From the NCBI RefSeq assembly GCF_014905135.1, contig NZ_CP041406.1, positions 1,240,001-1,304,000 of the forward strand: a stretch of 64,000 bases of DNA. The letters are read 5' to 3'. A program made the position numbers and the translations under genes. Under the pieces are notes generated by a model. That model was not told where the DNA came from and searched no databases. It saw only the letters and a list, made by a program, of their open reading frames with translations. This DNA is from Sulfurimonas paralvinellae (GTDB lineage Bacteria; Campylobacterota; Campylobacteria; Campylobacterales; Sulfurimonadaceae). Each line of letters begins with the position of its first letter. The first letter of the stretch is position 1. Shown here piece by piece: positions 1 through 64,000 of the stretch.

Positions 1-15
1 AGATACTTTTTCAAA

Positions 16-447
16 CTATTTTCTCATGAGTGGATTGGTAAAATCGATATGCTTGACATCCACACCCTTTTCATAACGTTCCGCCATTGCACTGACATGA
101 TAGTCAAGTCTATCCAAAAGATAGAGTTCAGGTTTTGTATATTTTTCTTTTGCTTCTTGTATGAAACTCTGTAAGAATGCCAACGCTTCTTCTTCATTCT
201 CAAATATAATACTCTCTATGACTTTTTGAGCCGCAGCATACTCATCATCTCCGCAAGAAGATAAAAAGTCATAACTCAGATCCATCGTTTGAAGATTATG
301 ATGTGCTTTTGAAAAAGCAAAACGGTTATAAAGCATACAACCGACAAAGTATTCAATATCAGAAGGTTCAAACTCTGAATATTGATTCTCTTCGTCACTA
401 AAATGTTTATGCCAGATAGTAAGCACTTCTTCGAGCTTTTCTTTCAT
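16..447 (-). CDS. Hypothetical protein, 143 aa
   Basis: An acidic, probably cytoplasmic and largely helical protein with no signal peptide or membrane segment. I do not recognise a family. The start beginning MKEKLEEV is chosen because a GGAGG-type ribosome site lies a few bases upstream; a longer reading with an extra 12 residues is possible but has no such site. The gene is divergent from the FliK-like gene, with about 60 bases between the two starts, so they probably have back-to-back promoters. The sequence shows no metal-binding or nucleotide-binding motif that would suggest a function. Confidence 0.75.
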   Translation of the reverse strand: MKEKLEEVLTIWHKHFSDEENQYSEFEPSDIEYFVGCMLYNRFAFSKAHHNLQTMDLSYDFLSSCGDDEYAAAQKVIESIIFENEEEALAFLQSFIQEAKEKYTKPELYLLDRLDYHVSAMAERYEKGVDVKHIDFTNPLMRK

Positions 448-505
448 CACAGCGCCTCCAATTTTTGATGCAATTATACTCAAATAATGCTATACTTTGC
501 TTATT

Positions 506-1450
506 ATGATACAGCTAAACACTTCGGCAGATAAAACTTTAAACATTTTCTTATCAAACACAAACAAAGCTCTGCGTGAGGTACTCAAAGATATAGCTCC
601 AAAAGAAATGCAACAACTTTCGCAGGCAAAAGATCTCGGTTCTATTTTGGAATCACTGCTTAAAAACAGACCGCAGGATCAACTGCAAAACCAAACGCTC
701 CTCACGCTCTTAAAGAATAACCCTACACTTAAAGAGCTTGGCAATGTATCGACAACGCTCAAAGAACTGCAGCAGTTGTTACAAAAAAATGAAACGCCGA
801 TGCTTAACAGACTCAAAATAGTCGTTGTAAAATCACTAGAAAATATTACAAACATCGACGAAAATTCACTCAAGAACAAGATTGAAAATTCCGGTCTTTT
901 TCTAGAGTCCAAACTCAAAAATGCAAGTTCCAAACAAGAGATACAAGAGCTTCTTAGCAATGACACAAAAGCCGTTGTCAAAAAATCACTCGAAGAGCTT
1001 AACACCGCTTCACTTCCAAACAAAGATACAGTGATGAAACAGCTTGATAAACTCAGCATGCAGATCGATTACTATCAACTGCTTTCACACCTCAATGATG
1101 CATCCGCACTCTATCTGCCCTACTCGTTTGATGCGTTGGAAGAGGGAAACATCACCATAAAAAATGCAAAAAATAAGAAGTTTTTCTGTGATATCGATCT
1201 GCAATTAAAAGAGTATGGCAGCTTACGACTTCGACTCGGTCTCTTTGAAAAAAATCAACTCAACATAAATATATCGTGTGAAAGTCCCGAGTTAAAAGAT
1301 TTACTGCATAGCAACATAAAAGATCTTAAAAAAAGTCTCTATGATGTCGGTATCATACCGACAGATATTCGATTCTTAGATGCAGCCGATGTTCAGATGC
1401 CTTATGGATCCGGTGAAGAAATTGAACTTGGTTTTGAGGTAAAAGCATGA
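506..1450 (+). CDS. FliK-like flagellar hook-length control protein (C-terminal domain)
   Basis: A 314-residue protein. The N-terminal two thirds is Gln/Leu/Lys-rich, low complexity and helical. The last ~100 residues form a compact mixed domain (from about LLSHLNDASALYLPY to the end) resembling the FliK C-terminal domain, which binds the FlhB C-terminal domain and switches flagellar export from hook to filament. The call is strengthened by the next gene, an FlhB C-terminal paralogue whose start overlaps this stop by four bases, so the two are translationally coupled. The ATG at 506 is preferred to an upstream TTG. FliK proteins are weakly conserved, so the assignment rests on the C-terminal pattern and the neighbour. 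It may be a second FliK-like protein rather than the main hook ruler. Confidence 0.6.
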   Translation: MIQLNTSADKTLNIFLSNTNKALREVLKDIAPKEMQQLSQAKDLGSILESLLKNRPQDQLQNQTLLTLLKNNPTLKELGNVSTTLKELQQLLQKNETPMLNRLKIVVVKSLENITNIDENSLKNKIENSGLFLESKLKNASSKQEIQELLSNDTKAVVKKSLEELNTASLPNKDTVMKQLDKLSMQIDYYQLLSHLNDASALYLPYSFDALEEGNITIKNAKNKKFFCDIDLQLKEYGSLRLRLGLFEKNQLNINISCESPELKDLLHSNIKDLKKSLYDVGIIPTDIRFLDAADVQMPYGSGEEIELGFEVKA

Positions 1451-1707
1451 AAAAAGAAGAAGCGGTCGCTCTCAAATATGATGATAAAAAACAGAGTGCA
1501 CCAAAAGTCACGGCAAAAGGGAAAGGAAAAACTGCCCAAAAGATCATTGAACTTGCTCGTGAGCATGAGATACCCATAAAAAAAGACGAAGACCTTGTCG
1601 AACTACTCTCAAAAGTAGAGCTCGATAAAGAAGTACCACAGGAGATGTACAGAGCTGTTGCGGAAGTCTTTAGTTTTATCTACAAAATTACAAATAAAAC
1701 AGATTGA
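1447..1707 (+). CDS. FlhX: stand-alone FlhB C-terminal domain paralogue
   Basis: An 86-residue protein matching the part of FlhB that follows the NPTH self-cleavage site. It opens with the AVALKYD stretch seen in FlhB and continues with the conserved segment about residues 30-50 (KIIELAREHEIPI then KDEDLVELL) and a C-terminal YRAVAEVFSFIY helix. It lacks the transmembrane part and the NPTH site itself. In Helicobacter and Campylobacter a similar protein, FlhX, can replace the cleaved FlhB C-terminal fragment in the flagellar export gate; this is family knowledge, not shown here. Its overlap with the FliK-like gene suggests a two-gene substrate-specificity switch module. It is convergent with polA, three bases apart. 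Confidence 0.85.
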   Translation: MKKEEAVALKYDDKKQSAPKVTAKGKGKTAQKIIELAREHEIPIKKDEDLVELLSKVELDKEVPQEMYRAVAEVFSFIYKITNKTD

Positions 1708-1710
1708 AAA

Positions 1711-4440
1711 TCACTTCAACTGACTCCATTTATCACCAATGTTAAGAGATGCTTTGAGCGGGATATTGAGCTGCATTATCCCTTCCATAATCTCTCTGAA
1801 TCTTTTTCCGTATGCATCCGCTTTTGCTGCATCAACTTCAAAGATCAGTTCATCATGAATCTGCAGCAGCATGACTGCCTGCATCGATTCTTCTTTGATC
1901 GTCGCATGGATCTTGTTCATACTTAGCTTTATCAAGTCTGCGGCACTTCCTTGAAAGACAGAGTTAACAGATTCACGCTCATATGCTGCTTTATACATTG
2001 GCGTTGCACGTTCGTAGTCAAAATAGCGTCTGCGTCCAAGCAGTGTTTCGATATAGCCTTTTTCTTTCGAGCTGTCAACAATGGAGCGAAAATAGCTCTT
2101 GACCGTTGGAAATGATTCAAAATACTTCTCTATTATTTCTTTTGCCTCTTTGGTCGTAATGCCCAAAGTATCGGAGAGTTTTTTCTGCCCCATACCGTAA
2201 AGCAGTCCGAAGTTTACGGTCTTTGCAATATTACGCTTGCTTGGAGCTTCTTCTTCACCAAAAAGAATAATAGCCGTTTGGAGGTGAATATCTTTGTCGT
2301 GCATAAAAGCATCAACCAATACCTTATCTTGAGAAAAATGGGCAAGCAGACGCAGCTCTATCTGCGAGTAGTCGATGCCGATGAGCTTTTTGCCCTCACC
2401 TGCGACAAATGCCTCTCGTATCTTGGCACCGAGCGGCGTACGTGTCGGAATGTTCTGCAGATTTGGATTTTTTGAGCTTAAACGACCTGTTGCTGTTCCA
2501 GTCTGCACAAAAGAGGTGTGGATACGGTGATATTCATTCTCACTTGCAAGTTTTAAAAGCGGCTCGATATATGTCGAGTAGAGCTTATAGACCTCACGGT
2601 ACTCCAATAGTTTGGGAACAACCGGATGTTTGTCTTTAAGAGAGTTAAGCACTTTTTCATCCGTAGAGTAGCCTGTTTTTGTCTTCTTGCCGACAGGCAG
2701 TCCCAATGTTTCAAAAAGAACGACACCAAGCTGCTTTGTCGAGTTTATGTTAAACTCACTTCCTGAGAGTTCATAGATACTCTTCGTCAAGGATTCAAGT
2801 GTCTTTTTTACCTCAACTAAGAAATCTTCCAAAAAGTTCACATCAACCTCGATGCCTTTTCTCTCCATGCAAAGTAAGGTAGAGATAAAAGGTATCTCAA
2901 CATTTTGAGCCTCTTGTATGAGATGCTTTGCATTTTGGAGTTCAAGCTTTTGTAAAAAGAGTTTGTAGAGCTTAAAAGTAATGAGCGCATCTTCAGAAGC
3001 GTACATACAGGCATCATCAAGCTCTACAGAAGCGAAACTCTCCCCTTTTTTGACCGTATCTTTAAAAGCTATCATTTCATGATTTAACAATGCTTTAGCA
3101 AGCTTGTCAAGTGAGAGTGCACTCTCCGGATTGATAAGCCAGGCAAGTATCATACTGTCACACGCTATTGGCAGTTCTTCAACACCTAAAAATCGTGTCA
3201 CAAAATGCAGATCGAATTTGATGTTATGCCCTACCACTTTAAACTCAAAAATTTTACGCATTGCCTCTTTGGCATCATCTTCGCTTATCTGCTCGGGCAC
3301 GCCGAGATAGAAGTGTCTAAAAGGCACATAATAGGCTTCTGATTCATCAACACAAAAACTAAAACCGACAAGCTTGTCTTTGTCATAATCAAGCCCTGTC
3401 GTCTCCGTATCAAAAGCGACAAAGGCATCTTTTTCAAAGGAGTTGAGTACCTTAAAGAGTTCATCTCTGTCTGTTAGAAGCGTAGCCGTATACTCACTGT
3501 TTATGTATTCAGTAACCTTACCAGCATCTTGCGTTTTTTTAACAGCAGCGGCTTTTTTCTCATCGCTGACCATATTCTTTGCGTGAAGTGTTCGTAAGAT
3601 CGCATTTTGTTCATACTGCACAAGTTCATCATAGATATTTAAAAATGGATTTTCAACATCCATTCTGTACTCTTCAAAATCAACCTCATCGCAGGAAAAT
3701 ACATCCGGATGCAGTGTTACAAGCTCTTTTGACATATATGCCGCTTCACGCGATTCTATGAGCTTTTTCTGCGTTGCGCCCTTTATCTCATCAATATGTG
3801 CATAGATATTATCAAGTGTACCGTACTCTTTGAGCAGTTTTTCAGCTCCGACCTTGCCTATGCCTTTCACACCGGGCACATTATCCGCACTGTCACCCAA
3901 AATGGACTGATAATCGATGAACTGTTCCGGCGTCACACCGTATTTATCATAACAGGCTCTTTCATTGATGACCTTTTTCTTGATAGCATCGACAAGGGTG
4001 ACATTATCATCATCGATAAGCTGGCACAAGTCCTTGTCATGTGAAACGATGCGAACGCGGTAACCTTTTTCTTTAGCGCACTTTACAAGTGTCGCAATGA
4101 CATCATCGGCTTCAAAACCGACTTTTCCAAGTGTCTTATAGCCCATTTTATTGATCCATTCAATAGCGATGGGAAGCTGCTGCGTGAGCTCCGGCGGCGG
4201 AGCCTGACGATTTGCCTTATAGTTTTCATCTATCTCGTTGCGAAAGGTCTCACCCTTGGAATCGACTGCGAAAATGATGTAGTCACTGTCATGTTCTTTT
4301 TGCAATGTAGCTATAAAATTGGTAAAACCGGTTAAAAGTCCTGTTGGAAAACCGTCTTTTGTTTTAAGGTATTGCGGAAGTGCATAGAAACTACGGAAAA
4401 AAAAACCGAAGGTATCTATGACAGTAACAGTCTTTGACAT
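1711..4440 (-). CDS. polA: DNA polymerase I
   Basis: A 909-residue family A DNA polymerase of usual length, used in Okazaki-fragment processing and repair. The N-terminal 5'-nuclease domain (about 1-280) shows the acidic metal ligands and a GIGKVGAEKLL helix-hairpin-helix. The 3'-5' exonuclease domain looks catalytically intact: D344-T-E346 motif, later HNIKFD and a YASED..ITF exo III motif. The polymerase domain carries motif A (DYSQIELRLL), the O helix (KTVNFGLLYGMGQ) and motif C (QIHDELIFEV). So proofreading is retained, unlike some bacterial PolA proteins. It abuts the HDOD gene upstream with no gap, and they are probably co-transcribed. Confidence 0.97.
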   Translation of the reverse strand: MSKTVTVIDTFGFFFRSFYALPQYLKTKDGFPTGLLTGFTNFIATLQKEHDSDYIIFAVDSKGETFRNEIDENYKANRQAPPPELTQQLPIAIEWINKMGYKTLGKVGFEADDVIATLVKCAKEKGYRVRIVSHDKDLCQLIDDDNVTLVDAIKKKVINERACYDKYGVTPEQFIDYQSILGDSADNVPGVKGIGKVGAEKLLKEYGTLDNIYAHIDEIKGATQKKLIESREAAYMSKELVTLHPDVFSCDEVDFEEYRMDVENPFLNIYDELVQYEQNAILRTLHAKNMVSDEKKAAAVKKTQDAGKVTEYINSEYTATLLTDRDELFKVLNSFEKDAFVAFDTETTGLDYDKDKLVGFSFCVDESEAYYVPFRHFYLGVPEQISEDDAKEAMRKIFEFKVVGHNIKFDLHFVTRFLGVEELPIACDSMILAWLINPESALSLDKLAKALLNHEMIAFKDTVKKGESFASVELDDACMYASEDALITFKLYKLFLQKLELQNAKHLIQEAQNVEIPFISTLLCMERKGIEVDVNFLEDFLVEVKKTLESLTKSIYELSGSEFNINSTKQLGVVLFETLGLPVGKKTKTGYSTDEKVLNSLKDKHPVVPKLLEYREVYKLYSTYIEPLLKLASENEYHRIHTSFVQTGTATGRLSSKNPNLQNIPTRTPLGAKIREAFVAGEGKKLIGIDYSQIELRLLAHFSQDKVLVDAFMHDKDIHLQTAIILFGEEEAPSKRNIAKTVNFGLLYGMGQKKLSDTLGITTKEAKEIIEKYFESFPTVKSYFRSIVDSSKEKGYIETLLGRRRYFDYERATPMYKAAYERESVNSVFQGSAADLIKLSMNKIHATIKEESMQAVMLLQIHDELIFEVDAAKADAYGKRFREIMEGIMQLNIPLKASLNIGDKWSQLK

Positions 4441-5262
4441 TTATGATGCCTCGATCGTATCGAGCATATCGTCGATGGCATCTTCTAGTAGTTCATATTC
4501 ATAGCCGGCATCCCTCGCTTTTCTCAAACCGAAGTTAATAGCCTGCTCGGCAAAAGGTCTGTTAACAGGCAGTACCGTTTTTACAATATGGAGTGCCGTA
4601 GCAAACTCCTGCACCTCTTTTGGAGCTGCTGAGGGATTATCGGCATAACGAATCATCTCTACAAATTCATTATCAAATCCCCAGTGTTCAAAGATAAGAG
4701 CCGTCACTTCCGAACTCGTTACATTCACGTATGATTTTTCAACGGCTGCAAGATTATTTGACATTTCTACTTCTGATTTGAAACTGATATCTTCATCATC
4801 TTTGATAACATCACTTGCTATAAGAATCTTTCCTGTCTCTTGTAAAAAAGCGGCAAGGTAGAGCTTTTCTGCTTTGGCTCTGTCTATCTTCAGGTACCAT
4901 TTGTTCATCAATGTTGCCTGCATCGCAGAGATCTCGGCAAACTTATCACTTGTAATGCCATAAGGCTGCATATCGACATTAAGGAGTTTACGTACGGCAT
5001 TTCCAAGTGCAATAGAGCGTGTCATACTCATACCAAACAGGCTCACAGCCTGCGATACATTCTTAATCTCTTTGCCAAAACCGTACAGAGGAGAGTTCGC
5101 CGCTTTTAAAAGGTTTGCTACGATCATAGGATCAGGTTCAATCACCTTTGCCAGCTCACCGATACCCGCTTCTTCATCTGCATAGACTCTGTTTATATCT
5201 GCTATTGTTTTAGAGAGAGGAGGAAGTGATTTGATACTGTCGGCAATAGAACTTTTCATCAT
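4441..5262 (-). CDS. HDOD domain protein
   Basis: 273 residues, almost all one HDOD domain (about residues 10-210), a degenerate relative of HD phosphohydrolases lacking the full metal-binding His/Asp set. Typical HDOD stretches are LLKAANSPLYGF and the AVSLFGMSMTRSIALG region. HDOD proteins act in signalling, often with cyclic-di-GMP or chemotaxis pathways, but the target here is unknown. The start has a GGTCAT-type upstream site. The stop lies immediately before polA, so the two are likely one transcript. There is no signal peptide, so it is cytoplasmic. Confidence 0.9.
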   Translation of the reverse strand: MMKSSIADSIKSLPPLSKTIADINRVYADEEAGIGELAKVIEPDPMIVANLLKAANSPLYGFGKEIKNVSQAVSLFGMSMTRSIALGNAVRKLLNVDMQPYGITSDKFAEISAMQATLMNKWYLKIDRAKAEKLYLAAFLQETGKILIASDVIKDDEDISFKSEVEMSNNLAAVEKSYVNVTSSEVTALIFEHWGFDNEFVEMIRYADNPSAAPKEVQEFATALHIVKTVLPVNRPFAEQAINFGLRKARDAGYEYELLEDAIDDMLDTIEAS

Positions 5263-5299
5263 TATGACCTTTTATTTTTTAGTTTATTATAGCATAGAA

Positions 5300-6007
5300 T
5301 TAATGACACTGAAGAATTGTACGAAGTGGATTTGTCAAGTAATCATAACCATTATAAAGTGTAAACAGACCATAGAGAACAACTGCTACAGATGAGAGGC
5401 TCATCATCATGTTTCTAAAGCTGGTAGCCGAAGCAAGCGAAGAGAGAAAACCAAGTGAAAACATTGCCGGAATCGTACTCACGCCAAAGATGAACATTAC
5501 AAGTGCACCGTAAAAAGGACTTGCCGTACTTGCAGCCGTAATGGCAAAGAAGTAGACAAAACCACATGGCAGTAGTCCATTGAGCATACCGAGTATAAAG
5601 AAGCTGACATTAGATTTGGAGTGAAGTATCTTTTGAAATGATTTTTTATAAAAGTTCGATGAAGATATGGAGTGTTCAATAACCGTCAGAAACTTTATCT
5701 TCCCCATCAAAGAGAGTCCCGCCAAGACCATGGCCGTACCGGCAATAATTAAAAGTGTACCGTTTGCCGTATTGTTAAACGTAGCCACACCTCCGATAGC
5801 ACCAAAAAGAGCTCCTAAGATCGTATAGGTAAGCACTCTTCCAAAATTATAAAGCAGGTGTGCAACTGTTTTAGATACCTTTGAGCTTGCAGGCTCTATT
5901 TTAATGGTCGAATATGCCAAAACAATACCGCCGCACATACCGATGCAATGACCGAAGGAACCTAAAAAAGCAATAGAGACGATTGTCAGTAAATTGACTG
6001 TATCCAT
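5300..6007 (-). CDS. SafE/TauE-type (UreH-like) integral membrane protein
   Basis: 235 residues with about six transmembrane helices. The first helix carries GSFGHCIGMCGG, a His/Cys motif conserved in the family annotated as sulfite exporter TauE/SafE or UreH-like, and a second Cys-containing stretch (LNGLLPCGFVYFF) lies in a later helix. Relatives sit beside cytochrome cbb3 oxidase genes in Campylobacterota and are suspected of metal (copper or nickel) handling, so the sulfite-export name should not be taken literally. The stop codon of the upstream NosL-like gene overlaps the start region, consistent with a coupled pair. Confidence 0.8.
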   Translation of the reverse strand: MDTVNLLTIVSIAFLGSFGHCIGMCGGIVLAYSTIKIEPASSKVSKTVAHLLYNFGRVLTYTILGALFGAIGGVATFNNTANGTLLIIAGTAMVLAGLSLMGKIKFLTVIEHSISSSNFYKKSFQKILHSKSNVSFFILGMLNGLLPCGFVYFFAITAASTASPFYGALVMFIFGVSTIPAMFSLGFLSSLASATSFRNMMMSLSSVAVVLYGLFTLYNGYDYLTNPLRTILQCH

Positions 6008-6510
6008 TATCTGCCCAACAACTGTTTTCTTATTTTCGGGTCTTTCATCGTCTCTCCACGCAGTACCTTAAGACACATTGTCTTAAAGTCTATCATACCC
6101 TTGCCTTTTTTTTCATAGGCTCCAAATCCATATCCCATCGGTGTCATTTCATTAACACTGTAGTAGGCTTTTCTACCGTCTATCCACTTGTGTGTATCTC
6201 GGCTCATTACCCAGATAACGGCCTCTTTTTCAAATGGTTTGTCTTTGAGCCACTCCACAAAATCACCATGGTCATGAAAGAACCAGGTCTTTCCATCAGG
6301 TGCAATAACCTGCGAAGCATAGGTCAGTTCCGTAATGACCATACCACAAAAACTGTCCTGACATTTATTGACTTCCATCTTCAGAGGAACCTTTTGCAGA
6401 TTTCCCTCTTTAATAACGACCATATTTTGAGATTTCGACAAAGATAAAAACAAAACAATGATAACAGCAACAATAGCAAGAACGATTAAAACAGGGGCAA
6501 ATTTTTTCAT
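6007..6510 (-). CDS. NosL-like membrane-anchored protein
   Basis: A 167-residue protein with one N-terminal transmembrane anchor (about residues 5-24), then a periplasmic domain with a Cys pair and CGM motif (C50 and C55-G-M57) followed by a WFFHDHGDF stretch and a Gly/Tyr-rich segment. This arrangement matches NosL, a copper-binding lipoprotein or chaperone used in nitrous oxide reductase maturation. Here the lipobox is replaced by an uncleaved anchor. The start at MKKFAP is preferred over one seven residues upstream. Its coupling to the SafE-like gene suggests both handle copper at the periplasmic face; no nos structural genes lie nearby. Confidence 0.75.
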   Translation of the reverse strand: MKKFAPVLIVLAIVAVIIVLFLSLSKSQNMVVIKEGNLQKVPLKMEVNKCQDSFCGMVITELTYASQVIAPDGKTWFFHDHGDFVEWLKDKPFEKEAVIWVMSRDTHKWIDGRKAYYSVNEMTPMGYGFGAYEKKGKGMIDFKTMCLKVLRGETMKDPKIRKQLLGR

Positions 6511-6545
6511 AAATGTATTATATACCCTCAAGCGTTACAAATTTG

Positions 6546-7022
6546 TTAATCACGGCGTTTTTTTCCTTTCCCCATATCATCATACTTTAAAAAGCGTTCA
6601 AGATCCGCTTTAAAATCATCATCAAGGCTATCCCATATCTCTTTTTTTCTGGCATATCGAGGCATATCCTCTTTTTTCGATTTTTTCATATCACGGATAA
6701 GATAGTGATAGCGGACGAGATTCTTTGTATAGTCACTTAAAAACGGCCAGTTCTTTATGATCTGATAGCTTCTCTCTTCATGATCCGTAAAACTCCATTC
6801 GTTATACTCCCGATCCTCTTCATCTTTTTTAAACGCAGAAAACGGCTTGCCGATGTCATGCAAAAGCGCAGCGGCAAGCATCTTGTAATCACCATGTTTG
6901 AGCGTATAATAGACAACACGCAAAGTATGCACAAGGACACCGTGCTGATGCCATTTGTTCTGCGTAAAAAAGAGTGAATCCAAAAACGGCTTGGAAAATA
7001 TCTTGTTCTTTACTTCGCTCAT
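6546..7022 (-). CDS. HD domain protein
   Basis: 158 residues. Metal-ligand pattern of an HD phosphohydrolase: an upstream His (VLVHTLRVVYY), the LLHDIGKP motif, and a later DHEERS stretch with another His. The C-terminus is Lys-rich and basic. The family includes nucleotidases, tRNA-processing enzymes and cyclic nucleotide phosphodiesterases; the substrate cannot be told from sequence. Its start overlaps the end of the Xer recombinase gene by four bases, so the pair is translationally coupled. No signal peptide. Confidence 0.8.
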   Translation of the reverse strand: MSEVKNKIFSKPFLDSLFFTQNKWHQHGVLVHTLRVVYYTLKHGDYKMLAAALLHDIGKPFSAFKKDEEDREYNEWSFTDHEERSYQIIKNWPFLSDYTKNLVRYHYLIRDMKKSKKEDMPRYARKKEIWDSLDDDFKADLERFLKYDDMGKGKKRRD

Positions 7023-7846
7023 AACTGCTCCTTTGTTATGGGATGATAGACATTGACCGTATCTTTGAGATCCTGCTTTTGAATATGTGTATATATCTGT
7101 GTCGTGAGAAGTGAAGCATGTCCCAAAAGTTCCTGCACTACCCGAAGATCCGCTCCACCTCGGATAAGTGAGGTCGCATAGGAGTGACGCAGTACGTGAG
7201 GTGAAACACCAAGATATTTTTGTGTGATCTTATATGCCGATATACGGCTGAGTTTACCGCCTCGGTAATTACACCATAGATGTTCCGTTTCAAAACCACT
7301 TGCCTGCAAATACGCTTCGATGGCTTTTTCAGCCACCGCTGCCAAAGGAACGATACGTTCTTTATCCCCCTTGGCATGACGAATATGCAGCCACTCTCCC
7401 TCGATATCACTGCGGCCAAGTTCCAATGCTTCGCTGATACGTGCTCCGCTTGCATATAAAAAGAGTATCAGTGCATAGTCACGCAGTCCTATCCATGTGC
7501 TTCTGTCAATGAGGGCAAGCCCATTTTGAATATCTTCATAAGAGAGAAACTTTGGCAGCAATTTAGGAATTTTGGAGAGTCTTATCTTGTTTTTTTCTTC
7601 GAGAAACTGCGACTTATAGCAAAAATCAAAGAAGGCGTTTATGGAAGAGAGTTTGCGGTTGAGTGTTCGTTTGTTGTCGTAGGCTTCCAAAGCGGTGAAG
7701 AGCAGCTTTGTGTCGAGCTCTATCAAGGGTTTTTGTAGTTTTTCTTCAAAAAAGAGCAGATCACTTTTATATGCAGCGACACTCTTTTGTGAAAGGGCTT
7801 TTGTAACAGTAATATACTCTATAAAAGCCTCAAGTTCGTTAGACAT
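7019..7846 (-). CDS. Tyrosine recombinase, Xer family
   Basis: 275 residues, with an N-terminal SAM-like DNA-binding domain (about 1-85) and a C-terminal catalytic domain. All catalytic residues are visible: R136 (GARISEAL), K159, H217 and R220 (HVLRHSYAT), H243 (LLGHASLLTT) and nucleophile Y252. Xer proteins resolve chromosome dimers at dif with FtsK; Campylobacterota usually use a single recombinase, XerH. At 275 residues this is shorter than the ~350-residue XerH and closer to XerC/XerD, so I leave the symbol blank. The neighbours are housekeeping genes and there is no attachment-site duplication, so it is not a mobile-element integrase. It overlaps the BamB-like gene by one base. Confidence 0.85.
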   Translation of the reverse strand: MSNELEAFIEYITVTKALSQKSVAAYKSDLLFFEEKLQKPLIELDTKLLFTALEAYDNKRTLNRKLSSINAFFDFCYKSQFLEEKNKIRLSKIPKLLPKFLSYEDIQNGLALIDRSTWIGLRDYALILFLYASGARISEALELGRSDIEGEWLHIRHAKGDKERIVPLAAVAEKAIEAYLQASGFETEHLWCNYRGGKLSRISAYKITQKYLGVSPHVLRHSYATSLIRGGADLRVVQELLGHASLLTTQIYTHIQKQDLKDTVNVYHPITKEQL

Positions 7847-8838
7847 TACTCTAAAGAGATTTTCTCATCATCAACGTAAAAGACATCTTTACCGACAAAG
7901 ACAAAGCCATCGTCTATATCTACTTCATGAACTGTATAATCAAAGGTCTTTTTATCAACGACGATCATATAGCCCTCTTTTTCAAGAATGTAAAGCTTGC
8001 CTTTGTGATTTATCATTCCGAGAAAGTGGGCAAAAGGAAACTTGATCTTTGACTCTACCTGCAATTCAGGCGTCAGAGCAACCACTTCTCCCTGTTTTGT
8101 TGTTATATAGATCAGTTTACCGTCAAACACAATATTGCGGATCTCATACTTCTCACGCAATTCTTTTTGTGCCATGGAAAGAAGTTTATAAGATGTAGCT
8201 GCAAGGATTTTATTGTCTGCAATATTAAAATAGATAACATTGTTGAAATAATCTTCAGAAGAGACAATAACCGTTCTGAGTCTTTTTTTCAATTTTGAGT
8301 TCACAATGATGACTTTTCCGTCAAGTGTTGAAAAGAGTACCAAATCATTTAAAAAGAAAGGATTGACGATTCGCATATCATTGGCAATCACTTTCCCGCC
8401 CTGTTCTTTAAAGAGGATCGCTTTTGTATCGATGTCATATAGTGCTATATCGTCATTGGCAAAAAGAACGGCCAGCATATTTCCAGAAACACTCGCTCCT
8501 GCAACTGTTTTTTTAAGATCCAAGTGTAGCTGTTTTGCATCCTTGATGGAAGTAAGTGTAACATTACCATCGATGGAAGCACTGATAACACGGTCATCAT
8601 TCAAAGAGATCACTCGTTGATCTTCAGAAATAGTAACATTGAGCTCTCCATTTTGACAAAGTACTTTTCTGTTATCTAAAAGAGCAACATTGGCAGAGGT
8701 GTCTATGATATTATCACTGATCGAGCTTGTTTTGTCCCAATCATCCGATAGCTTCTTCGGTTCATATACCTCTTTTGTACTACAGGCAGTTAAAAAAAGC
8801 GCAACAATAATAGATGTAAGTAAGATATACTTTTTCAA
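7846..8838 (-). CDS. Beta-propeller lipoprotein, BamB-like
   Basis: 330 residues. A signal peptide with lipobox LTAC (Cys at about residue 19) makes it a lipoprotein. The mature part is a series of beta-strand repeats with recurring patterns of the VISASIDGNVTL, DNDIALYDID and KGKLYILEKEGYMIVVD kind, as in PQQ-like beta propellers such as BamB, the lipoprotein of the outer membrane protein assembly complex. The upstream gene is a YfgM-like anchored TPR protein, and yfgM-bamB is also the order in Escherichia coli, which supports the call. Sequence similarity to E. coli BamB is weak by eye, so orthology is inferred. Confidence 0.65.
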   Translation of the reverse strand: MKKYILLTSIIVALFLTACSTKEVYEPKKLSDDWDKTSSISDNIIDTSANVALLDNRKVLCQNGELNVTISEDQRVISLNDDRVISASIDGNVTLTSIKDAKQLHLDLKKTVAGASVSGNMLAVLFANDDIALYDIDTKAILFKEQGGKVIANDMRIVNPFFLNDLVLFSTLDGKVIIVNSKLKKRLRTVIVSSEDYFNNVIYFNIADNKILAATSYKLLSMAQKELREKYEIRNIVFDGKLIYITTKQGEVVALTPELQVESKIKFPFAHFLGMINHKGKLYILEKEGYMIVVDKKTFDYTVHEVDIDDGFVFVGKDVFYVDDEKISLE

Positions 8839-8841
8839 AAT

Positions 8842-9438
8842 CTATTTCACTCCGTAATGCATCAAGGCACTTGCGACCTGAGCCAAAGGAGAGTTCGCAC
8901 CGATCATTTCCAATTTATCATGCGCCTCGTCTATCTTACCCTCTTGCATTAACAATACTGCACTCATAACTGTCGCTAAATCTTTGTAAATAGCTTTTTG
9001 CTGTTCTGAATAGTTCTCTAAAGAAGCAACATCTTCTTTGAGTTCAGCCGCCTCATAAGAGGAAACATCATTCACAATCAGTGCTTTGGAGTTCTTGAGT
9101 TTTTCAAGTTCATCTGTATTCTTTTGCGATACTGCCTGCGAATAGACCCAGACATCATGCAGTGCAGGAGAAAGAGTTTCCAACTGTGCAAGAGCAAGCT
9201 TGTCAGCAGGGTTTTTCTGTAGTTGTGCCAGTGTCTCGTTTGCTGATTCTATTCTGTTTTGTTCACTTGCCTGATATCCTAAGTTTGCAACAACGATCAC
9301 GACGATGGCTACAACAGCACCGATAAGCGGTTTTTTATATTTTTTGACAAATCTTTCGGTAATGACCGCTTTTTCAAAAAACTTCTCTTCCGAATTCAAC
9401 TCATCTTTGACCATCTCGATATTTTCTTTTAAACTCAA
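8842..9438 (-). CDS. YfgM-like membrane-anchored TPR protein
   Basis: 198 residues: a short cytoplasmic N-terminus, one transmembrane helix (about 37-55, rich in Val/Ile/Ala), then a periplasmic helical region of TPR type (for example ETLAQLQKNPADKLALAQLE) ending near LAQVASALMHYG. This is the layout of YfgM, which associates with the Sec translocon and periplasmic chaperones in E. coli. It precedes the beta-propeller lipoprotein by three bases, reproducing the E. coli yfgM-bamB pair. It is divergent from gatC with about 105 bases between them. Confidence 0.75.
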   Translation of the reverse strand: MSLKENIEMVKDELNSEEKFFEKAVITERFVKKYKKPLIGAVVAIVVIVVANLGYQASEQNRIESANETLAQLQKNPADKLALAQLETLSPALHDVWVYSQAVSQKNTDELEKLKNSKALIVNDVSSYEAAELKEDVASLENYSEQQKAIYKDLATVMSAVLLMQEGKIDEAHDKLEMIGANSPLAQVASALMHYGVK

Positions 9439-9543
9439 AACTTTTTCCTACTTTTAAAATTGCATAATATTATCGCATAGTTTGTTAAAGTTTCATCAAA
9501 CATATGTTAAAATCTATCAATTAAATTATTATCAGGATGAAAA

Positions 9544-9834
9544 ATGCAAGTAGATGATGCCCTATTAAGTAGACTCGAAAAATTATCTTATCTCAAAGTG
9601 AGCGATGACAAACGCCAAGAGATTATTGAACAACTTTCTCAAATCGTCGGTTTTGTCGACAACTTAAGTGAACTAAACACTGACAATGTCGATGCCGCCT
9701 TTGCCATGAATGATGCTGCTACACCACTTAGAGAAGATATTGTACAGGGTAATCCTGCCATTCATGAAGAGATTCTCAAACATGCACCAAAGAGCGCAGA
9801 TGATTTCTTCATTGTTCCTAAGATTATCGAATAA
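9544..9834 (+). CDS. gatC: Asp-tRNA(Asn)/Glu-tRNA(Gln) amidotransferase subunit C
   Basis: A 96-residue protein of standard GatC length, with the conserved LSKLSYLKVSDDK-like helix near the N-terminus and the LREDIV segment around residues 65-70. GatC stabilises GatA in the GatCAB complex, which makes Gln-tRNA(Gln) and Asn-tRNA(Asn) by transamidation. A GGATG ribosome site precedes the ATG. gatA is not in this window, and gatB lies 53 kb away at its far end, so the three subunit genes are dispersed. It heads a short rightward run with an ArsC-like gene and pilT. Confidence 0.93.
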   Translation: MQVDDALLSRLEKLSYLKVSDDKRQEIIEQLSQIVGFVDNLSELNTDNVDAAFAMNDAATPLREDIVQGNPAIHEEILKHAPKSADDFFIVPKIIE

Positions 9835-9845
9835 GCATACCTAAT

Positions 9846-10190
9846 ATGATTAAAGTATACGGTATAAAAAACTGTGACAGTGTTAAAAAAGCACTCTCAT
9901 TTTTCAAAAAGCACAATATTGCTTATGAGCTTTACGATTTTAAAACGCAAGAACTTCCATGTTCCAAGATAACACAATGGCTGCAAAAAACGAATATTGA
10001 CAAACTTTTCAATGCAAGAAGCACAACCTATCGAAACCTAAAACTTAAAGAGATGAATCTCAGTGATGAAGAAAAAGCCGAGTGGCTCTGCCGTGAAAAC
10101 CTTCTCATAAAAAGACCCGTCATAGAGTTTGACGATAAAGTCATTGTAGGTTATAATGAGCAGGAATATATTGAAAAATTTAATATTTAG
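9846..10190 (+). CDS. ArsC/Spx-family thioredoxin-fold protein
   Basis: 114 residues with a thioredoxin-like fold of the ArsC/YffB group: start MIKVYGIKNCDSVKKA with a single N-terminal Cys (C10), the YDFKTQ stretch and the later KRPVIEFDDKVIVGYNE segment containing the cis-Pro loop. Many YffB-type members are glutathione- or thioredoxin-linked reductases of unknown substrate; there is no arsenic operon here, so arsenate reduction is doubtful. It follows gatC by 11 bases and precedes pilT by 8, so it is co-transcribed. Confidence 0.88.
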   Translation: MIKVYGIKNCDSVKKALSFFKKHNIAYELYDFKTQELPCSKITQWLQKTNIDKLFNARSTTYRNLKLKEMNLSDEEKAEWLCRENLLIKRPVIEFDDKVIVGYNEQEYIEKFNI

Positions 10191-10198
10191 GAGTATCT

Positions 10199-11302
10199 AT
10201 GAGTGAAGAAGTCGCAGCACCATCTGAAAATGCAGGTAAGAAAGTAGACATTAAAAAACTACTCAAAAGTGTTTTGGCATTCAAATCTTCGGACTTACAC
10301 CTTGTTGTCGGAAGTGAACCGCAGATCAGAATAGATAAAGAACTACGTCCTCTCAATCTTCCCGTTTTAAGTGCAAATGATGTCGAAGAGATGGCATACT
10401 CTCTCATCGAAGACAAGCAGAAGAAAGAGTTCGAAGAGCACAATGAACTCGACTTCTCATTCGAGCTGAAAAACATCGGGCGTTTTCGTGCCAACTACTA
10501 CCGCACCATTCATGGTATCGGTTGCGCCTTTCGTATGATTCCTATTGAGATTCCTACGCTTGATGAGTATGGAAATCCTCCGATCTTTAAAGAACTCGTT
10601 AAAAGAGAAAAAGGTCTCATTCTCGTTACCGGTCCTACCGGCTCAGGTAAATCAACAACGCTTGCTTCAATGCTCCATGAGATAAACATGACAGAACGCC
10701 GTCACATCATCACTATTGAAGATCCGGTCGAGTTCGTTCACAAAAACAACAAATCACTCTTCTCACAGCGTGATGTCGGAAGTAATACAGAATCTTTTGC
10801 TGCCGCACTGAAATACTCACTCCGTCAGGATCCTGACATTATCCTCATCGGGGAGATGCGTGATGCCGAAACTATCGGTGCAGCCTTAACAGCCGCAGAA
10901 ACAGGTCACCTTGTATTTGGAACACTCCATACAAACTCTGCTCCGGGTACCATTAACCGTATCATCGATGTTTTCGCCGGTGAAGAACAGGCTCAGATAC
11001 GTGCGCAACTTGCATCTTCTTTGGTTGCTGTTATTTCTCAAACACTTATTCCCCGCATAGGAAGCGGAAAAGTTGCAACACAGGAGATTCTCATCACAAA
11101 TCCTGCGATTCAGAATCAGATTCGTGAAGATAAAGTACACCAGATATACTCACAAATGCAGCTTAACCAACAAGAGACATTTATGACGACACAAACGCAA
11201 CAGCTCATAGAACTGCTTCAAAAAAATGTCATCTCCAAAGAGAATGCCATCAAAAACTCAAACCGTCCGGAAGAGCTGCTTAAAATGATAGAAGGGCTTT
11301 AG
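10199..11302 (+). CDS. pilT: Type IV pilus retraction ATPase PilT
   Basis: 367 residues. Secretion-ATPase domain with Walker A (TGPTGSGKST), Asp box, Walker B (DPDIILIGEMRD) and His box (GHLVFGTLHTN), and an N-terminal PAS-like pilus ATPase domain from about residue 18. It lacks the tetracysteine zinc site of PilB assembly ATPases, which marks it as the retraction type. PilT depolymerises pilin fibres for twitching and DNA uptake. A good AGGAG ribosome site sits 8 bases before ATG. No other pilus genes are in the window. Its presence is relevant to the repeated TGCGTGAG octamer as a possible uptake signal. Confidence 0.95.
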   Translation: MSEEVAAPSENAGKKVDIKKLLKSVLAFKSSDLHLVVGSEPQIRIDKELRPLNLPVLSANDVEEMAYSLIEDKQKKEFEEHNELDFSFELKNIGRFRANYYRTIHGIGCAFRMIPIEIPTLDEYGNPPIFKELVKREKGLILVTGPTGSGKSTTLASMLHEINMTERRHIITIEDPVEFVHKNNKSLFSQRDVGSNTESFAAALKYSLRQDPDIILIGEMRDAETIGAALTAAETGHLVFGTLHTNSAPGTINRIIDVFAGEEQAQIRAQLASSLVAVISQTLIPRIGSGKVATQEILITNPAIQNQIREDKVHQIYSQMQLNQQETFMTTQTQQLIELLQKNVISKENAIKNSNRPEELLKMIEGL

Positions 11303-12309
11303 TCCTTTCTAAAACGTATCATTTTAAAACGCTCACCAAGGAAATTTGGCATAATGAGCATCTTCGCTTTTTCAAGTTCCTGCTTATAGATTCTTTCATC
11401 TGCATTTTTCTGCAGTATCTCAAGAAGCTCCAAAAGTCCCATATTAACTAATGCTGTCATCTGTGCTTTGAACTCGACAAACTTCACTCCTGCTTCTTCA
11501 TAGGCATCTTTAACATGCTCAAAAGTAACATCATAGGTAATATCTGATTTTTTAAACAACTCCTCACGCGCAATATAATCCTCATTATCTTTAGGAAGAA
11601 AAAACGGCAGTACCTTATGCTTTGTATAGACTCTGAGTGAAAAGTCAGGTCTCGCCTGCATCTCTCCATAATCAAAGCTCATGAACTCAAATTTCTCAGC
11701 AGCTCCTGCCATCTCTTTGGCAAAGGCTTCATAGCCAAGTGCTATCTCACCTCTATCCTTATGATACTTTTTCGCTTTTTGTTCCACCCAGAGATCATCT
11801 ATGTCAAACTCTACATTGTGATTTGTAACACTGGCTGTTTTGCCTTTATAATAAAGCTCACAGGGAAAGGCATCAAAGATTTCATTGGCTATGAAAAAAG
11901 CATTCTCTACATGCATCTCACGCAGTGATTTATAGTACGTGAGCGTAACCACATCACCAAAACTCTCAGCAAAATAGTCACGCTGATGTTTTTGCAGATC
12001 GTCAAAACGCTCAATAATGACAAAGTTAAAACTAGAGAGCAGTTCAGGTCGCAGCGTATAGAGAAATTCACATACATCTGCCAAAAAATAGCCATGATGC
12101 GCTCCTATCTCACAGATAGTTGCGTGAGGCTCTAAAAAACCTTCATCGACCAGTGAGATGATATGCTTGGCAATAGTCCCGCCAAAGAACTTACTTGTGG
12201 AAACTGCTGTATAGAAATCACCCTCTTTTCCTATATTTTTATAAGTGGCGTAGTATCCGTCTTCACCATAGAGCCACTCTGTCATATATTCACTAAATCT
12301 TTGTTTCAT
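11299..12309 (-). CDS. SAM-dependent methyltransferase, MidA/NDUFAF7 family
   Basis: 336 residues. N-terminal GKEGDFYTAVSTSKFFG motif, then a Rossmann methyltransferase core with EIGAHHGY (the glycine-rich loop, with His-His in place of the more usual Gly pattern), FFIANEIFDAFP and FDYGE. These are hallmarks of the MidA/NDUFAF7 group, whose eukaryotic member methylates an arginine of the complex I NDUFS2 subunit. A role on NADH dehydrogenase or another protein target is inferred. Its end overlaps the convergent pilT by four bases, and the TolC-like gene lies eight bases upstream. Confidence 0.85.
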   Translation of the reverse strand: MKQRFSEYMTEWLYGEDGYYATYKNIGKEGDFYTAVSTSKFFGGTIAKHIISLVDEGFLEPHATICEIGAHHGYFLADVCEFLYTLRPELLSSFNFVIIERFDDLQKHQRDYFAESFGDVVTLTYYKSLREMHVENAFFIANEIFDAFPCELYYKGKTASVTNHNVEFDIDDLWVEQKAKKYHKDRGEIALGYEAFAKEMAGAAEKFEFMSFDYGEMQARPDFSLRVYTKHKVLPFFLPKDNEDYIAREELFKKSDITYDVTFEHVKDAYEEAGVKFVEFKAQMTALVNMGLLELLEILQKNADERIYKQELEKAKMLIMPNFLGERFKMIRFRKD

Positions 12310-12317
12310 TTAAGTTC

Positions 12318-13553
12318 CTACTCCCCGTTATTTACATACATTTCATAGAGTGTCAATAGTTCCAACTGTTTATCGATCTCATATATCTTTGTATCAAAAT
12401 TTTGAATTGCTAATGAGTTTTTCAAGGTATTGACATCATACTCTGTTTTATACCCTGCTGCATAAAGCTCTTTTGTATCACGAAGCAGTTTTGTATAGAG
12501 TTTAATATTTTCACGGGAAAGGGCTATCTTTTTGTCCACATTTTTTATGTTGTGCATGACCTGTTCAAAAAGAGCGTGAAGTTCTCTCTCTTTATCTTTT
12601 TTGACAACCTGCGACTTAAGATAATCGACCTTTGCAGATTCTATATCACGAAAGGTATTGATATCAAGCGGCATCGAAGCCCGAAGACCATAATCATAAT
12701 AGTTAAGCTCATTAGAACTGTCAAAGAGCTGTCCACCGGCATAGAACTGTTGTCCACTGCTCTTGCTCCAGTTATACCCTGCCGTCAAATTGACACGAGG
12801 CAGATACTTGGCAATACGTACATTTTTTGCATATCTATTCTTTGCCACCTCGGCATCCGTCTTTTTCAACACAATATTGTGTTTGATGAAATCTTCCTGT
12901 GAAATAAATTCCAAATGCGGAATATGCGCAGTTTTATAATCAAGATCACTAAGCGCATGAAACTGGGTAATAAGTTTCTCTTTGGCTGTTTGAATATCAT
13001 AAAGTGCCTGCGTGACAATATTCTTTTGGATGATGGCATTGTCTAAAAATCCCGAGTCAAGTTGTCCGCTGAGATACTCTTCTTGCTTTTGTTTGAGATT
13101 GATATCTGAATTTTCTATCTGCAGAAGCTGTTTCTTTTCTTTAAGTGCCATCTGCTTTATCTGCATCAAGAGAGCTACGGTATCTTTGATCATCTTGCGT
13201 TTGGCAACATCTATACTATAGTCAGAGTAACGCTTACTTGCATTGGCAAATTTAATACCATAGTAGATACCGCCGCTTTGAAAGATCGGCTGATCCATCT
13301 TGATGGCAGCATTTTCATTCTGTTGCTCTTGCTCATAAGGCTTGGAACGCGACAGTGAGTAGTTAATATTTATCGGCGCTATCCATGAGTCTCGCAGTTT
13401 CGAGCTTTCTGCTTCATTCTTTTCATAATCATATGAAAAAGCTTCATTTTTGTATGTTGAAAGATAGCTATTTAAACTTGCATTGTTCTCATTTGCAAAA
13501 AGCGTAACATTACAAAGAAGAAACAGCGCGTGAGAGAGCCTCAAAGCCTTCAT
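12318..13553 (-). CDS. TolC-family outer membrane efflux protein
   Basis: 411 residues with a signal peptide (MKALRLSHALFLL..LFA) and long alpha-helical stretches typical of outer membrane efflux proteins, including repeated AxxxYxxG-like segments (YAAGYKTEYDVNTLKNSL near the C-terminus). It would form the outer membrane duct of a tripartite exporter. Its start lies within the 3' end of argD with a 44-base overlap. The likely periplasmic partner, an HlyD-like protein, lies 3 kb upstream beyond argD and a molybdoenzyme gene; no inner membrane pump is seen. Confidence 0.85.
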   Translation of the reverse strand: MKALRLSHALFLLCNVTLFANENNASLNSYLSTYKNEAFSYDYEKNEAESSKLRDSWIAPININYSLSRSKPYEQEQQNENAAIKMDQPIFQSGGIYYGIKFANASKRYSDYSIDVAKRKMIKDTVALLMQIKQMALKEKKQLLQIENSDINLKQKQEEYLSGQLDSGFLDNAIIQKNIVTQALYDIQTAKEKLITQFHALSDLDYKTAHIPHLEFISQEDFIKHNIVLKKTDAEVAKNRYAKNVRIAKYLPRVNLTAGYNWSKSSGQQFYAGGQLFDSSNELNYYDYGLRASMPLDINTFRDIESAKVDYLKSQVVKKDKERELHALFEQVMHNIKNVDKKIALSRENIKLYTKLLRDTKELYAAGYKTEYDVNTLKNSLAIQNFDTKIYEIDKQLELLTLYEMYVNNGE

Positions 13554-14691
13554 CGATTTCCTCTTTTGTAATTGTAAGCGGCGGTAAGAATCGCAATGTG
13601 TTTCTTCCTGCTTTTAAGACCATAACACCATTTTGGCGTGCTGCATTGATGATATTTGTCAATGTATCAGCATCTTTGACACGTAGTCCGCACATCATGC
13701 CAAACCCGACCTTTTGAATGAAAATATCTTCATATTTTTTATAAAACGATTCAAGAGCATTATTAAACAGCAGGGATGTTATCTCAAGGTCGCCACTTGC
13801 TTTTCGTTCATTAAGAATGTCAACAACTTCGCATACTGCACGACTTGAGAGGTAGTTCCCTCCAAAAGTAGAGCCATGATCTCCTGCAGAGAGAACATTT
13901 TTAAGCGTTGTCATTACAATCCCGACAGGAACACCTCCCCCGACACCTTTGGCAAGAGTGATTATCTCAGGTTCGATTCCATACGCCTGTGACGCCGTGA
14001 ATTCACCGACACGATAGCATCCTGTTTGCACTTCATCGATAATAAGCGGAATCTCTTTTTCTTTTAAAAGCTTGGCAAGTTTTTGCACTTTTTCTTTGTC
14101 CTGTGGTTCGACACCGCCCTCACCCTGAATAAGTTCTATCATGACACCTGCAGTATGATCATCCAAAAGTGATTCTATCTCCTCAATCCCGTCCGCATAG
14201 ACAAAACCATCAGGAAATGGTCCGAAATAATTGTGCATTGACTCCTGTCCTGTAGCTTTGACAGTTGTGATCGTTCGTCCATGAAAAGAGTGATTGAGTG
14301 TAATTATTTTATAACGTTTTATCTCACCGTCACGTTCTCCGTGTTTTCTGGCAATTTTAATGGCACCCTCATTCGCTTCGGCTCCTGAGTTTCCAAAAAA
14401 GCACTGCATATCATAACCGCTTGCTTCAACCACTTTTTGCGCAGCAAGTGCCTGTGGTTCAATGTAGTAAAGATTTGAGATATGTGTGATCGCAGAGACC
14501 TGCTTACAAAGTGCGTCAGCAACACGTTTGTTACCATGACCGACAGATACAACACCGATGCCCGATGTAAAATCGATGTATTTTTTACCGTCAACATCAA
14601 AAAGTGTTGCATTCTCTCCTTTAATAAACTCTACATCTGCACGTGCATACGTAGGAAGAACATATTTTTTATCTATTGCTTTGATATTCAC
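13510..14691 (-). CDS. argD: Acetylornithine/succinyldiaminopimelate-type aminotransferase
   Basis: 393 residues, class III PLP aminotransferase. Visible are the GxGV..GH entry (TSGIGVVSVGHGNKRV), NSGAEANEGAIKIAR, the ELIQGEGGV stretch, IDEVQTG with the PLP-ring Asp, and the Schiff-base lysine in ITLAKGVGGG. ArgD transfers the amino group of glutamate in arginine, and often lysine, biosynthesis. Length and the compact N-terminus fit ArgD rather than BioA, a different copy of which is at 45.5-46.8 kb. The 3' end overlaps the TolC-like gene. Confidence 0.92.
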   Translation of the reverse strand: MNIKAIDKKYVLPTYARADVEFIKGENATLFDVDGKKYIDFTSGIGVVSVGHGNKRVADALCKQVSAITHISNLYYIEPQALAAQKVVEASGYDMQCFFGNSGAEANEGAIKIARKHGERDGEIKRYKIITLNHSFHGRTITTVKATGQESMHNYFGPFPDGFVYADGIEEIESLLDDHTAGVMIELIQGEGGVEPQDKEKVQKLAKLLKEKEIPLIIDEVQTGCYRVGEFTASQAYGIEPEIITLAKGVGGGVPVGIVMTTLKNVLSAGDHGSTFGGNYLSSRAVCEVVDILNERKASGDLEITSLLFNNALESFYKKYEDIFIQKVGFGMMCGLRVKDADTLTNIINAARQNGVMVLKAGRNTLRFLPPLTITKEEIDEGFEALSRAVSSL

Positions 14692-14702
14692 TCTATTTCC
14701 TT

Positions 14703-16448
14703 TTAATCAATTTTTACTATACGTACAAAATTTTCCTGAAAGATTGCATTCTTTCCCTCATACGAGTGCTGTGAACTTGTCAACATATTTACACCTTTTG
14801 CTCCAGAATGCACAAGCACACAATCCTCACGCAGATTATTATTTATCTTAACGACAAACTCTGCTTCTCCTGTGTTTGAAAGCAGTTTCACACGACTGCC
14901 TTCAGTAAATCCGAGCTTGCTGTTGAGATAGAGATGTGAATCCCTGTGAAACTGCGAGTTGAGTGAGGTCGGTGATTTTGTTGTTATAAGATAGAATTCA
15001 CCCTCATCAACTTTCTGCGGTACTTCAAACTCTTCTAAGAAAACGAACTCCCCATCATCTGTATCAAAACCATCTTGATAGGGAATAGTCTCACGGTTTT
15101 CTACTTCAAAACTTCCATCAATCTTCACAATGCCATGATTTTTAAAATGTTCCAGATATTCCATTTCACTTTTCATTGAAACATTAAATTTTTCTGCCAA
15201 AAAAGCAGCCAGATCATATTCGCTGATGCCTATATCATTCTCTTTTTGTTTATGCATTATCATCATGCCGTTATGGGAGTATGAAGTTCTTACATCATCC
15301 TTTTCCAAGAATGTCTTTGCCGGAATGACAAGGTCGGCGATTTCACTGGTCTCATTTTCATACAATCCAAAATAGATAACATTCTCTGTCTTTTCTATAC
15401 TTTGACGAACCCGTGAACTCTCTGGCATCTGAGACAGAGGATTTGACCCCTGAATAAAGACAGTCTTAAATTCATCGAACGGAGCATTTACCTTAGAGAC
15501 TCTTTTTGCTTTTTTTGTTTCAAAAGGTGATGTTATCGCTTCTTGTGAATTACCGAGATAGGCAACGCCGCACCCCTCTTTGCCAAACAGACCAAATCCT
15601 ACAGCCAAAGCATCGATCGCACGCATCACATCAGCACCGTCGCGATACTTTTGTATCCCAACACCACAGACAATAGCTGTCTTTTTGCCGATGACATGAT
15701 GCAGAAAGTCTCCTATCTGTCCAAGCGTCATTCCGATATCTTCAAGAATTGCCTTTATACGGATCGTCTGCGTGAGCTCATAGTAATCTTCATATTCACT
15801 TGCAAACTCTTTTAAAAATTCATCATCACCGGCATCTTCAATATGCAAAAAACGATACAGCAGCATTGCTAAAAAGATATCCGTATGCGGTTTTATCTGA
15901 ATGAACAGATCTGCCTGCTGGGCTATTTTTGTTTTTACCGGATCGATTACGATAATAGTCTTATCTTTTAAAAGCGGTAAAATATGTGAAGAGGTCACAT
16001 GCGGATTTCTACCCCAAAAAACGACTACTTCTGATTTTGCTATCTCGCGTAAAGGCATATTTTTATTACTGCCTCTGCCTTCTATGATACCGGCTTCACC
16101 TGCACCGTCACATAATGAGCCATTTGTAAGATACGTTCCGATTTGCGCCATAACATGGTCGGTAACACCCTGCATCAATGCAAAATTACCACTGCCCCGG
16201 TAATGCAGTATCTCACTTTTAAGTGTCGAAGAAAAAATATCCGCAAGCTTCTCTAAAGCTTCATCAATGCTTATCTCTTGACCTTTATAGCGTGGTTTTT
16301 CTATTCTTGCGTGAGATTCATAATGATTCAAGTGAGGACATAAAAATCCATTTGTATGCCCGTCTTTAAATGCTTTTAATTTACCTTCATCATATACGAT
16401 ACCGCAGGCATCATAACAATCAAGCGGACAAGCTGTAATTTTACTCAT
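14703..16448 (-). CDS. Molybdopterin-dependent oxidoreductase with N-terminal 4Fe-4S site
   Basis: 581 residues. Four cysteines C7, C11, C15 and C37 form an iron-sulfur site of the CPLDCYDAC type. The molybdopterin core follows with ..FALMQG.., VFWGRNPHVTSSH and VFIQGSNPLSQMP segments, and a C-terminal dinucleotide-binding domain (LITTKSPTSLNSQ). There is no Tat signal, so it is cytoplasmic. The family is related to formate dehydrogenase and YoaE-like enzymes; substrate unknown. No electron-transfer subunit is adjacent. It ends 11 bases before argD and begins one base after the stop of the HlyD-like gene. Confidence 0.88.
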   Translation of the reverse strand: MSKITACPLDCYDACGIVYDEGKLKAFKDGHTNGFLCPHLNHYESHARIEKPRYKGQEISIDEALEKLADIFSSTLKSEILHYRGSGNFALMQGVTDHVMAQIGTYLTNGSLCDGAGEAGIIEGRGSNKNMPLREIAKSEVVVFWGRNPHVTSSHILPLLKDKTIIVIDPVKTKIAQQADLFIQIKPHTDIFLAMLLYRFLHIEDAGDDEFLKEFASEYEDYYELTQTIRIKAILEDIGMTLGQIGDFLHHVIGKKTAIVCGVGIQKYRDGADVMRAIDALAVGFGLFGKEGCGVAYLGNSQEAITSPFETKKAKRVSKVNAPFDEFKTVFIQGSNPLSQMPESSRVRQSIEKTENVIYFGLYENETSEIADLVIPAKTFLEKDDVRTSYSHNGMMIMHKQKENDIGISEYDLAAFLAEKFNVSMKSEMEYLEHFKNHGIVKIDGSFEVENRETIPYQDGFDTDDGEFVFLEEFEVPQKVDEGEFYLITTKSPTSLNSQFHRDSHLYLNSKLGFTEGSRVKLLSNTGEAEFVVKINNNLREDCVLVHSGAKGVNMLTSSQHSYEGKNAIFQENFVRIVKID

Positions 16449-16449
16449 A

Positions 16450-17244
16450 CTACTCCTCTCTCAAGTCAACTTTTACTAATTTTGAAAAAACTTTTGGCGG
16501 ATCGATAACTATCTGGACTTTATACTTTGAAATATTGACACTATCAGCAATATCCAAAACCCTTGAAACACGGTACGATGTTTTTTTGCCGTTAATATAA
16601 ACCACTTTGTTTTGAATGTTTTGAAGTTCATCTGCATCTACATAGATACTCAACAATCCCTTTGAAATGTCAGCAACCTGCGCCAGAGGTGTTGCCATAT
16701 TCACAACCTGTCCCTCCTTTACAGCTACAGAGTAAAGAACAAAACCTTTTTGGGTTACTTTTTTATCACGGATGCTTTTTTCCAACTGTATGCGGCGCAA
16801 TTGCAAATCAGCAAGAGAATTCTTTAACGAATATATCTCTTTTTGTGTTGCATTGTAACTATTTTCACTCGCTACGAGATCATAAAACTCTCTATCTTTG
16901 TCTATACGTGATTTAATCTTCAATGCCTCTGTCTTTTTGTAGTTTAGGCGTTTTTTTTCTAAAACAGCCTCCAAATTTTTTAAGATTTTTTCATTAATGA
17001 GCAACGTTTCTTGAAGATGCTGCATCTTTTTCTTTATATCAACAAGTTCTGCATTATCAATTTCTGCATCAATAATAATGAAAGGTTTTGATGAAAGTCT
17101 TTTCCCGATAAGATTCTCATCGACAAAAAGAATTTCTCCTGTCACGTTTGAAGATATATTTTTAAATTTATATGGTTCTACTTTTGAGTAGTGTACTTCA
17201 GCCACTAAGAGAGTCGATAAAATAAGATAAAATAAGATTCTCAC
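16450..17244 (-). CDS. HlyD-like periplasmic adaptor protein
   Basis: 264 residues starting at GTG; the start codon is part of a TGCGTGAG octamer copy at 17240. A short signal peptide is followed by a beta region, a long coiled coil (about residues 65-160, rich in Lys/Leu/Glu), then a half-lipoyl-like strand segment (VKEGQVVNMATPLAQVADI) and a beta-barrel end. This is the hairpin layout of membrane fusion proteins that connect an inner membrane pump to TolC. No pump is adjacent, but a TolC-like gene lies downstream in the same direction. The substrate is unknown. Confidence 0.75.
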   Translation of the reverse strand: MRILFYLILSTLLVAEVHYSKVEPYKFKNISSNVTGEILFVDENLIGKRLSSKPFIIIDAEIDNAELVDIKKKMQHLQETLLINEKILKNLEAVLEKKRLNYKKTEALKIKSRIDKDREFYDLVASENSYNATQKEIYSLKNSLADLQLRRIQLEKSIRDKKVTQKGFVLYSVAVKEGQVVNMATPLAQVADISKGLLSIYVDADELQNIQNKVVYINGKKTSYRVSRVLDIADSVNISKYKVQIVIDPPKVFSKLVKVDLREE

Positions 17245-17327
17245 GCAATCATGCCTTTTTATATTGTCAGTATACTTATTTTAACATTTCCTAGCTAATA
17301 TTCAAGCATATTTCATTTTATTTTTGG

Positions 17328-17333
17328 TACTAT
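17328..17333 (+). promoter_or_regulatory. Candidate -10 element upstream of cheV
   Basis: TACTAT preceded by a T-rich tract, as is usual for Campylobacterota sigma-70 promoters that lack a clear -35 box. It lies 28 bases before the cheV ATG in a divergent gap. Confidence 0.4.
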
Positions 17334-17361
17334 TAAGGCATCTTTAACAAAAAGGTCTTCG

Positions 17362-18306
17362 ATGTCTGTACTTGATAATGTTGATGCTGCTACAAACCTA
17401 GCAAAAAATAATGAGTTGCAACTTTTAGTTTTTCGTGTCAGCGAAAAAAAGGACTCTGCATACTATGCTATCAATGTATTCAAAACACGAGAGGTTGTTG
17501 AAGCAAAAAATCATTATCTGACACAGATACCTTCACCCCATCCGCTGCTTGAAGGAACCATCATTCTTCGAGGCCTGCAGATTCCTATATTGAATCTTCC
17601 GGCATGGCTCGGCGTAACACTCACAAAAGAGGAAATCGAACGCTCAAATATTCTCGTTTGTGATTTTAACGGTGTCATCATCGGTCTTCGCATCATGTCA
17701 GCATATAGAGTTATCAAAAAGAACTGGAATGAGATGCATGCGCCTGATAGCTACAGACTCAAAGAAGACGGTGTCGTGATGAATGATACACGTCTTGAAG
17801 ACGGTTCACTTTGTCTGATTCTGGACTATGAAAAACTCCTGGCAGATGTTCTGCCACAGGCTCTTGTCGACATAGACAGAGACACGGAACTATTAAAAGA
17901 GATCGAAATTCCAGATAAACTCAAATACGGAACAGTTCTTGTTGCAGAAGATTCAAAAACAGCACAGAGACACCTTGTCCAGCTCTTTGCCAAAGCAAAT
18001 ATTGATATGAAACTTTTTGATAACGGAAAAAAACTCATTGATTATATCAATGAACTTGATGAAACACAAATTGACAAAATTCCTGCAATTATTACAGATA
18101 TCGAGATGCCGGAAATGTCAGGATTCACCGTAGTGAAACTCCTCAAATCAAACAACAAGACAAGAAATATACCAATAATCGTCAACTCTTCCATGACAGG
18201 TGATAATAATAAACGTGAAGCACAAACACTTGGTGCAGACGGCTTCATCGACAAAACAAAAAGTCATAATGTCATCCCGCTCATTGCATCAGTAATGCAA
18301 AAATAA
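17362..18306 (+). CDS. cheV: Chemotaxis coupling protein CheV
   Basis: 314 residues. CheW-like domain (about 17-165) followed by a response-regulator receiver domain (about 188-312). In the receiver E196/D197 form the acidic pocket, D246 (ITDIEMPEMSGF) is the phosphoacceptor, and a Thr/Ser (NSSMTG) and Lys (IDKTKS) complete the active site. CheV couples chemoreceptors to CheA and is modulated by phosphorylation; epsilon-proteobacteria often have more than one copy. An AAAAGG ribosome site precedes the ATG. It is monocistronic, divergent from the HlyD-like gene and convergent with oadB. Confidence 0.95.
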   Translation: MSVLDNVDAATNLAKNNELQLLVFRVSEKKDSAYYAINVFKTREVVEAKNHYLTQIPSPHPLLEGTIILRGLQIPILNLPAWLGVTLTKEEIERSNILVCDFNGVIIGLRIMSAYRVIKKNWNEMHAPDSYRLKEDGVVMNDTRLEDGSLCLILDYEKLLADVLPQALVDIDRDTELLKEIEIPDKLKYGTVLVAEDSKTAQRHLVQLFAKANIDMKLFDNGKKLIDYINELDETQIDKIPAIITDIEMPEMSGFTVVKLLKSNNKTRNIPIIVNSSMTGDNNKREAQTLGADGFIDKTKSHNVIPLIASVMQK

Positions 18307-18351
18307 ATAAAGAAAAGACAATCTAAAATATTTAATAAACAAAAAATTTAA

Positions 18352-18462
18352 AGAGTGACGTAAGTGCTAGGCATCGATGAGGAAGTGTATTAAAAGTACA
18401 CGCCCTGAAAGAAGTACCCTTGGGGTATGACGAAGAGATAACGACGCAATTGCGTCGCTATT
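18352..18462. other. Structured intergenic element between cheV and oadB
   Basis: The 173-base gap between the convergent cheV and oadB ends contains three stem-loops in succession: GTGTA/TACAC, TACCC/GGGTA with a three-base loop, and the perfect 16-base palindrome CGACGCAATTGCGTCG at 18442-18457. It is more GC-rich than normal spacers here and has no plausible gene. It may be an interspersed repeat, a small RNA, or a bidirectional terminator region. What it does is not known from sequence. Confidence 0.45.
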
Positions 18463-18466
18463 TGAA
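18442..18466. terminator. Candidate bidirectional terminator (palindrome CGACGCAATTGCGTCG)
   Basis: A 6-bp GC-rich stem (CGACGC/GCGTCG) with an AATT loop in the gap between convergent genes. The following T run on the + strand is weak (TATTTGAATTTT), so termination is plausible but not certain. Confidence 0.4.
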
Positions 18467-18479
18467 TTTTAAAATGTCC

Positions 18480-19814
18480 TTACTGGAACATTGAGATTAG
18501 TACACCAGCCGCAACTGCTGACCCAATAACACCTGCCACATTAGGACCCATTGCATGCATCAAGAGCATATTCGTACGGTCATATTCCATACCGACTTTA
18601 TTTGATACACGTGCAGCCATCGGTACTGCTGAAACTCCAGCCGAACCAATAAGAGGATTTACTTTATGACCAGGGAAAAGGTTCATAAGTTTTGCCATTA
18701 AAACACCTGCTGCCGTACCGACACCAAATGCAATGATACCAAGAGCCATAATGAACATTGTCTCAGGAACAAGGAACTGATCCGCTGCAAGTTTTGAACC
18801 AACACCAAGACCTAAAAAGATAGTCGTAATGTTAATAAGTGCATTTTGCAGTGTATCGTTAAGACGTTCAACAACACCTGACTCTTTTAAGAAGTTACCG
18901 AACATAAACGCACCAATAAGCGGAGTAGATTCCGGTAAAACTAAAATAGCAAGTACCAATACCAAAATAGGGAAAATCAATTTCTCCAAACGAGAAACAT
19001 GACGTAACGTACTCATTTTGATCTTTCTCTCTGCTTCAGTAGTCAATGCTTTCATAATCGGAGGCTGAATAATAGGAACCATCGCCATATAAGAGTATGA
19101 TGCAACTGCAATAGCACCTAAAAGTTCAGGAGCAAGTTTTGTCGCAATAAAGATAGATGTCGGACCATCCGCGCCACCGATAATAGAGATAGCCGATGCT
19201 TGTTTCAGTGTAAAGTCAACAAATCCCATCTGTGCAAGAACCATTGCACCGACAAGTGTTCCAAAAATACCGAACTGAGCAGCTCCTCCAAGAAGAGCTG
19301 TCTTAGGATTTGACAAGAGCGGACCGAAGTCTGTCATCGCACCAACACCCATAAAAATGATAATAGGGAAAAGCTCATTTGAGAGACCCGCCTGGTAAAT
19401 TACACCCAAAAATCCATGATGCCCCGCTATTCCTGCAATAGGAATATTTGCTAAAAGCCCGCCAAATGCAATCGACAGAAGCAATAAAGGCTCAAAACCT
19501 TTCGCAATAGCAAGCCAGAAGAGTAAGAATGTAACAAGGATCATAATAACACGGCCAAGCCCCTTGTGAAAATCACTCATTGGCTCTCCGGCAGCACTCA
19601 TTTCATCGTCACGAGGATGAACGAGTGCGACAACACCTGTTGATTCTAAAAAGCTCATAATCATATCGCCCATCGGCTGCGCTTGATATGTCTCTTCCTG
19701 ATGCACCGAAACTTCTTTCGAAGCTGCTGCATGCTCGGACGCTGCTGCATTTGCAGAAAATGCAAAAGCAAACAACATCATTGATGCAAAGAATTTAATT
19801 AAAACATTTTTCAT
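18480..19814 (-). CDS. oadB: Na+-translocating decarboxylase beta subunit
   Basis: 444 residues with about 10-11 membrane helices. It carries the family signature ..[29 protein letters not shown] (Na+-site Asp and Asn/Ser region) and later [19 protein letters not shown]. OadB couples carboxybiotin decarboxylation to Na+ export. Oddly, the first ~70 residues hold a signal-peptide-like segment and a polar Ala/Ser/His stretch ahead of the normal start, making it longer than many OadB proteins. It is last in the oadG-oadA-oadB operon; an AGGATAATAA ribosome site overlaps the oadA stop. Confidence 0.95.
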
Positions 19815-19817
19815 TTA

Positions 19818-21614
19818 TTATCCTATGACTGCTACGACTTGACCTTCTACAACTTTGTCATTTGTAGCTACGTTAATACTTTTAAGTACCCCACCAGTCG
19901 GTGCGACAACATCGATCTCCATTTTCATAGACTCTAAAATCATAATCACATCGCCTTCATTAACACTCTGGCCCGGATTAGCAACGATTTTCCAAACGTT
20001 ACCCGGAAGCAATGCTTTGATCTCTACACCGTCACCAGTCGGTGCATTTGGCGTTGGAGCTGCTACTGCCGCTTCACCATCAACTGCTACTACTTGAACA
20101 TCACCACTACCTTCTGCAACTTGAACACTGAACTTTTGACCATCTACTACTACTGTATAATTTCCACTCATCTCTTTTCCTTCTCCTTTACACTCTTCTT
20201 CCATTTCGGATTTTTTACGTACGTTTAATTCACCTTCACCTTTTAAGAAAGCGATACCCTTGTCTTGACATGCTGCAGCAATGAAAATATTTTCTTCTGT
20301 GATTTCAATATCTTCTTCTTTGAGTCTGTTGATCCAACTCTCTAAAGATTTTGCAGGATCCGCATCAGCAAGATCCAAAGCTTTCTCAGTTGTCGGTAAA
20401 AGATTTAACTTCTCTGAAGCAATTTTTACAATCTCAGGATCCGGTGCAACAGGTGTTTTACCAAAGTATCCTAATACCATACGTCCGTAACCAGGAGCGA
20501 TTGCTTCCCATGGACCCTGCATTACATTGTTAAGTGCCTGTTGGAAGTAGAATTGTGAAACAGGTGTTACCGATGTACCGTAACCGCCTTTTTCAACAAC
20601 TTCCTGCATTGCAGCGATAACTTCAGGGAATTTATCCATGATTCCGTTATCTCTCATCATTTGCGTGTTTGCAGTAAGTGCACCACCCGGCATTGGAGAG
20701 AATGGGATAATAGGAGAGACCATAGTCGCTTCCGGCGGCATAAAGTAATCTTCTAAACATGCCTGCAGCTCTTTTTCATATGTAAGGATCTTACCAAGTT
20801 CCAATCCGCCAAGGTCATAGTTCATTCCCTTCGTTGCATGAAGCATAGTAAGAATATCCGGCTGACTAGTTCCACCGCTTACAGGGCTTGCTGCCATATC
20901 GATACCATCAACACCTGCTTCCAATGCAGCCATATATGCAGCTACAGAAACACCTGCAGTTTCATGTGTATGCAGACGGATATGTGTATCATCACCAAGA
21001 AGTTTTCTCGCCATTGAAATCGTTTCAAAGACCTTCTGAGGATTTGAAGTACCACTTGCATCTTTAAAACAGATGCTGTCATATGGAAGACCACTGTCTA
21101 AGATATCGCGAAGTGTCTTTTCATAGAACTCAACTGTATGTGCACCATGGCATCCCGGTGGAAGATCCATCATCGTAACAACTGCTTCGTGCTTAAGTCC
21201 ATGATGCGTAATTCTTTCAGCTGAATATTTCAAGTTTTCAATATCATTAAGCGCATCAAAGTTACGGATAGTCGTTGTTCCATGTTTTTTAAACATTTTA
21301 GCATGCAGATCGATCAGTTCTTTTGAACCTGTATCTAGCATTACCGTATTAACACCGCGTGCAAGTGTTTGTAAATTTGCATCAGGCCCAACTATTTTAC
21401 GGAATTTATCCATCATTTCAAATGCGTCTTCTCTTAAGTAGAAGTAAAGCGATTGAAATCTTGCTCCTCCACCAAACTCGAAGTGATTAATACCAGCCAT
21501 TTTTGCCGCTTCAACCGCTGGAAAAAAATCATCCATAAGTACGCGTCCGCCAAAAACTGATTGAAAACCATCTCTAAAAGTAGTATCCATTACATCTATA
21601 TATTTCTTAGCCAT
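19818..21614 (-). CDS. oadA: Oxaloacetate decarboxylase alpha / pyruvate carboxylase subunit B
   Basis: 598 residues: an N-terminal carboxyltransferase TIM barrel with TTFRDGFQS and metal-binding residues (including HLHTHET-type segment IRLHTHETAG), a conserved carboxylase domain, an Ala/Pro linker (about 510-530) and a C-terminal biotinyl domain with target lysine K564 in ESMKMEI. The same architecture serves as PycB of two-subunit pyruvate carboxylase; C. jejuni PycB has nearly the same length. The operon with oadB and oadG favours a Na+ pump, while pycA at 34-35 kb favours carboxylation. It may serve both; I give oadA from context. Confidence 0.9.
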   Translation of the reverse strand: MAKKYIDVMDTTFRDGFQSVFGGRVLMDDFFPAVEAAKMAGINHFEFGGGARFQSLYFYLREDAFEMMDKFRKIVGPDANLQTLARGVNTVMLDTGSKELIDLHAKMFKKHGTTTIRNFDALNDIENLKYSAERITHHGLKHEAVVTMMDLPPGCHGAHTVEFYEKTLRDILDSGLPYDSICFKDASGTSNPQKVFETISMARKLLGDDTHIRLHTHETAGVSVAAYMAALEAGVDGIDMAASPVSGGTSQPDILTMLHATKGMNYDLGGLELGKILTYEKELQACLEDYFMPPEATMVSPIIPFSPMPGGALTANTQMMRDNGIMDKFPEVIAAMQEVVEKGGYGTSVTPVSQFYFQQALNNVMQGPWEAIAPGYGRMVLGYFGKTPVAPDPEIVKIASEKLNLLPTTEKALDLADADPAKSLESWINRLKEEDIEITEENIFIAAACQDKGIAFLKGEGELNVRKKSEMEEECKGEGKEMSGNYTVVVDGQKFSVQVAEGSGDVQVVAVDGEAAVAAPTPNAPTGDGVEIKALLPGNVWKIVANPGQSVNEGDVIMILESMKMEIDVVAPTGGVLKSINVATNDKVVEGQVVAVIG

Positions 21615-21622
21615 TATAATCC

Positions 21623-21856
21623 TTAACCTTGTCTATGATGTGCAATTGCCGCTGTTATCGCTGCAACTATTTTTTTCTTATCGCTTTGTGCACCTGTACC
21701 TGAAGCACCTGCACCTGGCTGTGGTTCGGGGAAAAATTTATTAATGACAGATGACATGATATTCATACATACTATCATTACTATCAGGAAAACGAACACT
21801 GTTCCCATCCCTAAAATCATAAATTTCAAACCCTCTATTACGAGGTTAGTTTCCAT
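21623..21856 (-). CDS. oadG: Na+-translocating decarboxylase gamma subunit
   Basis: 77 residues: one N-terminal membrane helix (about 11-32, GTVFVFLIVMIVCMNIM), a Pro/Gly/Ala linker and a C-terminal IVAAITAAIAHHRQG tail with the His pair that binds zinc in OadG. The gamma subunit joins the alpha subunit to the membrane beta subunit. First gene of the leftward oadGAB operon, with a TATACT -10 box upstream and a GGTAA ribosome site. Confidence 0.93.
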   Translation of the reverse strand: METNLVIEGLKFMILGMGTVFVFLIVMIVCMNIMSSVINKFFPEPQPGAGASGTGAQSDKKKIVAAITAAIAHHRQG

Positions 21857-21887
21857 AAAATTACCTTTTTACATAATTTGTGCACTT

Positions 21888-21893
21888 AGTATA
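21888..21893 (-). promoter_or_regulatory. Candidate -10 element of the oadGAB operon
   Basis: Reads TATACT on the minus strand, 32 bases upstream of the oadG ATG and preceded by T-rich sequence. It agrees with a sigma-70 promoter for the three-gene operon. Confidence 0.5.
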
Positions 21894-22051
21894 GTACAAA
21901 GATGTTTAAAGAAAGTTTGTCTTTTATCGAATCTTTTTGAAATAAGCTTCGATTGTTACTTTTTGGTTCTAAGATTTTTGTCTAATATTTAATTCATATC
22001 TTTTTAGCTAAAATGCTTTTAAGAAGAATATTTTTTAAGGATTTAACAATT

Positions 22052-22357
22052 ATGATCGCAGGTATGTATGAACAGGATTTTATCGCTTATATGATTTTTG
22101 GACTGATACTCAATTTTGCACTATCTATGCTCTTTGGACTTTACCTCAGCAAGAACATAGGGATGCAGGAGATGATAGAATCAAAAGGAGAGAAAGAGCA
22201 GTCGCTTCTCGTAAGTCTGAGCCTTTTCATTCCTTATGCAAAAATGCTCATAACCCTCTATAGAGTTGCAATACTCCAGTTTTTCTTTTTAAATAAAGGC
22301 TACTCACACAAAGAGTTTTGGATCTATATGACAAGTGAACAGGAAAAAAGTTCCTAA
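22052..22357 (+). CDS. Small membrane protein, 101 aa, unknown
   Basis: Start at MIAGMYEQDF, chosen over an upstream ATG because of an AAGG site and the fit of the first membrane helix. One clear membrane helix about residues 9-27 and a second hydrophobic stretch about 50-70 (LLVSLSLFIPYAKMLITLY). I do not recognise a family. It is followed nine bases later by another small membrane protein gene, so the two are probably co-transcribed. Confidence 0.7.
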   Translation: MIAGMYEQDFIAYMIFGLILNFALSMLFGLYLSKNIGMQEMIESKGEKEQSLLVSLSLFIPYAKMLITLYRVAILQFFFLNKGYSHKEFWIYMTSEQEKSS

Positions 22358-22366
22358 AGGCAAAAA

Positions 22367-22537
22367 ATGGATGATTTTAAACTAAAAGTAGTGCTTAGCA
22401 TATTAGGAGGGATCGTCTTCTCTTTTATCTTTATACTGCTGGCTTTTGTACTTCCTCCTGAAAAGAAAGAGGAAAAAATCATCGTCAAGCCAAAAGGAAA
22501 ACTTGAACAGATCTCTCATTCACTCAAAGAGAGATAA
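22367..22537 (+). CDS. Small single-pass membrane protein, 56 aa
   Basis: Too short for usual cut-offs but convincing: an AAAGG ribosome site precedes the ATG by six bases, and the product begins MDDFKLKVVLS, continues with a membrane helix (about residues 8-29), a PPEKKEE turn and a basic C-terminal tail ending HSLKER. The stop is one base from the end of the convergent 172-residue gene. N-in topology with the charged tail outside is possible. Function unknown; the pairing with the previous membrane protein suggests a small complex. Confidence 0.7.
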   Translation: MDDFKLKVVLSILGGIVFSFIFILLAFVLPPEKKEEKIIVKPKGKLEQISHSLKER

Positions 22538-22538
22538 T

Positions 22539-23057
22539 CTATAAAGAATTTTTCACATGTATAAGTTTTATGGTGTCATAAGCACATTGTGGTCGTAGTC
22601 TTACAGCACAGACCTTTAATGCTTCCAAACATGTAAGCAGATAATCCAAATCATCTTTTTTCATAAGCTCATATAGTAGAACTTCAGCATCTTTTATACG
22701 TAAATTACGGGCAACACCGAGATTTTTATGGGCAAGTTCCCGAAAAAGAGTATAGTCCAATGCTATCTCTTTATCTTTTGAATCCTGAAGTTTTTCCATA
22801 TACTCATCGAACTGCAAAATAGCTTTTATGATTTGAGCGACATAATCATTCACAAGTGTTTCAACCATCTCTTGGTCCAAACCTAGCTCAGAGACGGCTT
22901 CTGCACTGTTATATCTATAATTTTGGATATTAAGATGAGCAAGCTTTCCGGAGAGAAGTTCATTGCAAAGTTCTTCTGCGCTCTGCTGTAAATCTTCCAC
23001 ATCTTGTGTATATTTTTCTACTTGCTTCTTTTTAAAAAAATTTAATTTCTTTAACAT
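22539..23057 (-). CDS. Hypothetical cytoplasmic protein, 172 aa
   Basis: Mostly helical, charged protein with a basic N-terminus (MLKKLNFFKKKQ) and a central all-helical domain including a FRELAHKNLGVARNLRIKDAE segment. No catalytic motif is recognised. It is a single leftward gene between the small membrane proteins and htpG, and could share the htpG transcript only by readthrough past the hairpin at 23120-23148. Confidence 0.75.
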   Translation of the reverse strand: MLKKLNFFKKKQVEKYTQDVEDLQQSAEELCNELLSGKLAHLNIQNYRYNSAEAVSELGLDQEMVETLVNDYVAQIIKAILQFDEYMEKLQDSKDKEIALDYTLFRELAHKNLGVARNLRIKDAEVLLYELMKKDDLDYLLTCLEALKVCAVRLRPQCAYDTIKLIHVKNSL

Positions 23058-23109
23058 GAGTATAAGATATCATATTTATGTGTTAAAAGTAAATAAAATG
23101 GAGAGATAA

Positions 23110-23148
23110 ATTAAAAAAGTGAATGAGTGCTACAAATACACTCATTCA
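23110..23148 (-). terminator. Rho-independent terminator of htpG
   Basis: A 10-bp perfect stem (TGAATGAGTG pairing with CACTCATTCA, 23120-23129 and 23139-23148) followed on the minus strand by ACTTTTTTAA. It lies directly downstream of the htpG stop at 23155. Confidence 0.75.
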
Positions 23149-23154
23149 AAATAA

Positions 23155-25047
23155 TTATATTGCTTTTGTAATGATACGGTTAAGACGCATTGCAAATTCT
23201 GCAGTATCGTCGAGCTCTCTGCCGTCAAAGAGTTTTGCCTGATCGAAAAGAACATGCGCTGCATCTTCGATCAGGTTTTGGTCACTTGACTCTTTGAGTT
23301 TTGCAATAAGCTCATGTTTTGGATTGATTTCAAGAATAGGAGCCGGTTCCGGCACATCACTTGCCTGACCCATCTGTTTCATCATCTGTGCCATCATATA
23401 TGACGGATCTTCTTTATCGATTTTCAGAGCTACAGGAGAGTCTGTTAACTCTGTAGTTACTTCAACCTCTTTTACAGCGTCGCCAAGTGTTGATTTGAAC
23501 TCTTTTGCAAGTCCTTCGAACTCTTTTGCAAGTTCTTCGGCAGCTTTTTTCTCTTCTTCACTCTCTTCAAATTTCGCATCGGCTGCAGGAACAAATTTAT
23601 ACTCTTTATACTCAGTTACCATTGGGAAAATGATTGTGTCTACTTCTTCATTTAAAAGCAGTACATCGATTCCGCGCGCTTTGAATTTTTCAAGCAGTGG
23701 TGAGTGTTTAAGCATATCAATCGAACCTTTATTCGCCAGATAATAGATCTCTTTTTTCTCGTCATCCACATTTTTAACAAAATCTTTGATCGTTACCATC
23801 TCATCAGAATTCAATGTATGGAACTTCAACAGTTCTAAGATCTTCTCACGATTTGCAAAGTCACTGTAAAGCCCTTCTTTGAGCACATTTCCAAACTCTT
23901 TATAGAACGTGTCATATTTTTCAGGTTCTTTTTCCATCATTTTTGCGAGTTCTGAAAGAACTTTCTTAACGGATGCATTTCTTATTTTACTCATAACAGG
24001 GTTAGACTGCAGTATCTCACGTGAGACATTGAGCGGCAGATCTTTTGAATCGATCACACCACGTAAGAAACGCAGGTATGTCGGCATCAACTCTTTGTCA
24101 TCATCAGTGATAAATACACGGTTGATATAGAGTTTTACACCCGGTTGATAATCAACTCTGTAGATATCCATCGGTGCTTTGCTTGGAATGTAAAAAAGTG
24201 TCGTATATTCTATAGCACCTTCAGCTTTGTGATGCATCCATTTAAGCGGTTCTTCGTTCGAGTGTGCCAGTGTTTCATAAAATGAGATATAATCTTCATC
24301 TTTGAGCTCACTCTTTGAGATCGTCCAGAGTGCATTTGCAGAGTTTATCTGTACATTTTCGATCTCAGTTCTACTTGGTTCTATCTCTTTACCGTCATCA
24401 TCTGTTTTAGCTGGAATAAACTTCTCTTTATCCATAAAGATAGGGAATGGAATATGGTTGGAGTATTTTTTTACAATACTTTCAATGCGATGCTCTTCTA
24501 AGAACTCTTCTTCGCCTTCATTGAGATGAAGGATGATTTCCGTTCCGTGTCCCTCTTTTGTCGTCTCTTCGATCTCAAATTCACCGTTACCGCTGCTTAC
24601 CCATTTATAAGCTTTCTCTTCGCCGGCTTTTTTAGTAATAACTTCTACTTTATCAGCTACCATAAATGCAGCATAGAAACCGACACCGAACTGACCGATC
24701 AGATGAGAATCTACCTTTTGATCACCTGTAAGATTTTCAAGGAATGCTTTTGTTCCTGATTTAGCGATTGTACCAAGGTTATTCATCAGGTCTTCTTCAT
24801 TCATACCTATACCTGTGTCTGCAATCGTCAGTATTTTTGCATCCTTGTCTCTTTTAATGTCAATTTTCGGATCGAACTTTACATTTTTATACTTTTCATC
24901 TGTAAGTACCAACATGTTAAGTTTATCCAATGCATCTGATGCATTAGAGATCAGCTCACGCAGAAATATCTCTTTGTTTGAATAGAGTGAGTGAATCATA
25001 AGTTGTAAAATCTGATTTGCTTCTGTTTGAAATTGATGTTTTGCCAT
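23155..25047 (-). CDS. htpG: Chaperone HtpG (Hsp90)
   Basis: 630 residues, full length. N-terminal GHKL ATPase domain with the Hsp90 signature YSNKEIFLRELISNASDA near residues 22-40, DTGIGM and GQFGVGFYAAFMVA; the middle domain has the catalytic Arg segment (LNVSREILQ), and the C-terminal dimerisation domain ends without a eukaryotic MEEVD tail. HtpG is an ATP-dependent general chaperone of stress response. It has an AAGGAT ribosome site and a TAAAAT-like -10 in the gap, and its own terminator, so it is monocistronic. Confidence 0.97.
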   Translation of the reverse strand: MAKHQFQTEANQILQLMIHSLYSNKEIFLRELISNASDALDKLNMLVLTDEKYKNVKFDPKIDIKRDKDAKILTIADTGIGMNEEDLMNNLGTIAKSGTKAFLENLTGDQKVDSHLIGQFGVGFYAAFMVADKVEVITKKAGEEKAYKWVSSGNGEFEIEETTKEGHGTEIILHLNEGEEEFLEEHRIESIVKKYSNHIPFPIFMDKEKFIPAKTDDDGKEIEPSRTEIENVQINSANALWTISKSELKDEDYISFYETLAHSNEEPLKWMHHKAEGAIEYTTLFYIPSKAPMDIYRVDYQPGVKLYINRVFITDDDKELMPTYLRFLRGVIDSKDLPLNVSREILQSNPVMSKIRNASVKKVLSELAKMMEKEPEKYDTFYKEFGNVLKEGLYSDFANREKILELLKFHTLNSDEMVTIKDFVKNVDDEKKEIYYLANKGSIDMLKHSPLLEKFKARGIDVLLLNEEVDTIIFPMVTEYKEYKFVPAADAKFEESEEEKKAAEELAKEFEGLAKEFKSTLGDAVKEVEVTTELTDSPVALKIDKEDPSYMMAQMMKQMGQASDVPEPAPILEINPKHELIAKLKESSDQNLIEDAAHVLFDQAKLFDGRELDDTAEFAMRLNRIITKAI

Positions 25048-25202
25048 TTTTCATATCCTTTTATTATTTTTTTCGTCAGTATTTTATCAAAAAAAGTTAA
25101 TAGTTGCAAGTTTTATAAAGAAAGTTTAGTCTTTATAGCTAAAGTTTAGTTAGTTTAAAATACGCAATAGTTAAATTTTTCGTACTTTTTCTCTTTCTCT
25201 GC

Positions 25203-25208
25203 TATAAT
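25203..25208 (+). promoter_or_regulatory. -10 element TATAAT immediately before the 25216 gene
   Basis: A consensus TATAAT ends eight bases before the ATG at 25216, with T-rich sequence upstream. Transcription would begin at or within a base or two of the ATG, which suggests a leaderless or nearly leaderless transcript. Confidence 0.5.
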
Positions 25209-25215
25209 CTTCCAC

Positions 25216-25530
25216 ATGAATAATGATTATATCAATCTTATAGAACCGACACCAAAACTCCATTCAAAAAAGTGTAAAGTCATAGCATTTTTTTTAAGAG
25301 TTTTACTGCAGTACAGTATCTACCCTGTTGCCCTTCTTCTCTGGTACTATTATGATTATTTTATAGCTGGAGCATCTTTACTGCTGCTTTTTATCGTTGT
25401 CGGCATCATACGTGCGAAACTGAGAAATAGCGTCATCCCTCTCACGCAGCGAGAATACCACTACAGCGATGCAGCTATAGCCGACTGGTACAGTGCCAAA
25501 GTTTTATGTACAGAAGAAGATGAAAGCTAA
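25216..25530 (+). CDS. Small two-helix membrane protein, 104 aa
   Basis: A polar N-terminus (MNNDYINLIEPTPKLHSK), then two adjacent membrane helices (about residues 24-45 and 49-66) and a soluble C-terminal tail with QREYHYSDAAIADWYSAK. No ribosome site is visible before the ATG, while a TATAAT lies 8 bases upstream. I do not recognise a family. It may be co-transcribed with the ABC-F gene 65 bases downstream. Confidence 0.75.
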   Translation: MNNDYINLIEPTPKLHSKKCKVIAFFLRVLLQYSIYPVALLLWYYYDYFIAGASLLLLFIVVGIIRAKLRNSVIPLTQREYHYSDAAIADWYSAKVLCTEEDES

Positions 25531-25594
25531 ATGATAGCTACTCTCTGCTATCCTTGCATTAATAAAAGACAATAAATAAATATGAAGTAAAAAC

Positions 25595-27541
25595 ATGGCA
25601 CTGATTGACTTACAAAAAATTTCAAAACACTATTCTGCACAAAAGATTCTCACAGAAGTCGATTTTCATGTCGATGAAGGTGAGCGCATCGTTATCATCG
25701 GTAAAAACGGCAGCGGTAAATCGACACTTATGAAGATCGTGAACGGTTCACTTGAGCCAGATGAGGGAAAACGCATCATTCAAAATGACCTTGAGGTCAA
25801 GATGCTCGATCAGCGTCCTGAATTCCAAGAGGGTCACTCCGTGCGTGAGGCTGTCGAAGCAGGACTTGTTGAAATCAATGCAGCAAAAAAGCGTTACGAA
25901 GAGCTTTCACATCTCCTTTCCCAAGATTTTGACAACAAAATTCTTTTAGCTGAACATGAAAAGCTCTCACGCTACATAGAACACCATAACGCCTGGAATC
26001 TCGATGACAAGATCGAGCGTATTATCCAGCATTTTCAACTAAAACCTTATGAGCACAAACCTGTTGCACTGCTCAGTGGTGGGGAACAGCGCCGTGTGGC
26101 TTTAGCTTCACTTCTGTTGCAAAAGCCTGATGTCCTGCTGCTTGATGAGCCTACCAATCACCTCGATGTCTATATGGTCGAGTTTTTAGAGGAACTGCTT
26201 TTAAAAGAGAAGTTCACGCTTGTCTTTATCTCCCACGACAGATATTTTATCGATCGTGTTGCGACAAAATCGGTTGAAGTGGAAGATTGTAAACTCCGTT
26301 CATACAGAGGCGGTTACAATGACTATCTCAAACAGAAAGAGGAGTATCTTCAAACACTGCAAAAGCAGCATGACAATCTTCTTGGGCTTTTAAAGCGTGA
26401 AAATGAGTGGTTCGCAAGAGGCGTGCGTGCCAGACTCAAACGCAATGAAGGACGAAAAGAGCGTCTTATGCAGCTGCGTGAGGCAGCAAAAACAAATCCT
26501 GCAAAAATACGAAAGATGTCACTTGAACTTCAGCGTGAGGCAAAACATTTCAATCGTGACAAAAGTGTCAACAAACAAAAGATGCTCTTTGAAGTTGAAA
26601 ATCTTGGTCTCAAACTCGGAGACAAAGAGCTGTTGCACGGTTTCACCACAAGAATACTCCAAAAAGATGTTATCGCCATTGTCGGACCAAACGGAAGCGG
26701 TAAATCAACACTGCTCAAAGCTCTACTTGGCAGAATTGAACCTAATGAAGGAAAGATAAAAAGAGGAGAGTTTAAAGTCGGCTACTTCGATCAACACAGA
26801 GAGATGCTCGATGATGACAAAAATCTCATTGAGACCTTCTGCCCTAACGGCGGAGACCGTGTAAATGTCCGCGGCAGTGACCTGCATGTTTACGGCTATC
26901 TCAAAAATTTTCTTTTTCCACGAGAATTTTTAGATAAGAAGATAGGCGTGCTCAGCGGTGGAGAGAAGAACCGTGTAGCACTTGCCCTGCTCTTTACACA
27001 GGATGTCGATATTCTCATTCTCGATGAGCCGACGAATGACCTTGACATTCCAACCATCAACATTTTAGAAGAACAGCTTACGAACTTTAACGGTGCTGTT
27101 ATCATTGTCTCGCATGATAGATACTTTGTCGATAAGATTGCAAAAAAACTCTTTATCTTTAAGGCTGATAAAACCATAGAGGAATCACATCAACAATACT
27201 CTGAGTATCTCGAACTTGAACGGGAACTTGATGAACTCGATGCTATGGAAAAAGAAGCAACGCAGACAAAACCAAAAGAACCCGTGCAGGAGAAACAAAA
27301 AGTGCTCAAACTCACCTACAAAGAAAAGATAGCACTCCAAAAACTCCCCGAAGAGATTGAAGCACTTGAAGCTAAGATAGAAGCAATGAACAACTGTCTC
27401 TCAGACCCAAAATGCTATGGCGAAAAAGGGTTAAGCACTCTTGCTAAAGAACTCGAAGCACTTGAAAACGAATATGAAGAAAAAGTTGAAGAACTCCTTG
27501 AGATAGAAGAGAAAGAAGAGGCGATAAATGCACAAGGATAA
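25595..27541 (+). CDS. ABC-F family ATPase (Uup/Ettan type)
   Basis: 648 residues, two ABC ATPase domains in tandem with no membrane segment. Domain 1 has Walker A GKNGSGKST (about 37-45), LSGGEQRRVALASLLL and LLLDEPTNHLD; domain 2 has GPNGSGKST, LSGGEKNRVALALLF and LILDEPTNDLD. The ABC-F linker lies between them, and a C-terminal coiled coil (after about 580, AEKLPEEIEALEAKIEAM-like) is typical of Uup. Members act on ribosomes or in DNA-structure tolerance. Two bases separate it from the DASS transporter downstream. Confidence 0.92.
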   Translation: MALIDLQKISKHYSAQKILTEVDFHVDEGERIVIIGKNGSGKSTLMKIVNGSLEPDEGKRIIQNDLEVKMLDQRPEFQEGHSVREAVEAGLVEINAAKKRYEELSHLLSQDFDNKILLAEHEKLSRYIEHHNAWNLDDKIERIIQHFQLKPYEHKPVALLSGGEQRRVALASLLLQKPDVLLLDEPTNHLDVYMVEFLEELLLKEKFTLVFISHDRYFIDRVATKSVEVEDCKLRSYRGGYNDYLKQKEEYLQTLQKQHDNLLGLLKRENEWFARGVRARLKRNEGRKERLMQLREAAKTNPAKIRKMSLELQREAKHFNRDKSVNKQKMLFEVENLGLKLGDKELLHGFTTRILQKDVIAIVGPNGSGKSTLLKALLGRIEPNEGKIKRGEFKVGYFDQHREMLDDDKNLIETFCPNGGDRVNVRGSDLHVYGYLKNFLFPREFLDKKIGVLSGGEKNRVALALLFTQDVDILILDEPTNDLDIPTINILEEQLTNFNGAVIIVSHDRYFVDKIAKKLFIFKADKTIEESHQQYSEYLELERELDELDAMEKEATQTKPKEPVQEKQKVLKLTYKEKIALQKLPEEIEALEAKIEAMNNCLSDPKCYGEKGLSTLAKELEALENEYEEKVEELLEIEEKEEAINAQG

Positions 27542-27543
27542 CT

Positions 27544-28959
27544 ATGGCACATCATAAATACAAGACTATCCGGCAACACTACAAACAACTCTTCATACTG
27601 CTTTTTGGCACTGCTTTATGGTTCTTTCCCATTCCAGACGGTCTGACACTGCAGGCCTGGCATCTTTTTACTATTTTTATCTCCATTATCTTAGCTGTCA
27701 TTATCGAAGCGACCTCTATTTTTACCGCTTCCATCATTGGCCTCGGTTTTGTTATTGTGACGCATACACTTACTACAAAACAAGCATACAGCGGCTTTTC
27801 TCAAGGTTTTATTCTTCTTATCATTATTGCTTTTTTGATTGCCCGCGGTGTTATAAAATCAGGCTTGGGAAAACGCATCGCCCTGCTAATTATTAAAAGA
27901 TTCGGTAAGTCATCATTGGGACTCGGCTACTCCATTGTAGCTGCAGATATGTTCATCGCTCCCGCATTTCCGAGCAATACTGCCCGTTCAGGTGTGCTTT
28001 ACCCAATAGTTCAGGCACTCTCATCTGACAGCGGCTCAAAGGTCGCTGACGGCACCAGAAAAAAACTTGGCAGTTATCTGATGATGACCTCAATGGCAGG
28101 ACTTACCATATCTTCTGCAATGTGGCTGACGGCAATGGCTGCCAATCCTGCCGGTGCAAAAATGGCTAAAGAGTTTGGTGTGGAGATAAGTTACGGTTCT
28201 TGGGCTTTGGCATCTTTTTTGCCTTCTCTTATCGCTTTTATCACCATTCCATGGCTGCTTTTTAAGATATTTCCACCTGATCTGAAAAAAACTCCCAATG
28301 CACCTGTTATGGCACAACATGAACTTGAGCACATGGGAGCCGTACACAAGAATGAATACATTATGGGCTTTACTTTCATCGCGATGATAACACTTTGGAT
28401 ATTCTCAGCTCAACTTGGCATCGATAAAACCGCCGTCGCTTTTTTAGGTCTGGGTATCTTGATGCTGAGCAATATCTTCACACTCGATGACCTTGCACAT
28501 GAGGGCCGTGCATTGGGAACACTCATATGGTTTGGAACACTCTATGCCATGAGCAGCTATCTTAACGAATTTGGCTTTATGTCATGGCTTGGAGTGCATA
28601 TCTCAAACATCATCATGGGAGAAAGCTGGCCCATAGTCTATGTCGGGCTGATTCTTGCCTATGTCTTTATCCATTACTTTTTTGTCTCCCAAACGGCACA
28701 AATGCTTGCACTCTTCTCTGTCTTTTTAGGTGTCGGTATCAATGCCGGCGTTCCTGCAGAGCTACTTGCCTTGATGCTTCTTTTTGCAACAAATTTCAAT
28801 GCCATGATTACACCACAGGGATCAAGTGCTAATGTTATTTATTTGAGTTCCGGATATATTGAGAGTAGAGAGGTTTATAAATATGGAGGAGTAGTCACGC
28901 TCGCCAACACCATTATCTATCTTGGCGCCGGGACAGCGTGGATACTGCTTATTTTCTAG
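27544..28959 (+). CDS. DASS-family dicarboxylate/anion transporter
   Basis: 471 residues and about 12 membrane helices. The [12 protein letters not shown] segment (about 140-155) and the later [18 protein letters not shown] stretch are the two substrate/Na+-binding signatures of the divalent anion:Na+ symporter family, closest to plastid 2-oxoglutarate/malate and CitT-type antiporters. Probable substrates are C4-dicarboxylates or citrate, but sequence alone does not fix this. It begins two bases after the ABC-F stop and is convergent with the DAHP synthase gene, overlapping it by 11 bases. Confidence 0.9.
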
Positions 28960-30298
28960 CTTCTTTTAAAGAGTCTGCGATCAAAAATGCAAGTTCAAGG
29001 GACTGATCTGCATTCAGGCGCGGGTCACAATGTGTATGATAGCGTGAACTTAAATCTTCTTCAGTTACCATAAAACTACCGCCGATACACTCAGTGACAT
29101 TTTTACCTGTCATCTCCAAGTGTACACCGCCCGCATGAGTACCTTCGGCTTTATGTACCTGGAAGAACTGTTTCATCTCGGTTAAAATATCATCGACAGG
29201 GCGTGTTTTATAATTGTTCGATGATTTGATGGTATTACCATGCATAGGGTCACATGACCAGACAACATTCAAACCTTCTTTCTCAACAGCACGGATAAGC
29301 TGCGGCATATGCTCACCGACTTTGTTCGCACCCATTCTTACGATTATGTTCAAACGGCCCGCTTCATTTTCAGGATTGACAGCCTGTGCCAAACGGACAA
29401 GATCATCAGGATCCATAGTGGGACCTGCTTTGATTCCGATAGGGTTTTTAATACCTTTCATATACTCGACATGGGCACCGTCAAGCTGACGTGTTCTGTC
29501 ACCGATCCATACCATATGCGCCGCTACATTGTACCAGTCACCCGTAATGGAATCCTGACGTGTAAATGCTTCCTCATACGGCAGCAACAATGCTTCATGC
29601 GATGTATAGAAATCTGTTTCACGAAGTGTTCTGTATGTTTTTGAAGTAACACCGCAAGCTTCCATAAACTGCAGAGATTTTTCAATATCTTCGGCTAAAG
29701 CCTCATATTTTTCTCCCACTTCGGTTTTATGGGCAAAATCAAGGTTCCATTTGCTTACCTGATGCAGATCAGCCAAACCGCCTGATGCAAAAGCACGAAG
29801 CAGGTTCTGCGTTGCCGTTGCCTGATTATATGCTTTTATCATACGTTCCGGGTCCGGAACACGCGCTTTTTCATTGAATTCGATTCCGTTAATGATATCT
29901 CCACGGTACGAATCAAGCGTCATTTCACCCTGTGTTTCAGTATCAGATGAACGCGGTTTGGCAAACTGTCCGCCAAGACGTCCGACTTTGACAACAGGAA
30001 GTCCTCCTGCATAGGTCATAACGACTGCCATCTGCATCATTGCTTTAAAAGTATCACGAATATTATCTGCATGAAACTCCGAAAAACTCTCCGCACAGTC
30101 ACCGCCCTGCAGTAAAAATGCTTTTCCCTGCGCAACGTTTGCAAGCTGCTCTTTAAGCGAACGTGCTTCACCTGCAAAAACAAGCGGCGGATAGTTTTTC
30201 AACTCGTTTAAAACAGCATCAAGTTTTGTTTTATCCGGATAAGTCGGTTGTTGTAATATTGGTTTTTCTCTCCAGCTAGATGGGCTCCAAGTACTCAT
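28949..30298 (-). CDS. 3-deoxy-7-phosphoheptulonate synthase, class II
   Basis: 449 residues. Class II DAHP synthase condenses phosphoenolpyruvate and erythrose 4-phosphate in the first step of the shikimate pathway. Characteristic segments are GGDCAESF (about 80-88), the [18 protein letters not shown] stretch, the WSCDPMHGN and [11 protein letters not shown] segments with metal and substrate residues. Class II enzymes are found in plants, Helicobacter and Campylobacter and are unrelated in sequence to AroF/G/H. A GGTCAG ribosome site precedes the ATG. Later shikimate genes aroE and trpE lie 9 kb away. Confidence 0.95.
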
Positions 30299-30414
30299 TA
30301 TCTGACCTTACATATTTATTTTTCGTGATTTTATCTAAATCTGGCTAAAATAGCTATGATATATGACTTATTTATTGTAAAATTTTTTACAAGCTATTTT
30401 TATGCTAAAATGAG

Positions 30415-30420
30415 TATAAT
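30415..30420 (+). promoter_or_regulatory. -10 element TATAAT upstream of the GGDEF gene
   Basis: Consensus TATAAT with an upstream T-rich region, in the divergent gap with the DAHP synthase gene and 51 bases before the ATG at 30471. Confidence 0.55.
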
Positions 30421-30470
30421 TACAAATATTTTCAAATGTGTTCACTGCTTGCTTGTTTTTGGGAGAAAAA

Positions 30471-31391
30471 ATGAAAAAAGAAGAGTTAAAAACTTTAATA
30501 GATCAAATGCATCATGACTTGCTACAGCATATAGAGTCAGATAAAGAGCTGGATAAAAATGAAGTGACGCAGTACCTAAAAAATATTCTTCACACCATTG
30601 AACTTATCAACGATGGAACTGACTCTCTTTCACAAACACAGCAAGCTCTTTCCGATGCCTGTAAAAATATCGTTATAAAAAGTCTCACATCATACAAAAA
30701 AACAAATGAAAACTTCAAAGAGATCAGTAAACTTCAGGCCGATACGGTTGATGAATGTACAGATTATCTCATTGAGACACCTGAGATCATAAATAAGTTC
30801 AATGATATACAGACATATATGCTCGATGAGATTGAGAAAGCAAATGAAACAATTATGATGCTGACAAAACAGGTCAAAGACCTTGAAGAGACGTCCAACC
30901 TTGATGCATTGACAAAATTGTTCAACCGTCGGGCTCTTGACAGCTACCTTGAGAGTGTGACATCAAAAAAAACACTGCAGCATGAACTGCATCTTTTGAT
31001 TTTAGACATTGATGATTTTAAAAAGATCAATGATATCTATGGACATATCGTTGGTGATAAAGTCCTTATCTTTTTGGCGAATATGCTGCGTAAAACACTG
31101 CGTGACGGTGATAAGGTTTTTCGTTACGGAGGCGAAGAATTTGTCATAATTCTCAATAGAATCACTGCCGAAAAATGTAGGGAAATTGCACAAAGAATAC
31201 TTCACAATATAAGTTCAAACAGACTGCTCTATAAAGGCAAATCCGTAAATATCACCGTTAGTATCGGTGCAACAAAATATATACCGGGAGATACGCCTGA
31301 AAGTATCATCGAAAGAGCAGATAAAGCCTTGTACCGGTCAAAAGAAAACGGAAAAAATCAAATGAGTGTGGAAGCAGAAAATGGACATTAA
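30471..31391 (+). CDS. Diguanylate cyclase (GGDEF protein)
   Basis: 306 residues. An N-terminal helical region without recognised sensor (about 1-140) is followed by a complete GGDEF domain. The signature is GGEEF at 220-224, an active variant, with DIDDFKKIND metal residues upstream and an I-site RDGD (211-214) for product inhibition. It makes cyclic-di-GMP. Start chosen at MKKEELK, with GGGAG just upstream. The stop overlaps the cvpA start. No membrane helix, so cytoplasmic. Confidence 0.93.
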   Translation: MKKEELKTLIDQMHHDLLQHIESDKELDKNEVTQYLKNILHTIELINDGTDSLSQTQQALSDACKNIVIKSLTSYKKTNENFKEISKLQADTVDECTDYLIETPEIINKFNDIQTYMLDEIEKANETIMMLTKQVKDLEETSNLDALTKLFNRRALDSYLESVTSKKTLQHELHLLILDIDDFKKINDIYGHIVGDKVLIFLANMLRKTLRDGDKVFRYGGEEFVIILNRITAEKCREIAQRILHNISSNRLLYKGKSVNITVSIGATKYIPGDTPESIIERADKALYRSKENGKNQMSVEAENGH

Positions 31392-32010
31392 TTATTTCGA
31401 CTTTATAGCCGCCATCATCATCCTTCTTTTAGGATTAAAGGGTATTCTAAATGGCTTTTTCAAAGAATTGTTCGGTCTTATCGGCATCATCGGCGGTATC
31501 TTCATCGCTTCACGCATGGGAGACAGTGTAGGCGAATATCTCAGTAAGCTGATCTTCAACTTTTCAAATCATGCTGCCATCAGTTTTACCGGTTTTTTAG
31601 TTACATTGGCAGTTTTTTGGATGATGATGATTGCCGTAGGCTATGCTTTTAAAAAGCTCACAGCTTTAAGCGGTCTCGGTATTTTTGACAGAATTCTCGG
31701 TTTTGTTTTTGGAGCGAGTAAATTCTTTTTGATTGCGGCAGTCATAGCTTTTGCCATCAGTAATGTAAAAGCATTCAAGCCAACACTTGAAGCCGCTTTT
31801 TCAAACAGTGTGCTCTTTCCTGTTCTAGTAGAGACAGGTGGGTTTATCATGAAGATAGATCCTATTGGAGCAAGGCAAGACATCAATGCATCACTGCAAA
31901 ATGCAACACAAAAAGTTTCTGATAAAATAGATGAAAAAACGCAGGAAATTGTCAATTCCGAAGTGAACAAAACAGTCCAAGAGATTAAAAACAAAGTACA
32001 AGAGAAGTAA
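31381..32010 (+). CDS. CvpA family membrane protein
   Basis: 209 residues starting at MDINYFDF, whose ATG lies inside the end of the GGDEF gene. Four membrane helices in about the first 125 residues (LLGLKGILNGFFKELFGLIG.. is the CvpA hallmark), then a helical Lys/Glu-rich tail. CvpA proteins are needed for colicin V production and envelope tolerance in other bacteria; here its position before fur-lysS-glyA matches the conserved order in Campylobacter. One base separates its stop from the fur start. Confidence 0.88.
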   Translation: MDINYFDFIAAIIILLLGLKGILNGFFKELFGLIGIIGGIFIASRMGDSVGEYLSKLIFNFSNHAAISFTGFLVTLAVFWMMMIAVGYAFKKLTALSGLGIFDRILGFVFGASKFFLIAAVIAFAISNVKAFKPTLEAAFSNSVLFPVLVETGGFIMKIDPIGARQDINASLQNATQKVSDKIDEKTQEIVNSEVNKTVQEIKNKVQEK

Positions 32011-32011
32011 A

Positions 32012-32494
32012 ATGCCAAATGTAACGACGAACTTTAAAGACAGAACAATTGAGTATGCACAGCTTTTAGAAGATTTTAAAACGCTCTTAAAGAAAAACAA
32101 TTTAAAATTCACTATCCAGCGAGAGGTTATTCTAGAGACGCTTTACAATTCAAACGAGCACCTCACACCAGAAGCACTGCATCATCTTATCCAAAAGCGC
32201 TACCCGGAGCTTAAAACCAGTATCGCAACAGTTTATAGAACACTTTCCCTGCTCGAAGACTCCAATGTAGTAACATCGCTCTCTTTTGGCGCACAGGGTA
32301 AAAAGTACGAACTCGGTGCAAAAGAGCATCATGACCATCTTATCTGCACGGAGTGTGGAGAGATCACAGAGTTTGTCGATGAAGAGATCGAAAAACGCCA
32401 GCATGCCATTACCGATGAGCTTGGTTTTAAAATGCTCGATCACTCGATGCAGATCTATGGTATCTGTAAAAAATGCCAAGAAAAAAATAAATAA
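32012..32494 (+). CDS. fur: Ferric uptake regulator Fur
   Basis: 160 residues. N-terminal winged helix (about 20-100, TIQREVILETLYNSNEHLTPEALH..), then the Fur metal motif HHDHLICTECGEITEF with CxxC, and a second CKKC at the C-terminus that completes a structural zinc site. Fur represses iron uptake genes when iron is replete. The longer N-terminus is as in Campylobacter Fur. It is downstream of cvpA and upstream of lysS, as in C. jejuni. Confidence 0.95.
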   Translation: MPNVTTNFKDRTIEYAQLLEDFKTLLKKNNLKFTIQREVILETLYNSNEHLTPEALHHLIQKRYPELKTSIATVYRTLSLLEDSNVVTSLSFGAQGKKYELGAKEHHDHLICTECGEITEFVDEEIEKRQHAITDELGFKMLDHSMQIYGICKKCQEKNK

Positions 32495-32514
32495 ATTTAA
32501 CAAAGGAAAATTGA

Positions 32515-34029
32515 TTGTTTAGTAATAAATTCATTCAACAAAGAATTGAAAAAGCAAATGTTTTAAGAGAAGCGGGAATCAATCCCTACGCAAATAATGC
32601 ACAAAGAAATACGACAGTAGAAAAATTTTTAAACGTAAACTCGGACATTGAGCAAACAGAAGAAAAACGTGATGAAAATCGTAAATATACCCTAAGCGGA
32701 CGTATCAAACTCTTACGTATCATGGGAAAAGCATCATTTGTAAAGATCGAAGATGAAAGCGGCATGTTACAGATCTACGTTGCCAGAGACAATCTTCCTG
32801 AAGGTTTTTACAATACTATCTTTAAAAAGAACATTGAAGTCGGTGATATTATTGAGGTAGAAGGTTACCCATTTGTCACAGGAAAAGGAGAGCTTTCACT
32901 TCACGCAAATGACCTCAAGATTCTTACAAAAGCCATCTCTCCGCTTCCTGAAAAGTTCCATGGAATCACAGATAAAGAGATTCGATACAGAAAACGTTAC
33001 CTTGACCTTATTATGAACTCAGAAGTACGTAAAACTTTCCAGACTCGCTCCCGTGTTATCTCTTTGACAAGAAGATTTTTTGAAGACAAAGGCTTTTTGG
33101 AAGTAGAAACACCTATGATGCACCCAATTGCAGGTGGAGCAAATGCTAAGCCATTTGTTACACACCATAATGCACTTGATGTTGACAGATACTTGAGAAT
33201 CGCCCCAGAACTCTATCTCAAACGTCTTATTGTCGGTGGATTTGAAGCGGTATTTGAGATCAACCGTAACTTTAGAAATGAGGGAATGGATGCAACACAC
33301 AATCCTGAGTTTACTTCAATCGAATTTTACTGGGCATATAAAACATATAAAGACCTCATAGCAATCACAAAAGAGTATTTTCAATACCTTTTTGAACACC
33401 TTGATCTTCCAACAATCCTTCCTTATGGCGATATGGAAGTAAACTTCGATAATTTTCAGGAGATCCCACTCATTGAATCACTCACAACTGTCGGTGGCGT
33501 TCCTGCAGAGATCGTAAACGACAAAGAAAAGATCCTGGCTTACCTGAAAGAAAACAATCTCGAAGCAAAAGAGGAGATGAACCTTGGACAGCTTCAAGGT
33601 GAACTCTTTGATGAATTCGTTGAAGAAAAACTCATCGACCCTACTTTCATTACAGAGTATCCTGTTGAGATCTCTCCGCTGGCAAGAAGAAGTGATGAAA
33701 ATCCTGCTATCACAGAGCGTTTTGAGCTTTTCATCGCCGGACGTGAGATAGCCAATGCATTCTCTGAGCTCAATGACCCGCTTGACCAGTTAGAACGATT
33801 CAAAGGTCAAATGGATGCAAAAGAGTGTGGTGATGATGAAGCCCATGCAATGGATACTGACTTTGTTGAAGCACTCAGCTATGGAATGGCTCCAACAGCA
33901 GGACAAGGCATAGGTATTGACAGACTTGTCATGCTGCTCACGAACGAACACTCTATTCGTGACGTACTTCTTTTCCCTGCCATGAAACCGCTCACGCAAG
34001 AAGTATGTGAGGATGAAGAGGAAAAATAA
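32515..34029 (+). CDS. lysS: Lysyl-tRNA synthetase, class II
   Basis: 504 residues. N-terminal OB-fold anticodon domain (about 60-150) and class II catalytic core with motif 2 ([11 protein letters not shown]), and motif 3 at the C-terminus ([13 protein letters not shown]). The start codon is TTG at 32515 with AAAGG upstream; no ATG fits better. It is 20 bases after fur, and a strong hairpin terminator follows. Enzyme charges tRNA(Lys). Confidence 0.97.
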
Positions 34030-34061
34030 ATAGAGCGATTTCCTCCGCTCTATTCTTTTTT
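34029..34061. terminator. Bidirectional Rho-independent terminator between lysS and pycA
   Basis: A 9-bp perfect stem (AATAGAGCG pairing with CGCTCTATT, 34029-34037 and 34046-34054) followed by TCTTTTTT on the + strand; the minus strand also has an A/T-rich tail. It separates the convergent lysS and pycA. Confidence 0.8.
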
Positions 34062-35487
34062 AATATAAAAGATCATCAGACCCTTTTAATATAAAACTTT
34101 TATCAACGATACTCCGTGTGGATTTATATTCATCAAAATCAAATGTCGGTAGTTTTTCGTCAAGATAAGAGGTATTAAATTTCCCCTCTTTAAAATCTTT
34201 TTCTGTAATAATGGCTTTATGAAGCGGTATATTTGTCACAACACCATCAATGAAAAACTCATCTAAAGCCCTCAAGCCTTTTCTAACAACTCCATCCCAT
34301 TCCAAAGCATAAACAATGAGTTTTCCTACCATTGAATCATAATTAGGAGGAATTGTATAACCGGCATACACACTTGTATCGAGTCTTACTCCCGGACCTC
34401 CCGGTGCCATATAATTTGTAATTTTTCCTACTGCAGGCATAAAATTATTTTGCGGGTTTTCAGCATTTATTCTAAACTCTATGGAATAGCCTCGAATCAC
34501 TATCTCTTCTTGCTTATATTTAAGCTTGTCGCCACCGGCTATTTCAATCATTCTCTGTATAATATCAATACCTGATATAATCTCAGTAACGGGATGTTCA
34601 ACCTGAACTCTTGTATTCATCTCAATAAAATAAAAATCATCATTTTCATCTACTAAAAATTCAACTGTTCCGACATTTTCGTAGCCAATCTCTTTGACGG
34701 CATTGACGGCTGTTTCACATAGTTTTTTTCTTGTTGCATCATTGAGTCGTGGACTTGGTGCTATCTCTATTACCTTTTGATGTCTTCTTTGGATTGAGCA
34801 GTCACGCTCACCCAAATGAACGACATTGCCATACTTGTCTGCAACAATCTGCACTTCAATATGACGAGGATTTTGAACATATTTTTCTATGAACACTTCA
34901 CCTTTGCCGAAATATTTTATCGCTTCATTCGTAGCAGATTCGAAAAACTCCTGAAATTCACCTGCCTTATAAACAATACGCATACCGCGTCCACCACCGC
35001 CAAAAGCCGCTTTTATAATAACCGGAAAACCTATTTCACTTGCAATTCTCTCGCCCTCTTTTGCATCACTAACAGGTTCTACCGTACCTTCAAGAATAGG
35101 TACACCGACTTTTTTGACCGCCGTTTTTGAAGCCATTTTATCTCCAAAAAGTGCAATATGTTCAGCCTTCGGTCCAATAAAGATAATATCATTCTCTTCA
35201 CATGCTCTGGCAAATTCGGCACTCTCAGACAAAAATCCATATCCGGGATGAATCGCGTCACAACGGGTTCGCATAGCGATGTTTATTAAATTTTTATAAT
35301 TGAGATAGGCTTCAAGAGGATCTCCACTGATGGCATATGAGTTATCAGCCTTTTGCACCCAAACACCATCTTCATCCACATCTGAAAAGACGGCAACAGT
35401 CTTTATGCCAAGTTCTTTACATGCGCGAATGATTCGCAGGGCTATCTCGCCCCTGTTTGCAATCAATATTCTTTTTATTTTACTCAT
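34060..35487 (-). CDS. pycA: Biotin carboxylase, probably pyruvate carboxylase subunit A
   Basis: 475 residues. ATP-grasp biotin carboxylase with the N-terminal RILIANRGEIALRIIRACKE, the GGGGRGMR glycine loop (about 165), the EFRINAENP and MNTRVQVEHPVTE segments. After the ~447-residue AccC core it has a C-terminal extension with LPTFDFDEY, as in PycA of two-subunit pyruvate carboxylases; C. jejuni PycA is of similar length. This favours pycA over accC. Its likely biotinylated partner is the 598-residue protein at 19.8-21.6 kb. The 12-bp inverted repeat at 35497-35553 surrounds its promoter. Confidence 0.8.
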   Translation of the reverse strand: MSKIKRILIANRGEIALRIIRACKELGIKTVAVFSDVDEDGVWVQKADNSYAISGDPLEAYLNYKNLINIAMRTRCDAIHPGYGFLSESAEFARACEENDIIFIGPKAEHIALFGDKMASKTAVKKVGVPILEGTVEPVSDAKEGERIASEIGFPVIIKAAFGGGGRGMRIVYKAGEFQEFFESATNEAIKYFGKGEVFIEKYVQNPRHIEVQIVADKYGNVVHLGERDCSIQRRHQKVIEIAPSPRLNDATRKKLCETAVNAVKEIGYENVGTVEFLVDENDDFYFIEMNTRVQVEHPVTEIISGIDIIQRMIEIAGGDKLKYKQEEIVIRGYSIEFRINAENPQNNFMPAVGKITNYMAPGGPGVRLDTSVYAGYTIPPNYDSMVGKLIVYALEWDGVVRKGLRALDEFFIDGVVTNIPLHKAIITEKDFKEGKFNTSYLDEKLPTFDFDEYKSTRSIVDKSFILKGSDDLLY

Positions 35488-35496
35488 TATTTTTAC

Positions 35497-35553
35497 TCAC
35501 TTTCATAATTTCATGCCATTATATAACGCTTAATTAAATAGTTATGAAAGTGA
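35497..35553. promoter_or_regulatory. 12-bp inverted repeat around the pycA promoter
   Basis: TCACTTTCATAA at 35497-35508 and its exact complement TTATGAAAGTGA at 35542-35553, with a 33-base spacer that contains the pycA -10 box. It may be a paired operator or a long-loop hairpin in readthrough RNA from the rubrerythrin gene. Confidence 0.5.
35518..35523 (-). promoter_or_regulatory. Candidate -10 element of pycA
   Basis: Reads TATAAT on the minus strand, 31 bases before the pycA ATG, within the spacer of the inverted repeat. Confidence 0.5.
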
Positions 35554-35559
35554 TGCTAT

Positions 35560-36219
35560 TTACTTAGGTTCTATCAGGCGTGATTGATACTCTTTTGGAT
35601 GTTTACATACCGGACAAACTTCAAGCGCTTTTTTGCCGTAATGAATGTGTCCGCATACTTCACAGATCCATACCTCTTCTTCATTATCACTCAAGAATTC
35701 TTTATGTGACATAAGTCTCTCTAGCAGCATCTTATACATTTTTTCATGCTCGACTTCTACTTTACCGATGTTCTTAAAGAGCGTAGCCGCTTCTCTTTCC
35801 CCTTCTTCTTTTGCAATCGCAGCAAAATCAGGATACATGGTTGTATTTTCATAACTTTCACCATTGATGGCATCTTGAAGATTCTCTTCGGTACTTCCAA
35901 AGTTATTCTCTCTTTCATACTTCATTCTATTATGAAGGGCAAGTTCAAGCTTTGCATGCTCTTTTTCATTATTCGCCGCTCTTTGGAAATGTGCCGCAAT
36001 GTCACGATAACCCTCTTTTTGAGCGACTTTTGCATAGTATTCGTACTTGTTTCTCGCCTGCGACTCTCCGGCAAATGCTTTCATCAAATTGACCAAAGTG
36101 AGATTTTCAGTAATCATCTCCATCGCCTGACCGCAACAATGCAGCTCACCGCCGCCCACATTTTGAACCTCAACTATATTCCCGCACTTGTTACATCTGT
36201 ATGATTCATACTGTCTCAT
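35560..36219 (-). CDS. Desulforubrerythrin-type rubrerythrin (three domains)
   Basis: 219 residues in three parts. An N-terminal desulforedoxin-like iron site (C9, C12, C28, C29), a four-helix rubrerythrin diiron domain (about 40-175, with Glu/His ligands in AGESQARNKYEYYAK and EEGEREAATLFKNIGKVEVEHEKMY) and a C-terminal rubredoxin site (CEVCG..CPVCK). This is the Campylobacter desulforubrerythrin (Rrc) architecture. It reduces peroxide in oxygen-sensitive bacteria. It is transcribed alone, divergent from glyA; a 6-bp inverted repeat lies in its promoter region. Confidence 0.93.
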   Translation of the reverse strand: MRQYESYRCNKCGNIVEVQNVGGGELHCCGQAMEMITENLTLVNLMKAFAGESQARNKYEYYAKVAQKEGYRDIAAHFQRAANNEKEHAKLELALHNRMKYERENNFGSTEENLQDAINGESYENTTMYPDFAAIAKEEGEREAATLFKNIGKVEVEHEKMYKMLLERLMSHKEFLSDNEEEVWICEVCGHIHYGKKALEVCPVCKHPKEYQSRLIEPK

Positions 36220-36272
36220 TTTCAGTCCTTTTCTATATAAGTTATCTTAATTCTGACATAATACAACTTAAA

Positions 36273-36287
36273 GGAAAATTATTTTCC
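36273..36287. promoter_or_regulatory. Perfect inverted repeat GGAAAA-TTA-TTTTCC
   Basis: Six-base arms with a three-base centre in the rubrerythrin/glyA divergent gap. It is AT-rich and could be a PerR/Fur-type operator for the oxidative-stress gene; no binding evidence exists here. Confidence 0.35.
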
Positions 36288-36351
36288 ATTATAAAAACAG
36301 AATCACTTTTACTAAAGAAGTTTATTCAGAACAATATTATTATATTTTTAG

Positions 36352-36357
36352 TATAAT
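36352..36357 (+). promoter_or_regulatory. -10 element TATAAT of glyA
   Basis: TATAAT preceded by a T-rich run (TATATTTTTAG), 34 bases before the glyA ATG; an AAGGAA ribosome site lies between. A typical Campylobacterota sigma-70 promoter heading the glyA-to-aroE run. Confidence 0.6.
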
Positions 36358-36391
36358 CGGCTCATATTTATTTTACAAGGAATTTTACCTC

Positions 36392-37639
36392 ATGAGTTTT
36401 TTAAAAGAGTTTGATGAAGTCGTATACAACCTATGCGAAAAAGAGCTAGAGAGACAAACTGACCACTTGGAGATGATTGCATCTGAGAACTTCACACTGC
36501 CTGCCGTAATGGAAGCGATGGGATCTGTATTTACAAACAAATATGCAGAAGGATATCCTGCAAAACGTTACTATGGCGGATGTGAATATGCAGACAGTGT
36601 TGAACAGCTTGCAATCGACAGAGCATGCGAACTTTTTGGCTGCAGCTATGCAAATGTACAGCCACACTCTGGAAGTCAGGCAAACGGTGCCGTCTATGCA
36701 GCACTTTTAAAAGCCGGAGATAAACTTCTTGGTATGGACTTAAGTCACGGCGGACACTTGACACATGGTTCAAAACCATCGTTCTCAGGTAAGAATTACA
36801 GCTCGTTTACATACGGTGTTGAGCTTGACGGCCGCATCAACTATGATAGAGTTTTAGATATTGCTAAAATCGTTCAACCTAAGATCATCGTTTGTGGTGC
36901 GTCTGCTTATGCACGTGGGATCGACTTTGCAAAATTCCGTGAAATCGCTGATGAAGTCGGTGCAATTTTATTTGCCGACATTGCACACATCGCAGGTCTT
37001 GTCGCTGCAGGTGAACACCCTAGCCCGTTCCCTCACGCACACGTAGTAACGACAACAACACACAAAACTCTGGCAGGTCCTCGCGGCGGTATGATCATGA
37101 CAAACGATGAAGATATCGCGAAAAAGATAAACTCTGCTATCTTCCCTGCACTGCAAGGAGGACCACTTGTACATGTTATCGCTGCAAAAGCGGTAGGTTT
37201 CAAGCACAACCTCAGCCCAGAGTGGAAAGAGTATGCAAAACAAGTGAAGAAAAATGCCTCAGTTCTTGCTGATGTACTTATGAAACGCGGTTATGATGTC
37301 GTTTCAGGCGGAACAGACAATCACCTCGTACTTGTCAGTTTTGTAGGAAAAGAGATCTCAGGAAAAGATGCAGATGCCGCTCTTGGTAATGCCGGTATCA
37401 CAGTAAACAAAAACACTGTTCCTGGTGAGACAAGAAGCCCATTCGTGACTTCCGGTATTCGTGTAGGTTCTCCTGCGCTTACATCACGCGGTATGAAAGA
37501 GAAAGAATTCGAACTTATCGCAAATAAAATGGCTGATGTTTTAGATGATATTAACAACACTGAACTTCAGGCAAAGATAAAAGCAGAGCTCAAAGAGTTG
37601 GCACAGAATTTTGTCATCTACAACCAACCGACATACTAA
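36392..37639 (+). CDS. glyA: Serine hydroxymethyltransferase
   Basis: 415 residues. PLP enzyme interconverting serine and glycine with tetrahydrofolate. Family segments: [37 protein letters not shown] and the Schiff-base lysine in [14 protein letters not shown]. Full length with no interruptions. An AAGGAA site precedes the ATG. It begins the run glyA-DUF1882-SPOR-trpE-aroE, which matches the order I recall for Campylobacter. Confidence 0.97.
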
Positions 37640-37654
37640 TACAAAAGAGATTAT

Positions 37655-38197
37655 ATGACTGCAATGGATCTAAAACTCATTAAAATGGTCAGTGACCACT
37701 ACTGGATAAAAAAAGATACAGTAGTGAATAAACTCACCTTTAAGGGGCGTACTTTTTACAATAAATTTGAAAGAGTGAACGCTCCGCTCACGCAATCCGT
37801 TATCAATCAACACTTAAAAGGCGAAATAACGGTTGCACACTCCCTTGTAAACAAAAACAACATTGTTGAAAATATTGTCATAGATTATAATGGAAGGGAT
37901 CCGGAGAGATTTTATCATAAGACGCAACTACTCTTGCGTGAGGAGGGTTTTATCAACTTCACAGCTTATAAGAGCAAAACGGAAGGGCATCTGCATGTTT
38001 ATATTCACAAAGGTCATACAACACTGCAAGAAGCAATTCAAATAGGTAAGATGATAAGTATGAAACTTGCAGCCAAACAACCAAAACAGTGGAGAATGTT
38101 TCCCAACAACGACATGCCGGATGAATACAATATACTTGTTCTTCCGTATGATGTCTATGCCAAGGAGCGAGGCGCTTCCTGGTCAAAGCATATGTAA
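37655..38197 (+). CDS. DUF1882 protein, possible AEP/primase-like fold
   Basis: 180 residues, no membrane segment. The gene follows glyA by 15 bases, as DUF1882 does in C. jejuni. The centre shows an ordered motif pattern: [12 protein letters not shown] (about 45-56), VIDYNG (D77, with N79), then [17 protein letters not shown] (about 104-120, with H112/H114). TOTE-type archaeo-eukaryotic primase domains show the comparable order: a helix ending HLxG, a DFD acidic motif, and an SRSGxGxHxWIFF motif. Here the second acid is Asn, so if the fold is shared the protein may be inactive or bind nucleic acid only. This is inference from motif spacing. Confidence 0.7.
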
Positions 38198-38218
38198 CTT
38201 GATAGTTACATAATTTTT
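38192..38218 (+). terminator. Candidate weak terminator after the DUF1882 gene
   Basis: Perfect 8-bp stem ATGTAACT/AGTTACAT with a TGAT loop followed by AATTTTT. It includes the stop codon of the gene and is A/T-rich, so termination may be partial; a TATA-rich promoter-like stretch for the SPOR gene follows. Confidence 0.45.
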
Positions 38219-38258
38219 CGCTATTATATAGATATAAAATAAAATTCGAGGTAAGATT

Positions 38259-38924
38259 ATGGATGATAAGAACGAACTGAGCGATATCGTACTCAATAAA
38301 GGCAATGCATCGGGATCCAATAAAAAGCTTATATTGGCAGTTGCGACATTAGGTGTAGTTTTAATTATCGTTGTCATGCTCATGAACTCTATGAACTCAG
38401 GGTCAAATGACAACTTACCTCAAGCCGTACTGCCGCCAAAACCTCAAAAAGAAGCAGCACAACAGACACCAAAAGATGAACCGCTTTTTGAAGAAGTTCA
38501 AGTAATGCAGGATGATGCCTCTTCAGATGCCGATTTAGATAAAATCGCGCAGAAACTAAAAGAAGAGAGTGCTGCAGAAGAAGAAAGCAGTGCAGCTGCA
38601 AAACCTGCACCTGTCGCTGTTAAACAACCTGTAAAGAAAGCTGTAAAAAAAGTGACAAAACCTGCACAAAAACCAGCTCCTGTTACACATACAGCTACTG
38701 CATCAGGCAGCTATTATATTCAGGTAGGTTCTTTTTCAAAATATAAACCAAATAAAAAATTCCTTGCTTCCATTAAAAGTTTAGGCTTAAACTATAAATT
38801 TCACAAAGTAGGAACACTGAACAAAGTACTTGTAGGTCCATTTAAAACACGTAAAGAAGCAAACAACGCAAAAAGAGTTCTCCGTGCAAAAGTGGAACCG
38901 GGCGCATTCTTAGTAAAACTGTAA
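38259..38924 (+). CDS. SPOR domain protein
   Basis: 221 residues: short cytoplasmic N-terminus, one membrane helix (about 26-46, LILAVATLGVVLIIVVML), a long Ala/Pro/Lys/Glu-rich linker (about 55-140) and a C-terminal SPOR domain (about 148-221, GSYYIQVGSFSKYKPNKKF ... LVGPFKTRKEANNAKRVL). SPOR domains bind septal denuded glycan strands, so a role in cell division or envelope maintenance is likely. A GAGGTAAG site precedes the ATG. The position between DUF1882 and trpE is the conserved one in Campylobacter. Confidence 0.9.
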   Translation: MDDKNELSDIVLNKGNASGSNKKLILAVATLGVVLIIVVMLMNSMNSGSNDNLPQAVLPPKPQKEAAQQTPKDEPLFEEVQVMQDDASSDADLDKIAQKLKEESAAEEESSAAAKPAPVAVKQPVKKAVKKVTKPAQKPAPVTHTATASGSYYIQVGSFSKYKPNKKFLASIKSLGLNYKFHKVGTLNKVLVGPFKTRKEANNAKRVLRAKVEPGAFLVKL

Positions 38925-38932
38925 AATAGAAT

Positions 38933-40342
38933 ATGATACACTCAAAACAATTTACACTCGACCAGCTTGCACCTATTGCTGTGTACTCAAAAATAAGGGA
39001 GATGTTTTCAAAAGAGATATCTTATCTTTTTGAGAGCGCAGGAGGAAGTGAAGGAAACTACTCATTTATCTGCATCGGTGCAAGAGAACGCTTGCAATAC
39101 ATCAACAATGAAACCGTCTATACGGATAGTAATGGGAACAAGCATACAAAAGCTGAAAACCCTTTTACTTTTTTAAAAGAGTACTATAAAAAAGTAGATA
39201 CAACCATCTATAAAGAAGCGACAAAAGATCTTGGTGTCGGTTATGTTGACGGTTTTATCGGTTATATTGGTTACGATATGGTCAAAGTTTTCGAGCCAAA
39301 ACTTGGAGAGAGCATGGATCATCTTGTTGATGAGCTGCACACACCGGATTTGGACCTTATCCTCCCTAAACTCGTACTAGTCTATTCTCATAAAAATCAT
39401 AAGATCACCCTTGTCTCTACGCTTCAGGAGTATGCTGATAAATTTGAGACTATAGAAGCAGATCTTAAAGGGACATATACCTACAAACATAGAGTTTATA
39501 ATGTTGGTAATGATGCCGGAAGCTACGCACACTCCAAAGAGAAATTTTTTGAGATGATCGACAAGTCAAAAGAGATGATAAAAAGCGGCGATGTCTTTCA
39601 GATCCTAATGACAAACCGTTTTACACGTCATATCCAAGTCGATGCTTTCTCTTTTTATAGAATCTTACGTGCAAAAAACCCCTCTCCCTATATGTTTTTA
39701 ATGGAGTATGAAGATTTTAGCATTGTCGGTTCATCCCCTGAAGTCATGGTACGTCTTACCGATGGAGAGATACTCCTTCGTCCGATTGCAGGAACACGAA
39801 AACGCGGCAGTACAAAAGAGCGTGATAAAGAACTTGAGATCGAACTGCTCAATGATCCAAAAGAACTTGCAGAACATCTTATGCTCATAGACCTTGGACG
39901 TAATGATGTCGGGCGTGTGGCAAAGACAGGTACTGTAAAAGTGGAAGAGATGATGCATATAGAACGTTTTTCTCACGTGATGCATATAGTCTCTGATGTC
40001 GTAGCCGAGCTGCGTGAGGACAAAGATATGTTTGACCTTTTCATGGCGACGTTTACAGCAGGAACGATGACAGGTGCACCAAAAATTCGTGCCATGGAGC
40101 TCATTGCCGAGTATGAAGGTCTCAAACGTGGTTTTTACAGTGGTTCCATTGGTTACTTTGGATTTGATGGTAATATGGACTCTGCCATCACCATACGTAC
40201 AGCACTTGTTACAAAAGACAAGGTTGTGCTTCAAGCCGGTGCCGGTGTTGTTGCAGACAGCATCAAAGAGCTTGAATACCTTGAAGTGAAAAACAAGCTT
40301 GGTGCACTTATTCACTCACTTGAAGATCTAGACAGAAAATAA
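38933..40342 (+). CDS. trpE: Anthranilate synthase component I
   Basis: 469 residues. Chorismate-binding fold with the conserved C-terminal block: PIAGTRKRG, ELAEHLMLIDLGRNDVGRV, FTAGTMTGAPKIRAMELI and GYFGFDGNMDSAITIRTA. The N-terminal LFESAGG segment resembles the tryptophan-binding LLES motif, which favours TrpE over PabB. The glutaminase partner TrpG is not adjacent. The stop shares its last bases with the aroE ATG, so translation is coupled. Confidence 0.88.
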   Translation: MIHSKQFTLDQLAPIAVYSKIREMFSKEISYLFESAGGSEGNYSFICIGARERLQYINNETVYTDSNGNKHTKAENPFTFLKEYYKKVDTTIYKEATKDLGVGYVDGFIGYIGYDMVKVFEPKLGESMDHLVDELHTPDLDLILPKLVLVYSHKNHKITLVSTLQEYADKFETIEADLKGTYTYKHRVYNVGNDAGSYAHSKEKFFEMIDKSKEMIKSGDVFQILMTNRFTRHIQVDAFSFYRILRAKNPSPYMFLMEYEDFSIVGSSPEVMVRLTDGEILLRPIAGTRKRGSTKERDKELEIELLNDPKELAEHLMLIDLGRNDVGRVAKTGTVKVEEMMHIERFSHVMHIVSDVVAELREDKDMFDLFMATFTAGTMTGAPKIRAMELIAEYEGLKRGFYSGSIGYFGFDGNMDSAITIRTALVTKDKVVLQAGAGVVADSIKELEYLEVKNKLGALIHSLEDLDRK

Positions 40343-41133
40343 TGCAGCTCTTTGCTATTTTTGGAGACCCGGTAGCACATTCTCGCAGTCCACTTATGCA
40401 CAATTCTGTCTTTAAACATTGTCATTATCCAGCCTGCTATACACGTGTTCATCTCAAAGATGGTACCCAGTTACGTGAAACATTTTTCAAACTCAAACTC
40501 AGCGGTGCCAATATTACAGTGCCCCATAAAGAAGCAGCCTATGCGGCGTGTGATGAGATACGCGGATTTGCAAACGATGTCGGCGTTGTCAATACCATCA
40601 TCGAAGAAAATGGCAGACTTATCGGATACAATACAGATGCTGACGGTTTTTTATATGCCATCAGTGAGTTTCAAACGATTAAAAAAGTACTGATTCTCGG
40701 TGCAGGTGGAACAGCGAAAGCGCTCAGCCAAAAATTTTTACAAGAGCAAATGGAAGTCTCTGTTCTCAATCGAAGTGAGGGTCGACTTGCCTTTTTCAAA
40801 GAAAGAGGCTGTAAGACCTACACTTGGAATGATGTTCAGCTTGAAAATTATGATTTGGTAGTTAACACGACAAGTGCCGGTCTCAAAGATGAGGAGCTTC
40901 CTGCCCCCGTAGAGATCATCCAAGATCTACTTCACGCAACACGATATGCTGCTGATGCCATATATGGCAAACTAACGCCTTTTTTACAGCTGGCAAAGCA
41001 ATATGGCATTACCTATAAAGATGGTGCAGATATGCTCTTAGGGCAAGGAGTTTTGGCAAATGAACTCTTTGTTCAAAACAAACTCTCAAAAAACGAGATT
41101 GAAAAGTTTATGAAAAAAAGCTTTGCACTTTAA
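40342..41133 (+). CDS. aroE: Shikimate dehydrogenase
   Basis: 263 residues. N-terminal substrate domain with FGDPVAHSRSPLMHN and NITVPHKE (catalytic Lys), a Rossmann domain with GAGGTAKAL, then NTTSAGL and DGADMLLGQG. It reduces 3-dehydroshikimate with NADPH. Slightly shorter than many AroE, as in other Campylobacterota. The ATG overlaps the trpE stop, and the 3' end overlaps convergent pldA by four bases. Confidence 0.95.
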   Translation: MQLFAIFGDPVAHSRSPLMHNSVFKHCHYPACYTRVHLKDGTQLRETFFKLKLSGANITVPHKEAAYAACDEIRGFANDVGVVNTIIEENGRLIGYNTDADGFLYAISEFQTIKKVLILGAGGTAKALSQKFLQEQMEVSVLNRSEGRLAFFKERGCKTYTWNDVQLENYDLVVNTTSAGLKDEELPAPVEIIQDLLHATRYAADAIYGKLTPFLQLAKQYGITYKDGADMLLGQGVLANELFVQNKLSKNEIEKFMKKSFAL

Positions 41134-42035
41134 CGTGAAAAGCTAAAACCGATGGAAAATTTCGTTACCTCTCTGTTGTAATCCACTAAAGATTCAACAT
41201 AACCATTAAAGAATTTTACATACAAATAGGTATCATGCGGCAGAGGATATGAATATGTTGCTTCCACTGCGCCTTTTAAACTGCTTATATTACCACGAAC
41301 CATAAAAGTAAACATATGCTCATTGTAAAAATAGGTAAATTTCGCTTTGGTATAACCCAAATATTTCATAATATCTGGATTATCAGTCAAATCTTCAGAT
41401 CCCAAATAAGGTGTCATAAGTGTCAAATCTGTTAGAAGAGTACCGTGTTGCAGGGTTAATGTAGTGTAAAGATAATTAATGCTCTTAGAGAGATTATAAC
41501 CATTGAAGAAAGGAATATTTGTTGTATTGGGCTGTCCATTGGATTGATGAGCAATTGCAAATTTTAACGAACGCATATTTAAACCAGAAGTTTTGTCGCT
41601 TATTGGAAAAACAACAAAGCCTTCCGGGTTATAAATACTTTCTCTAAACGGTGACGAGTTAATATATATCTGCCAAAAAGCTCTATGTGTATAGGAAACA
41701 TAATACTTTTCATGCAATCCAAAAAGATCATCAGCAATTTTAAGCTTTAAACTCACCTGCAGTTCCGCTTCTTTATTGTCATAAGTAACAGTAGGTTTAT
41801 GAGAAATATATCTGCTGTTAGCAATGCCAAAAGGCAGAATATAATTGGAACGGTATGGTTTAAGACCAAAGTCACCATCAAGCCAATGCTGCATATTCTC
41901 TTTCGATCTGTCATTTTGAACATTTTCAATATTGATCTGACTCTTCGTCTCATCTACTTTTTTAACTTCACATACAGCAGCTGTCTCTGCAAAGAGAGAT
42001 GCACTTAAAAGCAGTAGTAAATAAAATCTAATCAT
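41130..42035 (-). CDS. pldA: Outer membrane phospholipase A (OMPLA)
   Basis: 301 residues. Signal peptide (about 1-16), then a 12-strand beta-barrel ending in aromatic FSFSR, a typical outer membrane C-terminus. The catalytic motif is H163-x-S165 in AIAHQSNGQ, the same as the His/Ser pair of E. coli OMPLA (HxSNG). It hydrolyses phospholipid that reaches the outer leaflet and needs calcium and dimerisation. The gene follows recR with a 4-base overlap; the functional link is unclear. Confidence 0.88.
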   Translation of the reverse strand: MIRFYLLLLLSASLFAETAAVCEVKKVDETKSQINIENVQNDRSKENMQHWLDGDFGLKPYRSNYILPFGIANSRYISHKPTVTYDNKEAELQVSLKLKIADDLFGLHEKYYVSYTHRAFWQIYINSSPFRESIYNPEGFVVFPISDKTSGLNMRSLKFAIAHQSNGQPNTTNIPFFNGYNLSKSINYLYTTLTLQHGTLLTDLTLMTPYLGSEDLTDNPDIMKYLGYTKAKFTYFYNEHMFTFMVRGNISSLKGAVEATYSYPLPHDTYLYVKFFNGYVESLVDYNREVTKFSIGFSFSR

Positions 42036-42601
42036 ACTCTCACCCTGTCTTCCAATGCTCTCGTTAAAGAGAGCAGATCAATATTTTCCAAACTCACTCC
42101 TGTCGGCACACCCTGTGCTATTTTTGAAAAGTTAACACTGTATTGACTCAGTTTATCTTCTATGTAAAGAATAACCGCATCGTTAGCAATAGAAGGTGTC
42201 AAGGCAAAAAGCACTTCACTGATGCCATTTTTAACAATATCTTCTAAATGAGATACGGAGAACTCTTCTAAAGAATCAAGCACAAAATACCTGCCGTCAA
42301 AAAGAGCATTCTCTTCTAACAGCAAAATATCTTTGGCATTCTCGACAATACATAAAAGCGTAGCATCCCTTGTCTCATCTGCACAGATATGACACAGTTC
42401 ATCTTCACTCATGCCGCCGCAGATACGGCACTTTTTCAGACTGCCTATGGCATCTTCTATGGCATGTGATATTTTCAGCCCCGCATAGGTATCGTTCATT
42501 ATCATGAAATAGGCCAGACGCGTTGCAGACTTCTTACCGATAGTCGGCAGCTCCTGCAGTGCATCAACCAGTCTGTTGAATTTTTCCAATGCGTTATTCA
42601 T
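42032..42601 (-). CDS. recR: Recombination mediator RecR
   Basis: 189 residues. Helix-hairpin-helix N-terminus (LPTIGKKSATRLAYF), C4 zinc site (CRICGG..CHIC, about 57-72), then a Toprim domain (from about 78, CIVENAKDILLLEE) and the C-terminal Walker-like helix region (IAQGVPTGVSLENIDLLSL). RecR loads RecA with RecO and RecF-type partners at gaps. Overlaps mltA by eight bases and pldA by four, so the three are coupled. Confidence 0.94.
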   Translation of the reverse strand: MNNALEKFNRLVDALQELPTIGKKSATRLAYFMIMNDTYAGLKISHAIEDAIGSLKKCRICGGMSEDELCHICADETRDATLLCIVENAKDILLLEENALFDGRYFVLDSLEEFSVSHLEDIVKNGISEVLFALTPSIANDAVILYIEDKLSQYSVNFSKIAQGVPTGVSLENIDLLSLTRALEDRVRV

Positions 42602-43694
42602 TCTTCTCTTTCTCTTTTGGTAACAACAGCCATAACTTCAGTGGTGCTTTAAGATGCCCGGCAAGCGCTAAAGCTTCCTCTCCGCTGCCGACAAAAAGAT
42701 CCGCTCTCACAGTTCCTTTGATGGCACCGCCCGTATCTTGAGCAAATACAATTTTGTTTATTTTTGTGTTATTTAAATCTGCGTGCAAGTATAACATACT
42801 TCCAAGTGAAATGTAACGTTTATCTACAGCAATTGAACGCATAGGTGTCAATTCTACACCCAAAGCCCCTGTTGCCCCATGTTCTCTTTTTGAAAAAAAG
42901 ACCATTGAATTATTATAGTTAAGCACTTCATCTATACGGTCAGGGTGCTCACGCAGCCACTCTCTGATACTTTGCAGTGAAACCTCTTCTAAAGAGAGCT
43001 CATTTTTCTTGACGAGATATTTTCCTATGGAACGGTATTTATAACCATTTTGATTGTCATAACCTAAATAAAAGGAGCTATTGTCATCAAGTTTTGCTAT
43101 ACCCGAACCCTGAACTTCCAAAAAGAATTTATCTATCTCAGAATCACAATAACACAAGACCGAAGCATTGAGTTCATTTGTTTTGGCTTCGCCTCTTGTC
43201 AAGTATGGGATAACCCTGTTTCCATCCAGTCTTCCTCTTAGTCTGTAATGTTTCAATTCCGGATAAATTTGAGAGAGATCGACCACAACCAAATCTTTTG
43301 GCGTTGCATAGACAGGGTACTTATATCGATCTGATTTTTGATATGATGCATGAATCTCTGCTTCATAGTAACCTGTTAAAAGCCCGGTATCATCTTCTTT
43401 GTCATTTACTATTTGGTAAGCTTGAAAATTCTCTCGGATAAATGTTTCTACATCACTTACATACTTAGCTTCATTACATAAGTTTTCATAAATTTCAAAC
43501 GCTTTTTTTGTCTGACAGTTCTTTTGAAAACTCTGCAAAACCGCATCGAAGTTTTCTGCATTAAATTCCGGCAATGTTTCTATAGCAACCGGCTTCAGTC
43601 TTGTATGAGGAAACTCTTTAAATATCACAGCCGGTTTTTTGGAACAGGATAAAAAAAGTAGAGAAATGCATAAAAGAAATATTGCTGTTTTCAT
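42594..43694 (-). CDS. mltA: Membrane-bound lytic transglycosylase A (MltA)
   Basis: 366 residues. Signal peptide with lipobox LFLSC (about residue 17) gives an outer membrane lipoprotein. The MltA domain starts about residue 105 with LTGYYEAEIHAS, and a 3D domain follows with FFLEVQGSGI and VAQDTGGAIKG with catalytic Asp. It cleaves peptidoglycan glycan strands. Length and domain order are normal. It is divergent from dnaJ. Confidence 0.93.
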   Translation of the reverse strand: MKTAIFLLCISLLFLSCSKKPAVIFKEFPHTRLKPVAIETLPEFNAENFDAVLQSFQKNCQTKKAFEIYENLCNEAKYVSDVETFIRENFQAYQIVNDKEDDTGLLTGYYEAEIHASYQKSDRYKYPVYATPKDLVVVDLSQIYPELKHYRLRGRLDGNRVIPYLTRGEAKTNELNASVLCYCDSEIDKFFLEVQGSGIAKLDDNSSFYLGYDNQNGYKYRSIGKYLVKKNELSLEEVSLQSIREWLREHPDRIDEVLNYNNSMVFFSKREHGATGALGVELTPMRSIAVDKRYISLGSMLYLHADLNNTKINKIVFAQDTGGAIKGTVRADLFVGSGEEALALAGHLKAPLKLWLLLPKEKEKNE

Positions 43695-43739
43695 AGGAAG
43701 GATTATACCTTAGCAGACAAAAAATCAAATAAAATAAGG

Positions 43740-43745
43740 TATAAT
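43740..43745 (+). promoter_or_regulatory. -10 element TATAAT of dnaJ
   Basis: TATAAT 33 bases before the dnaJ ATG, with an AGGATAA ribosome site between. No CIRCE or HspR repeat was recognised in the gap. Confidence 0.55.
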
Positions 43746-43778
43746 TTCAAAAAAAATTTGACTACAGGATAATCATTA

Positions 43779-44903
43779 ATGGAAGAATTAAGCTATTATG
43801 AGATTTTAGAAGTATCACAAGACGCAGATAAGGCGACGATCAAAAAAGCTTACAGAAAAATGGCAAAGAAATATCACCCAGATAAAAATGCAGGTGATAA
43901 AGAGGCTGAGCATATGTTTAAACTCATCAATGAGGCATATCAATGTCTCAGCGATGACCAACAGCGAAGCATCTATGACCGTTACGGAAAAGAAGGACTT
44001 CAAGGAATGGGAGGCGGAGGCGGACACTCTTCTGCCGGCTTTGATGACCTTGGTGCTATATTTGAGGAGATGTTCAGCGGTTTTGGCGGAGGAGGAAGAA
44101 GACGTCAGAACCCTGCGGATATGGAAAAATACCCTCTCGATATGAATATAGACATGACTATAAGCTTTCAAGAAGCGGTCTTTGGATGTGAAAAAGAGAT
44201 AGAGTACAGATACAAAAAATCCTGTGAAGCATGTAAAGGAACAGGGGCAAAAGACGGTAAACTCTCTACCTGCCAGCAATGTAAAGGGCAAGGACAGGTT
44301 TATATGAAACAGGGCTTCATGACCTTTTCACAGACATGTCCTGTATGTCACGGTACAGGTTCTTCAGCAACAGAAAAATGTAAACAATGTCACGGTGCCG
44401 GTTATGAAGAGGTAAAAGAGACAATCACTGTCACTGTTCCACAAGGAATCGACAGCGGAAACCGTCTACGTGTTTCAGGCAAAGGAAATATTGGTAAAAA
44501 TGGCCGCAGAGGTGATCTTTATATCACTTTTGATGTCAGGCCTGACAAGCACTTCATCAGAAATGACAATGATGTATATATTGAAATACCTGTCTTTTTC
44601 ACACAGGCTGTCAAAGGCGATATACTGACAATTCCTTCACTTACAGGAGAGTTGGAGCTGAAACTTCAAATAGGCACGAAAGACAAACAGCGCTACACTT
44701 TTAGAGGTGAAGGTATCGAGGATGTCCATGGACACGGTAAAGGAGATCTTATCGCCATTGTTGACATTCAGTATCCTAAGAAACTAAGCGATGAGCAGTT
44801 GGAACTTTTAAATAAACTGCAGGAATCTTTCGGTGTTGAGTCAAAACCGCATGAAGGTGTTCTTGATTCTGTCATTGACAAAATGAAAAGCTGGTTCAAA
44901 TAG
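43779..44903 (+). CDS. dnaJ: Chaperone DnaJ
   Basis: 374 residues. J domain with HPD (YHPDKN, about 34-39), Gly/Phe-rich linker (about 75-110), four zinc repeats CEACKGTG, CQQCKGQG, CPVCHGTG and CKQCHGAG, and two C-terminal substrate domains. A complete type I Hsp40, stimulating DnaK ATPase. It stands alone with a downstream class II aldolase gene one base away. dnaK and grpE are not in the window. Confidence 0.96.
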   Translation: MEELSYYEILEVSQDADKATIKKAYRKMAKKYHPDKNAGDKEAEHMFKLINEAYQCLSDDQQRSIYDRYGKEGLQGMGGGGGHSSAGFDDLGAIFEEMFSGFGGGGRRRQNPADMEKYPLDMNIDMTISFQEAVFGCEKEIEYRYKKSCEACKGTGAKDGKLSTCQQCKGQGQVYMKQGFMTFSQTCPVCHGTGSSATEKCKQCHGAGYEEVKETITVTVPQGIDSGNRLRVSGKGNIGKNGRRGDLYITFDVRPDKHFIRNDNDVYIEIPVFFTQAVKGDILTIPSLTGELELKLQIGTKDKQRYTFRGEGIEDVHGHGKGDLIAIVDIQYPKKLSDEQLELLNKLQESFGVESKPHEGVLDSVIDKMKSWFK

Positions 44904-44904
44904 C

Positions 44905-45495
44905 ATGAACAAACAGCATCTGAAAGATCAGCTCTCAACACTGGCTCTGTCCATGTTCAGAAAAGATTTTTTCGGAATATATCACGGCTCGCTCTCTGCA
45001 AAGACAGAGACCAGCCGTTTTCTTATCAATACAAAAGAGGCCGTTTTTGATGCCATTGACAATGATGCCCTTATAGAGCTCTATTTTAAGAAAGACTATC
45101 GTTGGAATCAGGCAAGTATCGATGCCAGCATTCATCAAAGTATCTATTCACAAATTTCAGAAGCGAAGTTTATCTGTTTTACTATGCCGCAGTTTACCAC
45201 CGCTTACTCACTTGAGCATAATATTATCACACCGAAAGATTATTTCGGTCATCGAGAAATCGGTTTTATAGAGATCTTTGATCCAAAGCAGTTTGAAGAC
45301 TGGTATGAACGAGCTCAAAGTGAAATAGCCTACTACTTTCAAAGTAAAAAAACAAATATCATGGTCATCCGCGGTTACGGTGTCTATACCTATAGCAGAG
45401 ACATGCATGAAATGGCAAAGCAGCTGGCCATTTTAGAAAAAAGCTGTCGTTTGCTGATGCTGGAGAAAGGGACATCTTCCGTCTTTGATGATTAA
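44905..45495 (+). CDS. Class II aldolase/adducin family protein
   Basis: 196 residues. Aldolase II fold with GIYHGSLSAKTETSRFLINTKEAVFDAID near the start, but the paired His metal ligands of the sugar aldolases (HxH) are not evident; the relevant segment is HNIITPKDYFGHREIGF. So it may be a non-enzymatic or altered member. The gene follows dnaJ by a single base, an uncommon pairing. It is convergent with bioA with nine bases between. Confidence 0.7.
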   Translation: MNKQHLKDQLSTLALSMFRKDFFGIYHGSLSAKTETSRFLINTKEAVFDAIDNDALIELYFKKDYRWNQASIDASIHQSIYSQISEAKFICFTMPQFTTAYSLEHNIITPKDYFGHREIGFIEIFDPKQFEDWYERAQSEIAYYFQSKKTNIMVIRGYGVYTYSRDMHEMAKQLAILEKSCRLLMLEKGTSSVFDD

Positions 45496-45504
45496 AATCA
45501 GTTT

Positions 45505-46800
45505 TTAAAGCTCTTTTATCGCAGAGTAAGCCACATCCATCATTGTTTTTATCTCATCTTCTGTAATAATATACGGCGGCATAAAATAAACGATATGTCC
45601 AAGCGGACGCAATAAAACGCCATGTTTTAACCCATATTCATAAACTTTCAGTCCAATACGCTCCTCAGCCTTATAGCCTTGTAGCTCAACCGCACAGACC
45701 ATTCCCGTTTGTCTGACTTGGGCAACATTTTCAAGACTTTCAAACTTTTTGAGCTGCTGCGTCATAAATGCAGCCTTTTGCCTGTTTTTTTCAATGATGT
45801 CATCATTTTCAAAAATATCCAAAGTGGCATTTGCCGCGGCACAGGCGAGCGCATTACCCGTATAGGAGTGCGAATGCAAAAAGGCTTTATGTTCATTGTA
45901 ATCACAGTAAAACTTTGCATAGATATCATCGGATGTAAGGACAACTGAAAGTGGAAGATAACCCCCTGTCAAACCTTTAGAAAGCACTAAAAAATCAGGA
46001 GAAATGCCTGCTTTTTCACAGGCAAAAAGCTCACCTGTACGCCCAAAACCGACCATCACTTCATCAGCGATAAGATGGATATTGTATTGACTGCATATCT
46101 CACGCAAGAGCACCAAAAAATGGGGATGATACATATGCATATACCCTGCCCCTTGAATCAAAGGCTCAACGATGATGGCACTGATCTCATCAGCTCTGTT
46201 TTGACATAAGATCTCAAACTCTTTTGCTGCGTCTGCAGCACTCTCTTTACTCATATCTTTTGGTACAGGCGTTTGTATGGTCTGCATTAAAAGCGGCTCG
46301 TAGGTATCTTTATAGAGTTCTACATCACCAACACTCAGCGCTCCTATTGTCTCACCGTGATAAGAGTTTGTGAGTGAGACAAAAAGCGGTTTTTTCTCGC
46401 CACTGTTGAGATGAGCATGATAACTCATCTTGAGTGCCACTTCTACAGCCGAAGAGCCGTTATCAGAATAAAAACACTTCTGCAGACCATCAGGTGTTAG
46501 TTTTACAAGGCGTTCAGAAAGGCATATAACCTGCTCATGTGTAAAACCTGCAAGTATAACATGTTCTAATGTGTCAAGCTGTTCTTTCACTTTCTCGTTG
46601 ATATAACTGTTAGTATGCCCGAACATGTTAACCCACCATGAGCTTATTGCATCTATGTAACGATTGCCTTCAAAATCCTCAAGATAGATGCCATGGGCTT
46701 TTTTTATCGGTATAAGCGGCAGTCTTTCATGATCTTTCATCTGTGTACAAGGGTGCCAAAGTACATCTAAATCTCTGTTTTTCAATTCTTCATTTTTCAT
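45505..46800 (-). CDS. bioA: Adenosylmethionine-8-amino-7-oxononanoate aminotransferase
   Basis: 431 residues from the ATG at MKNEELKNRD; a 12-residue longer reading from TTG is possible. Class III PLP aminotransferase with the BioA opening VLWHPCTQMKDHE, SSWWVNMFGH, YSDNGSSAVEVALKM, the Asp in HLIADEVMVGFGRTG and the Schiff-base Lys in VLSKGLTGGYLPL. It makes 7,8-diaminopelargonic acid in biotin synthesis, which serves OadA/PycB biotinylation. Divergent from ppiD-like with a 24-base palindromic segment between. Confidence 0.95.
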   Translation of the reverse strand: MKNEELKNRDLDVLWHPCTQMKDHERLPLIPIKKAHGIYLEDFEGNRYIDAISSWWVNMFGHTNSYINEKVKEQLDTLEHVILAGFTHEQVICLSERLVKLTPDGLQKCFYSDNGSSAVEVALKMSYHAHLNSGEKKPLFVSLTNSYHGETIGALSVGDVELYKDTYEPLLMQTIQTPVPKDMSKESAADAAKEFEILCQNRADEISAIIVEPLIQGAGYMHMYHPHFLVLLREICSQYNIHLIADEVMVGFGRTGELFACEKAGISPDFLVLSKGLTGGYLPLSVVLTSDDIYAKFYCDYNEHKAFLHSHSYTGNALACAAANATLDIFENDDIIEKNRQKAAFMTQQLKKFESLENVAQVRQTGMVCAVELQGYKAEERIGLKVYEYGLKHGVLLRPLGHIVYFMPPYIITEDEIKTMMDVAYSAIKEL

Positions 46801-46847
46801 AAGCAAATTATATCTTTTATCTCCTCTCTTTATCAAGTTTAAAGGCG

Positions 46848-46871
46848 AATTTACATAGAATTACGTAAATT
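46848..46871. promoter_or_regulatory. Inverted repeat AATTTAC-N10-GTAAATT between bioA and the PpiD-like gene
   Basis: Seven-base perfect arms in the divergent gap. A possible operator for bioA; it does not clearly match known BirA, BioR or BioQ consensus sites. Palindrome alone is weak evidence. Confidence 0.35.
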
Positions 46872-46895
46872 TGAAGATGAAGGTTTTTTAATATT

Positions 46896-48362
46896 ATGAT
46901 TACATGGATGCAAAGACACAAGAAGTGGCTTATAATAACTATCTGGATTTCAACTATCGCTTTTATTGGAGCCGGTTTTGTCGGCTGGGGTCAGTACAAA
47001 TATGGCGACAAAGCAAGTTCTGTTGCAAAAGTCGGTGACGTTGAGATCAGTATGAGCGAGTTGCAAAAAGCATACTCTCGTTTGTATCAACAGTATAACC
47101 AAATGCTTCAAGGAAATTTCGACGAAGAGAAAGCCAAACAGTTTGGTCTGCAGAAACAGGCGCTCCAACAGCTTGTTCAACAGGCACTTCTTGTAAATCT
47201 GGCAAAATCATATGACTTGATGGTCAGTGATATTGAACTTTTCAGAGTTATCAAGTCGCAAAAAGTCTTTTACAAAAACGGTGCATTCGATAAAGAGACA
47301 TACAAACAGGTACTTTCACAAAACAGAATGACTCCAAAAGAGTATGAAAAAGGACTGCGTAGAGAGCTTCTCATCCAAAAGGCCGTTGGACTGCTTCCTG
47401 TAAAAGCTTCACCAAATGAAGAAAAGATCGTTACTACCCTGCTCAACATTGCCGATAAGATCAACTATAAAATACTTTCAGAAGATATGATTCACATAAC
47501 ACCTACAGATAAAGAACTCAAAAACTTTTGGGAAGGTCAGAAGAACAACTTTATGACTGATGTAAGTTATGAAATAAACTTCGTAAAACAATCTCCGGTA
47601 TCCAAAGAGTATGATAAAGCCGCTATAACAAAACACTACCAAGAGAACAAAACACACTTTCGAGACAAAGAGGGGAAAATTCTTCCACTTGAAAATGCAA
47701 AAGATGCCGTCATCAAAGAACTCAATGCAAAAGCGAGTAAAGATGCAGCACTGCGAACATACATTGCATTTAAAAAAGGCAAGCTTGATCCAAGCGTAAA
47801 AAAAGAGACACTTACAATTTCAAACAGCAATAATCCGCTTGGCGACCAAGTTCTCAAAACAGTAACAACGCTTTCTGCAACAAAGCCTTATGCAAAACCT
47901 GTTCTTGTGAACGATACTTACTATATAATTGAGTTAGTTAAAACAAACCCTGCAATGCCGAAGTCATATGAAGCGGCAAAAGCAGAAGTTTTACCACTCT
48001 ATCTTGCACAAAAGAGAAAAGAGAAGCTTTTTGCGTTAGCAAACAGCTCTGTAGATACATTTATTGGGCAAACTACCGATTTTATTACTGTTAGTTCAGT
48101 GGACAAAATCAATGGTCTTACTAAGAATGAAGCAGGTGAGTTTTTACAGAAACTTTTTACTACTGATAAAAAGAAAGCTTTTATAACATTGAAAGACGGA
48201 AAAATTGTTTTGTTCAACATTTTGGAACAAAAACTGCTTAATAACAAGAATAGTAACGGAAGTGATGTTATCACCCGATTAAAAAGTACATTGTTTAGTG
48301 AAGGTTTAATGAAAACACTTCAAAACAAGTACCAAACTGAGATATTTATCCAAGGACTCTAA
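46896..48362 (+). CDS. PpiD/SurA-like periplasmic folding factor
   Basis: 488 residues. One N-terminal membrane helix (about 12-31), a SurA/PpiD-type helical N-domain (about 45-165), a central region and a second helical part. The central segment lacks the usual parvulin signature (no FxxxAxxxS or GG.LG core), so the PpiC domain looks degenerate and isomerase activity is doubtful. In E. coli PpiD is a chaperone at the Sec exit. It sits two bases before ftsA, which is a conserved order in Campylobacterota as I recall. Confidence 0.8.
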   Translation: MITWMQRHKKWLIITIWISTIAFIGAGFVGWGQYKYGDKASSVAKVGDVEISMSELQKAYSRLYQQYNQMLQGNFDEEKAKQFGLQKQALQQLVQQALLVNLAKSYDLMVSDIELFRVIKSQKVFYKNGAFDKETYKQVLSQNRMTPKEYEKGLRRELLIQKAVGLLPVKASPNEEKIVTTLLNIADKINYKILSEDMIHITPTDKELKNFWEGQKNNFMTDVSYEINFVKQSPVSKEYDKAAITKHYQENKTHFRDKEGKILPLENAKDAVIKELNAKASKDAALRTYIAFKKGKLDPSVKKETLTISNSNNPLGDQVLKTVTTLSATKPYAKPVLVNDTYYIIELVKTNPAMPKSYEAAKAEVLPLYLAQKRKEKLFALANSSVDTFIGQTTDFITVSSVDKINGLTKNEAGEFLQKLFTTDKKKAFITLKDGKIVLFNILEQKLLNNKNSNGSDVITRLKSTLFSEGLMKTLQNKYQTEIFIQGL

Positions 48363-48363
48363 A

Positions 48364-49728
48364 TTGAGTAGAACTGTTTTAGCCATCGACATTGGCTCAA
48401 CAAAAATTTGTGCTGTTACCGCTGAGATAGCTGATGATAACAGTATCTCTATCACGGGAGCCGGCACGACAAAAGCACAGGGTCTCAAAAAAGGAAGCAT
48501 TACAAACATAGAACTCGCTGCACGAAGCATTAAAATAGCTGTTGAAGATGCCAAACGAGTTTCAGGTTCAACGATCACGAGTGCAATTGTCTCCATCTCA
48601 GGAGCTTACACAAAAAGTCTAAACTCAAATGGTATTGTGAACATTCAATCAAAAGAGATATCTTTTGAAGAGATCAAACGTGTCATGCACACCTCTTTAT
48701 ATAATGCAAATATTCCAAATGAGTATGAAGTACTGCATGCCCTTCCATTTAACTTCAAAGTAGACGACCAGGACTACATCGAAGATCCGCTAGGAATGAA
48801 TGCCTCACGTCTTGAAGTTGAAACACACATCATAACAACACAAAAATCAAATCTCAACAATCTTAAAAAAGCGGTCAAAGGTGCAGGAGTCGATGTTGAA
48901 AATATTGTACTCAACTCTTATGCTTCTGCCATCGCAACACTCAACGAAGATGAAAGAGAACTTGGTGCTGCTGTCATTGATATGGGTGGTAATACGAGCA
49001 ATATTGCTATCTATTCAGGAAACTCTATCCGATATAATGAATACCTTGGTGTCGGTTCGAATCATGTGACAAGCGATCTCTCTATGGCGCTTCATACACC
49101 GCTTAATGTTGCCGATAAAGTCAAACTGACATACGGCTCTTTACTTACTCCAAGTAATGACCTTATAGAACTTCCTGTAATCGGCGATGAAGATACAACA
49201 CATGAAGTTTCACTAGAAGTGGTCCACAATGTCATCTTCGCTCGTGTTGAGGAAACACTAATGATTCTTGCACAATTCATAGAAAAAAGCGGTTTAAAAG
49301 ATCAAATCGGTGCTGGCGTTGTTCTTACGGGTGGTTTTTCAAAGATGGAAGGCATTAGAGATCTGGCAATTGCCACTTTTGGTTCTATGCCTGTGCGTTT
49401 GGCAAAACCACGTGAGATGAATGGACTTTTTGACACACTCAGAGAACCTGAATATTCAAGTGCCATTGGCTTAATAATGTATGCAGCTGTTCCTTATACG
49501 CCGTATGAAATCGATGTAAACAAAAGAGTACGCCATACAAATGAAAAACCGACACAAAGCACACATGTCGACCTTTCAGATACAAGTGAAAACCTTACTG
49601 CACCACTTGCACAAAAAACAGAAGAGCAAGAATCGAAGATGATCAATCTCGAAGCAGCACAGGCTAAAAAGAGTGATGAAGCAGGAAGCCTCAGCAAATT
49701 TTGGAATTGGGCAACCCAGTTATTTTAA
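48364..49728 (+). CDS. ftsA: Cell division protein FtsA
   Basis: 454 residues. Actin-like ATPase with DIGSTKICAV (phosphate 1), the FtsA-specific 1C subdomain, VIDMGGNTSNIAIY (phosphate 2) and VVLTGGFSKMEGI (adenosine). The C-terminal amphipathic membrane helix is seen as LSKFWNWATQLF at the very end. The start is TTG at 48364, with AAGGACT upstream within the previous gene. It tethers FtsZ to the membrane; ftsZ follows 11 bases later. Confidence 0.96.
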   Translation: MSRTVLAIDIGSTKICAVTAEIADDNSISITGAGTTKAQGLKKGSITNIELAARSIKIAVEDAKRVSGSTITSAIVSISGAYTKSLNSNGIVNIQSKEISFEEIKRVMHTSLYNANIPNEYEVLHALPFNFKVDDQDYIEDPLGMNASRLEVETHIITTQKSNLNNLKKAVKGAGVDVENIVLNSYASAIATLNEDERELGAAVIDMGGNTSNIAIYSGNSIRYNEYLGVGSNHVTSDLSMALHTPLNVADKVKLTYGSLLTPSNDLIELPVIGDEDTTHEVSLEVVHNVIFARVEETLMILAQFIEKSGLKDQIGAGVVLTGGFSKMEGIRDLAIATFGSMPVRLAKPREMNGLFDTLREPEYSSAIGLIMYAAVPYTPYEIDVNKRVRHTNEKPTQSTHVDLSDTSENLTAPLAQKTEEQESKMINLEAAQAKKSDEAGSLSKFWNWATQLF

Positions 49729-49739
49729 AGGAGTGAAAT

Positions 49740-50852
49740 ATGGAACCGTTTGTAATTGAAGAGACAGTAAACCCTAATGGTGCACGAATCATAGCAGTAG
49801 GCGTCGGCGGCGGCGGCGGTAATATGATCGGGCACATGATAAACGAAGGTGTCAGCGGTATTGAGATGATGCTTGTCAATACTGATGCACAGGTACTCAG
49901 TGAAACGAATGCTGCCACAAAGATCCAGATCGGTGCGAAACTCACAAAGGGACTTGGTGCAGGAATGAAGCCAAACATCGGTAAAGATTCTGCATTAGAG
50001 AACTATGATGATATTCGTTCTGCATTAGAAGGTGCCGATATCGTATTTATCTCTGCCGGCCTTGGTGGAGGAACAGGTACCGGTGCGGCTCCTGTTGTTG
50101 CGCAAATAGCAAAAGAAGTCGGAGCACTTACTATTTCCATTGTCACAAAACCTTTCATGTTCGAAGGACGTAAACGTCTTAAACTTGCTGAAACAGGTCT
50201 TGAAGAGTTGAAAAAAGAGAGTGATTCCATCGTCGTAATTCCAAATGACAAACTCCTTTCTATCATTGACAGAAAACTGGGACTCAAAGAGAGCTTTAAG
50301 ATCGTTGATTCTGTTCTTGCACAGGCAGTCAGCGGAACTTCAGGTGTCATTCTCTCAAGCGGTGAAAATGACATTAACCTTGACTTTGCCGACTTGCAAA
50401 CTGTTATGAGCCATAAAGGTATGGCACTTATGGGTGTTGGTGAGCATGAAGGCGAAAATGCTGCCTATGAAGCTATTAAAGCGGCTATTGAGTCTCCACT
50501 TCTTGACAATATGTCCATTAACGGCGCGATGGGTGTACTTGTTCACTTCAGTATGCATCCTGACTTTCCTATGATGGAACTTGCAGAAGCGATGGAAGTC
50601 GTTCATGAAAGTGCACATGATGATGCAGAAGTTATCTGGGGAACGTCGACAGATGCCTCACTCAATGAGAACTATGTAAAAATCACGATCGTAGCAACCG
50701 GTTTTGAAAAAGACCTTGCCAACAATGATGACTTTGTACCTGAAGAGCCTGTAGCACCGCAGGTAAAAGTCCGCCCTCGTCTTGTTGTCGGTGGTGATTT
50801 AGACAGTGACTACCTAGATATTCCAGCATATATGCGACAACAGCAAGACTAA
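49740..50852 (+). CDS. ftsZ: Cell division protein FtsZ
   Basis: 370 residues. Tubulin-like GTPase with GVGGGGGNMI near residue 22, the tubulin signature GGGTGTG at 109-115, and the T7 loop NLDFADLQTVM with catalytic Asp. The C-terminal tail ends in DYLDIPAYMRQQQD, the conserved FtsA/ZipA-binding peptide. An AAGGAG ribosome site precedes the ATG. Full length. It builds the division ring with FtsA. Confidence 0.97.
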   Translation: MEPFVIEETVNPNGARIIAVGVGGGGGNMIGHMINEGVSGIEMMLVNTDAQVLSETNAATKIQIGAKLTKGLGAGMKPNIGKDSALENYDDIRSALEGADIVFISAGLGGGTGTGAAPVVAQIAKEVGALTISIVTKPFMFEGRKRLKLAETGLEELKKESDSIVVIPNDKLLSIIDRKLGLKESFKIVDSVLAQAVSGTSGVILSSGENDINLDFADLQTVMSHKGMALMGVGEHEGENAAYEAIKAAIESPLLDNMSINGAMGVLVHFSMHPDFPMMELAEAMEVVHESAHDDAEVIWGTSTDASLNENYVKITIVATGFEKDLANNDDFVPEEPVAPQVKVRPRLVVGGDLDSDYLDIPAYMRQQQD

Positions 50853-50854
50853 CC

Positions 50855-51160
50855 TTGTCCACTTCCTTTGAAAAAATCATGAAGGCCAAATCACTCCTTG
50901 GTCTTCGTGAAAAGTCCTCCATTAAAGAAATCAAAAATCGTTATAAAGACCTTATGAAAAAATGGCATCCCGACAAACATCCGAATGATGTCGACAAAGC
51001 AACTAAAATGAGTATGAAGATAAATGATGCCTATAAGACTATTTTAGAATACTGCAATAACTATGAATACCCATTTGACGAAGAGAGTATACGAGAGAAG
51101 TACCAATCCCCTTCTGAGTGGATGCAAAACAAATTCGGCAATAAAAAAGATACTATTTAA
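50855..51160 (+). CDS. Short J-domain protein
   Basis: 101 residues that are mostly one J domain, with HPD in KKWHPDKHPN (about 41-50) and helices II and III in place, then a short C-terminal tail. TTG at 50855 is given as start; an ATG 24 bases later (MKAKSLLGL) is an alternative and neither has a strong ribosome site. It starts two bases after the ftsZ stop, so it is read from that transcript. It may direct DnaK to division or envelope clients; that is conjecture. Confidence 0.8.
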   Translation: MSTSFEKIMKAKSLLGLREKSSIKEIKNRYKDLMKKWHPDKHPNDVDKATKMSMKINDAYKTILEYCNNYEYPFDEESIREKYQSPSEWMQNKFGNKKDTI

Positions 51161-52115
51161 GCCAAACACCATTTTTGAGATAGTAGCTGAGTGGATAGTA
51201 TGTCACAATGAGCATATAGAGCGTATTGTAAAAAAGAGAAAGACGAAAACGTTTTAACTGCTCCTCTTTTTTAAACTCTATCAACCCAAGAGCTATACCA
51301 AAAAATGTTCCTACAAATAAGATGATATAAAGAAAATAGCCGATGTAGTTATAATCTCGCTGCAGAAGACAAAACGGACAGTGATGTGTCGGTAATTCAT
51401 AGATATAAGTGCCAAAGAAAGCAATCAGTGTGATGATTGCCATAATGAGATAAAAAACATTGGTTATGGCATAAAAATATCTGTTTTTTAGCAGGTAAAA
51501 TAGAACAAGCAGCACAAAAGTTCCATAAAAAAAAGAGAGCAGTAGTGAATGAGAAGCACCTAGAACCTCTGCCATATAAGTTGCTGATGTCGTTGAAAAA
51601 ATAGCTCCGCAACAATCAACAACACTATTTACATCCAAAGCACCATACATCATGCTCTCTATAACGATCTCTGCTAAAAGTAAAAAATAAGCTACACAAA
51701 AGAGCCAAAATTTCTTTTTAAGATAGGGTTGATTTTCATACTTCATATCTTCATCATTGAGCACTATCCAAAAAGCGAAAACATACAAATTGAGTATCTT
51801 TAACAAAAGCAGCGGCGTACCGTAAGTTGTCGCACTGACAACACCGGCTGCACACATAGCTCCTGGAAGCAAGGTAGCTATATTATTGAGAGTATAAACA
51901 AAAAAGATAAAAAGAGGTACTTTGACATAGAAAATAAATTTGATGATGGTTGCCGAGAGATAGCTTTTCTTTTCAAGCTCATACTGATAAGATGTCGTTG
52001 CATTAGTATCATAACTGCGTACTATTTTCACGGCGTTTACAAATGCTATGGTTGCAAAAATCACAAACAAAGCATTTATAATGTATAGCGTGATGATTTC
52101 CGGTGTTAAGAGCAT
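51153..52115 (-). CDS. Polytopic membrane protein with CPFC motif (DsbB/VKOR-like pattern)
   Basis: 320 residues with about eight membrane helices. A C246-P-F-C249 motif followed by LLQR lies just after a helix, as in DsbB-type or VKOR-type quinone-linked thiol oxidases, and further cysteines C88, C140 and the C168-C169 pair lie elsewhere. I do not recognise the exact family. It is last of four coupled genes (permease, ATPase and NosL-like upstream), and its start overlaps the ATPase stop by one base. A redox or metal role in the cluster is inferred. Its 3' end overlaps the J-domain gene. Confidence 0.7.
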   Translation of the reverse strand: MLLTPEIITLYIINALFVIFATIAFVNAVKIVRSYDTNATTSYQYELEKKSYLSATIIKFIFYVKVPLFIFFVYTLNNIATLLPGAMCAAGVVSATTYGTPLLLLKILNLYVFAFWIVLNDEDMKYENQPYLKKKFWLFCVAYFLLLAEIVIESMMYGALDVNSVVDCCGAIFSTTSATYMAEVLGASHSLLLSFFYGTFVLLVLFYLLKNRYFYAITNVFYLIMAIITLIAFFGTYIYELPTHHCPFCLLQRDYNYIGYFLYIILFVGTFFGIALGLIEFKKEEQLKRFRLSLFYNTLYMLIVTYYPLSYYLKNGVWLK

Positions 52116-52771
52116 TACAGGAGATTTCCGTGTTCAATGTTTACGATTGTATCTACAAAATCAAGATCGAAAAAAAGTGGATCATGTGTTGCCACAACAA
52201 TGGTTCTCTTTTTTGATTTAAGATCACGCAGCATCTCTATAAACTCCAAAGAGAGCTTCTCATCGAGGTTTGCCGTTGGTTCATCGGCTAAAATAATTTT
52301 AGGATCATTTATATTTGCTCTGGCAATGGCAACACGCTGCTGCTCCCCGCCTGAAAGATTTTTAACCATCATGTCAATTTTTTGTTCAATATGAAATTTA
52401 CCAAGCACGGCAGCTGCTTTTTGATCCATAAGCTCACGCGGAAGATTTAAAGGGAAGAGTGGAAGCAGAACATTCTCTTTAACTGAGAGTGTCGGGATGA
52501 GATTGTACTTTTGAAAAACTATACCGATGTTATCACGTCGATAAGTTGCCGCAAAATGATCAGGCAGTTTCGATATCTTTTTACTGTCAACAAACACCTC
52601 TCCTTCAGTCGGCTTTGACAAACCTGCGATCAAAGAGAGGATAGTACTCTTTCCACTGCCGCTCATACCTTTTAAAATGACTAACTCACCCTCTTTAAAA
52701 GTCAGATTGATATTGTTAAGTGCATGAACATTGCCATCATATATCTTTGTAATATTTTTCAGTCGGATCAT
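52115..52771 (-). CDS. ABC transporter ATP-binding protein (LolD/MacB type)
   Basis: 218 residues. Walker A GMSGSGKST (about 35-43), LSGGEQQRVAIARA signature, Walker B ILADEPTANLD and a His switch VATHDP. The FTSX-linked ATPase class, to which LolD, MacB and the P19-linked C. jejuni ATPase belong. Its start overlaps the permease stop by four bases and its stop overlaps the CPFC membrane protein, so the complex is translated together. Confidence 0.92.
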   Translation of the reverse strand: MIRLKNITKIYDGNVHALNNINLTFKEGELVILKGMSGSGKSTILSLIAGLSKPTEGEVFVDSKKISKLPDHFAATYRRDNIGIVFQKYNLIPTLSVKENVLLPLFPLNLPRELMDQKAAAVLGKFHIEQKIDMMVKNLSGGEQQRVAIARANINDPKIILADEPTANLDEKLSLEFIEMLRDLKSKKRTIVVATHDPLFFDLDFVDTIVNIEHGNLL

Positions 52772-53943
52772 CGCATCACCTCATCAGCGTCTAAAGTCGC
52801 TACTCTCCAAGACGGTATCAAGGTTGCGGCAATATATACCGGTACAGAGAGTAAAAAGATCAGCAAGATATATGACATATCAATATGCACATTCAGCGTA
52901 AAGGAGTTGATATCCAAAAGATTTTCATGGGTAAATATTGATCCAAGCAATGGTGCTTTTAACAAAAAGACATATATATAAGCCAACGCAACACCTAAAA
53001 TAAAAGAGAAAAGAGAAAGTAGTGATGCTTCATAGAATTTTGCATGCAATACATCTTCCACTCGCCAGCCTAAAGCTTTTAGAATCCCTATCTCCCGTTT
53101 CTCTTCTGAACTCAAACCATTGGCTTTATCATACACGATAACAAAGAATGTAAAAAGAGCTATAATAAAGAGTGAAAGGAAAACACCATTGTCATAATCA
53201 AAGAGTTTCTCATACTTTACGCTTAAATCATTTTTGGATACTACCTTTGCATTTGGCAACAGCAGACGAATCTTTGAAGCGATGAAATCGAGTTCATTTT
53301 TATTAGCAACGCTCAAAGCAATATCTGTTACCTGATTTTTATGATAACCAAAAATCTTCTGAGCTGTCTCTTTTTGCATGAGTATCAAATTTTGCAGTTC
53401 TACACGCTTAGAGACATCAAAACTATCTGCAAGAGACACTTTTAAGAGTTCTCCATCAGGCTTCACAAAGTTAAAATATTCCTTATAATAGGCCTGTTTC
53501 ATTGCCTTTTTTACATTTATGCTCACCAACATAGAAGATTCATTGATGTCATGTTTTTCAAGTAGTTTTTGGATGAAAGGATCACTCTGTGTTTCAAAAG
53601 GATCCACACCCACTATATAAAAGTTTTTATCTTTGGCTCTAAAGTAGTACGTTCCCTCAACTCTTGTTCTTCCGGAACTTATTCCATCAATTTCCAAAAG
53701 TTTGTCAAGCAGACCGGCATCAATGGCAGCAGGTTTTCCGGCCTGATAGTTTTGTACAAGAATATCGGGCTGATTTTTTATACGCTCACGCAGTTCATAC
53801 TCTATGGAACTTGTCGTAAAAAAAAGGCTTGAGAGCAGTGCTACTAAAAGTGTAAATACCGTAACTATAAAGAAATTTTTACTCTTATAGCGTAAAATAT
53901 ATGCATAGGCATACTCTAATAGATAAAAGTTTATCTTACTCAT
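52768..53943 (-). CDS. FtsX-type ABC permease
   Basis: 391 residues: one N-terminal helix (about 24-45), a large extracytoplasmic domain (about 46-255), then three C-terminal helices, the standard MacB/LolC layout. The segment EEKREIGILKALGWRVEDVL after the first C-terminal helix is the FtsX signature. It likely couples ATP hydrolysis to movement of a periplasmic or lipid-linked substrate rather than transport through the membrane. Overlaps the NosL-like gene by eight bases. Confidence 0.9.
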   Translation of the reverse strand: MSKINFYLLEYAYAYILRYKSKNFFIVTVFTLLVALLSSLFFTTSSIEYELRERIKNQPDILVQNYQAGKPAAIDAGLLDKLLEIDGISSGRTRVEGTYYFRAKDKNFYIVGVDPFETQSDPFIQKLLEKHDINESSMLVSINVKKAMKQAYYKEYFNFVKPDGELLKVSLADSFDVSKRVELQNLILMQKETAQKIFGYHKNQVTDIALSVANKNELDFIASKIRLLLPNAKVVSKNDLSVKYEKLFDYDNGVFLSLFIIALFTFFVIVYDKANGLSSEEKREIGILKALGWRVEDVLHAKFYEASLLSLFSFILGVALAYIYVFLLKAPLLGSIFTHENLLDINSFTLNVHIDMSYILLIFLLSVPVYIAATLIPSWRVATLDADEVMR

Positions 53944-54610
53944 CGAGTTTATATACCATATCTGCTGTTATATCATCAAATTTGACAATTTTTTTACCGC
54001 GATGATCAAGCAGAAAATTCTCTGCTCTTTTTTTATCTTTAAAAGCAATAAGTTCATTGCCCATAGGGCCATACACATCACTACCAAGGACAAAATAAGC
54101 ATCTTTAACATTCACGGTCTCTTGTGTATAGTAAGATTGCGTGAGCATCTCTTTAATATTTTTATTGTGTTCAAAATAATACTTCATCAAATCTTTCATA
54201 CCGTCAAAATAGAGTTTCTTGCCATCTTTATACGCTATCATACTTACCCATTTTGGATATTTGTATAAAAACATCCCACATACTGGACACTTCTCATCAT
54301 GAGATACATGAATTACAGGATATTTTTTTGTAACTTTTTTTTCTCTTTTAACATCCCAGAGATAAAGAGCAAGCGCTTCTTGATAAGCCGGTTTTAGTTG
54401 AGAGCACTCCTGCTTTTTCTCTATACTGTGAAATAGCTCATTATAGGTGCTGTATTGCGTGAGATTAACAGTAGAGCATTTTTTTTCAAAAATCTTTTTA
54501 CCCATCGGATATATTTTCTTCTCTTTTATAGCAGAAGAGTAGTTTGGATAGGCAAAAAGATTTGTTAGAAGAAAAAAAGCAAATAGGAAAAATAGTTTAA
54601 AAAAAGACAT
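53936..54610 (-). CDS. NosL-like protein with degenerate cytochrome c-type N-domain
   Basis: 224 residues. Signal peptide (about 1-20), then a segment (about 33-95) resembling a cytochrome c domain: GKKIFEKKCS at the heme-attachment site and CSQLKP..EALALYLWDV at the end, but without the CxxCH second Cys and His, so heme cannot bind. The remainder is a NosL domain with CPVCGM and FDGMKDLMKYYF. First gene of the four-gene cluster, and it has a direct repeat with an 11-base period upstream. It may sense or bind copper and feed the ABC complex. Confidence 0.75.
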   Translation of the reverse strand: MSFFKLFFLFAFFLLTNLFAYPNYSSAIKEKKIYPMGKKIFEKKCSTVNLTQYSTYNELFHSIEKKQECSQLKPAYQEALALYLWDVKREKKVTKKYPVIHVSHDEKCPVCGMFLYKYPKWVSMIAYKDGKKLYFDGMKDLMKYYFEHNKNIKEMLTQSYYTQETVNVKDAYFVLGSDVYGPMGNELIAFKDKKRAENFLLDHRGKKIVKFDDITADMVYKLDE

Positions 54611-54649
54611 AAAAAGAGCACCTTATTTTTAAAATTATGATACCCAAGA

Positions 54650-54669
54650 AAGTGTTAAAAAAGTGTTAA
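54650..54669 (-). promoter_or_regulatory. Direct repeat AAGTGTTAA with 11-base period
   Basis: Two identical copies at 54650-54658 and 54661-54669 upstream of the NosL-like gene. One helical-turn spacing is typical of OmpR-family response regulator sites. On the minus strand the repeat precedes a TATCAT-like -10. Confidence 0.45.
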
Positions 54670-54676
54670 TATTGTG

Positions 54677-55159
54677 CTAGTCAATACGCAGAAGCATTAA
54701 CCTTCTGATAAAAAGCACTACAAGGGCAACCGCTAAAAGTTTAAAATCTATCTCACTGGCTATATGGATATTTTCAAAAGTATCACTTTGTGTAGCTTCT
54801 TTTCCCATTAACTGCATTGAAAGAATTTTTGGTACATAAACCGCTGCGAACATGAGTGAAGAAAATATTGCAGTTACCGCTGCGCCAAAAACAATAGCGT
54901 CACGCTGTCCCATCTTATACATATAAGCTTCATAAAAAGCGATGTATGCTGCCAAAAAATATGCCCAGTAAGCAAATCTACGAAAAATCTCTCCCATAAT
55001 CATACCCATGTTATAATGATCTATCAACATCCCTACAAGGTATTTGTCACTATGAAAAATAACAGGTGCTACAATGGCACCAAGAACAAGCACAGCCCCT
55101 AAACTCGCTGCCACAATCAACAAATAACTAAAATCCAAATATATATTTCTTTTTAACAA
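54677..55159 (-). CDS. DUF4149-like small membrane protein
   Basis: 160 residues with four membrane helices (about 10-30, 55-75, 85-108, 138-152). The GAVLVLGAIVAPVIFH opening and the FAAVYVPKILSMQ region resemble the DUF4149/TMEM205 group of unknown function. It is two bases after prmC and in the same operon. It is not obviously part of the NosL cluster, from which it is separated by a 66-base gap with a candidate promoter. Confidence 0.75.
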   Translation of the reverse strand: MLKRNIYLDFSYLLIVAASLGAVLVLGAIVAPVIFHSDKYLVGMLIDHYNMGMIMGEIFRRFAYWAYFLAAYIAFYEAYMYKMGQRDAIVFGAAVTAIFSSLMFAAVYVPKILSMQLMGKEATQSDTFENIHIASEIDFKLLAVALVVLFIRRLMLLRID

Positions 55160-55161
55160 TT

Positions 55162-55995
55162 TTATACCTTTAGTGTAAAGCCTCTGTCAAATGATGCATA
55201 ATCTTTATAAAATTCGAGGCTTGAAAATTCTTTATCTTTTAAATAATTCTGTATTTTACTCTTTTGGTCATAACCCATCTCACAACTAAAAAATCTAATC
55301 TTTTGCTTTAAGACTTCATCAAGCAGTTGCTGAATGATCTCATCACCGACTTCCCCACCAAAAAGAGCGTTTTGTGGCTCGTAGGAGAGATTTGATGCCA
55401 ATGGAGCATCATTTGCAATATAAGGAGGATTTGAGACCAGATAATCAATGGTTTCGCTAATTGGCTCTAGTAAAGAACCCTCACGCAGCTCAATTCTCTC
55501 CTGTAGTGCAAATTTTTCAATATTTTTATGTGCAACAGCCAATGCTTTTGGCGATATATCGACAGCGATAATCATCGCATTTGGAAATTTCTTTGCAAGC
55601 ATGATTGAAATGATACCGCTGCCGACACCCACCTCGACAAATGTTATCTTGGCAGTTTTATCTGCAATGTTTTTCTCAATCTCATCGATGAGTATTTCTG
55701 TCTCAGGACGAGGGATCAATGCCCCTTCGTCAATATAGAACTCTTCGGAGTAAAAACTCACACGATTGACGATGTATTCAAAAGGCTCACTCGCACATCT
55801 TCTCTCTACCCAGTGAAAAAAACTTTCATCTACTTCAATTTCATCTTTTTGATGTGATATAAGCCAGAGTTCATCTTTTTCAAAAAAAGCCATAAAAAGA
55901 AGCTGTGCCTCACGCAAAGCTCGTTCAATGGAGTGCTGCGTGATCTTCTCAGTTGCCTCACGCAGCAGATCACTTACTATATATCTGCTTCGCAT
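55162..55995 (-). CDS. prmC: Release factor glutamine methyltransferase
   Basis: 277 residues. N-terminal helical domain (about 1-90) and SAM-binding Rossmann domain with the FVEVGVGSGII loop and the catalytic VSNPPYI motif (about 188-194) that holds the glutamine. It methylates the GGQ glutamine of peptide chain release factors. It contains three of the TGCGTGAG copies, two of them within its first ~30 codons. The 5' end overlaps the M48 protease gene by 19 bases. Confidence 0.93.
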   Translation of the reverse strand: MRSRYIVSDLLREATEKITQHSIERALREAQLLFMAFFEKDELWLISHQKDEIEVDESFFHWVERRCASEPFEYIVNRVSFYSEEFYIDEGALIPRPETEILIDEIEKNIADKTAKITFVEVGVGSGIISIMLAKKFPNAMIIAVDISPKALAVAHKNIEKFALQERIELREGSLLEPISETIDYLVSNPPYIANDAPLASNLSYEPQNALFGGEVGDEIIQQLLDEVLKQKIRFFSCEMGYDQKSKIQNYLKDKEFSSLEFYKDYASFDRGFTLKV

Positions 55996-57236
55996 TTACC
56001 TGCTAATCCACTTTCATCAACATACCCAATATCAACACCAAGCTCTTTGAGTCTCTCTATAACAGGCGGATGTGTGTAATGAAAGAAAATATAAAGCGGA
56101 TGTGAAAGTGGAAAGCTTTTGTTCTCCGTTACAAGTTTCTTTAATGCGTTGGCAAGTTCTATCGCACCTGCAGCACCACCGAGCTCACTTCCTGTTTTAT
56201 CTGCTTCATACTCATTATGACGACTCACTATTCCCATAATCGGCATCATGATAAAGCCAAGCACAGGCATAAAAAGCATCAAAAGAATCATAACCACATA
56301 CGGCTCACGTGAAAGTCCCATTTCCATATACAAAGAGTCAGGAAGATTTCCAAAGAGTGCGAACATCACAAACAGCATACCGCCTACAAGGGCAATATTC
56401 TTATAGATATCACCATGAGCGAAATGCCCCAGCTCATGTCCTAAAACTGCTAAAAGCTCTTTTGTTGTCAATTTCTCCAACAAAGTATCGAACAGTACGA
56501 CACGCTTTGTTTTTCCAAAGCCTCCAAAATAGGCATTGAGTCTTGCATCACGCTTACTTGCATCAGAGATGAATACACCCGAACTTACAAAACCTGTCGC
56601 ATCCATCAATCTTTTGATCTCACTGTCAAGTTCTTCATCTTCAAGCGGTTTAAGCTTATCAAAGAACATTGCACGAAATGTCGGGTAGAGCATATTTATA
56701 CCAATGACAATAGCAAAGATAAAGAGAAAACTCCAAAGCCACCAGAGTGTAAAGTTCGTCATTATCTCATAAATACCCCAGACAACCAAAGAGCCAAGGA
56801 TAAGCATCATAACAAAAGAGATAAGCGTGTCTTTAATCCATTGTCCGATTGACGATTTATTGAAGCCGAACTTTGTATCGATGACAAATTTTTCATAGTA
56901 TGAAAAAGGAAGAGAAATGATGTAGTTGATAATTACAAATCCCATAACGATCGCAATATTTTTCATCGCTTCATCTTCAAGCAGATAAAATTGATGTTCA
57001 AGCGCTTTAATACCAACGTCAATCCATGCGATAAAAACAAGATAGTCTACAAATGTATTGACAATTGCAAGTTTCTCTTTTGCTACGGCATAATTACCGG
57101 CTTTTAAAAAATCGCTTGCACTTAAAAGTACCGGAGTCTTTCTTTTTGTAATGTTTATATAGCCGATCTGCATTACACTTGTGTAAATAGAGACAGCTAC
57201 ATAAAGTGTATAGATACCCACAATGGTCATTAACAT
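55977..57236 (-). CDS. M48 family membrane metalloprotease (Ste24/CAAX protease type)
   Basis: 419 residues. N-terminal multi-helix CAAX_prenyl_N region (about 1-190), then the M48 catalytic domain with zinc motif H267-E-x-x-H271 (LGHELGHFAHGD) and the third ligand Glu in SRHNEYEADKTG (about 342). Large polytopic intramembrane protease as in Ste24; bacterial substrates are membrane proteins. Start at ATG at 57236. It is first of the prmC/DUF4149 run. Confidence 0.9.
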   Translation of the reverse strand: MLMTIVGIYTLYVAVSIYTSVMQIGYINITKRKTPVLLSASDFLKAGNYAVAKEKLAIVNTFVDYLVFIAWIDVGIKALEHQFYLLEDEAMKNIAIVMGFVIINYIISLPFSYYEKFVIDTKFGFNKSSIGQWIKDTLISFVMMLILGSLVVWGIYEIMTNFTLWWLWSFLFIFAIVIGINMLYPTFRAMFFDKLKPLEDEELDSEIKRLMDATGFVSSGVFISDASKRDARLNAYFGGFGKTKRVVLFDTLLEKLTTKELLAVLGHELGHFAHGDIYKNIALVGGMLFVMFALFGNLPDSLYMEMGLSREPYVVMILLMLFMPVLGFIMMPIMGIVSRHNEYEADKTGSELGGAAGAIELANALKKLVTENKSFPLSHPLYIFFHYTHPPVIERLKELGVDIGYVDESGLAGKCEADI

Positions 57237-57273
57237 TTATGCACCCTTCTTGAAGTGAGAATTTTCAACCATG

Positions 57274-57483
57274 CTATTTTACCGGCATCTCATGTGTACC
57301 ATAAGGCATAGTTACAAATTCTTCTTTTACTTTTATAGTTTCATTTTTAGCATTGAAAACTTTTGATGCTACGGTAAAACCAACACCAATTAAAAGGCCT
57401 ACGATGATGACAGCCCAAACTATTTTCTTCTTTTCGCCTTTGAGCGTGTCATAATCACTTATCGTTTCGTTACTTGGTTCCAT
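57274..57483 (-). CDS. Small membrane protein, 69 aa
   Basis: A short acidic cytoplasmic N-terminus (MEPSNETISDYD), one membrane helix (about 24-42, WAVIIVGLLIGVGFTVAS) and a periplasmic tail ending VTMPYGTHEMPVK. An AAGGAT ribosome site precedes the ATG. I do not recognise the family. It lies downstream of the dimeric alpha-beta barrel gene. Confidence 0.7.
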   Translation of the reverse strand: MEPSNETISDYDTLKGEKKKIVWAVIIVGLLIGVGFTVASKVFNAKNETIKVKEEFVTMPYGTHEMPVK

Positions 57484-57609
57484 ATTTTATCCTTATAAAT
57501 AATTTTATGGAATGGTAACACACAACTAACTAAAACAACTAAGCGGTTTTAAAGTAGTTTGACGATTTAAGTCTACTTTTTATTTTATTTTATCGTCAGA
57601 CAAACAACT

Positions 57610-57915
57610 CTATTCAACAGGGTAGTCTAAGATATAGTCAACCACTTTTGATTCTACGGTCACCTCTTTGATGAGTTCAACAACTTTTAAATGCTCTTCA
57701 TGAACAGCATAGGCCTTAAGATCCTCTTCACTCTCAAAAGTTGAGTAGAGTGAAAGATCCATTGCCCGCTCAGATTCATTGAAGTTGATACCGACTTCCA
57801 TTGTTTTGAGGACATCTATCTTACTTTCAAGTTTTTCAAGTTTATCCTGAACTTTTGCTATATTTAAAACCTTATTTTCTTCCTTGAACTTAAACATTAC
57901 TATATGAACTACCAT
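57610..57915 (-). CDS. Dabb (stress-responsive alpha-beta barrel) domain protein
   Basis: 101 residues, one dimeric ferredoxin-like barrel domain with the opening VVHIVMFKFKEENKV and the later YAVHEEHLKVVELIKEV stretch. The fold is shared by small stress proteins and some cyclases; no catalytic residue is defined here. A single gene, divergent from a 65-residue membrane protein gene. Confidence 0.85.
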   Translation of the reverse strand: MVVHIVMFKFKEENKVLNIAKVQDKLEKLESKIDVLKTMEVGINFNESERAMDLSLYSTFESEEDLKAYAVHEEHLKVVELIKEVTVESKVVDYILDYPVE

Positions 57916-57980
57916 GCTATATCCTTAAAAAATTTCAAAATTTTATCGAGTTTTTCGTTAAAGTTGGTTAAGATTGTGAC

Positions 57981-58178
57981 ATGAAAGAATTATACGGCGC
58001 AGGCATTCTGTTTTTTTACTTTTTCAAATGGCCCTATGTCATAGGATTTCCATTTCTCTATTTTCACGGTATGCAAAACAATTATTTTCTTAACGCTTTG
58101 TGGCTATACTGTCTCTTTCTTATTTTGAAAGATTTTTATACTTTTTATAAAAGAAGAAAAACAAACAACGAAGATTAA
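57981..58178 (+). CDS. Small membrane protein, 65 aa
   Basis: Two hydrophobic segments (about residues 5-27 and 33-50) separated by a polar turn (HGMQNN), and a basic C-terminus (YKRRKTNNED). The ATG has only a weak upstream ribosome site. The stop overlaps the end of the convergent DASS transporter gene by four bases. Function unknown. Confidence 0.6.
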   Translation: MKELYGAGILFFYFFKWPYVIGFPFLYFHGMQNNYFLNALWLYCLFLILKDFYTFYKRRKTNNED

Positions 58179-59533
58179 GAAAGTATCCCTGTCCAAAAAT
58201 ATTTTGCAATCATTACAATAAAAAAGACACCTAAAAGATTTAAAACGATCCCATAACGAATCATATCCCGTACATTGACCACTCCACTGCTCATTGCAAT
58301 GGCATTTGGCGGTGTTGCTATCGGCAGCATAAAAGCATACGATGCACAAACAGTTGCCACCATCATAAAGAGTGTTGCATTGATACCGGACTGCTGCGCA
58401 ACCGAATAAATAACAGGCAGCATGATAGATGTCAATGCTGTATTTGAAGTTATCTCAGTTGTAAACGTGATAAGCAGTGCAACACTCAAGAGTAAGAACA
58501 GAGGCGTCATAGATGTCATACTCAACAGATACGATGCAAGTTCATCAGCCAATCCGGTTTGAGAAAATGCTTTGGCAATGGAAAAGCCGGCACCGAACAA
58601 GAACATAATGGCAAAAGGAACTTTTTTACTATCTTCACTCCATTGTAAAATACCAAACGGCGGCATGAACAAAACAAGTCCAAAGGCAAGCAATATACCG
58701 CTTTCGCTCAGTCCCAACCCATTCCAAAAAGGCTTCATAGGAGCATTAACCAACAAGAGTACAATCAAAGCACCCAGCAAGAAAAGAACTTTTTTTTGTG
58801 AACTTTCAAGTCCCTTTATCTTAATCTCTCTTTGAATTACTATATCACCGACACCAATGCTCAGCAGCATACTGACACTCACAAGCATGACAAATACAAG
58901 CGGCGCCACCATCCACATCCATTGAAAAAATGGAATAAGCGCCATACCCTGCTCTTGCATGATTCCCAAAAGAATTAGATTCGGCGGCGTTCCAATGGGC
59001 GTTAAAATTCCACCGACACTTGCACCGTAGGCAATGGCCAATGCAAAACGCATCTTCAATTTTGTATTTTCGGTAATGAAAATAGCAATAGTAATGAGTA
59101 ACAGCGTCGTTGTCGTATTGGATAAAATAGAGCTTAGAAGTGCTGAAGTAAGAGCCAGTGAAAATATCATTCCACGTGGTGTTGCAGGAAAAAATCCAAG
59201 TATTTTGTCAGCTATAAAAATATGCAGCTTGGTTTTTTCAACAGCGATTGCAAGTAAAAAACCGCCTAAAAAAAGATAGATAATCGGATGAGCATAGTTG
59301 AGAGTCGTTGCTTTTGTAGAGATGATACCAAAAGCCGGAAACAGAATGATAGGAAGCAAAGAGATAACACCTAAATGAAGTGCTTCATTTGTCCATAAAG
59401 TCACTAAAAATGCAATAATTCCAAGCAGTCGGCTTTGTGTCTCATCAAAAAACGAGAGTCCAATCATATAGATTCCAAAGCCTATGCCAAGTGCTATGGC
59501 TATTTTTAACAACTGCTCTTTATGCTCATGCAT
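58175..59533 (-). CDS. SLC13/DASS-family sodium-coupled anion transporter
   Basis: 452 residues with about 11-12 membrane helices. Two substrate/Na+ motifs are seen: SNTTTTLLL with GTPPNLILLG, and the later TSNTALTSIMLPV with PIATPPNAIAMSSG; these SNT and TPPN pairs are hallmarks of VcINDY-like dicarboxylate:Na+ symporters. It differs from the other DASS member at 27.5 kb, which is of the CitT/plastid type. Likely substrate is succinate, malate or another small anion. It is 13 bases from gpsA. Confidence 0.9.
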   Translation of the reverse strand: MHEHKEQLLKIAIALGIGFGIYMIGLSFFDETQSRLLGIIAFLVTLWTNEALHLGVISLLPIILFPAFGIISTKATTLNYAHPIIYLFLGGFLLAIAVEKTKLHIFIADKILGFFPATPRGMIFSLALTSALLSSILSNTTTTLLLITIAIFITENTKLKMRFALAIAYGASVGGILTPIGTPPNLILLGIMQEQGMALIPFFQWMWMVAPLVFVMLVSVSMLLSIGVGDIVIQREIKIKGLESSQKKVLFLLGALIVLLLVNAPMKPFWNGLGLSESGILLAFGLVLFMPPFGILQWSEDSKKVPFAIMFLFGAGFSIAKAFSQTGLADELASYLLSMTSMTPLFLLLSVALLITFTTEITSNTALTSIMLPVIYSVAQQSGINATLFMMVATVCASYAFMLPIATPPNAIAMSSGVVNVRDMIRYGIVLNLLGVFFIVMIAKYFWTGILS

Positions 59534-59546
59534 TCATGCTCCTTTT

Positions 59547-60434
59547 TCAGTTCGTCAAAAGATCTCGAAGAGATTCCTGTGGGCTTTTTCCTTCCAGCAT
59601 CGCATAGACTTCGGTTGCGATGGGAAGATAGAGTTCATTCTTTTGTGCAATATCTCTCAAGGCATACGCTGTCCCGATTCCTTCGGCAACTTCGCCAAGG
59701 TCTTCTAAGATCTCCTCCTGCGTGAGCCCTTTTGCCAAACCGAGTCCAACACGAAAATTCCTGCTCATCGTTGAAGATGCGGTCAAAAACAGATCACCTG
59801 CACCGCTGAGACCTAAAAAGGTATCTTTTTGAGCACCATACACACTGCCAAAGCGCTCCATCTCGACAAGTCCACGTGAGATAAGTGCCGCGGCCGCATT
59901 ATTGCCAAGTTCAAGTCCTGAACATATTCCTGCTGCAATCGCGATGACATTCTTATACGCTCCGGCAATCTCTGCACCAACAACATCTTCAGAGATATAG
60001 GTCTTAATAAAAGAAGGGAAAAAGGCTGCGAACTCTTTTGCTATCGTTTCATTCTTCGCATTTATCACCAATGCTGTTGGCAGTGACTGTATCACTTCTA
60101 CCGCAAAGGATGGACCTGAGAGAAAAGCTATATTTTCATCAGGAATATATTCTGAATAGATCTCATTTAAAAACCTGCCGCTTGAGGCTTCAATACCCTT
60201 AGAAGCCACAAGAACTTTTTGACCCCTAAAGACAAAATTCTCTTGAAGCCATCTTGCAACCTGTTGAGCAGGAACACTTATAACAAGATATTCACACGCA
60301 AGGATCTCTTCCAGTGTAACAAAATTTTTGATCGCTCTGGGTGTTCTCGAAGTAATCAGCACATCATGATTTTCGCTCAACGCAAAATGAAGTGCAGACC
60401 CCCACTTACCAGCTCCAATGACTCCAATTGACAT
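59547..60434 (-). CDS. gpsA: Glycerol-3-phosphate dehydrogenase (NAD(P)+)
   Basis: 295 residues. N-terminal Rossmann fold with GVIGAGKWGSALHFAL, VISVPAQQVARWL, SKGIE, SGPSFAVE; C-terminal domain with catalytic AGAYKNVIAIAAGICSGLELGNN and GLSGAGDLFLTA. It reduces dihydroxyacetone phosphate for phospholipid synthesis. Its 5' end overlaps the RCK gene by 29 bases, so they are translated from one transcript. Confidence 0.94.
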   Translation of the reverse strand: MSIGVIGAGKWGSALHFALSENHDVLITSRTPRAIKNFVTLEEILACEYLVISVPAQQVARWLQENFVFRGQKVLVASKGIEASSGRFLNEIYSEYIPDENIAFLSGPSFAVEVIQSLPTALVINAKNETIAKEFAAFFPSFIKTYISEDVVGAEIAGAYKNVIAIAAGICSGLELGNNAAAALISRGLVEMERFGSVYGAQKDTFLGLSGAGDLFLTASSTMSRNFRVGLGLAKGLTQEEILEDLGEVAEGIGTAYALRDIAQKNELYLPIATEVYAMLEGKSPQESLRDLLTN

Positions 60435-61125
60435 ATCGCTTACTCCCTATTTTATTTTCAAACTCGGCAATATCTGTCTCATATCCTACAACAACAAGAA
60501 TATCACCCTCTTCTATAATGTGGCGCTTGGCTTTAGAAGAGTAGATAAATTCGCTTTTTTTGTCTTTTCGCATAACAGATAACACAATGATACCATTATA
60601 TCTCGTCCAGTCTATACTACTGAGTTCTTCATCTTTGAAATGGCTGCCTTCGCCTATTTTTATCTGTGCAATCTTCAGATCACTCTCTTCATATAAGATA
60701 CTGTGCAAGACCTTGTTTGCAATCGGCTTTTCAAGCATATTTGTGATGATATCCGACGTCGTTTCAACAAGAGGAATCACCTTACTTGCCCCTGCCATCT
60801 TGAGCTTGTTCGCACTCTCACTATTTGAAGCAAGCGCAATGATCGTCAAATCTTTAAAATTGGCACGCAGAGAGATGGTCAAAAAGATATTTTCTGCAAT
60901 ATCTTCCAGAACACAGAAGGCAATTGAATTTTCCATGTCAACACCTTGTTTCATCTCAACCCACTCATCACTCAGATCGAAAAGTTCAAGCTCTATCTCA
61001 CTCTCTTGAAGATCTTCTTCATGTAAAGAGAAAACTTTTACATGCGCATATTTATCTTTTACATTTGCAATAATTTCATGCGCATATTTATTATGTCCAA
61101 AAATAAGTGCCGTTGCTTTACTCAT
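60406..61125 (-). CDS. RCK/TrkA-type potassium channel regulatory protein
   Basis: 239 residues without membrane helices. An N-terminal TrkA-N-like Rossmann half (ALIFGHNKYAHEIIANV) with an altered glycine motif (GHNKYA), and a C-terminal RCK_C domain from about residue 155 with GDILVVVGYETDI. It overlaps the channel gene by eight bases. The gene pair channel-then-RCK suggests that this soluble protein joins the RCK ring of the channel. NAD binding is uncertain because the GxGxxG is changed. Confidence 0.82.
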   Translation of the reverse strand: MSKATALIFGHNKYAHEIIANVKDKYAHVKVFSLHEEDLQESEIELELFDLSDEWVEMKQGVDMENSIAFCVLEDIAENIFLTISLRANFKDLTIIALASNSESANKLKMAGASKVIPLVETTSDIITNMLEKPIANKVLHSILYEESDLKIAQIKIGEGSHFKDEELSSIDWTRYNGIIVLSVMRKDKKSEFIYSSKAKRHIIEEGDILVVVGYETDIAEFENKIGSKRYVNWSHWSW

Positions 61126-62686
61126 TACTAGCCTTTATCTTTGTATGCAGATATTTCTCAAATTCTAGAATAAACACCTGATATCCTACAACTAAAAGAT
61201 AATCCCCTACTTCAAGAAGCATATCATCGAGAGGATTAAAATAAAATCTGTCACTGCTTTGCTTATAAATACCTAAAAGAACGACCCGAAAATCTTTGTT
61301 TCCAAGATCTCCAACTGTCGGAAAATATTCTACAATACGTTCTGTCACTCCGAGTTCATCTATCTTCACATCTGCATTTTCACTTCTTAATTCATGAATC
61401 ACCTCAAAAGCAACCGGCTTACCAACAAGTTCTTTTGTTATAAGACCGACAAGTTCCTGAGGATATACAGTCAGGTTTATACCTGCAAAAGTCATTTTTT
61501 TCTTATTGGCATCGCTCATCAGCAATGAAAGAATAAAGACCTCTTTATTGATAGAACGAATAGTCAATGCGGCATAAACATTCTCAATGTCATTCTCACG
61601 CAAACAGAGAATTGCCTTAACCTGTTTCTCAATATCTATTCCAAGCTTTTCATAACTCTCTATCCGGCCTGGATTATAATGAAGCGTCGTAAAACCATCT
61701 TTTTTAGCCTGTGCCACTCTCTGTTCATCTTCATCCATTACTATAATGTCATTTCTGTGACTTGAAAGCTTTCTTGCAACCTCACGCGCAACATGTTCAT
61801 ACCCGCAAATAAGATAGAATTTCTTTAGTTTTGAGACATCCTCAATAGTCTTCATCTCACGAATCTCATCGAGTTTTTCTGTAAAAGCCGAAACAAAAAG
61901 AGATGTAGTAAAAGCCAAAACAGAGATACCGGCAATAATGACAAGCATCGCGACAAAACGCCCTTCATGAGTGACAGGAGTCATATCACCGTACCCAACA
62001 GTAGAGATCGTAACGATTGCCCAGTAGATAGCCTCATAAAGTGTATCTATCGGTGATGCTGGGTTATTTCCTTCCATAACATAGATAAGTACGGAAGATA
62101 TAAAAATGACAACTGCTGCAAAGATACCAAGTGTAAGAAATTCAAACTTCTTAGTCGCTAAAACAGAGGAGAGGGTTTGCAGACTTTTTGCATATCGAAA
62201 GAGTTTAAAGACACGAAAAAGAATAAAAAGGCGTAAAAGACGCAGCTCATGATAAAAAGGCAAAATTGCAAAGAGATCAATGAGCGCCATAGGTGAAAGC
62301 ATATAGGCCAGTTTGACTTTAACAACATCACGAAATGCCTTATAAAGGTTTACTTCACGGTGTAAAAAGGTATCGTGTTCCGCTCGGGCGACAATGATCT
62401 TGCTCACACTGCTGCTTACCCAAAATCGAAGCAGATATTCAATTAAAAAGATAAAAGAGATGACATAGTTGCTAAAGAACATCAAATGATCATCTACATG
62501 GTGTTTCACTTCACGAATAAGTACACCAACACTGATAAAAATAAGAATCGCCATAAAAATATCTATATATTTTTTATATTTATTTTTATCATCTTCTAAA
62601 ATATTATAAAAAAAGCGCTTGCGTTTTTGATACGATTTTGATGTATCGAGATAATAGGCAAAATTGATTATCCAGCGCTTTAACAT
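61118..62686 (-). CDS. Six-helix voltage-sensor-type potassium channel with RCK domain
   Basis: 522 residues. Six membrane helices; S4-like segment with regularly spaced positive residues R149, R152, R158, K161, R164, K167; pore helix and selectivity filter TVGYGD at 229-234. After the pore, a cytoplasmic RCK_N domain (about 288-420, LICGYEHVAREVA) and a RCK_C domain to the end (VGDYLLVVGYQ). So it is a Kv-like channel gated by voltage and/or ligand. Its end overlaps the second RCK gene; gatB precedes it by six bases. Confidence 0.9.
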   Translation of the reverse strand: MLKRWIINFAYYLDTSKSYQKRKRFFYNILEDDKNKYKKYIDIFMAILIFISVGVLIREVKHHVDDHLMFFSNYVISFIFLIEYLLRFWVSSSVSKIIVARAEHDTFLHREVNLYKAFRDVVKVKLAYMLSPMALIDLFAILPFYHELRLLRLFILFRVFKLFRYAKSLQTLSSVLATKKFEFLTLGIFAAVVIFISSVLIYVMEGNNPASPIDTLYEAIYWAIVTISTVGYGDMTPVTHEGRFVAMLVIIAGISVLAFTTSLFVSAFTEKLDEIREMKTIEDVSKLKKFYLICGYEHVAREVARKLSSHRNDIIVMDEDEQRVAQAKKDGFTTLHYNPGRIESYEKLGIDIEKQVKAILCLRENDIENVYAALTIRSINKEVFILSLLMSDANKKKMTFAGINLTVYPQELVGLITKELVGKPVAFEVIHELRSENADVKIDELGVTERIVEYFPTVGDLGNKDFRVVLLGIYKQSSDRFYFNPLDDMLLEVGDYLLVVGYQVFILEFEKYLHTKIKASNE

Positions 62687-62692
62687 TACGAA

Positions 62693-64000
62693 CTATCCTA
62701 ATTTAGCTTTGAGGATCTCATTCACGGCCTGTGGATTCGCACTTCCTTTGGATGCTTTCATAACTTGCCCGACAAAGAACCCAAAGAGTTTTTCTTTTCC
62801 GGCTTTATATTGCTCAACTTTATCTTGATTTGCACTGATGATCTCGTCACACATTGTTTCAATGGCACCTGTGTCTGTCATCTGTTTGAGTCCAAGCTTC
62901 TCAATAGCAGCATCGACATCAGCATCTTCATTTTCCATAAGATAGTCAAGTACCTCTTTGGCAGCTTTACCTGAAATGGTCTTGTCATCGATTCGTTTAG
63001 CAAGAAATCCGAGTTTATCTGCATCTACCGGAGAGTTGTTAATAGTCATCTCTCCTTTAAGGCGGCCAAGCAGCTCAACCATCAACAAAGATGCAGCCGT
63101 CTTGGCAGTCACACCCTCTTCATTCATCATTGTCTCAAAGAAATTCGCCATCTCTACAGAAGATGTAATGACCATCGCATTGTACTCACTCATACCGTAC
63201 TCATTCAAAAAGCGATCTTTCTTCTCATCCGGAAGTTCCGGAATCTGTGAATACTGCTCCATCATTTCATCGGTAACGACACATTTAAGGAGATCCGGCT
63301 CTGGAAAATATCTATAATCTGCCGCTTCTTCTTTACCTCGCATAGAACGGGTTTCTTGTTTGACTTGATCAAAAAGACGCGTCTCTTGAACAATCTCTTC
63401 ATCATAAGTGCCATCTTCCCATGCTTCGACTTGACGGGAAACCTCTACCTCAATCGCTTTTTGAATAAATTTAAAAGAGTTTATATTTTTAATTTCAACA
63501 CGAGTATAGAGATTTTCATCGCCTTTTGGACGGATGGAAACATTTACATCGACACGGAAAGACCCCTCTTGCATATTTGCATCACCGATATCTATGTAAC
63601 GAATGATAGAGTGTAGCTTTTTCAGGTACAAAATCGCTTCTTCAGCACTTCGCATATCAGGTTCACTTACAATTTCGAGCAGCGGTGTACCTGCACGGTT
63701 AAGATCCACTTTCGAGATATCACCTTCATGTATATTTTTTCCCGCATCTGCTTCTATATGAGCGCGATTCACACGGATTATTTTATTGGATCCATCTTCG
63801 AAATCTATTTGCAGTTTTCCATGTTCAACTATCGGAGTGTAGAGTTGTGTAATCTGATAAGCTGAGGGAGAATCCGGATAAAAGTAAGACTTTCTATCAA
63901 AATATGAAACACGGTTTATCGTCGCTTCAAGAGCGGTACCGAGCATAATGGACTTATGAACCACCTCTTTGTTAAGGACAGGCAGGGCACCTGGAAGTGC
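62693..64000 (-). CDS. gatB: Asp/Glu-tRNA amidotransferase subunit B, 5' end cut by window edge
   Basis: The last ~435 residues of GatB; reading continues unbroken to the window edge, and the expected N-terminal Cys-rich catalytic start lies outside. Visible are [14 protein letters not shown]-type upstream codons (the last twelve within the window), [28 protein letters not shown] and the Yqey-like C-terminal tail (about 300-423). GatB activates and amidates misacylated tRNA with GatA and GatC. gatC is at 9.5 kb, so the complex is genomically split. Confidence 0.95.

Follow-up and report, generated by a model that had tools for sequence, protein, structure and literature searches.

A NosL-like/SafE gene pair in Sulfurimonas paralvinellae and its possible part in copper delivery to cbb3 oxidase

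In published accounts NosL is the chaperone for nitrous oxide reductase, while the oxidases and the NosZ CuA centre have PCuAC and Sco as theirs (PMC7558416 and PMC8456105, each in the part available). It is to the CuZ centre that NosL is assigned, and its likely Cu(I) site is a CXM motif joined by a further Met, according to the accessible part of PMC6530538; a lipobox cysteine is given as its anchor in the available part of PMC7558416. Campylobacter jejuni shows reduced activity of the cbb3 oxidase (Cco) once its PCuAC/Sco operon is deleted, as far as the accessible portion of PMC8267372 goes, and the main text of that paper makes no mention of SafE, TauE, DsbD or NosL. In Paracoccus, PCuAC and Sco (SenC2) also act on the CuA centre of NosZ (PMC7558416, in the same part). 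In the open-licence literature I found no account of a NosL-like/SafE pair and none of an oxidase served by NosL.

Such a pair is present in the window analysed here, by which I mean the whole stretch of 64,000 nucleotides from S. paralvinellae. As a sequence-only reading of this DNA had stated, two minus-strand genes encode a SafE-type membrane protein and an anchored NosL-like protein that carries CGM (Table 1). Compared with PCuAC (PccA/PcuC) and Sco/SenC, the pair would have the same job, the periplasmic delivery of Cu(I) to cbb3 oxidase, but its members come from other protein families, and within one family of genomes (f9) PCuAC and the NosL-like protein largely exclude each other. Its SafE shares family and motif with the COG2836 'SafE' of ccoN neighbourhoods, which in some related genomes lies between carA and ccoN. 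Unlike that protein, the window SafE is encoded away from ccoN and beside the NosL-like gene, and it ends in a Cys-His tail. A third comparison concerns a four-gene block elsewhere in the window, which is analogous to the NosDFY-NosL machine in that both combine an ABC transporter with NosL-type proteins. The block differs from that machine in having a permease of FtsX/LolC type (PF02687) in place of NosY and a membrane protein with five Cys that matches no Pfam family; there is no NosD beside the block, and NosD had no match in the window.

Table 1. Features of the pair and of the four-gene block, in window coordinates
Feature	Position	Strand	Basis
NosL-like protein (167 aa) with a single N-terminal membrane helix followed by a predicted NosL-fold domain	6007..6510	-	ORF, AlphaFold2, Foldseek/VIA
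Cys55-Gly56-Met57 of the NosL-like protein, the C-x-M of NosL, putative Cu(I) site	6340..6348	-	Conservation, PMC6530538 (part available)
DsbD_2 membrane protein of SafE/COG2836 type (235 aa; predicted to have six helices)	5300..6007	-	PF13386 173.1 bits, hydropathy
GHCIGMCGG motif, helix 1 of SafE	5927..5953	-	Invariant residues in 69/69 SafE
SafE C-terminal tail, last residues Cys-His, predicted periplasmic	5303..5350	-	Tail counts, K+R-rich loops opposite
NosL2, N-terminal Cys-containing domain followed by a NosL domain that has CPVCGM	53936..54610	-	PF05573 107.4 bits; in cassette of other genera
FtsX-type ABC permease (LolC/MacB-like)	52768..53943	-	PF02687 48.3 bits; best NCBIfam lolCE 42.7 bits, far below cut-off
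ABC ATPase (FtsE/LolD-like)	52115..52771	-	PF00005 126.3 bits; best NCBIfam FtsE, below cut-off
DsbBl, membrane protein of eight helices; invariant residues are five Cys, one Met and one His (AMC, CC, HxCPFC)	51153..52115	-	52/52 invariant; model pLDDT 92.1

Anatomy and conservation of the pair

The ORF calls place both genes within 5300-6510, the NosL-like gene upstream and the SafE gene downstream. The ATG start of the NosL-like gene is at 6510 (the mechanically called frame opens at TTG 6531), and its stop codon overlaps the SafE start by one base (TAATG around 6007). At window 6546-7846 (minus strand) an HD-domain protein and a recombinase labelled XerD precede the pair, an order kept in six of seven loci of the genus, L009 being the exception.

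The pairing is well beyond chance. SafE directly follows the NosL-like gene in 29 of the 30 best loci of a 149-genome sample of the order, the window's own included, and 11 further genomes paired by coordinates bring the count to 40 of the 74 genomes with a NosL-like gene. Membership of these 74 required a best match of at least 91.7 bits, with one genome (G132, 65 bits) added because its gene adjoins DsbBl, a member of the four-gene block; genomes whose best match was 65.4 bits or lower, taken for nos-cluster paralogues, were scored as lacking NosL-like. In a second collection of genome contigs (80 loci), SafE comes after NosL-like, overlapping it or within 16 bases, at 78 loci by script; one of the other two (L219) has a SafE frame with an over-long ORF start and the other (L200) has no SafE.

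The closest named relatives of the NosL-like protein are encoded on Sulfurimonas contigs, two of them metagenome bins at 90% identity and one S. indica at 84%. The Pfam NosL model (PF05573) scores the protein at 17.2 bits (E 0.0069), short of the curated cut-off of 24, and matches 29 of 47 NosL-like homologues at E <= 0.1 (best 1.5e-4). Searching PDB sequences with the single protein gave no match at E <= 1 and the profile found NosL only at E 0.3, so the NosL fold rests on the predicted model. NosL chains are the five best Foldseek/VIA matches of this AlphaFold2 model (pLDDT 94.2), with E values of 5.8e-5 to 4.1e-4 and Z 12.8-13.7 over 111-124 residues; 7og7 reaches Z 13.7 over 111 residues, and the NMR structure of NosL (2hpu) only Z 4.0, with MerB at 5.1. 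Among 68 homologues, counted after removal of those outside the length limits (140-260 aa for NosL-like), C55 is kept in 94%, M57 in 95% and M125 in 97%; the alignment (A1) has 47 rows, comprising 47 of 61 references, with the window's own protein replacing its copy L005. The protein therefore shares with NosL the predicted fold, the C-x-M site, a further conserved Met and a membrane-anchored domain. Unlike NosL, it is anchored by a transmembrane helix (residues 5-25), its gene overlaps SafE, and it shows no link to nosZ in the tree contrasts given below. It has no Cys before residue 50, and for want of the lipobox Cys I call it NosL-like. By predicted fold it belongs to NosL; by Pfam score it lies below the line.

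The partner protein matches Pfam DsbD_2 (PF13386) at E 8.4e-51 and has no match at E <= 1 to the sulfite exporter family PF01925 (TauE/SafE). It is of the type often called SafE or COG2836. Its description as His/Cys-rich in the sequence-only reading does not fit the protein overall, with four Cys and five His in 235 aa, and does fit one dense motif (GHCIGMCGG) and the Cys-His C-terminus. H20, C21, M24 and C25 of helix 1 and C148 of helix 4 are invariant in 69 of 69 SafE proteins, across all contexts. Hydropathy and loop counts put the tail on the side of the K/R-poor loops, opposite the K+R-rich ones, and it is therefore predicted to be periplasmic. Tails of at least 8 aa have a C+H+M fraction of 0.13-0.21, against 0.074 for the body and 0.02-0.06 for the loops; the first five residues, start Met included, have 0.139. 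A tail Cys occurs in 40 of 40 paired SafE proteins, in 18 of 30 with NosL-like elsewhere in the genome, in 7 of 55 without NosL-like and in none of eight second copies (133 proteins from 127 genomes, second copies counted apart and rows without a closed C-terminus omitted). On the SafE tree, which holds 125 of these proteins, the tail pattern gives seven contrasts, with the same direction in 4.5 cases, the opposite direction in 0.3 and no difference in 2.2, too small a number for significance (p 0.06-0.6). At five loci with SafE near ccoN (L125, L127, L131, L136 and L137), the frame is open 5' of GHCxG and holds no ATG, GTG or TTG before the Met of GMCGG, so that translation may begin there at a rarer codon.

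SafE might also be read as an electron conduit of CcdA/DsbD type that keeps the C-x-M thiol of the NosL-like protein and the five-Cys protein of the block reduced, with copper arriving by another route such as CcoI. The DsbD_2 match favours this, as do a match of one related SafE (L133) to the NCBIfam DsbD model (E 6.3e-5, far below its cut-off) and the invariant cysteines in helix 1 (C21, C25) and helix 4 (C148); CcdA and DsbD likewise have Cys in helix 1 and helix 4. The invariant H20 and M24 and the Met/His/Cys-rich tails, however, fit a metal better than electrons alone. I regard such a conduit as possible, if on the doubtful side, and it is compatible with the reading preferred below, in which the pair loads copper into an oxidase.

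A second NosL and its four-gene block

The sequence-only reading had also noticed a second NosL-like protein in the window, and this is correct (NosL2 in Table 1). Its gene is part of a block, NosL2-FtsX-ABC-DsbBl, that spans 51153-54610 and lies 45 kb from the pair. DsbBl is a name coined in this analysis. The window protein matches no Pfam family and its model has no match in the PDB at E <= 0.001; VIA matches of the model, up to Z 12.5, are helical bundles, possibly a common arrangement. Its possible likeness to DsbB/VKOR consists of a CPFC stretch seen by eye and two weak VKOR matches among 52 members, the best at E 0.002. The five invariant Cys, Met87 and His244 all fall in loops of one side of the membrane, the side poorer in K/R, the K/R contrast being modest (alignment A2, 52 rows; 52 of 62 references plus the window protein considered).

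In other genera NosL2-FtsX-ABC-DsbBl-NosL-like form one contiguous cassette, often with SafE. All six genes are contiguous at eight loci (L099, L103, L104, L113, L115, L116, L117 and L120) and also at L048, where they lie inside a nos cluster. The cassette is split in the window's genus (the window and L064-L068), and L082 has a NosL paralogue after DsbBl. In most loci the cassette ATPase was scripted as nosF (two ATPase models overlap) and was assigned by its place between FtsX and DsbBl. Of the 149 genomes, 67 have NosL-like as well as DsbBl and 74 have neither, with NosL-like alone in seven and DsbBl alone in one. Contrasts here and below use the SafE gene tree, built by a quick method, and not a species tree; of its eight independent contrasts for NosL-like, an average of 7.8 show DsbBl changing in parallel and none show the reverse (median p 0.008). 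The two NosL-type systems had been taken as independent, a view ruled out by the contiguity of the six genes in other genera and by the joint presence of NosL-like and DsbBl: the pair and the four-gene block belong to one system. DsbBl is absent from seven pair genomes, so the pair can also stand alone.

Recurrent neighbours of the cassette are mostly genus-level synteny and response regulators, and the largest neighbour cluster, from 28 genomes, lies between NosL2 and FtsX. Three further observations concern the block and its surroundings. The N-terminal domain of NosL2 looks by eye like a small cytochrome c without the CxxCH haem motif, with Gly37, Cys45 and Cys69 kept in 95-97% of 49 sequences. 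A DUF4149 membrane protein (window 54677-55159, minus strand) adjoins NosL2 and is kept in seven genomes of the window's family, its own included. In six genomes (loci L046, L107, L108, L110, L118 and L123), second or single cassette copies lie near a putative cytochrome c synthase, which I take to be CcsBA-like.

Distribution relative to ccoN, nosZ and PCuAC/Sco

SafE and ccoN occur together in 121 of the 149 genomes, SafE alone in eight, ccoN alone in five and neither in 15 (p 3.9e-11), a value that overstates the case because 11 of the 15 double-negative genomes belong to one family (f16), the rest being in three others. This and the other Fisher values (those for NosL-like, nosZ, ccoN and PCuAC) ignore ancestry. 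Four genomes with sub-cut-off ccoN fragments are counted among the 126 with ccoN, and three that gave nothing beyond weak matches (G002, G042 and G071) are not. SafE lies on the same strand as ccoN and at most 5 kb from it in 37 genomes and beside NosL-like in 40, with zero overlap, and in 52 further genomes it is in neither place; the ccoN-linked arrangement accounts for 37 of the 89 genomes whose SafE gene does not adjoin NosL-like. Three of six such or comparable loci, followed gene by gene, read carA-SafE-ccoN or nearly so (L133, L143 and L137; the names carA and ccoOP were assigned in this analysis). In the genome of S. paralvinellae itself (L164) a carA-like gene lies directly 5' of ccoN, and SafE sits at NosL-like instead. 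The SafE tree has several such changes of context.

The sequence-only reading had looked to conservation of the two genes with each other and with copper enzymes. NosL-like does go with SafE and SafE with ccoN, whereas the presence of NosL-like is not associated with that of ccoN (66 of 74 genomes against 60 of 75; 66 with both, 8 with NosL-like only, 60 with ccoN only and 15 with neither; p 0.17), ccoN being nearly ubiquitous in the order. Among the 40 pair genomes, 35 have ccoN and 21 have nosZ, and one draft (G067) has neither; the five without ccoN are all drafts of 80-150 contigs. Of the 19 pair genomes without nosZ, 18 have ccoN.

The window had been described as free of nos structural genes. 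This holds for the window, in which models of the genome's own nos proteins matched only ABC ATPases. The genome as a whole, however, does carry nosZ, together with a nos cluster that includes two NosL-type proteins, on the same contig and ~630 kb from the pair. One of these two proteins scores as NosL by Pfam (78 bits; L044:7618-8088, minus strand) and has no Cys, hence no C-x-M; a sub-threshold neighbour (21.5 bits; L044:5426-5872, plus strand) has CARCAM. Ligand and canonical NosL profile thus seem to be divided between the two. The same genome encodes another protein with a NosL domain (205 aa, 54 bits) at ~1506 kb (contig C1; L055:6167-6784, minus strand), apart from both nos cluster and cassette.

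An alternative is that the pair and cassette are extra NosZ assembly factors dispersed from the nos cluster, perhaps replacing PCuAC/Sco at CuA. NosL is known as a chaperone of CuZ and PCuAC/SenC2 act on CuA (PMC6530538 and PMC7558416, both in part), several genera carry the cassette within or alongside nos clusters (L040, L041, L043, L048, L052, L053, L071 and L072 among others), and NosL-like is present in 42 of 56 nosZ genomes (32 with NosL-like only, 14 with nosZ only, 61 with neither; Fisher p 1.7e-6, ancestry ignored). On the SafE tree, however, nosZ changes the same way as NosL-like in 1.9 of eight contrasts and the opposite way in 1.4, which amounts to no link; the uncorrected Fisher test by itself would mislead, and a role specific to nosZ is weakened. 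Moreover, nosZ is absent from 32 of the 74 NosL-like genomes, from 19 of the 40 pair genomes and, among the six pair genomes that f9 contributes to the order sample, from five. The nos cluster of S. paralvinellae already has its own two NosL-type proteins, and SafE genes that are not beside NosL-like are often near ccoN, as counted above. I consider this explanation unlikely.

PCuAC (PF04314) and strong Sco matches (PF02630, at least 89.9 bits, weaker matches in other genomes being set aside) are found in an identical set of 25 of the 149 genomes, all with ccoN. NosL-like is present in six of these 25 and absent from 19, compared with 68 of the 124 others (p 0.0076), and in five of the six genomes with both sets SafE is without the Cys tail. 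S. paralvinellae has ccoN and the pair, and its genome gave no PCuAC or Sco match. Both sets are lacking in 41 of the 126 ccoN-positive genomes, which implies that cbb3 can be built without either.

Eleven members of family f9 are in the order sample, and all have ccoN; six combine the pair with a Cys tail and lack PCuAC, and the other five have PCuAC without the pair or the tail Cys. Among 104 genomes of the family, 63 have NosL-like only, 27 PCuAC only, seven both and seven neither (odds ratio 0.029, p 2.3e-12), with the NosL-like threshold placed in a gap between 193.8 and 140.7 bits, such that genomes scored as lacking often hold weaker paralogues (for example G221 at 137 and G193 at 134 bits); ccoN and Sco were scored in the 11 order-sample members. 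Six of the seven genomes with both are in one genus (g66).

Could this pattern be a side effect of ancestry or habitat and not a replacement? On the 149-genome SafE tree informative contrasts are few: 1.3-1.7 go the expected way and 0-0.3 against it, which is not significant. Within f9, however, five genera (g13, g60, g66, g69 and g74) hold both NosL-only and PCuAC-only members, and shuffling within genera gives an expected overlap of 16.2 genomes against the seven observed, a value as low being reached in 0 of 20,000 shuffles. Two of the five contrasts are weak, in that the PCuAC-only member of g69 is a draft 61% complete and that of g60 has a distant NosL-like paralogue (137 bits). A mere by-product of ancestry or habitat appears improbable. 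The exclusion alone does not name the client, given that in Paracoccus NosZ, too, depends on PCuAC and Sco for its CuA centre.

A possible role in loading copper into cbb3 oxidase

Copper handling, with oxidases as the likely client, had been proposed by the sequence-only reading and is favoured by the link between SafE and ccoN, by the near-universal presence of ccoN in pair genomes without nosZ and by the exclusion with PCuAC/Sco. The best overall explanation, to which I give about an even chance, is that the pair takes the place of PCuAC/Sco as the copper loader of cbb3 oxidase, and the client is most likely CcoN. From the observed anatomy and distribution I infer copper binding, the direction of transfer, the client enzyme and the source of energy. 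The NosL-like protein, on its one-helix anchor, would hold Cu(I) on C-x-M. The six-helix DsbD_2 protein SafE, which has HCxxMC in the membrane, may move Cu(I) or keep the thiol of the chaperone reduced, and its periplasmic Cys/His tail would exchange copper with the NosL-like protein. The four-gene block, with NosL2, the FtsX/ABC transporter and the five-Cys DsbBl, probably powers the loading or hand-over, by analogy with NosDFY, which does this for NosL and nitrous oxide reductase.

A system for copper tolerance or scavenging that serves no particular enzyme is very unlikely: both proteins have soft-metal ligands, and ccoN and nosZ each fail to appear in some pair genomes, but the alternation of SafE between ccoN and NosL-like and the exclusion with PCuAC point to enzyme assembly, and the four neighbours of the pair run against Pfam (HDOD, HD, a beta-propeller lipoprotein and the pair's partner) include no copper pump or regulator.

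A broader proposal, which I put forward only tentatively and hold to be somewhat doubtful, is that pair and block together constitute a third copper route into a haem-copper oxidase. It would combine a NosL-fold chaperone and SafE with an FtsX/LolC-type ABC machine, a five-Cys membrane protein and a second NosL, following the NosDFY-NosL principle with different components, and across a large part of the order it would stand in for PCuAC/Sco (NosL-like in 74 of 149 genomes). If a NosL-fold protein with SafE does serve the oxidase, the division of labour between NosL on one side and PCuAC/Sco on the other breaks down, and NosL-type genes are no safe sign of N2O reduction. A SafE gene near ccoN would also gain a testable role, and the swap between PCuAC and NosL-like within single genera would provide natural pairs of relatives for comparison.

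Follow-up and report, generated by a model that had tools for sequence, protein, structure and literature searches.

Nitrous oxide reductase (NosZ) and the haem-copper sulfite reductase (MccA) are unrelated periplasmic enzymes that both require copper. ABC pairs of the FtsX type, which fall into the type VII class, can use cytoplasmic ATP to drive shape changes in the periplasm. The closest described system to the locus reported here is NosDFYL of P. stutzeri (PDB 7osf-7osj, 7znq), in which a NosL-family copper chaperone is found together with an ABC ATPase/permease pair serving a periplasmic copper enzyme. As a chaperone, NosL serves the CuZ centre with Cu(I), and its CXM motif and another conserved Met are the conserved residues tied to Cu(I) binding (PMC6530538). 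In the nos cluster of Sulfurospirillum cavolei, a "five-gene insertion" including an ABC permease and an ATPase was reported without explanation (Ross et al., PMC4794192); that report concerned nos only, gave no function and made no link to mcc.

The window, i.e. the whole stretch of 64,000 nucleotides of Sulfurimonas paralvinellae that was analysed (NZ_CP041406.1, positions 1,240,001 to 1,304,000), carries a cluster which shares with NosDFYL the NosL-family protein and the ABC pair, and in many relatives it also shares the genomic setting. On the other hand, its permease is of the FtsX type (PF02687) and not NosY, no NosD belongs to the module, a membrane protein named M320 here (320 aa) and often a further membrane protein of ~100 aa are added, and the module occurs besides NosF, NosY and NosD. 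By analogy, the module may be regarded as a functional parallel to NosDFYL.

Results

The four overlapping ORFs that an earlier note on this DNA had described, for a NosL-like protein, an FtsX permease, an ATPase and M320, were verified on the minus strand (Table 1). The overlaps are 8, 4 and 1 bp, and three of the products have Pfam matches. Such overlap suggests co-expression only; the single complex of all four proteins that was also proposed there may exist. A short gene for a DnaJ-domain protein (window 50855-51160) was located downstream of ftsZ and convergent with M320, and the pairing was kept in many Sulfurimonas.

Table 1. Positions of the module genes and conserved motifs (window coordinates unless a locus is named)
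Feature	Position	Strand	Remarks
NosL-like gene	53936-54610	-	224 aa
CPVCGM with the CXM Cu(I)-ligand motif (residues 108-113)	54272..54289	-	sequence conservation
FtsX-type ABC permease gene	52768-53943	-	391 aa; PF02687 E=1e-12
ABC ATPase gene	52115-52771	-	218 aa; PF00005 E=2e-36
M320 gene (8-TM protein without known family)	51153-52115	-	320 aa; AF2 model
GAMC (residues 85-88), M320 periplasmic loop 2 (predicted)	51852..51863	-	M87, C88 invariant 158/158
Cys168-Cys169, M320 periplasmic loop 4 (predicted)	51609..51614	-	invariant 158/158
HHCPFC (residues 244-249), M320 periplasmic loop 6 (predicted)	51369..51386	-	H244, C246, P247, C249 invariant 158/158
Short NosL lipoprotein gene (nosL148)	L051:10426-10872, C1 ~1865425-1865871	+	TGC after hydrophobic stretch

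The NosL-like protein matched Pfam NosL (PF05573) with 107.4 bits against a cut-off of 24, and its profile matched the P. stutzeri NosL structures 7osf/7znq (E=1e-15). Residues C108, C111, G112, M113 and M183 were invariant in 17/17, the second conserved Met being M183 of a GPMG motif. The window protein keeps both the CXM motif and the second Met and is predicted to bind Cu(I). The protein was of the secreted type, with no lipobox Cys in its signal peptide and with an N-terminal extension of ~80 residues. A lipobox Cys, the mark of a membrane-anchored lipoprotein, is typical of classical NosL, and membership of the Pfam family does not need it. The extension (residues ~30-90 of the protein, MGKKIFEKKC...ALALYLWDVKR) resembled a c-type cytochrome domain without the haem motif; it contained two Cys that are frequent in relatives.

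For the ABC pair, the permease scored 48.3 bits against PF02687 (cut-off 25.5) and the ATPase 126 bits against ABC_tran, with Walker A, an LSGGQ-type signature (LSGGE), Walker B and the H-loop intact in the window protein and kept across 131 homologues. Like type VII (FtsX/MacB/LolCDE-type) systems, the pair combines an FtsX-like permease with a matching ATPase and appears suited to periplasmic work from cytoplasmic ATP. It differed from the described systems in its partners, NosL and M320, and in lying far under the curated LolCDE, MacB and FtsE cut-offs: the ATPase reached 181.9 bits with the LolD equivalog (cut-off 307.75) and the permease 42.7 bits with that of LolC/E (cut-off 362.45).

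Comparison of M320 with Pfam, NCBIfam and the PDB sequences yielded no family, and a search of plasmids found no M320. The AF2 model had eight TM helices (mean pLDDT 85). Met87, Cys88, Cys168, Cys169, His244, Cys246, Pro247 and Cys249 were invariant in 158/158 distinct sequences, which gives seven invariant potential soft-metal or thiol ligands (five Cys, one Met and one His); five of the six Cys named in the earlier note, which had set their conservation as a test, are thus conserved, the exception being Cys140, present in only 11/158. The loops with the invariant Cys contained 0, 0 and 1 K/R (none in loop 2) as compared with 2-5 in the other inter-helix loops, so that the positive-inside rule predicts a periplasmic position for each of the five Cys, a placement that follows from the predicted topology.

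The proposed likeness to DsbB was not borne out: 0/32 members matched Pfam DsbB (PF02600) at any reported level, and the Arg following CxxC in DsbB (Arg48) was not conserved in M320. One M320 (genome G092) matched the VKOR profile PF07884 (E=2.3e-4 in the search of its genome, hmmscan E=0.0018); its best score, 22 bits, was under the cut-off of 27.5, and the match ended at CPFC. Neither a VKOR nor a DsbB match was obtained for 32 other members. For the full AF2 model as well as for its C-terminal half, the matches listed by Foldseek/VIA were generic helical bundles only, with no DsbB or VKOR fold among them. M320 resembles these oxidoreductases in a CxxC placed where a TM helix begins on the periplasmic side, in further periplasmic Cys and in one weak VKOR match, whereas its eight TM helices, its GAMC and CC motifs and the absence of a family-level match set it apart.

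In relatives the genes followed a common order: first a NosL protein, in which two NosL domains were often present, then a single-TM protein of ~100 aa, FtsX, ATPase, M320 and a short NosL lipoprotein. The genes of the ~100-aa protein and the lipoprotein were both absent beside the window cluster, hence overlooked in the earlier note. The ~100-aa protein (L031:15401-15700 and relatives) had a conserved RHR motif, belonged to no Pfam family and was usually encoded between NosL and FtsX where present; its gene was missing in the window. Synteny outside this strain had been set as a test beforehand, and the cluster was indeed syntenic across genera. The block abutted nosZ-B-D-G-C1-C2-H-F-Y in L031, L032, L048, L065, L066, L070 and others, L147 and L168 had the module within the operon itself, and nosZ and M320 were <25 kb apart in 18/25 relatives with both on one contig. 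Linkage to nos was scattered on the M320 tree, where the label changed at least 9 times, gains being counted together with losses. A 471-aa ORF in L040 was rejected as an M320-NosL fusion, the M320 frame being another one.

In the window genome itself, nosZ was 584 kb from the M320 cluster; the statement that the cluster is not next to nosZ therefore holds for this strain and fails at the family level, where relatives adjoin nosZ. The short NosL lipoprotein gene, usually the last gene of the module, was found in the window-genome nos locus L051, ~570 kb from the other four module genes. L051 had the order short NosL lipoprotein, second nosD, PAS gene and other nos genes, which is the order of locus L138 minus the NosL-FtsX-ATPase-M320 block; the module therefore looks split between two places in this lineage. 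NosD, NosF and NosY were separate genes in L051, where two different nosD genes were present (10823-12061 and 17374-18594), the second between the NosL lipoprotein and PAS genes.

Linkage to mccA was the tightest of the module linkages. M320 was present in 48/48 genomes with a close (Wolinella-type) MccA, the spacing between mccA and M320 was 9.3-13.3 kb in 47/47 same-contig pairs, and the mcc-linked M320s formed a single clade (support 100/100). Downstream of mccA were genes for an FeS protein, NrfD, a ccsBA-type haem lyase and a Sel1 protein, followed by the block; the MccA that Wolinella encodes there was identified as PDB 4rkm/4rkn. Distant MccA-like octahaem proteins (G303, G165 and a further 36 genomes, for example at L182) shared 46-53% identity with Wolinella MccA along most of the protein. 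M320 was found in only 5/38 genomes with such proteins, and since they are mostly without the module, their copper supply, if any, must differ. Loss of the copper-ligand Cys as the explanation for the missing module was rejected, as 8/11 of the distant sequences keep both Cys, the remaining 3/11 having aligned poorly. In a third setting, the block adjoined ftsZ (in Sulfurimonas, the window included), DsbD_2 genes or, in Wolinella, a FixG/CcoG-type gene. The Wolinella copy in this setting is a second, very diverged M320-FtsX-ATPase set (L160:8959-9918), which also adjoins a SLAC1 family gene.

M320 was detected in 94/149 relatives and in 106/298 high-quality Campylobacterota genomes (26/58 genera), and the 80 loci retained out of 536 all had Campylobacterota or unclassified names. 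Among the 298 genomes, 67 had both M320 and NosZ, 39 M320 only, 21 NosZ only and 171 neither, which gives an odds ratio of 14 (Fisher p=6e-21). When a genome counted as positive for either NosZ or close MccA, the odds ratio was 24 (p=4e-29); both statistics ignore shared ancestry. Neither nosZ nor close mccA was present in 27/106 M320 genomes, and M320 was absent from 21/88 nosZ genomes, so that the module is neither exclusive to NosZ/MccA nor required for them; given these exceptions, there must be other clients or alternative delivery systems. On the same contig, 63/125 M320 copies were out of range of nosZ or mccA, partly owing to short contigs.

Discussion

We consider it probable that the cluster encodes a module that uses ATP to deliver copper to respiratory enzymes in the periplasm, mainly to NosZ of clade II and, in other family members, to MccA. 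Copper delivery is proposed because the Cu(I) motifs of NosL are kept, the NosL-like protein matches NosL structures and FtsX-type pairs can drive periplasmic changes. The link of the module to copper, raised already in the earlier note, is strong, with relatives of the module located at nosZ and mccA; the FixG/CcoG-type neighbour of the second Wolinella copy also speaks for copper delivery. The gene content, the invariant ligands with their placement in the periplasm as predicted from topology, the genomic linkage and the co-occurrence were established here; a joint complex of the four proteins, copper binding by M320, the way in which copper is passed and the part played by ATP are what we infer beyond them. 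The secreted NosL-like protein, together with the second NosL lipoprotein where present, would bind Cu(I) in the periplasm. M320 would offer a membrane-bound periplasmic site made up of the five invariant Cys together with Met87 and His244. With energy from the ABC pair, it may act as a relay, either of the Cu(I)-thiolate kind, taking Cu(I) and handing it on, or of the thiol-redox kind, keeping the thiols of chaperone and target reduced. The ATPase and the FtsX-type permease would turn cytoplasmic ATP into a periplasmic shape change by which copper is released or transferred, and copper need not cross the membrane in this step. Several points count against copper delivery: the genomes with M320 but neither client and those with nosZ but no M320, the copies out of range of both genes, and the scarcity of M320 in genomes with distant MccA-like proteins, although most of the distant sequences examined keep the copper-ligand Cys. 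Moreover, nos operons already carry NosFYD, yet the module adds a second ABC system.

The probabilities given to the alternatives are not exclusive of each other, as a thiol-redox role of M320 is compatible with a module serving copper enzymes. The main rival makes M320 a VKOR/DsbB-like oxidoreductase that would pass electrons between quinone and periplasmic thiols and keep the Cys of NosL or the apo-enzyme reduced, copper being involved indirectly. In M320, CPFC lies where a TM helix begins and the Cys-bearing periplasmic loop before it has a Cys pair, which mimics the layout of VKOR; the weak match of the G092 protein runs up to CPFC, and DsbB was not found in 19 searched genomes of the window's genus. 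That match, however, lies under the curated cut-off in a single member, the 32 others matched neither the VKOR nor the DsbB profile, and neither fold was among the listed structural matches. The thiol relay is a serious but somewhat doubtful reading. If the module served mainly the cbb3 cytochrome oxidase, or the periplasm with copper in general, and not NosZ/MccA, this would account for its presence in genomes without nosZ or close mccA, and the FixG/CcoG-type neighbour of the second Wolinella copy and the recurrent linkage to the DsbD_2 family (PF13386) fit with it. Such a main client is nevertheless unlikely: ccoN was present in 286/298 genomes as against 106 for M320 and was not found in the M320 genomes G141, G286, G293 and G319, so that the cbb3 oxidase does not explain the distribution of M320.

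In the 4rkm work, the copper of MccA is reportedly bound by Cys thiolates and not by inorganic sulfide. With mccA as the tightest linkage and the M320 Cys predicted to be periplasmic, it is very unlikely that the module exports or supplies sulfide for the CuZ site, even if the nos linkage and the invariant Cys would suit such a task; this idea was once put forward for NosDFY (PMC6530538). A dedicated accessory of cytochrome c maturation or of lipoprotein handling (LolCDE-like) would agree with the ccsBA-type haem lyase gene ahead of the mcc copies and with the weak resemblance of the permease to LolCE (42.7 bits, cut-off 362), but the scores are far under the LolC/D cut-offs and the conserved block of the nos-linked copies has no haem lyase gene, which makes such an accessory most improbable.

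It is quite possible, and we suggest it tentatively, that the module represents an undescribed class of copper-insertion machine, in which an FtsX-type ABC motor and a new eight-helix family with a five-Cys/Met/His Cu(I) site would load NosZ and MccA via NosL-type chaperones. Clade II N2O reductases are an important N2O sink. Their copper supply and that of MccA-type sulfite reductases are poorly known, and one conserved module is now tied to both, so that a cluster first described as "of unknown purpose" has a testable job. If this is true, M320 would represent a membrane copper/thiol protein of a new type.
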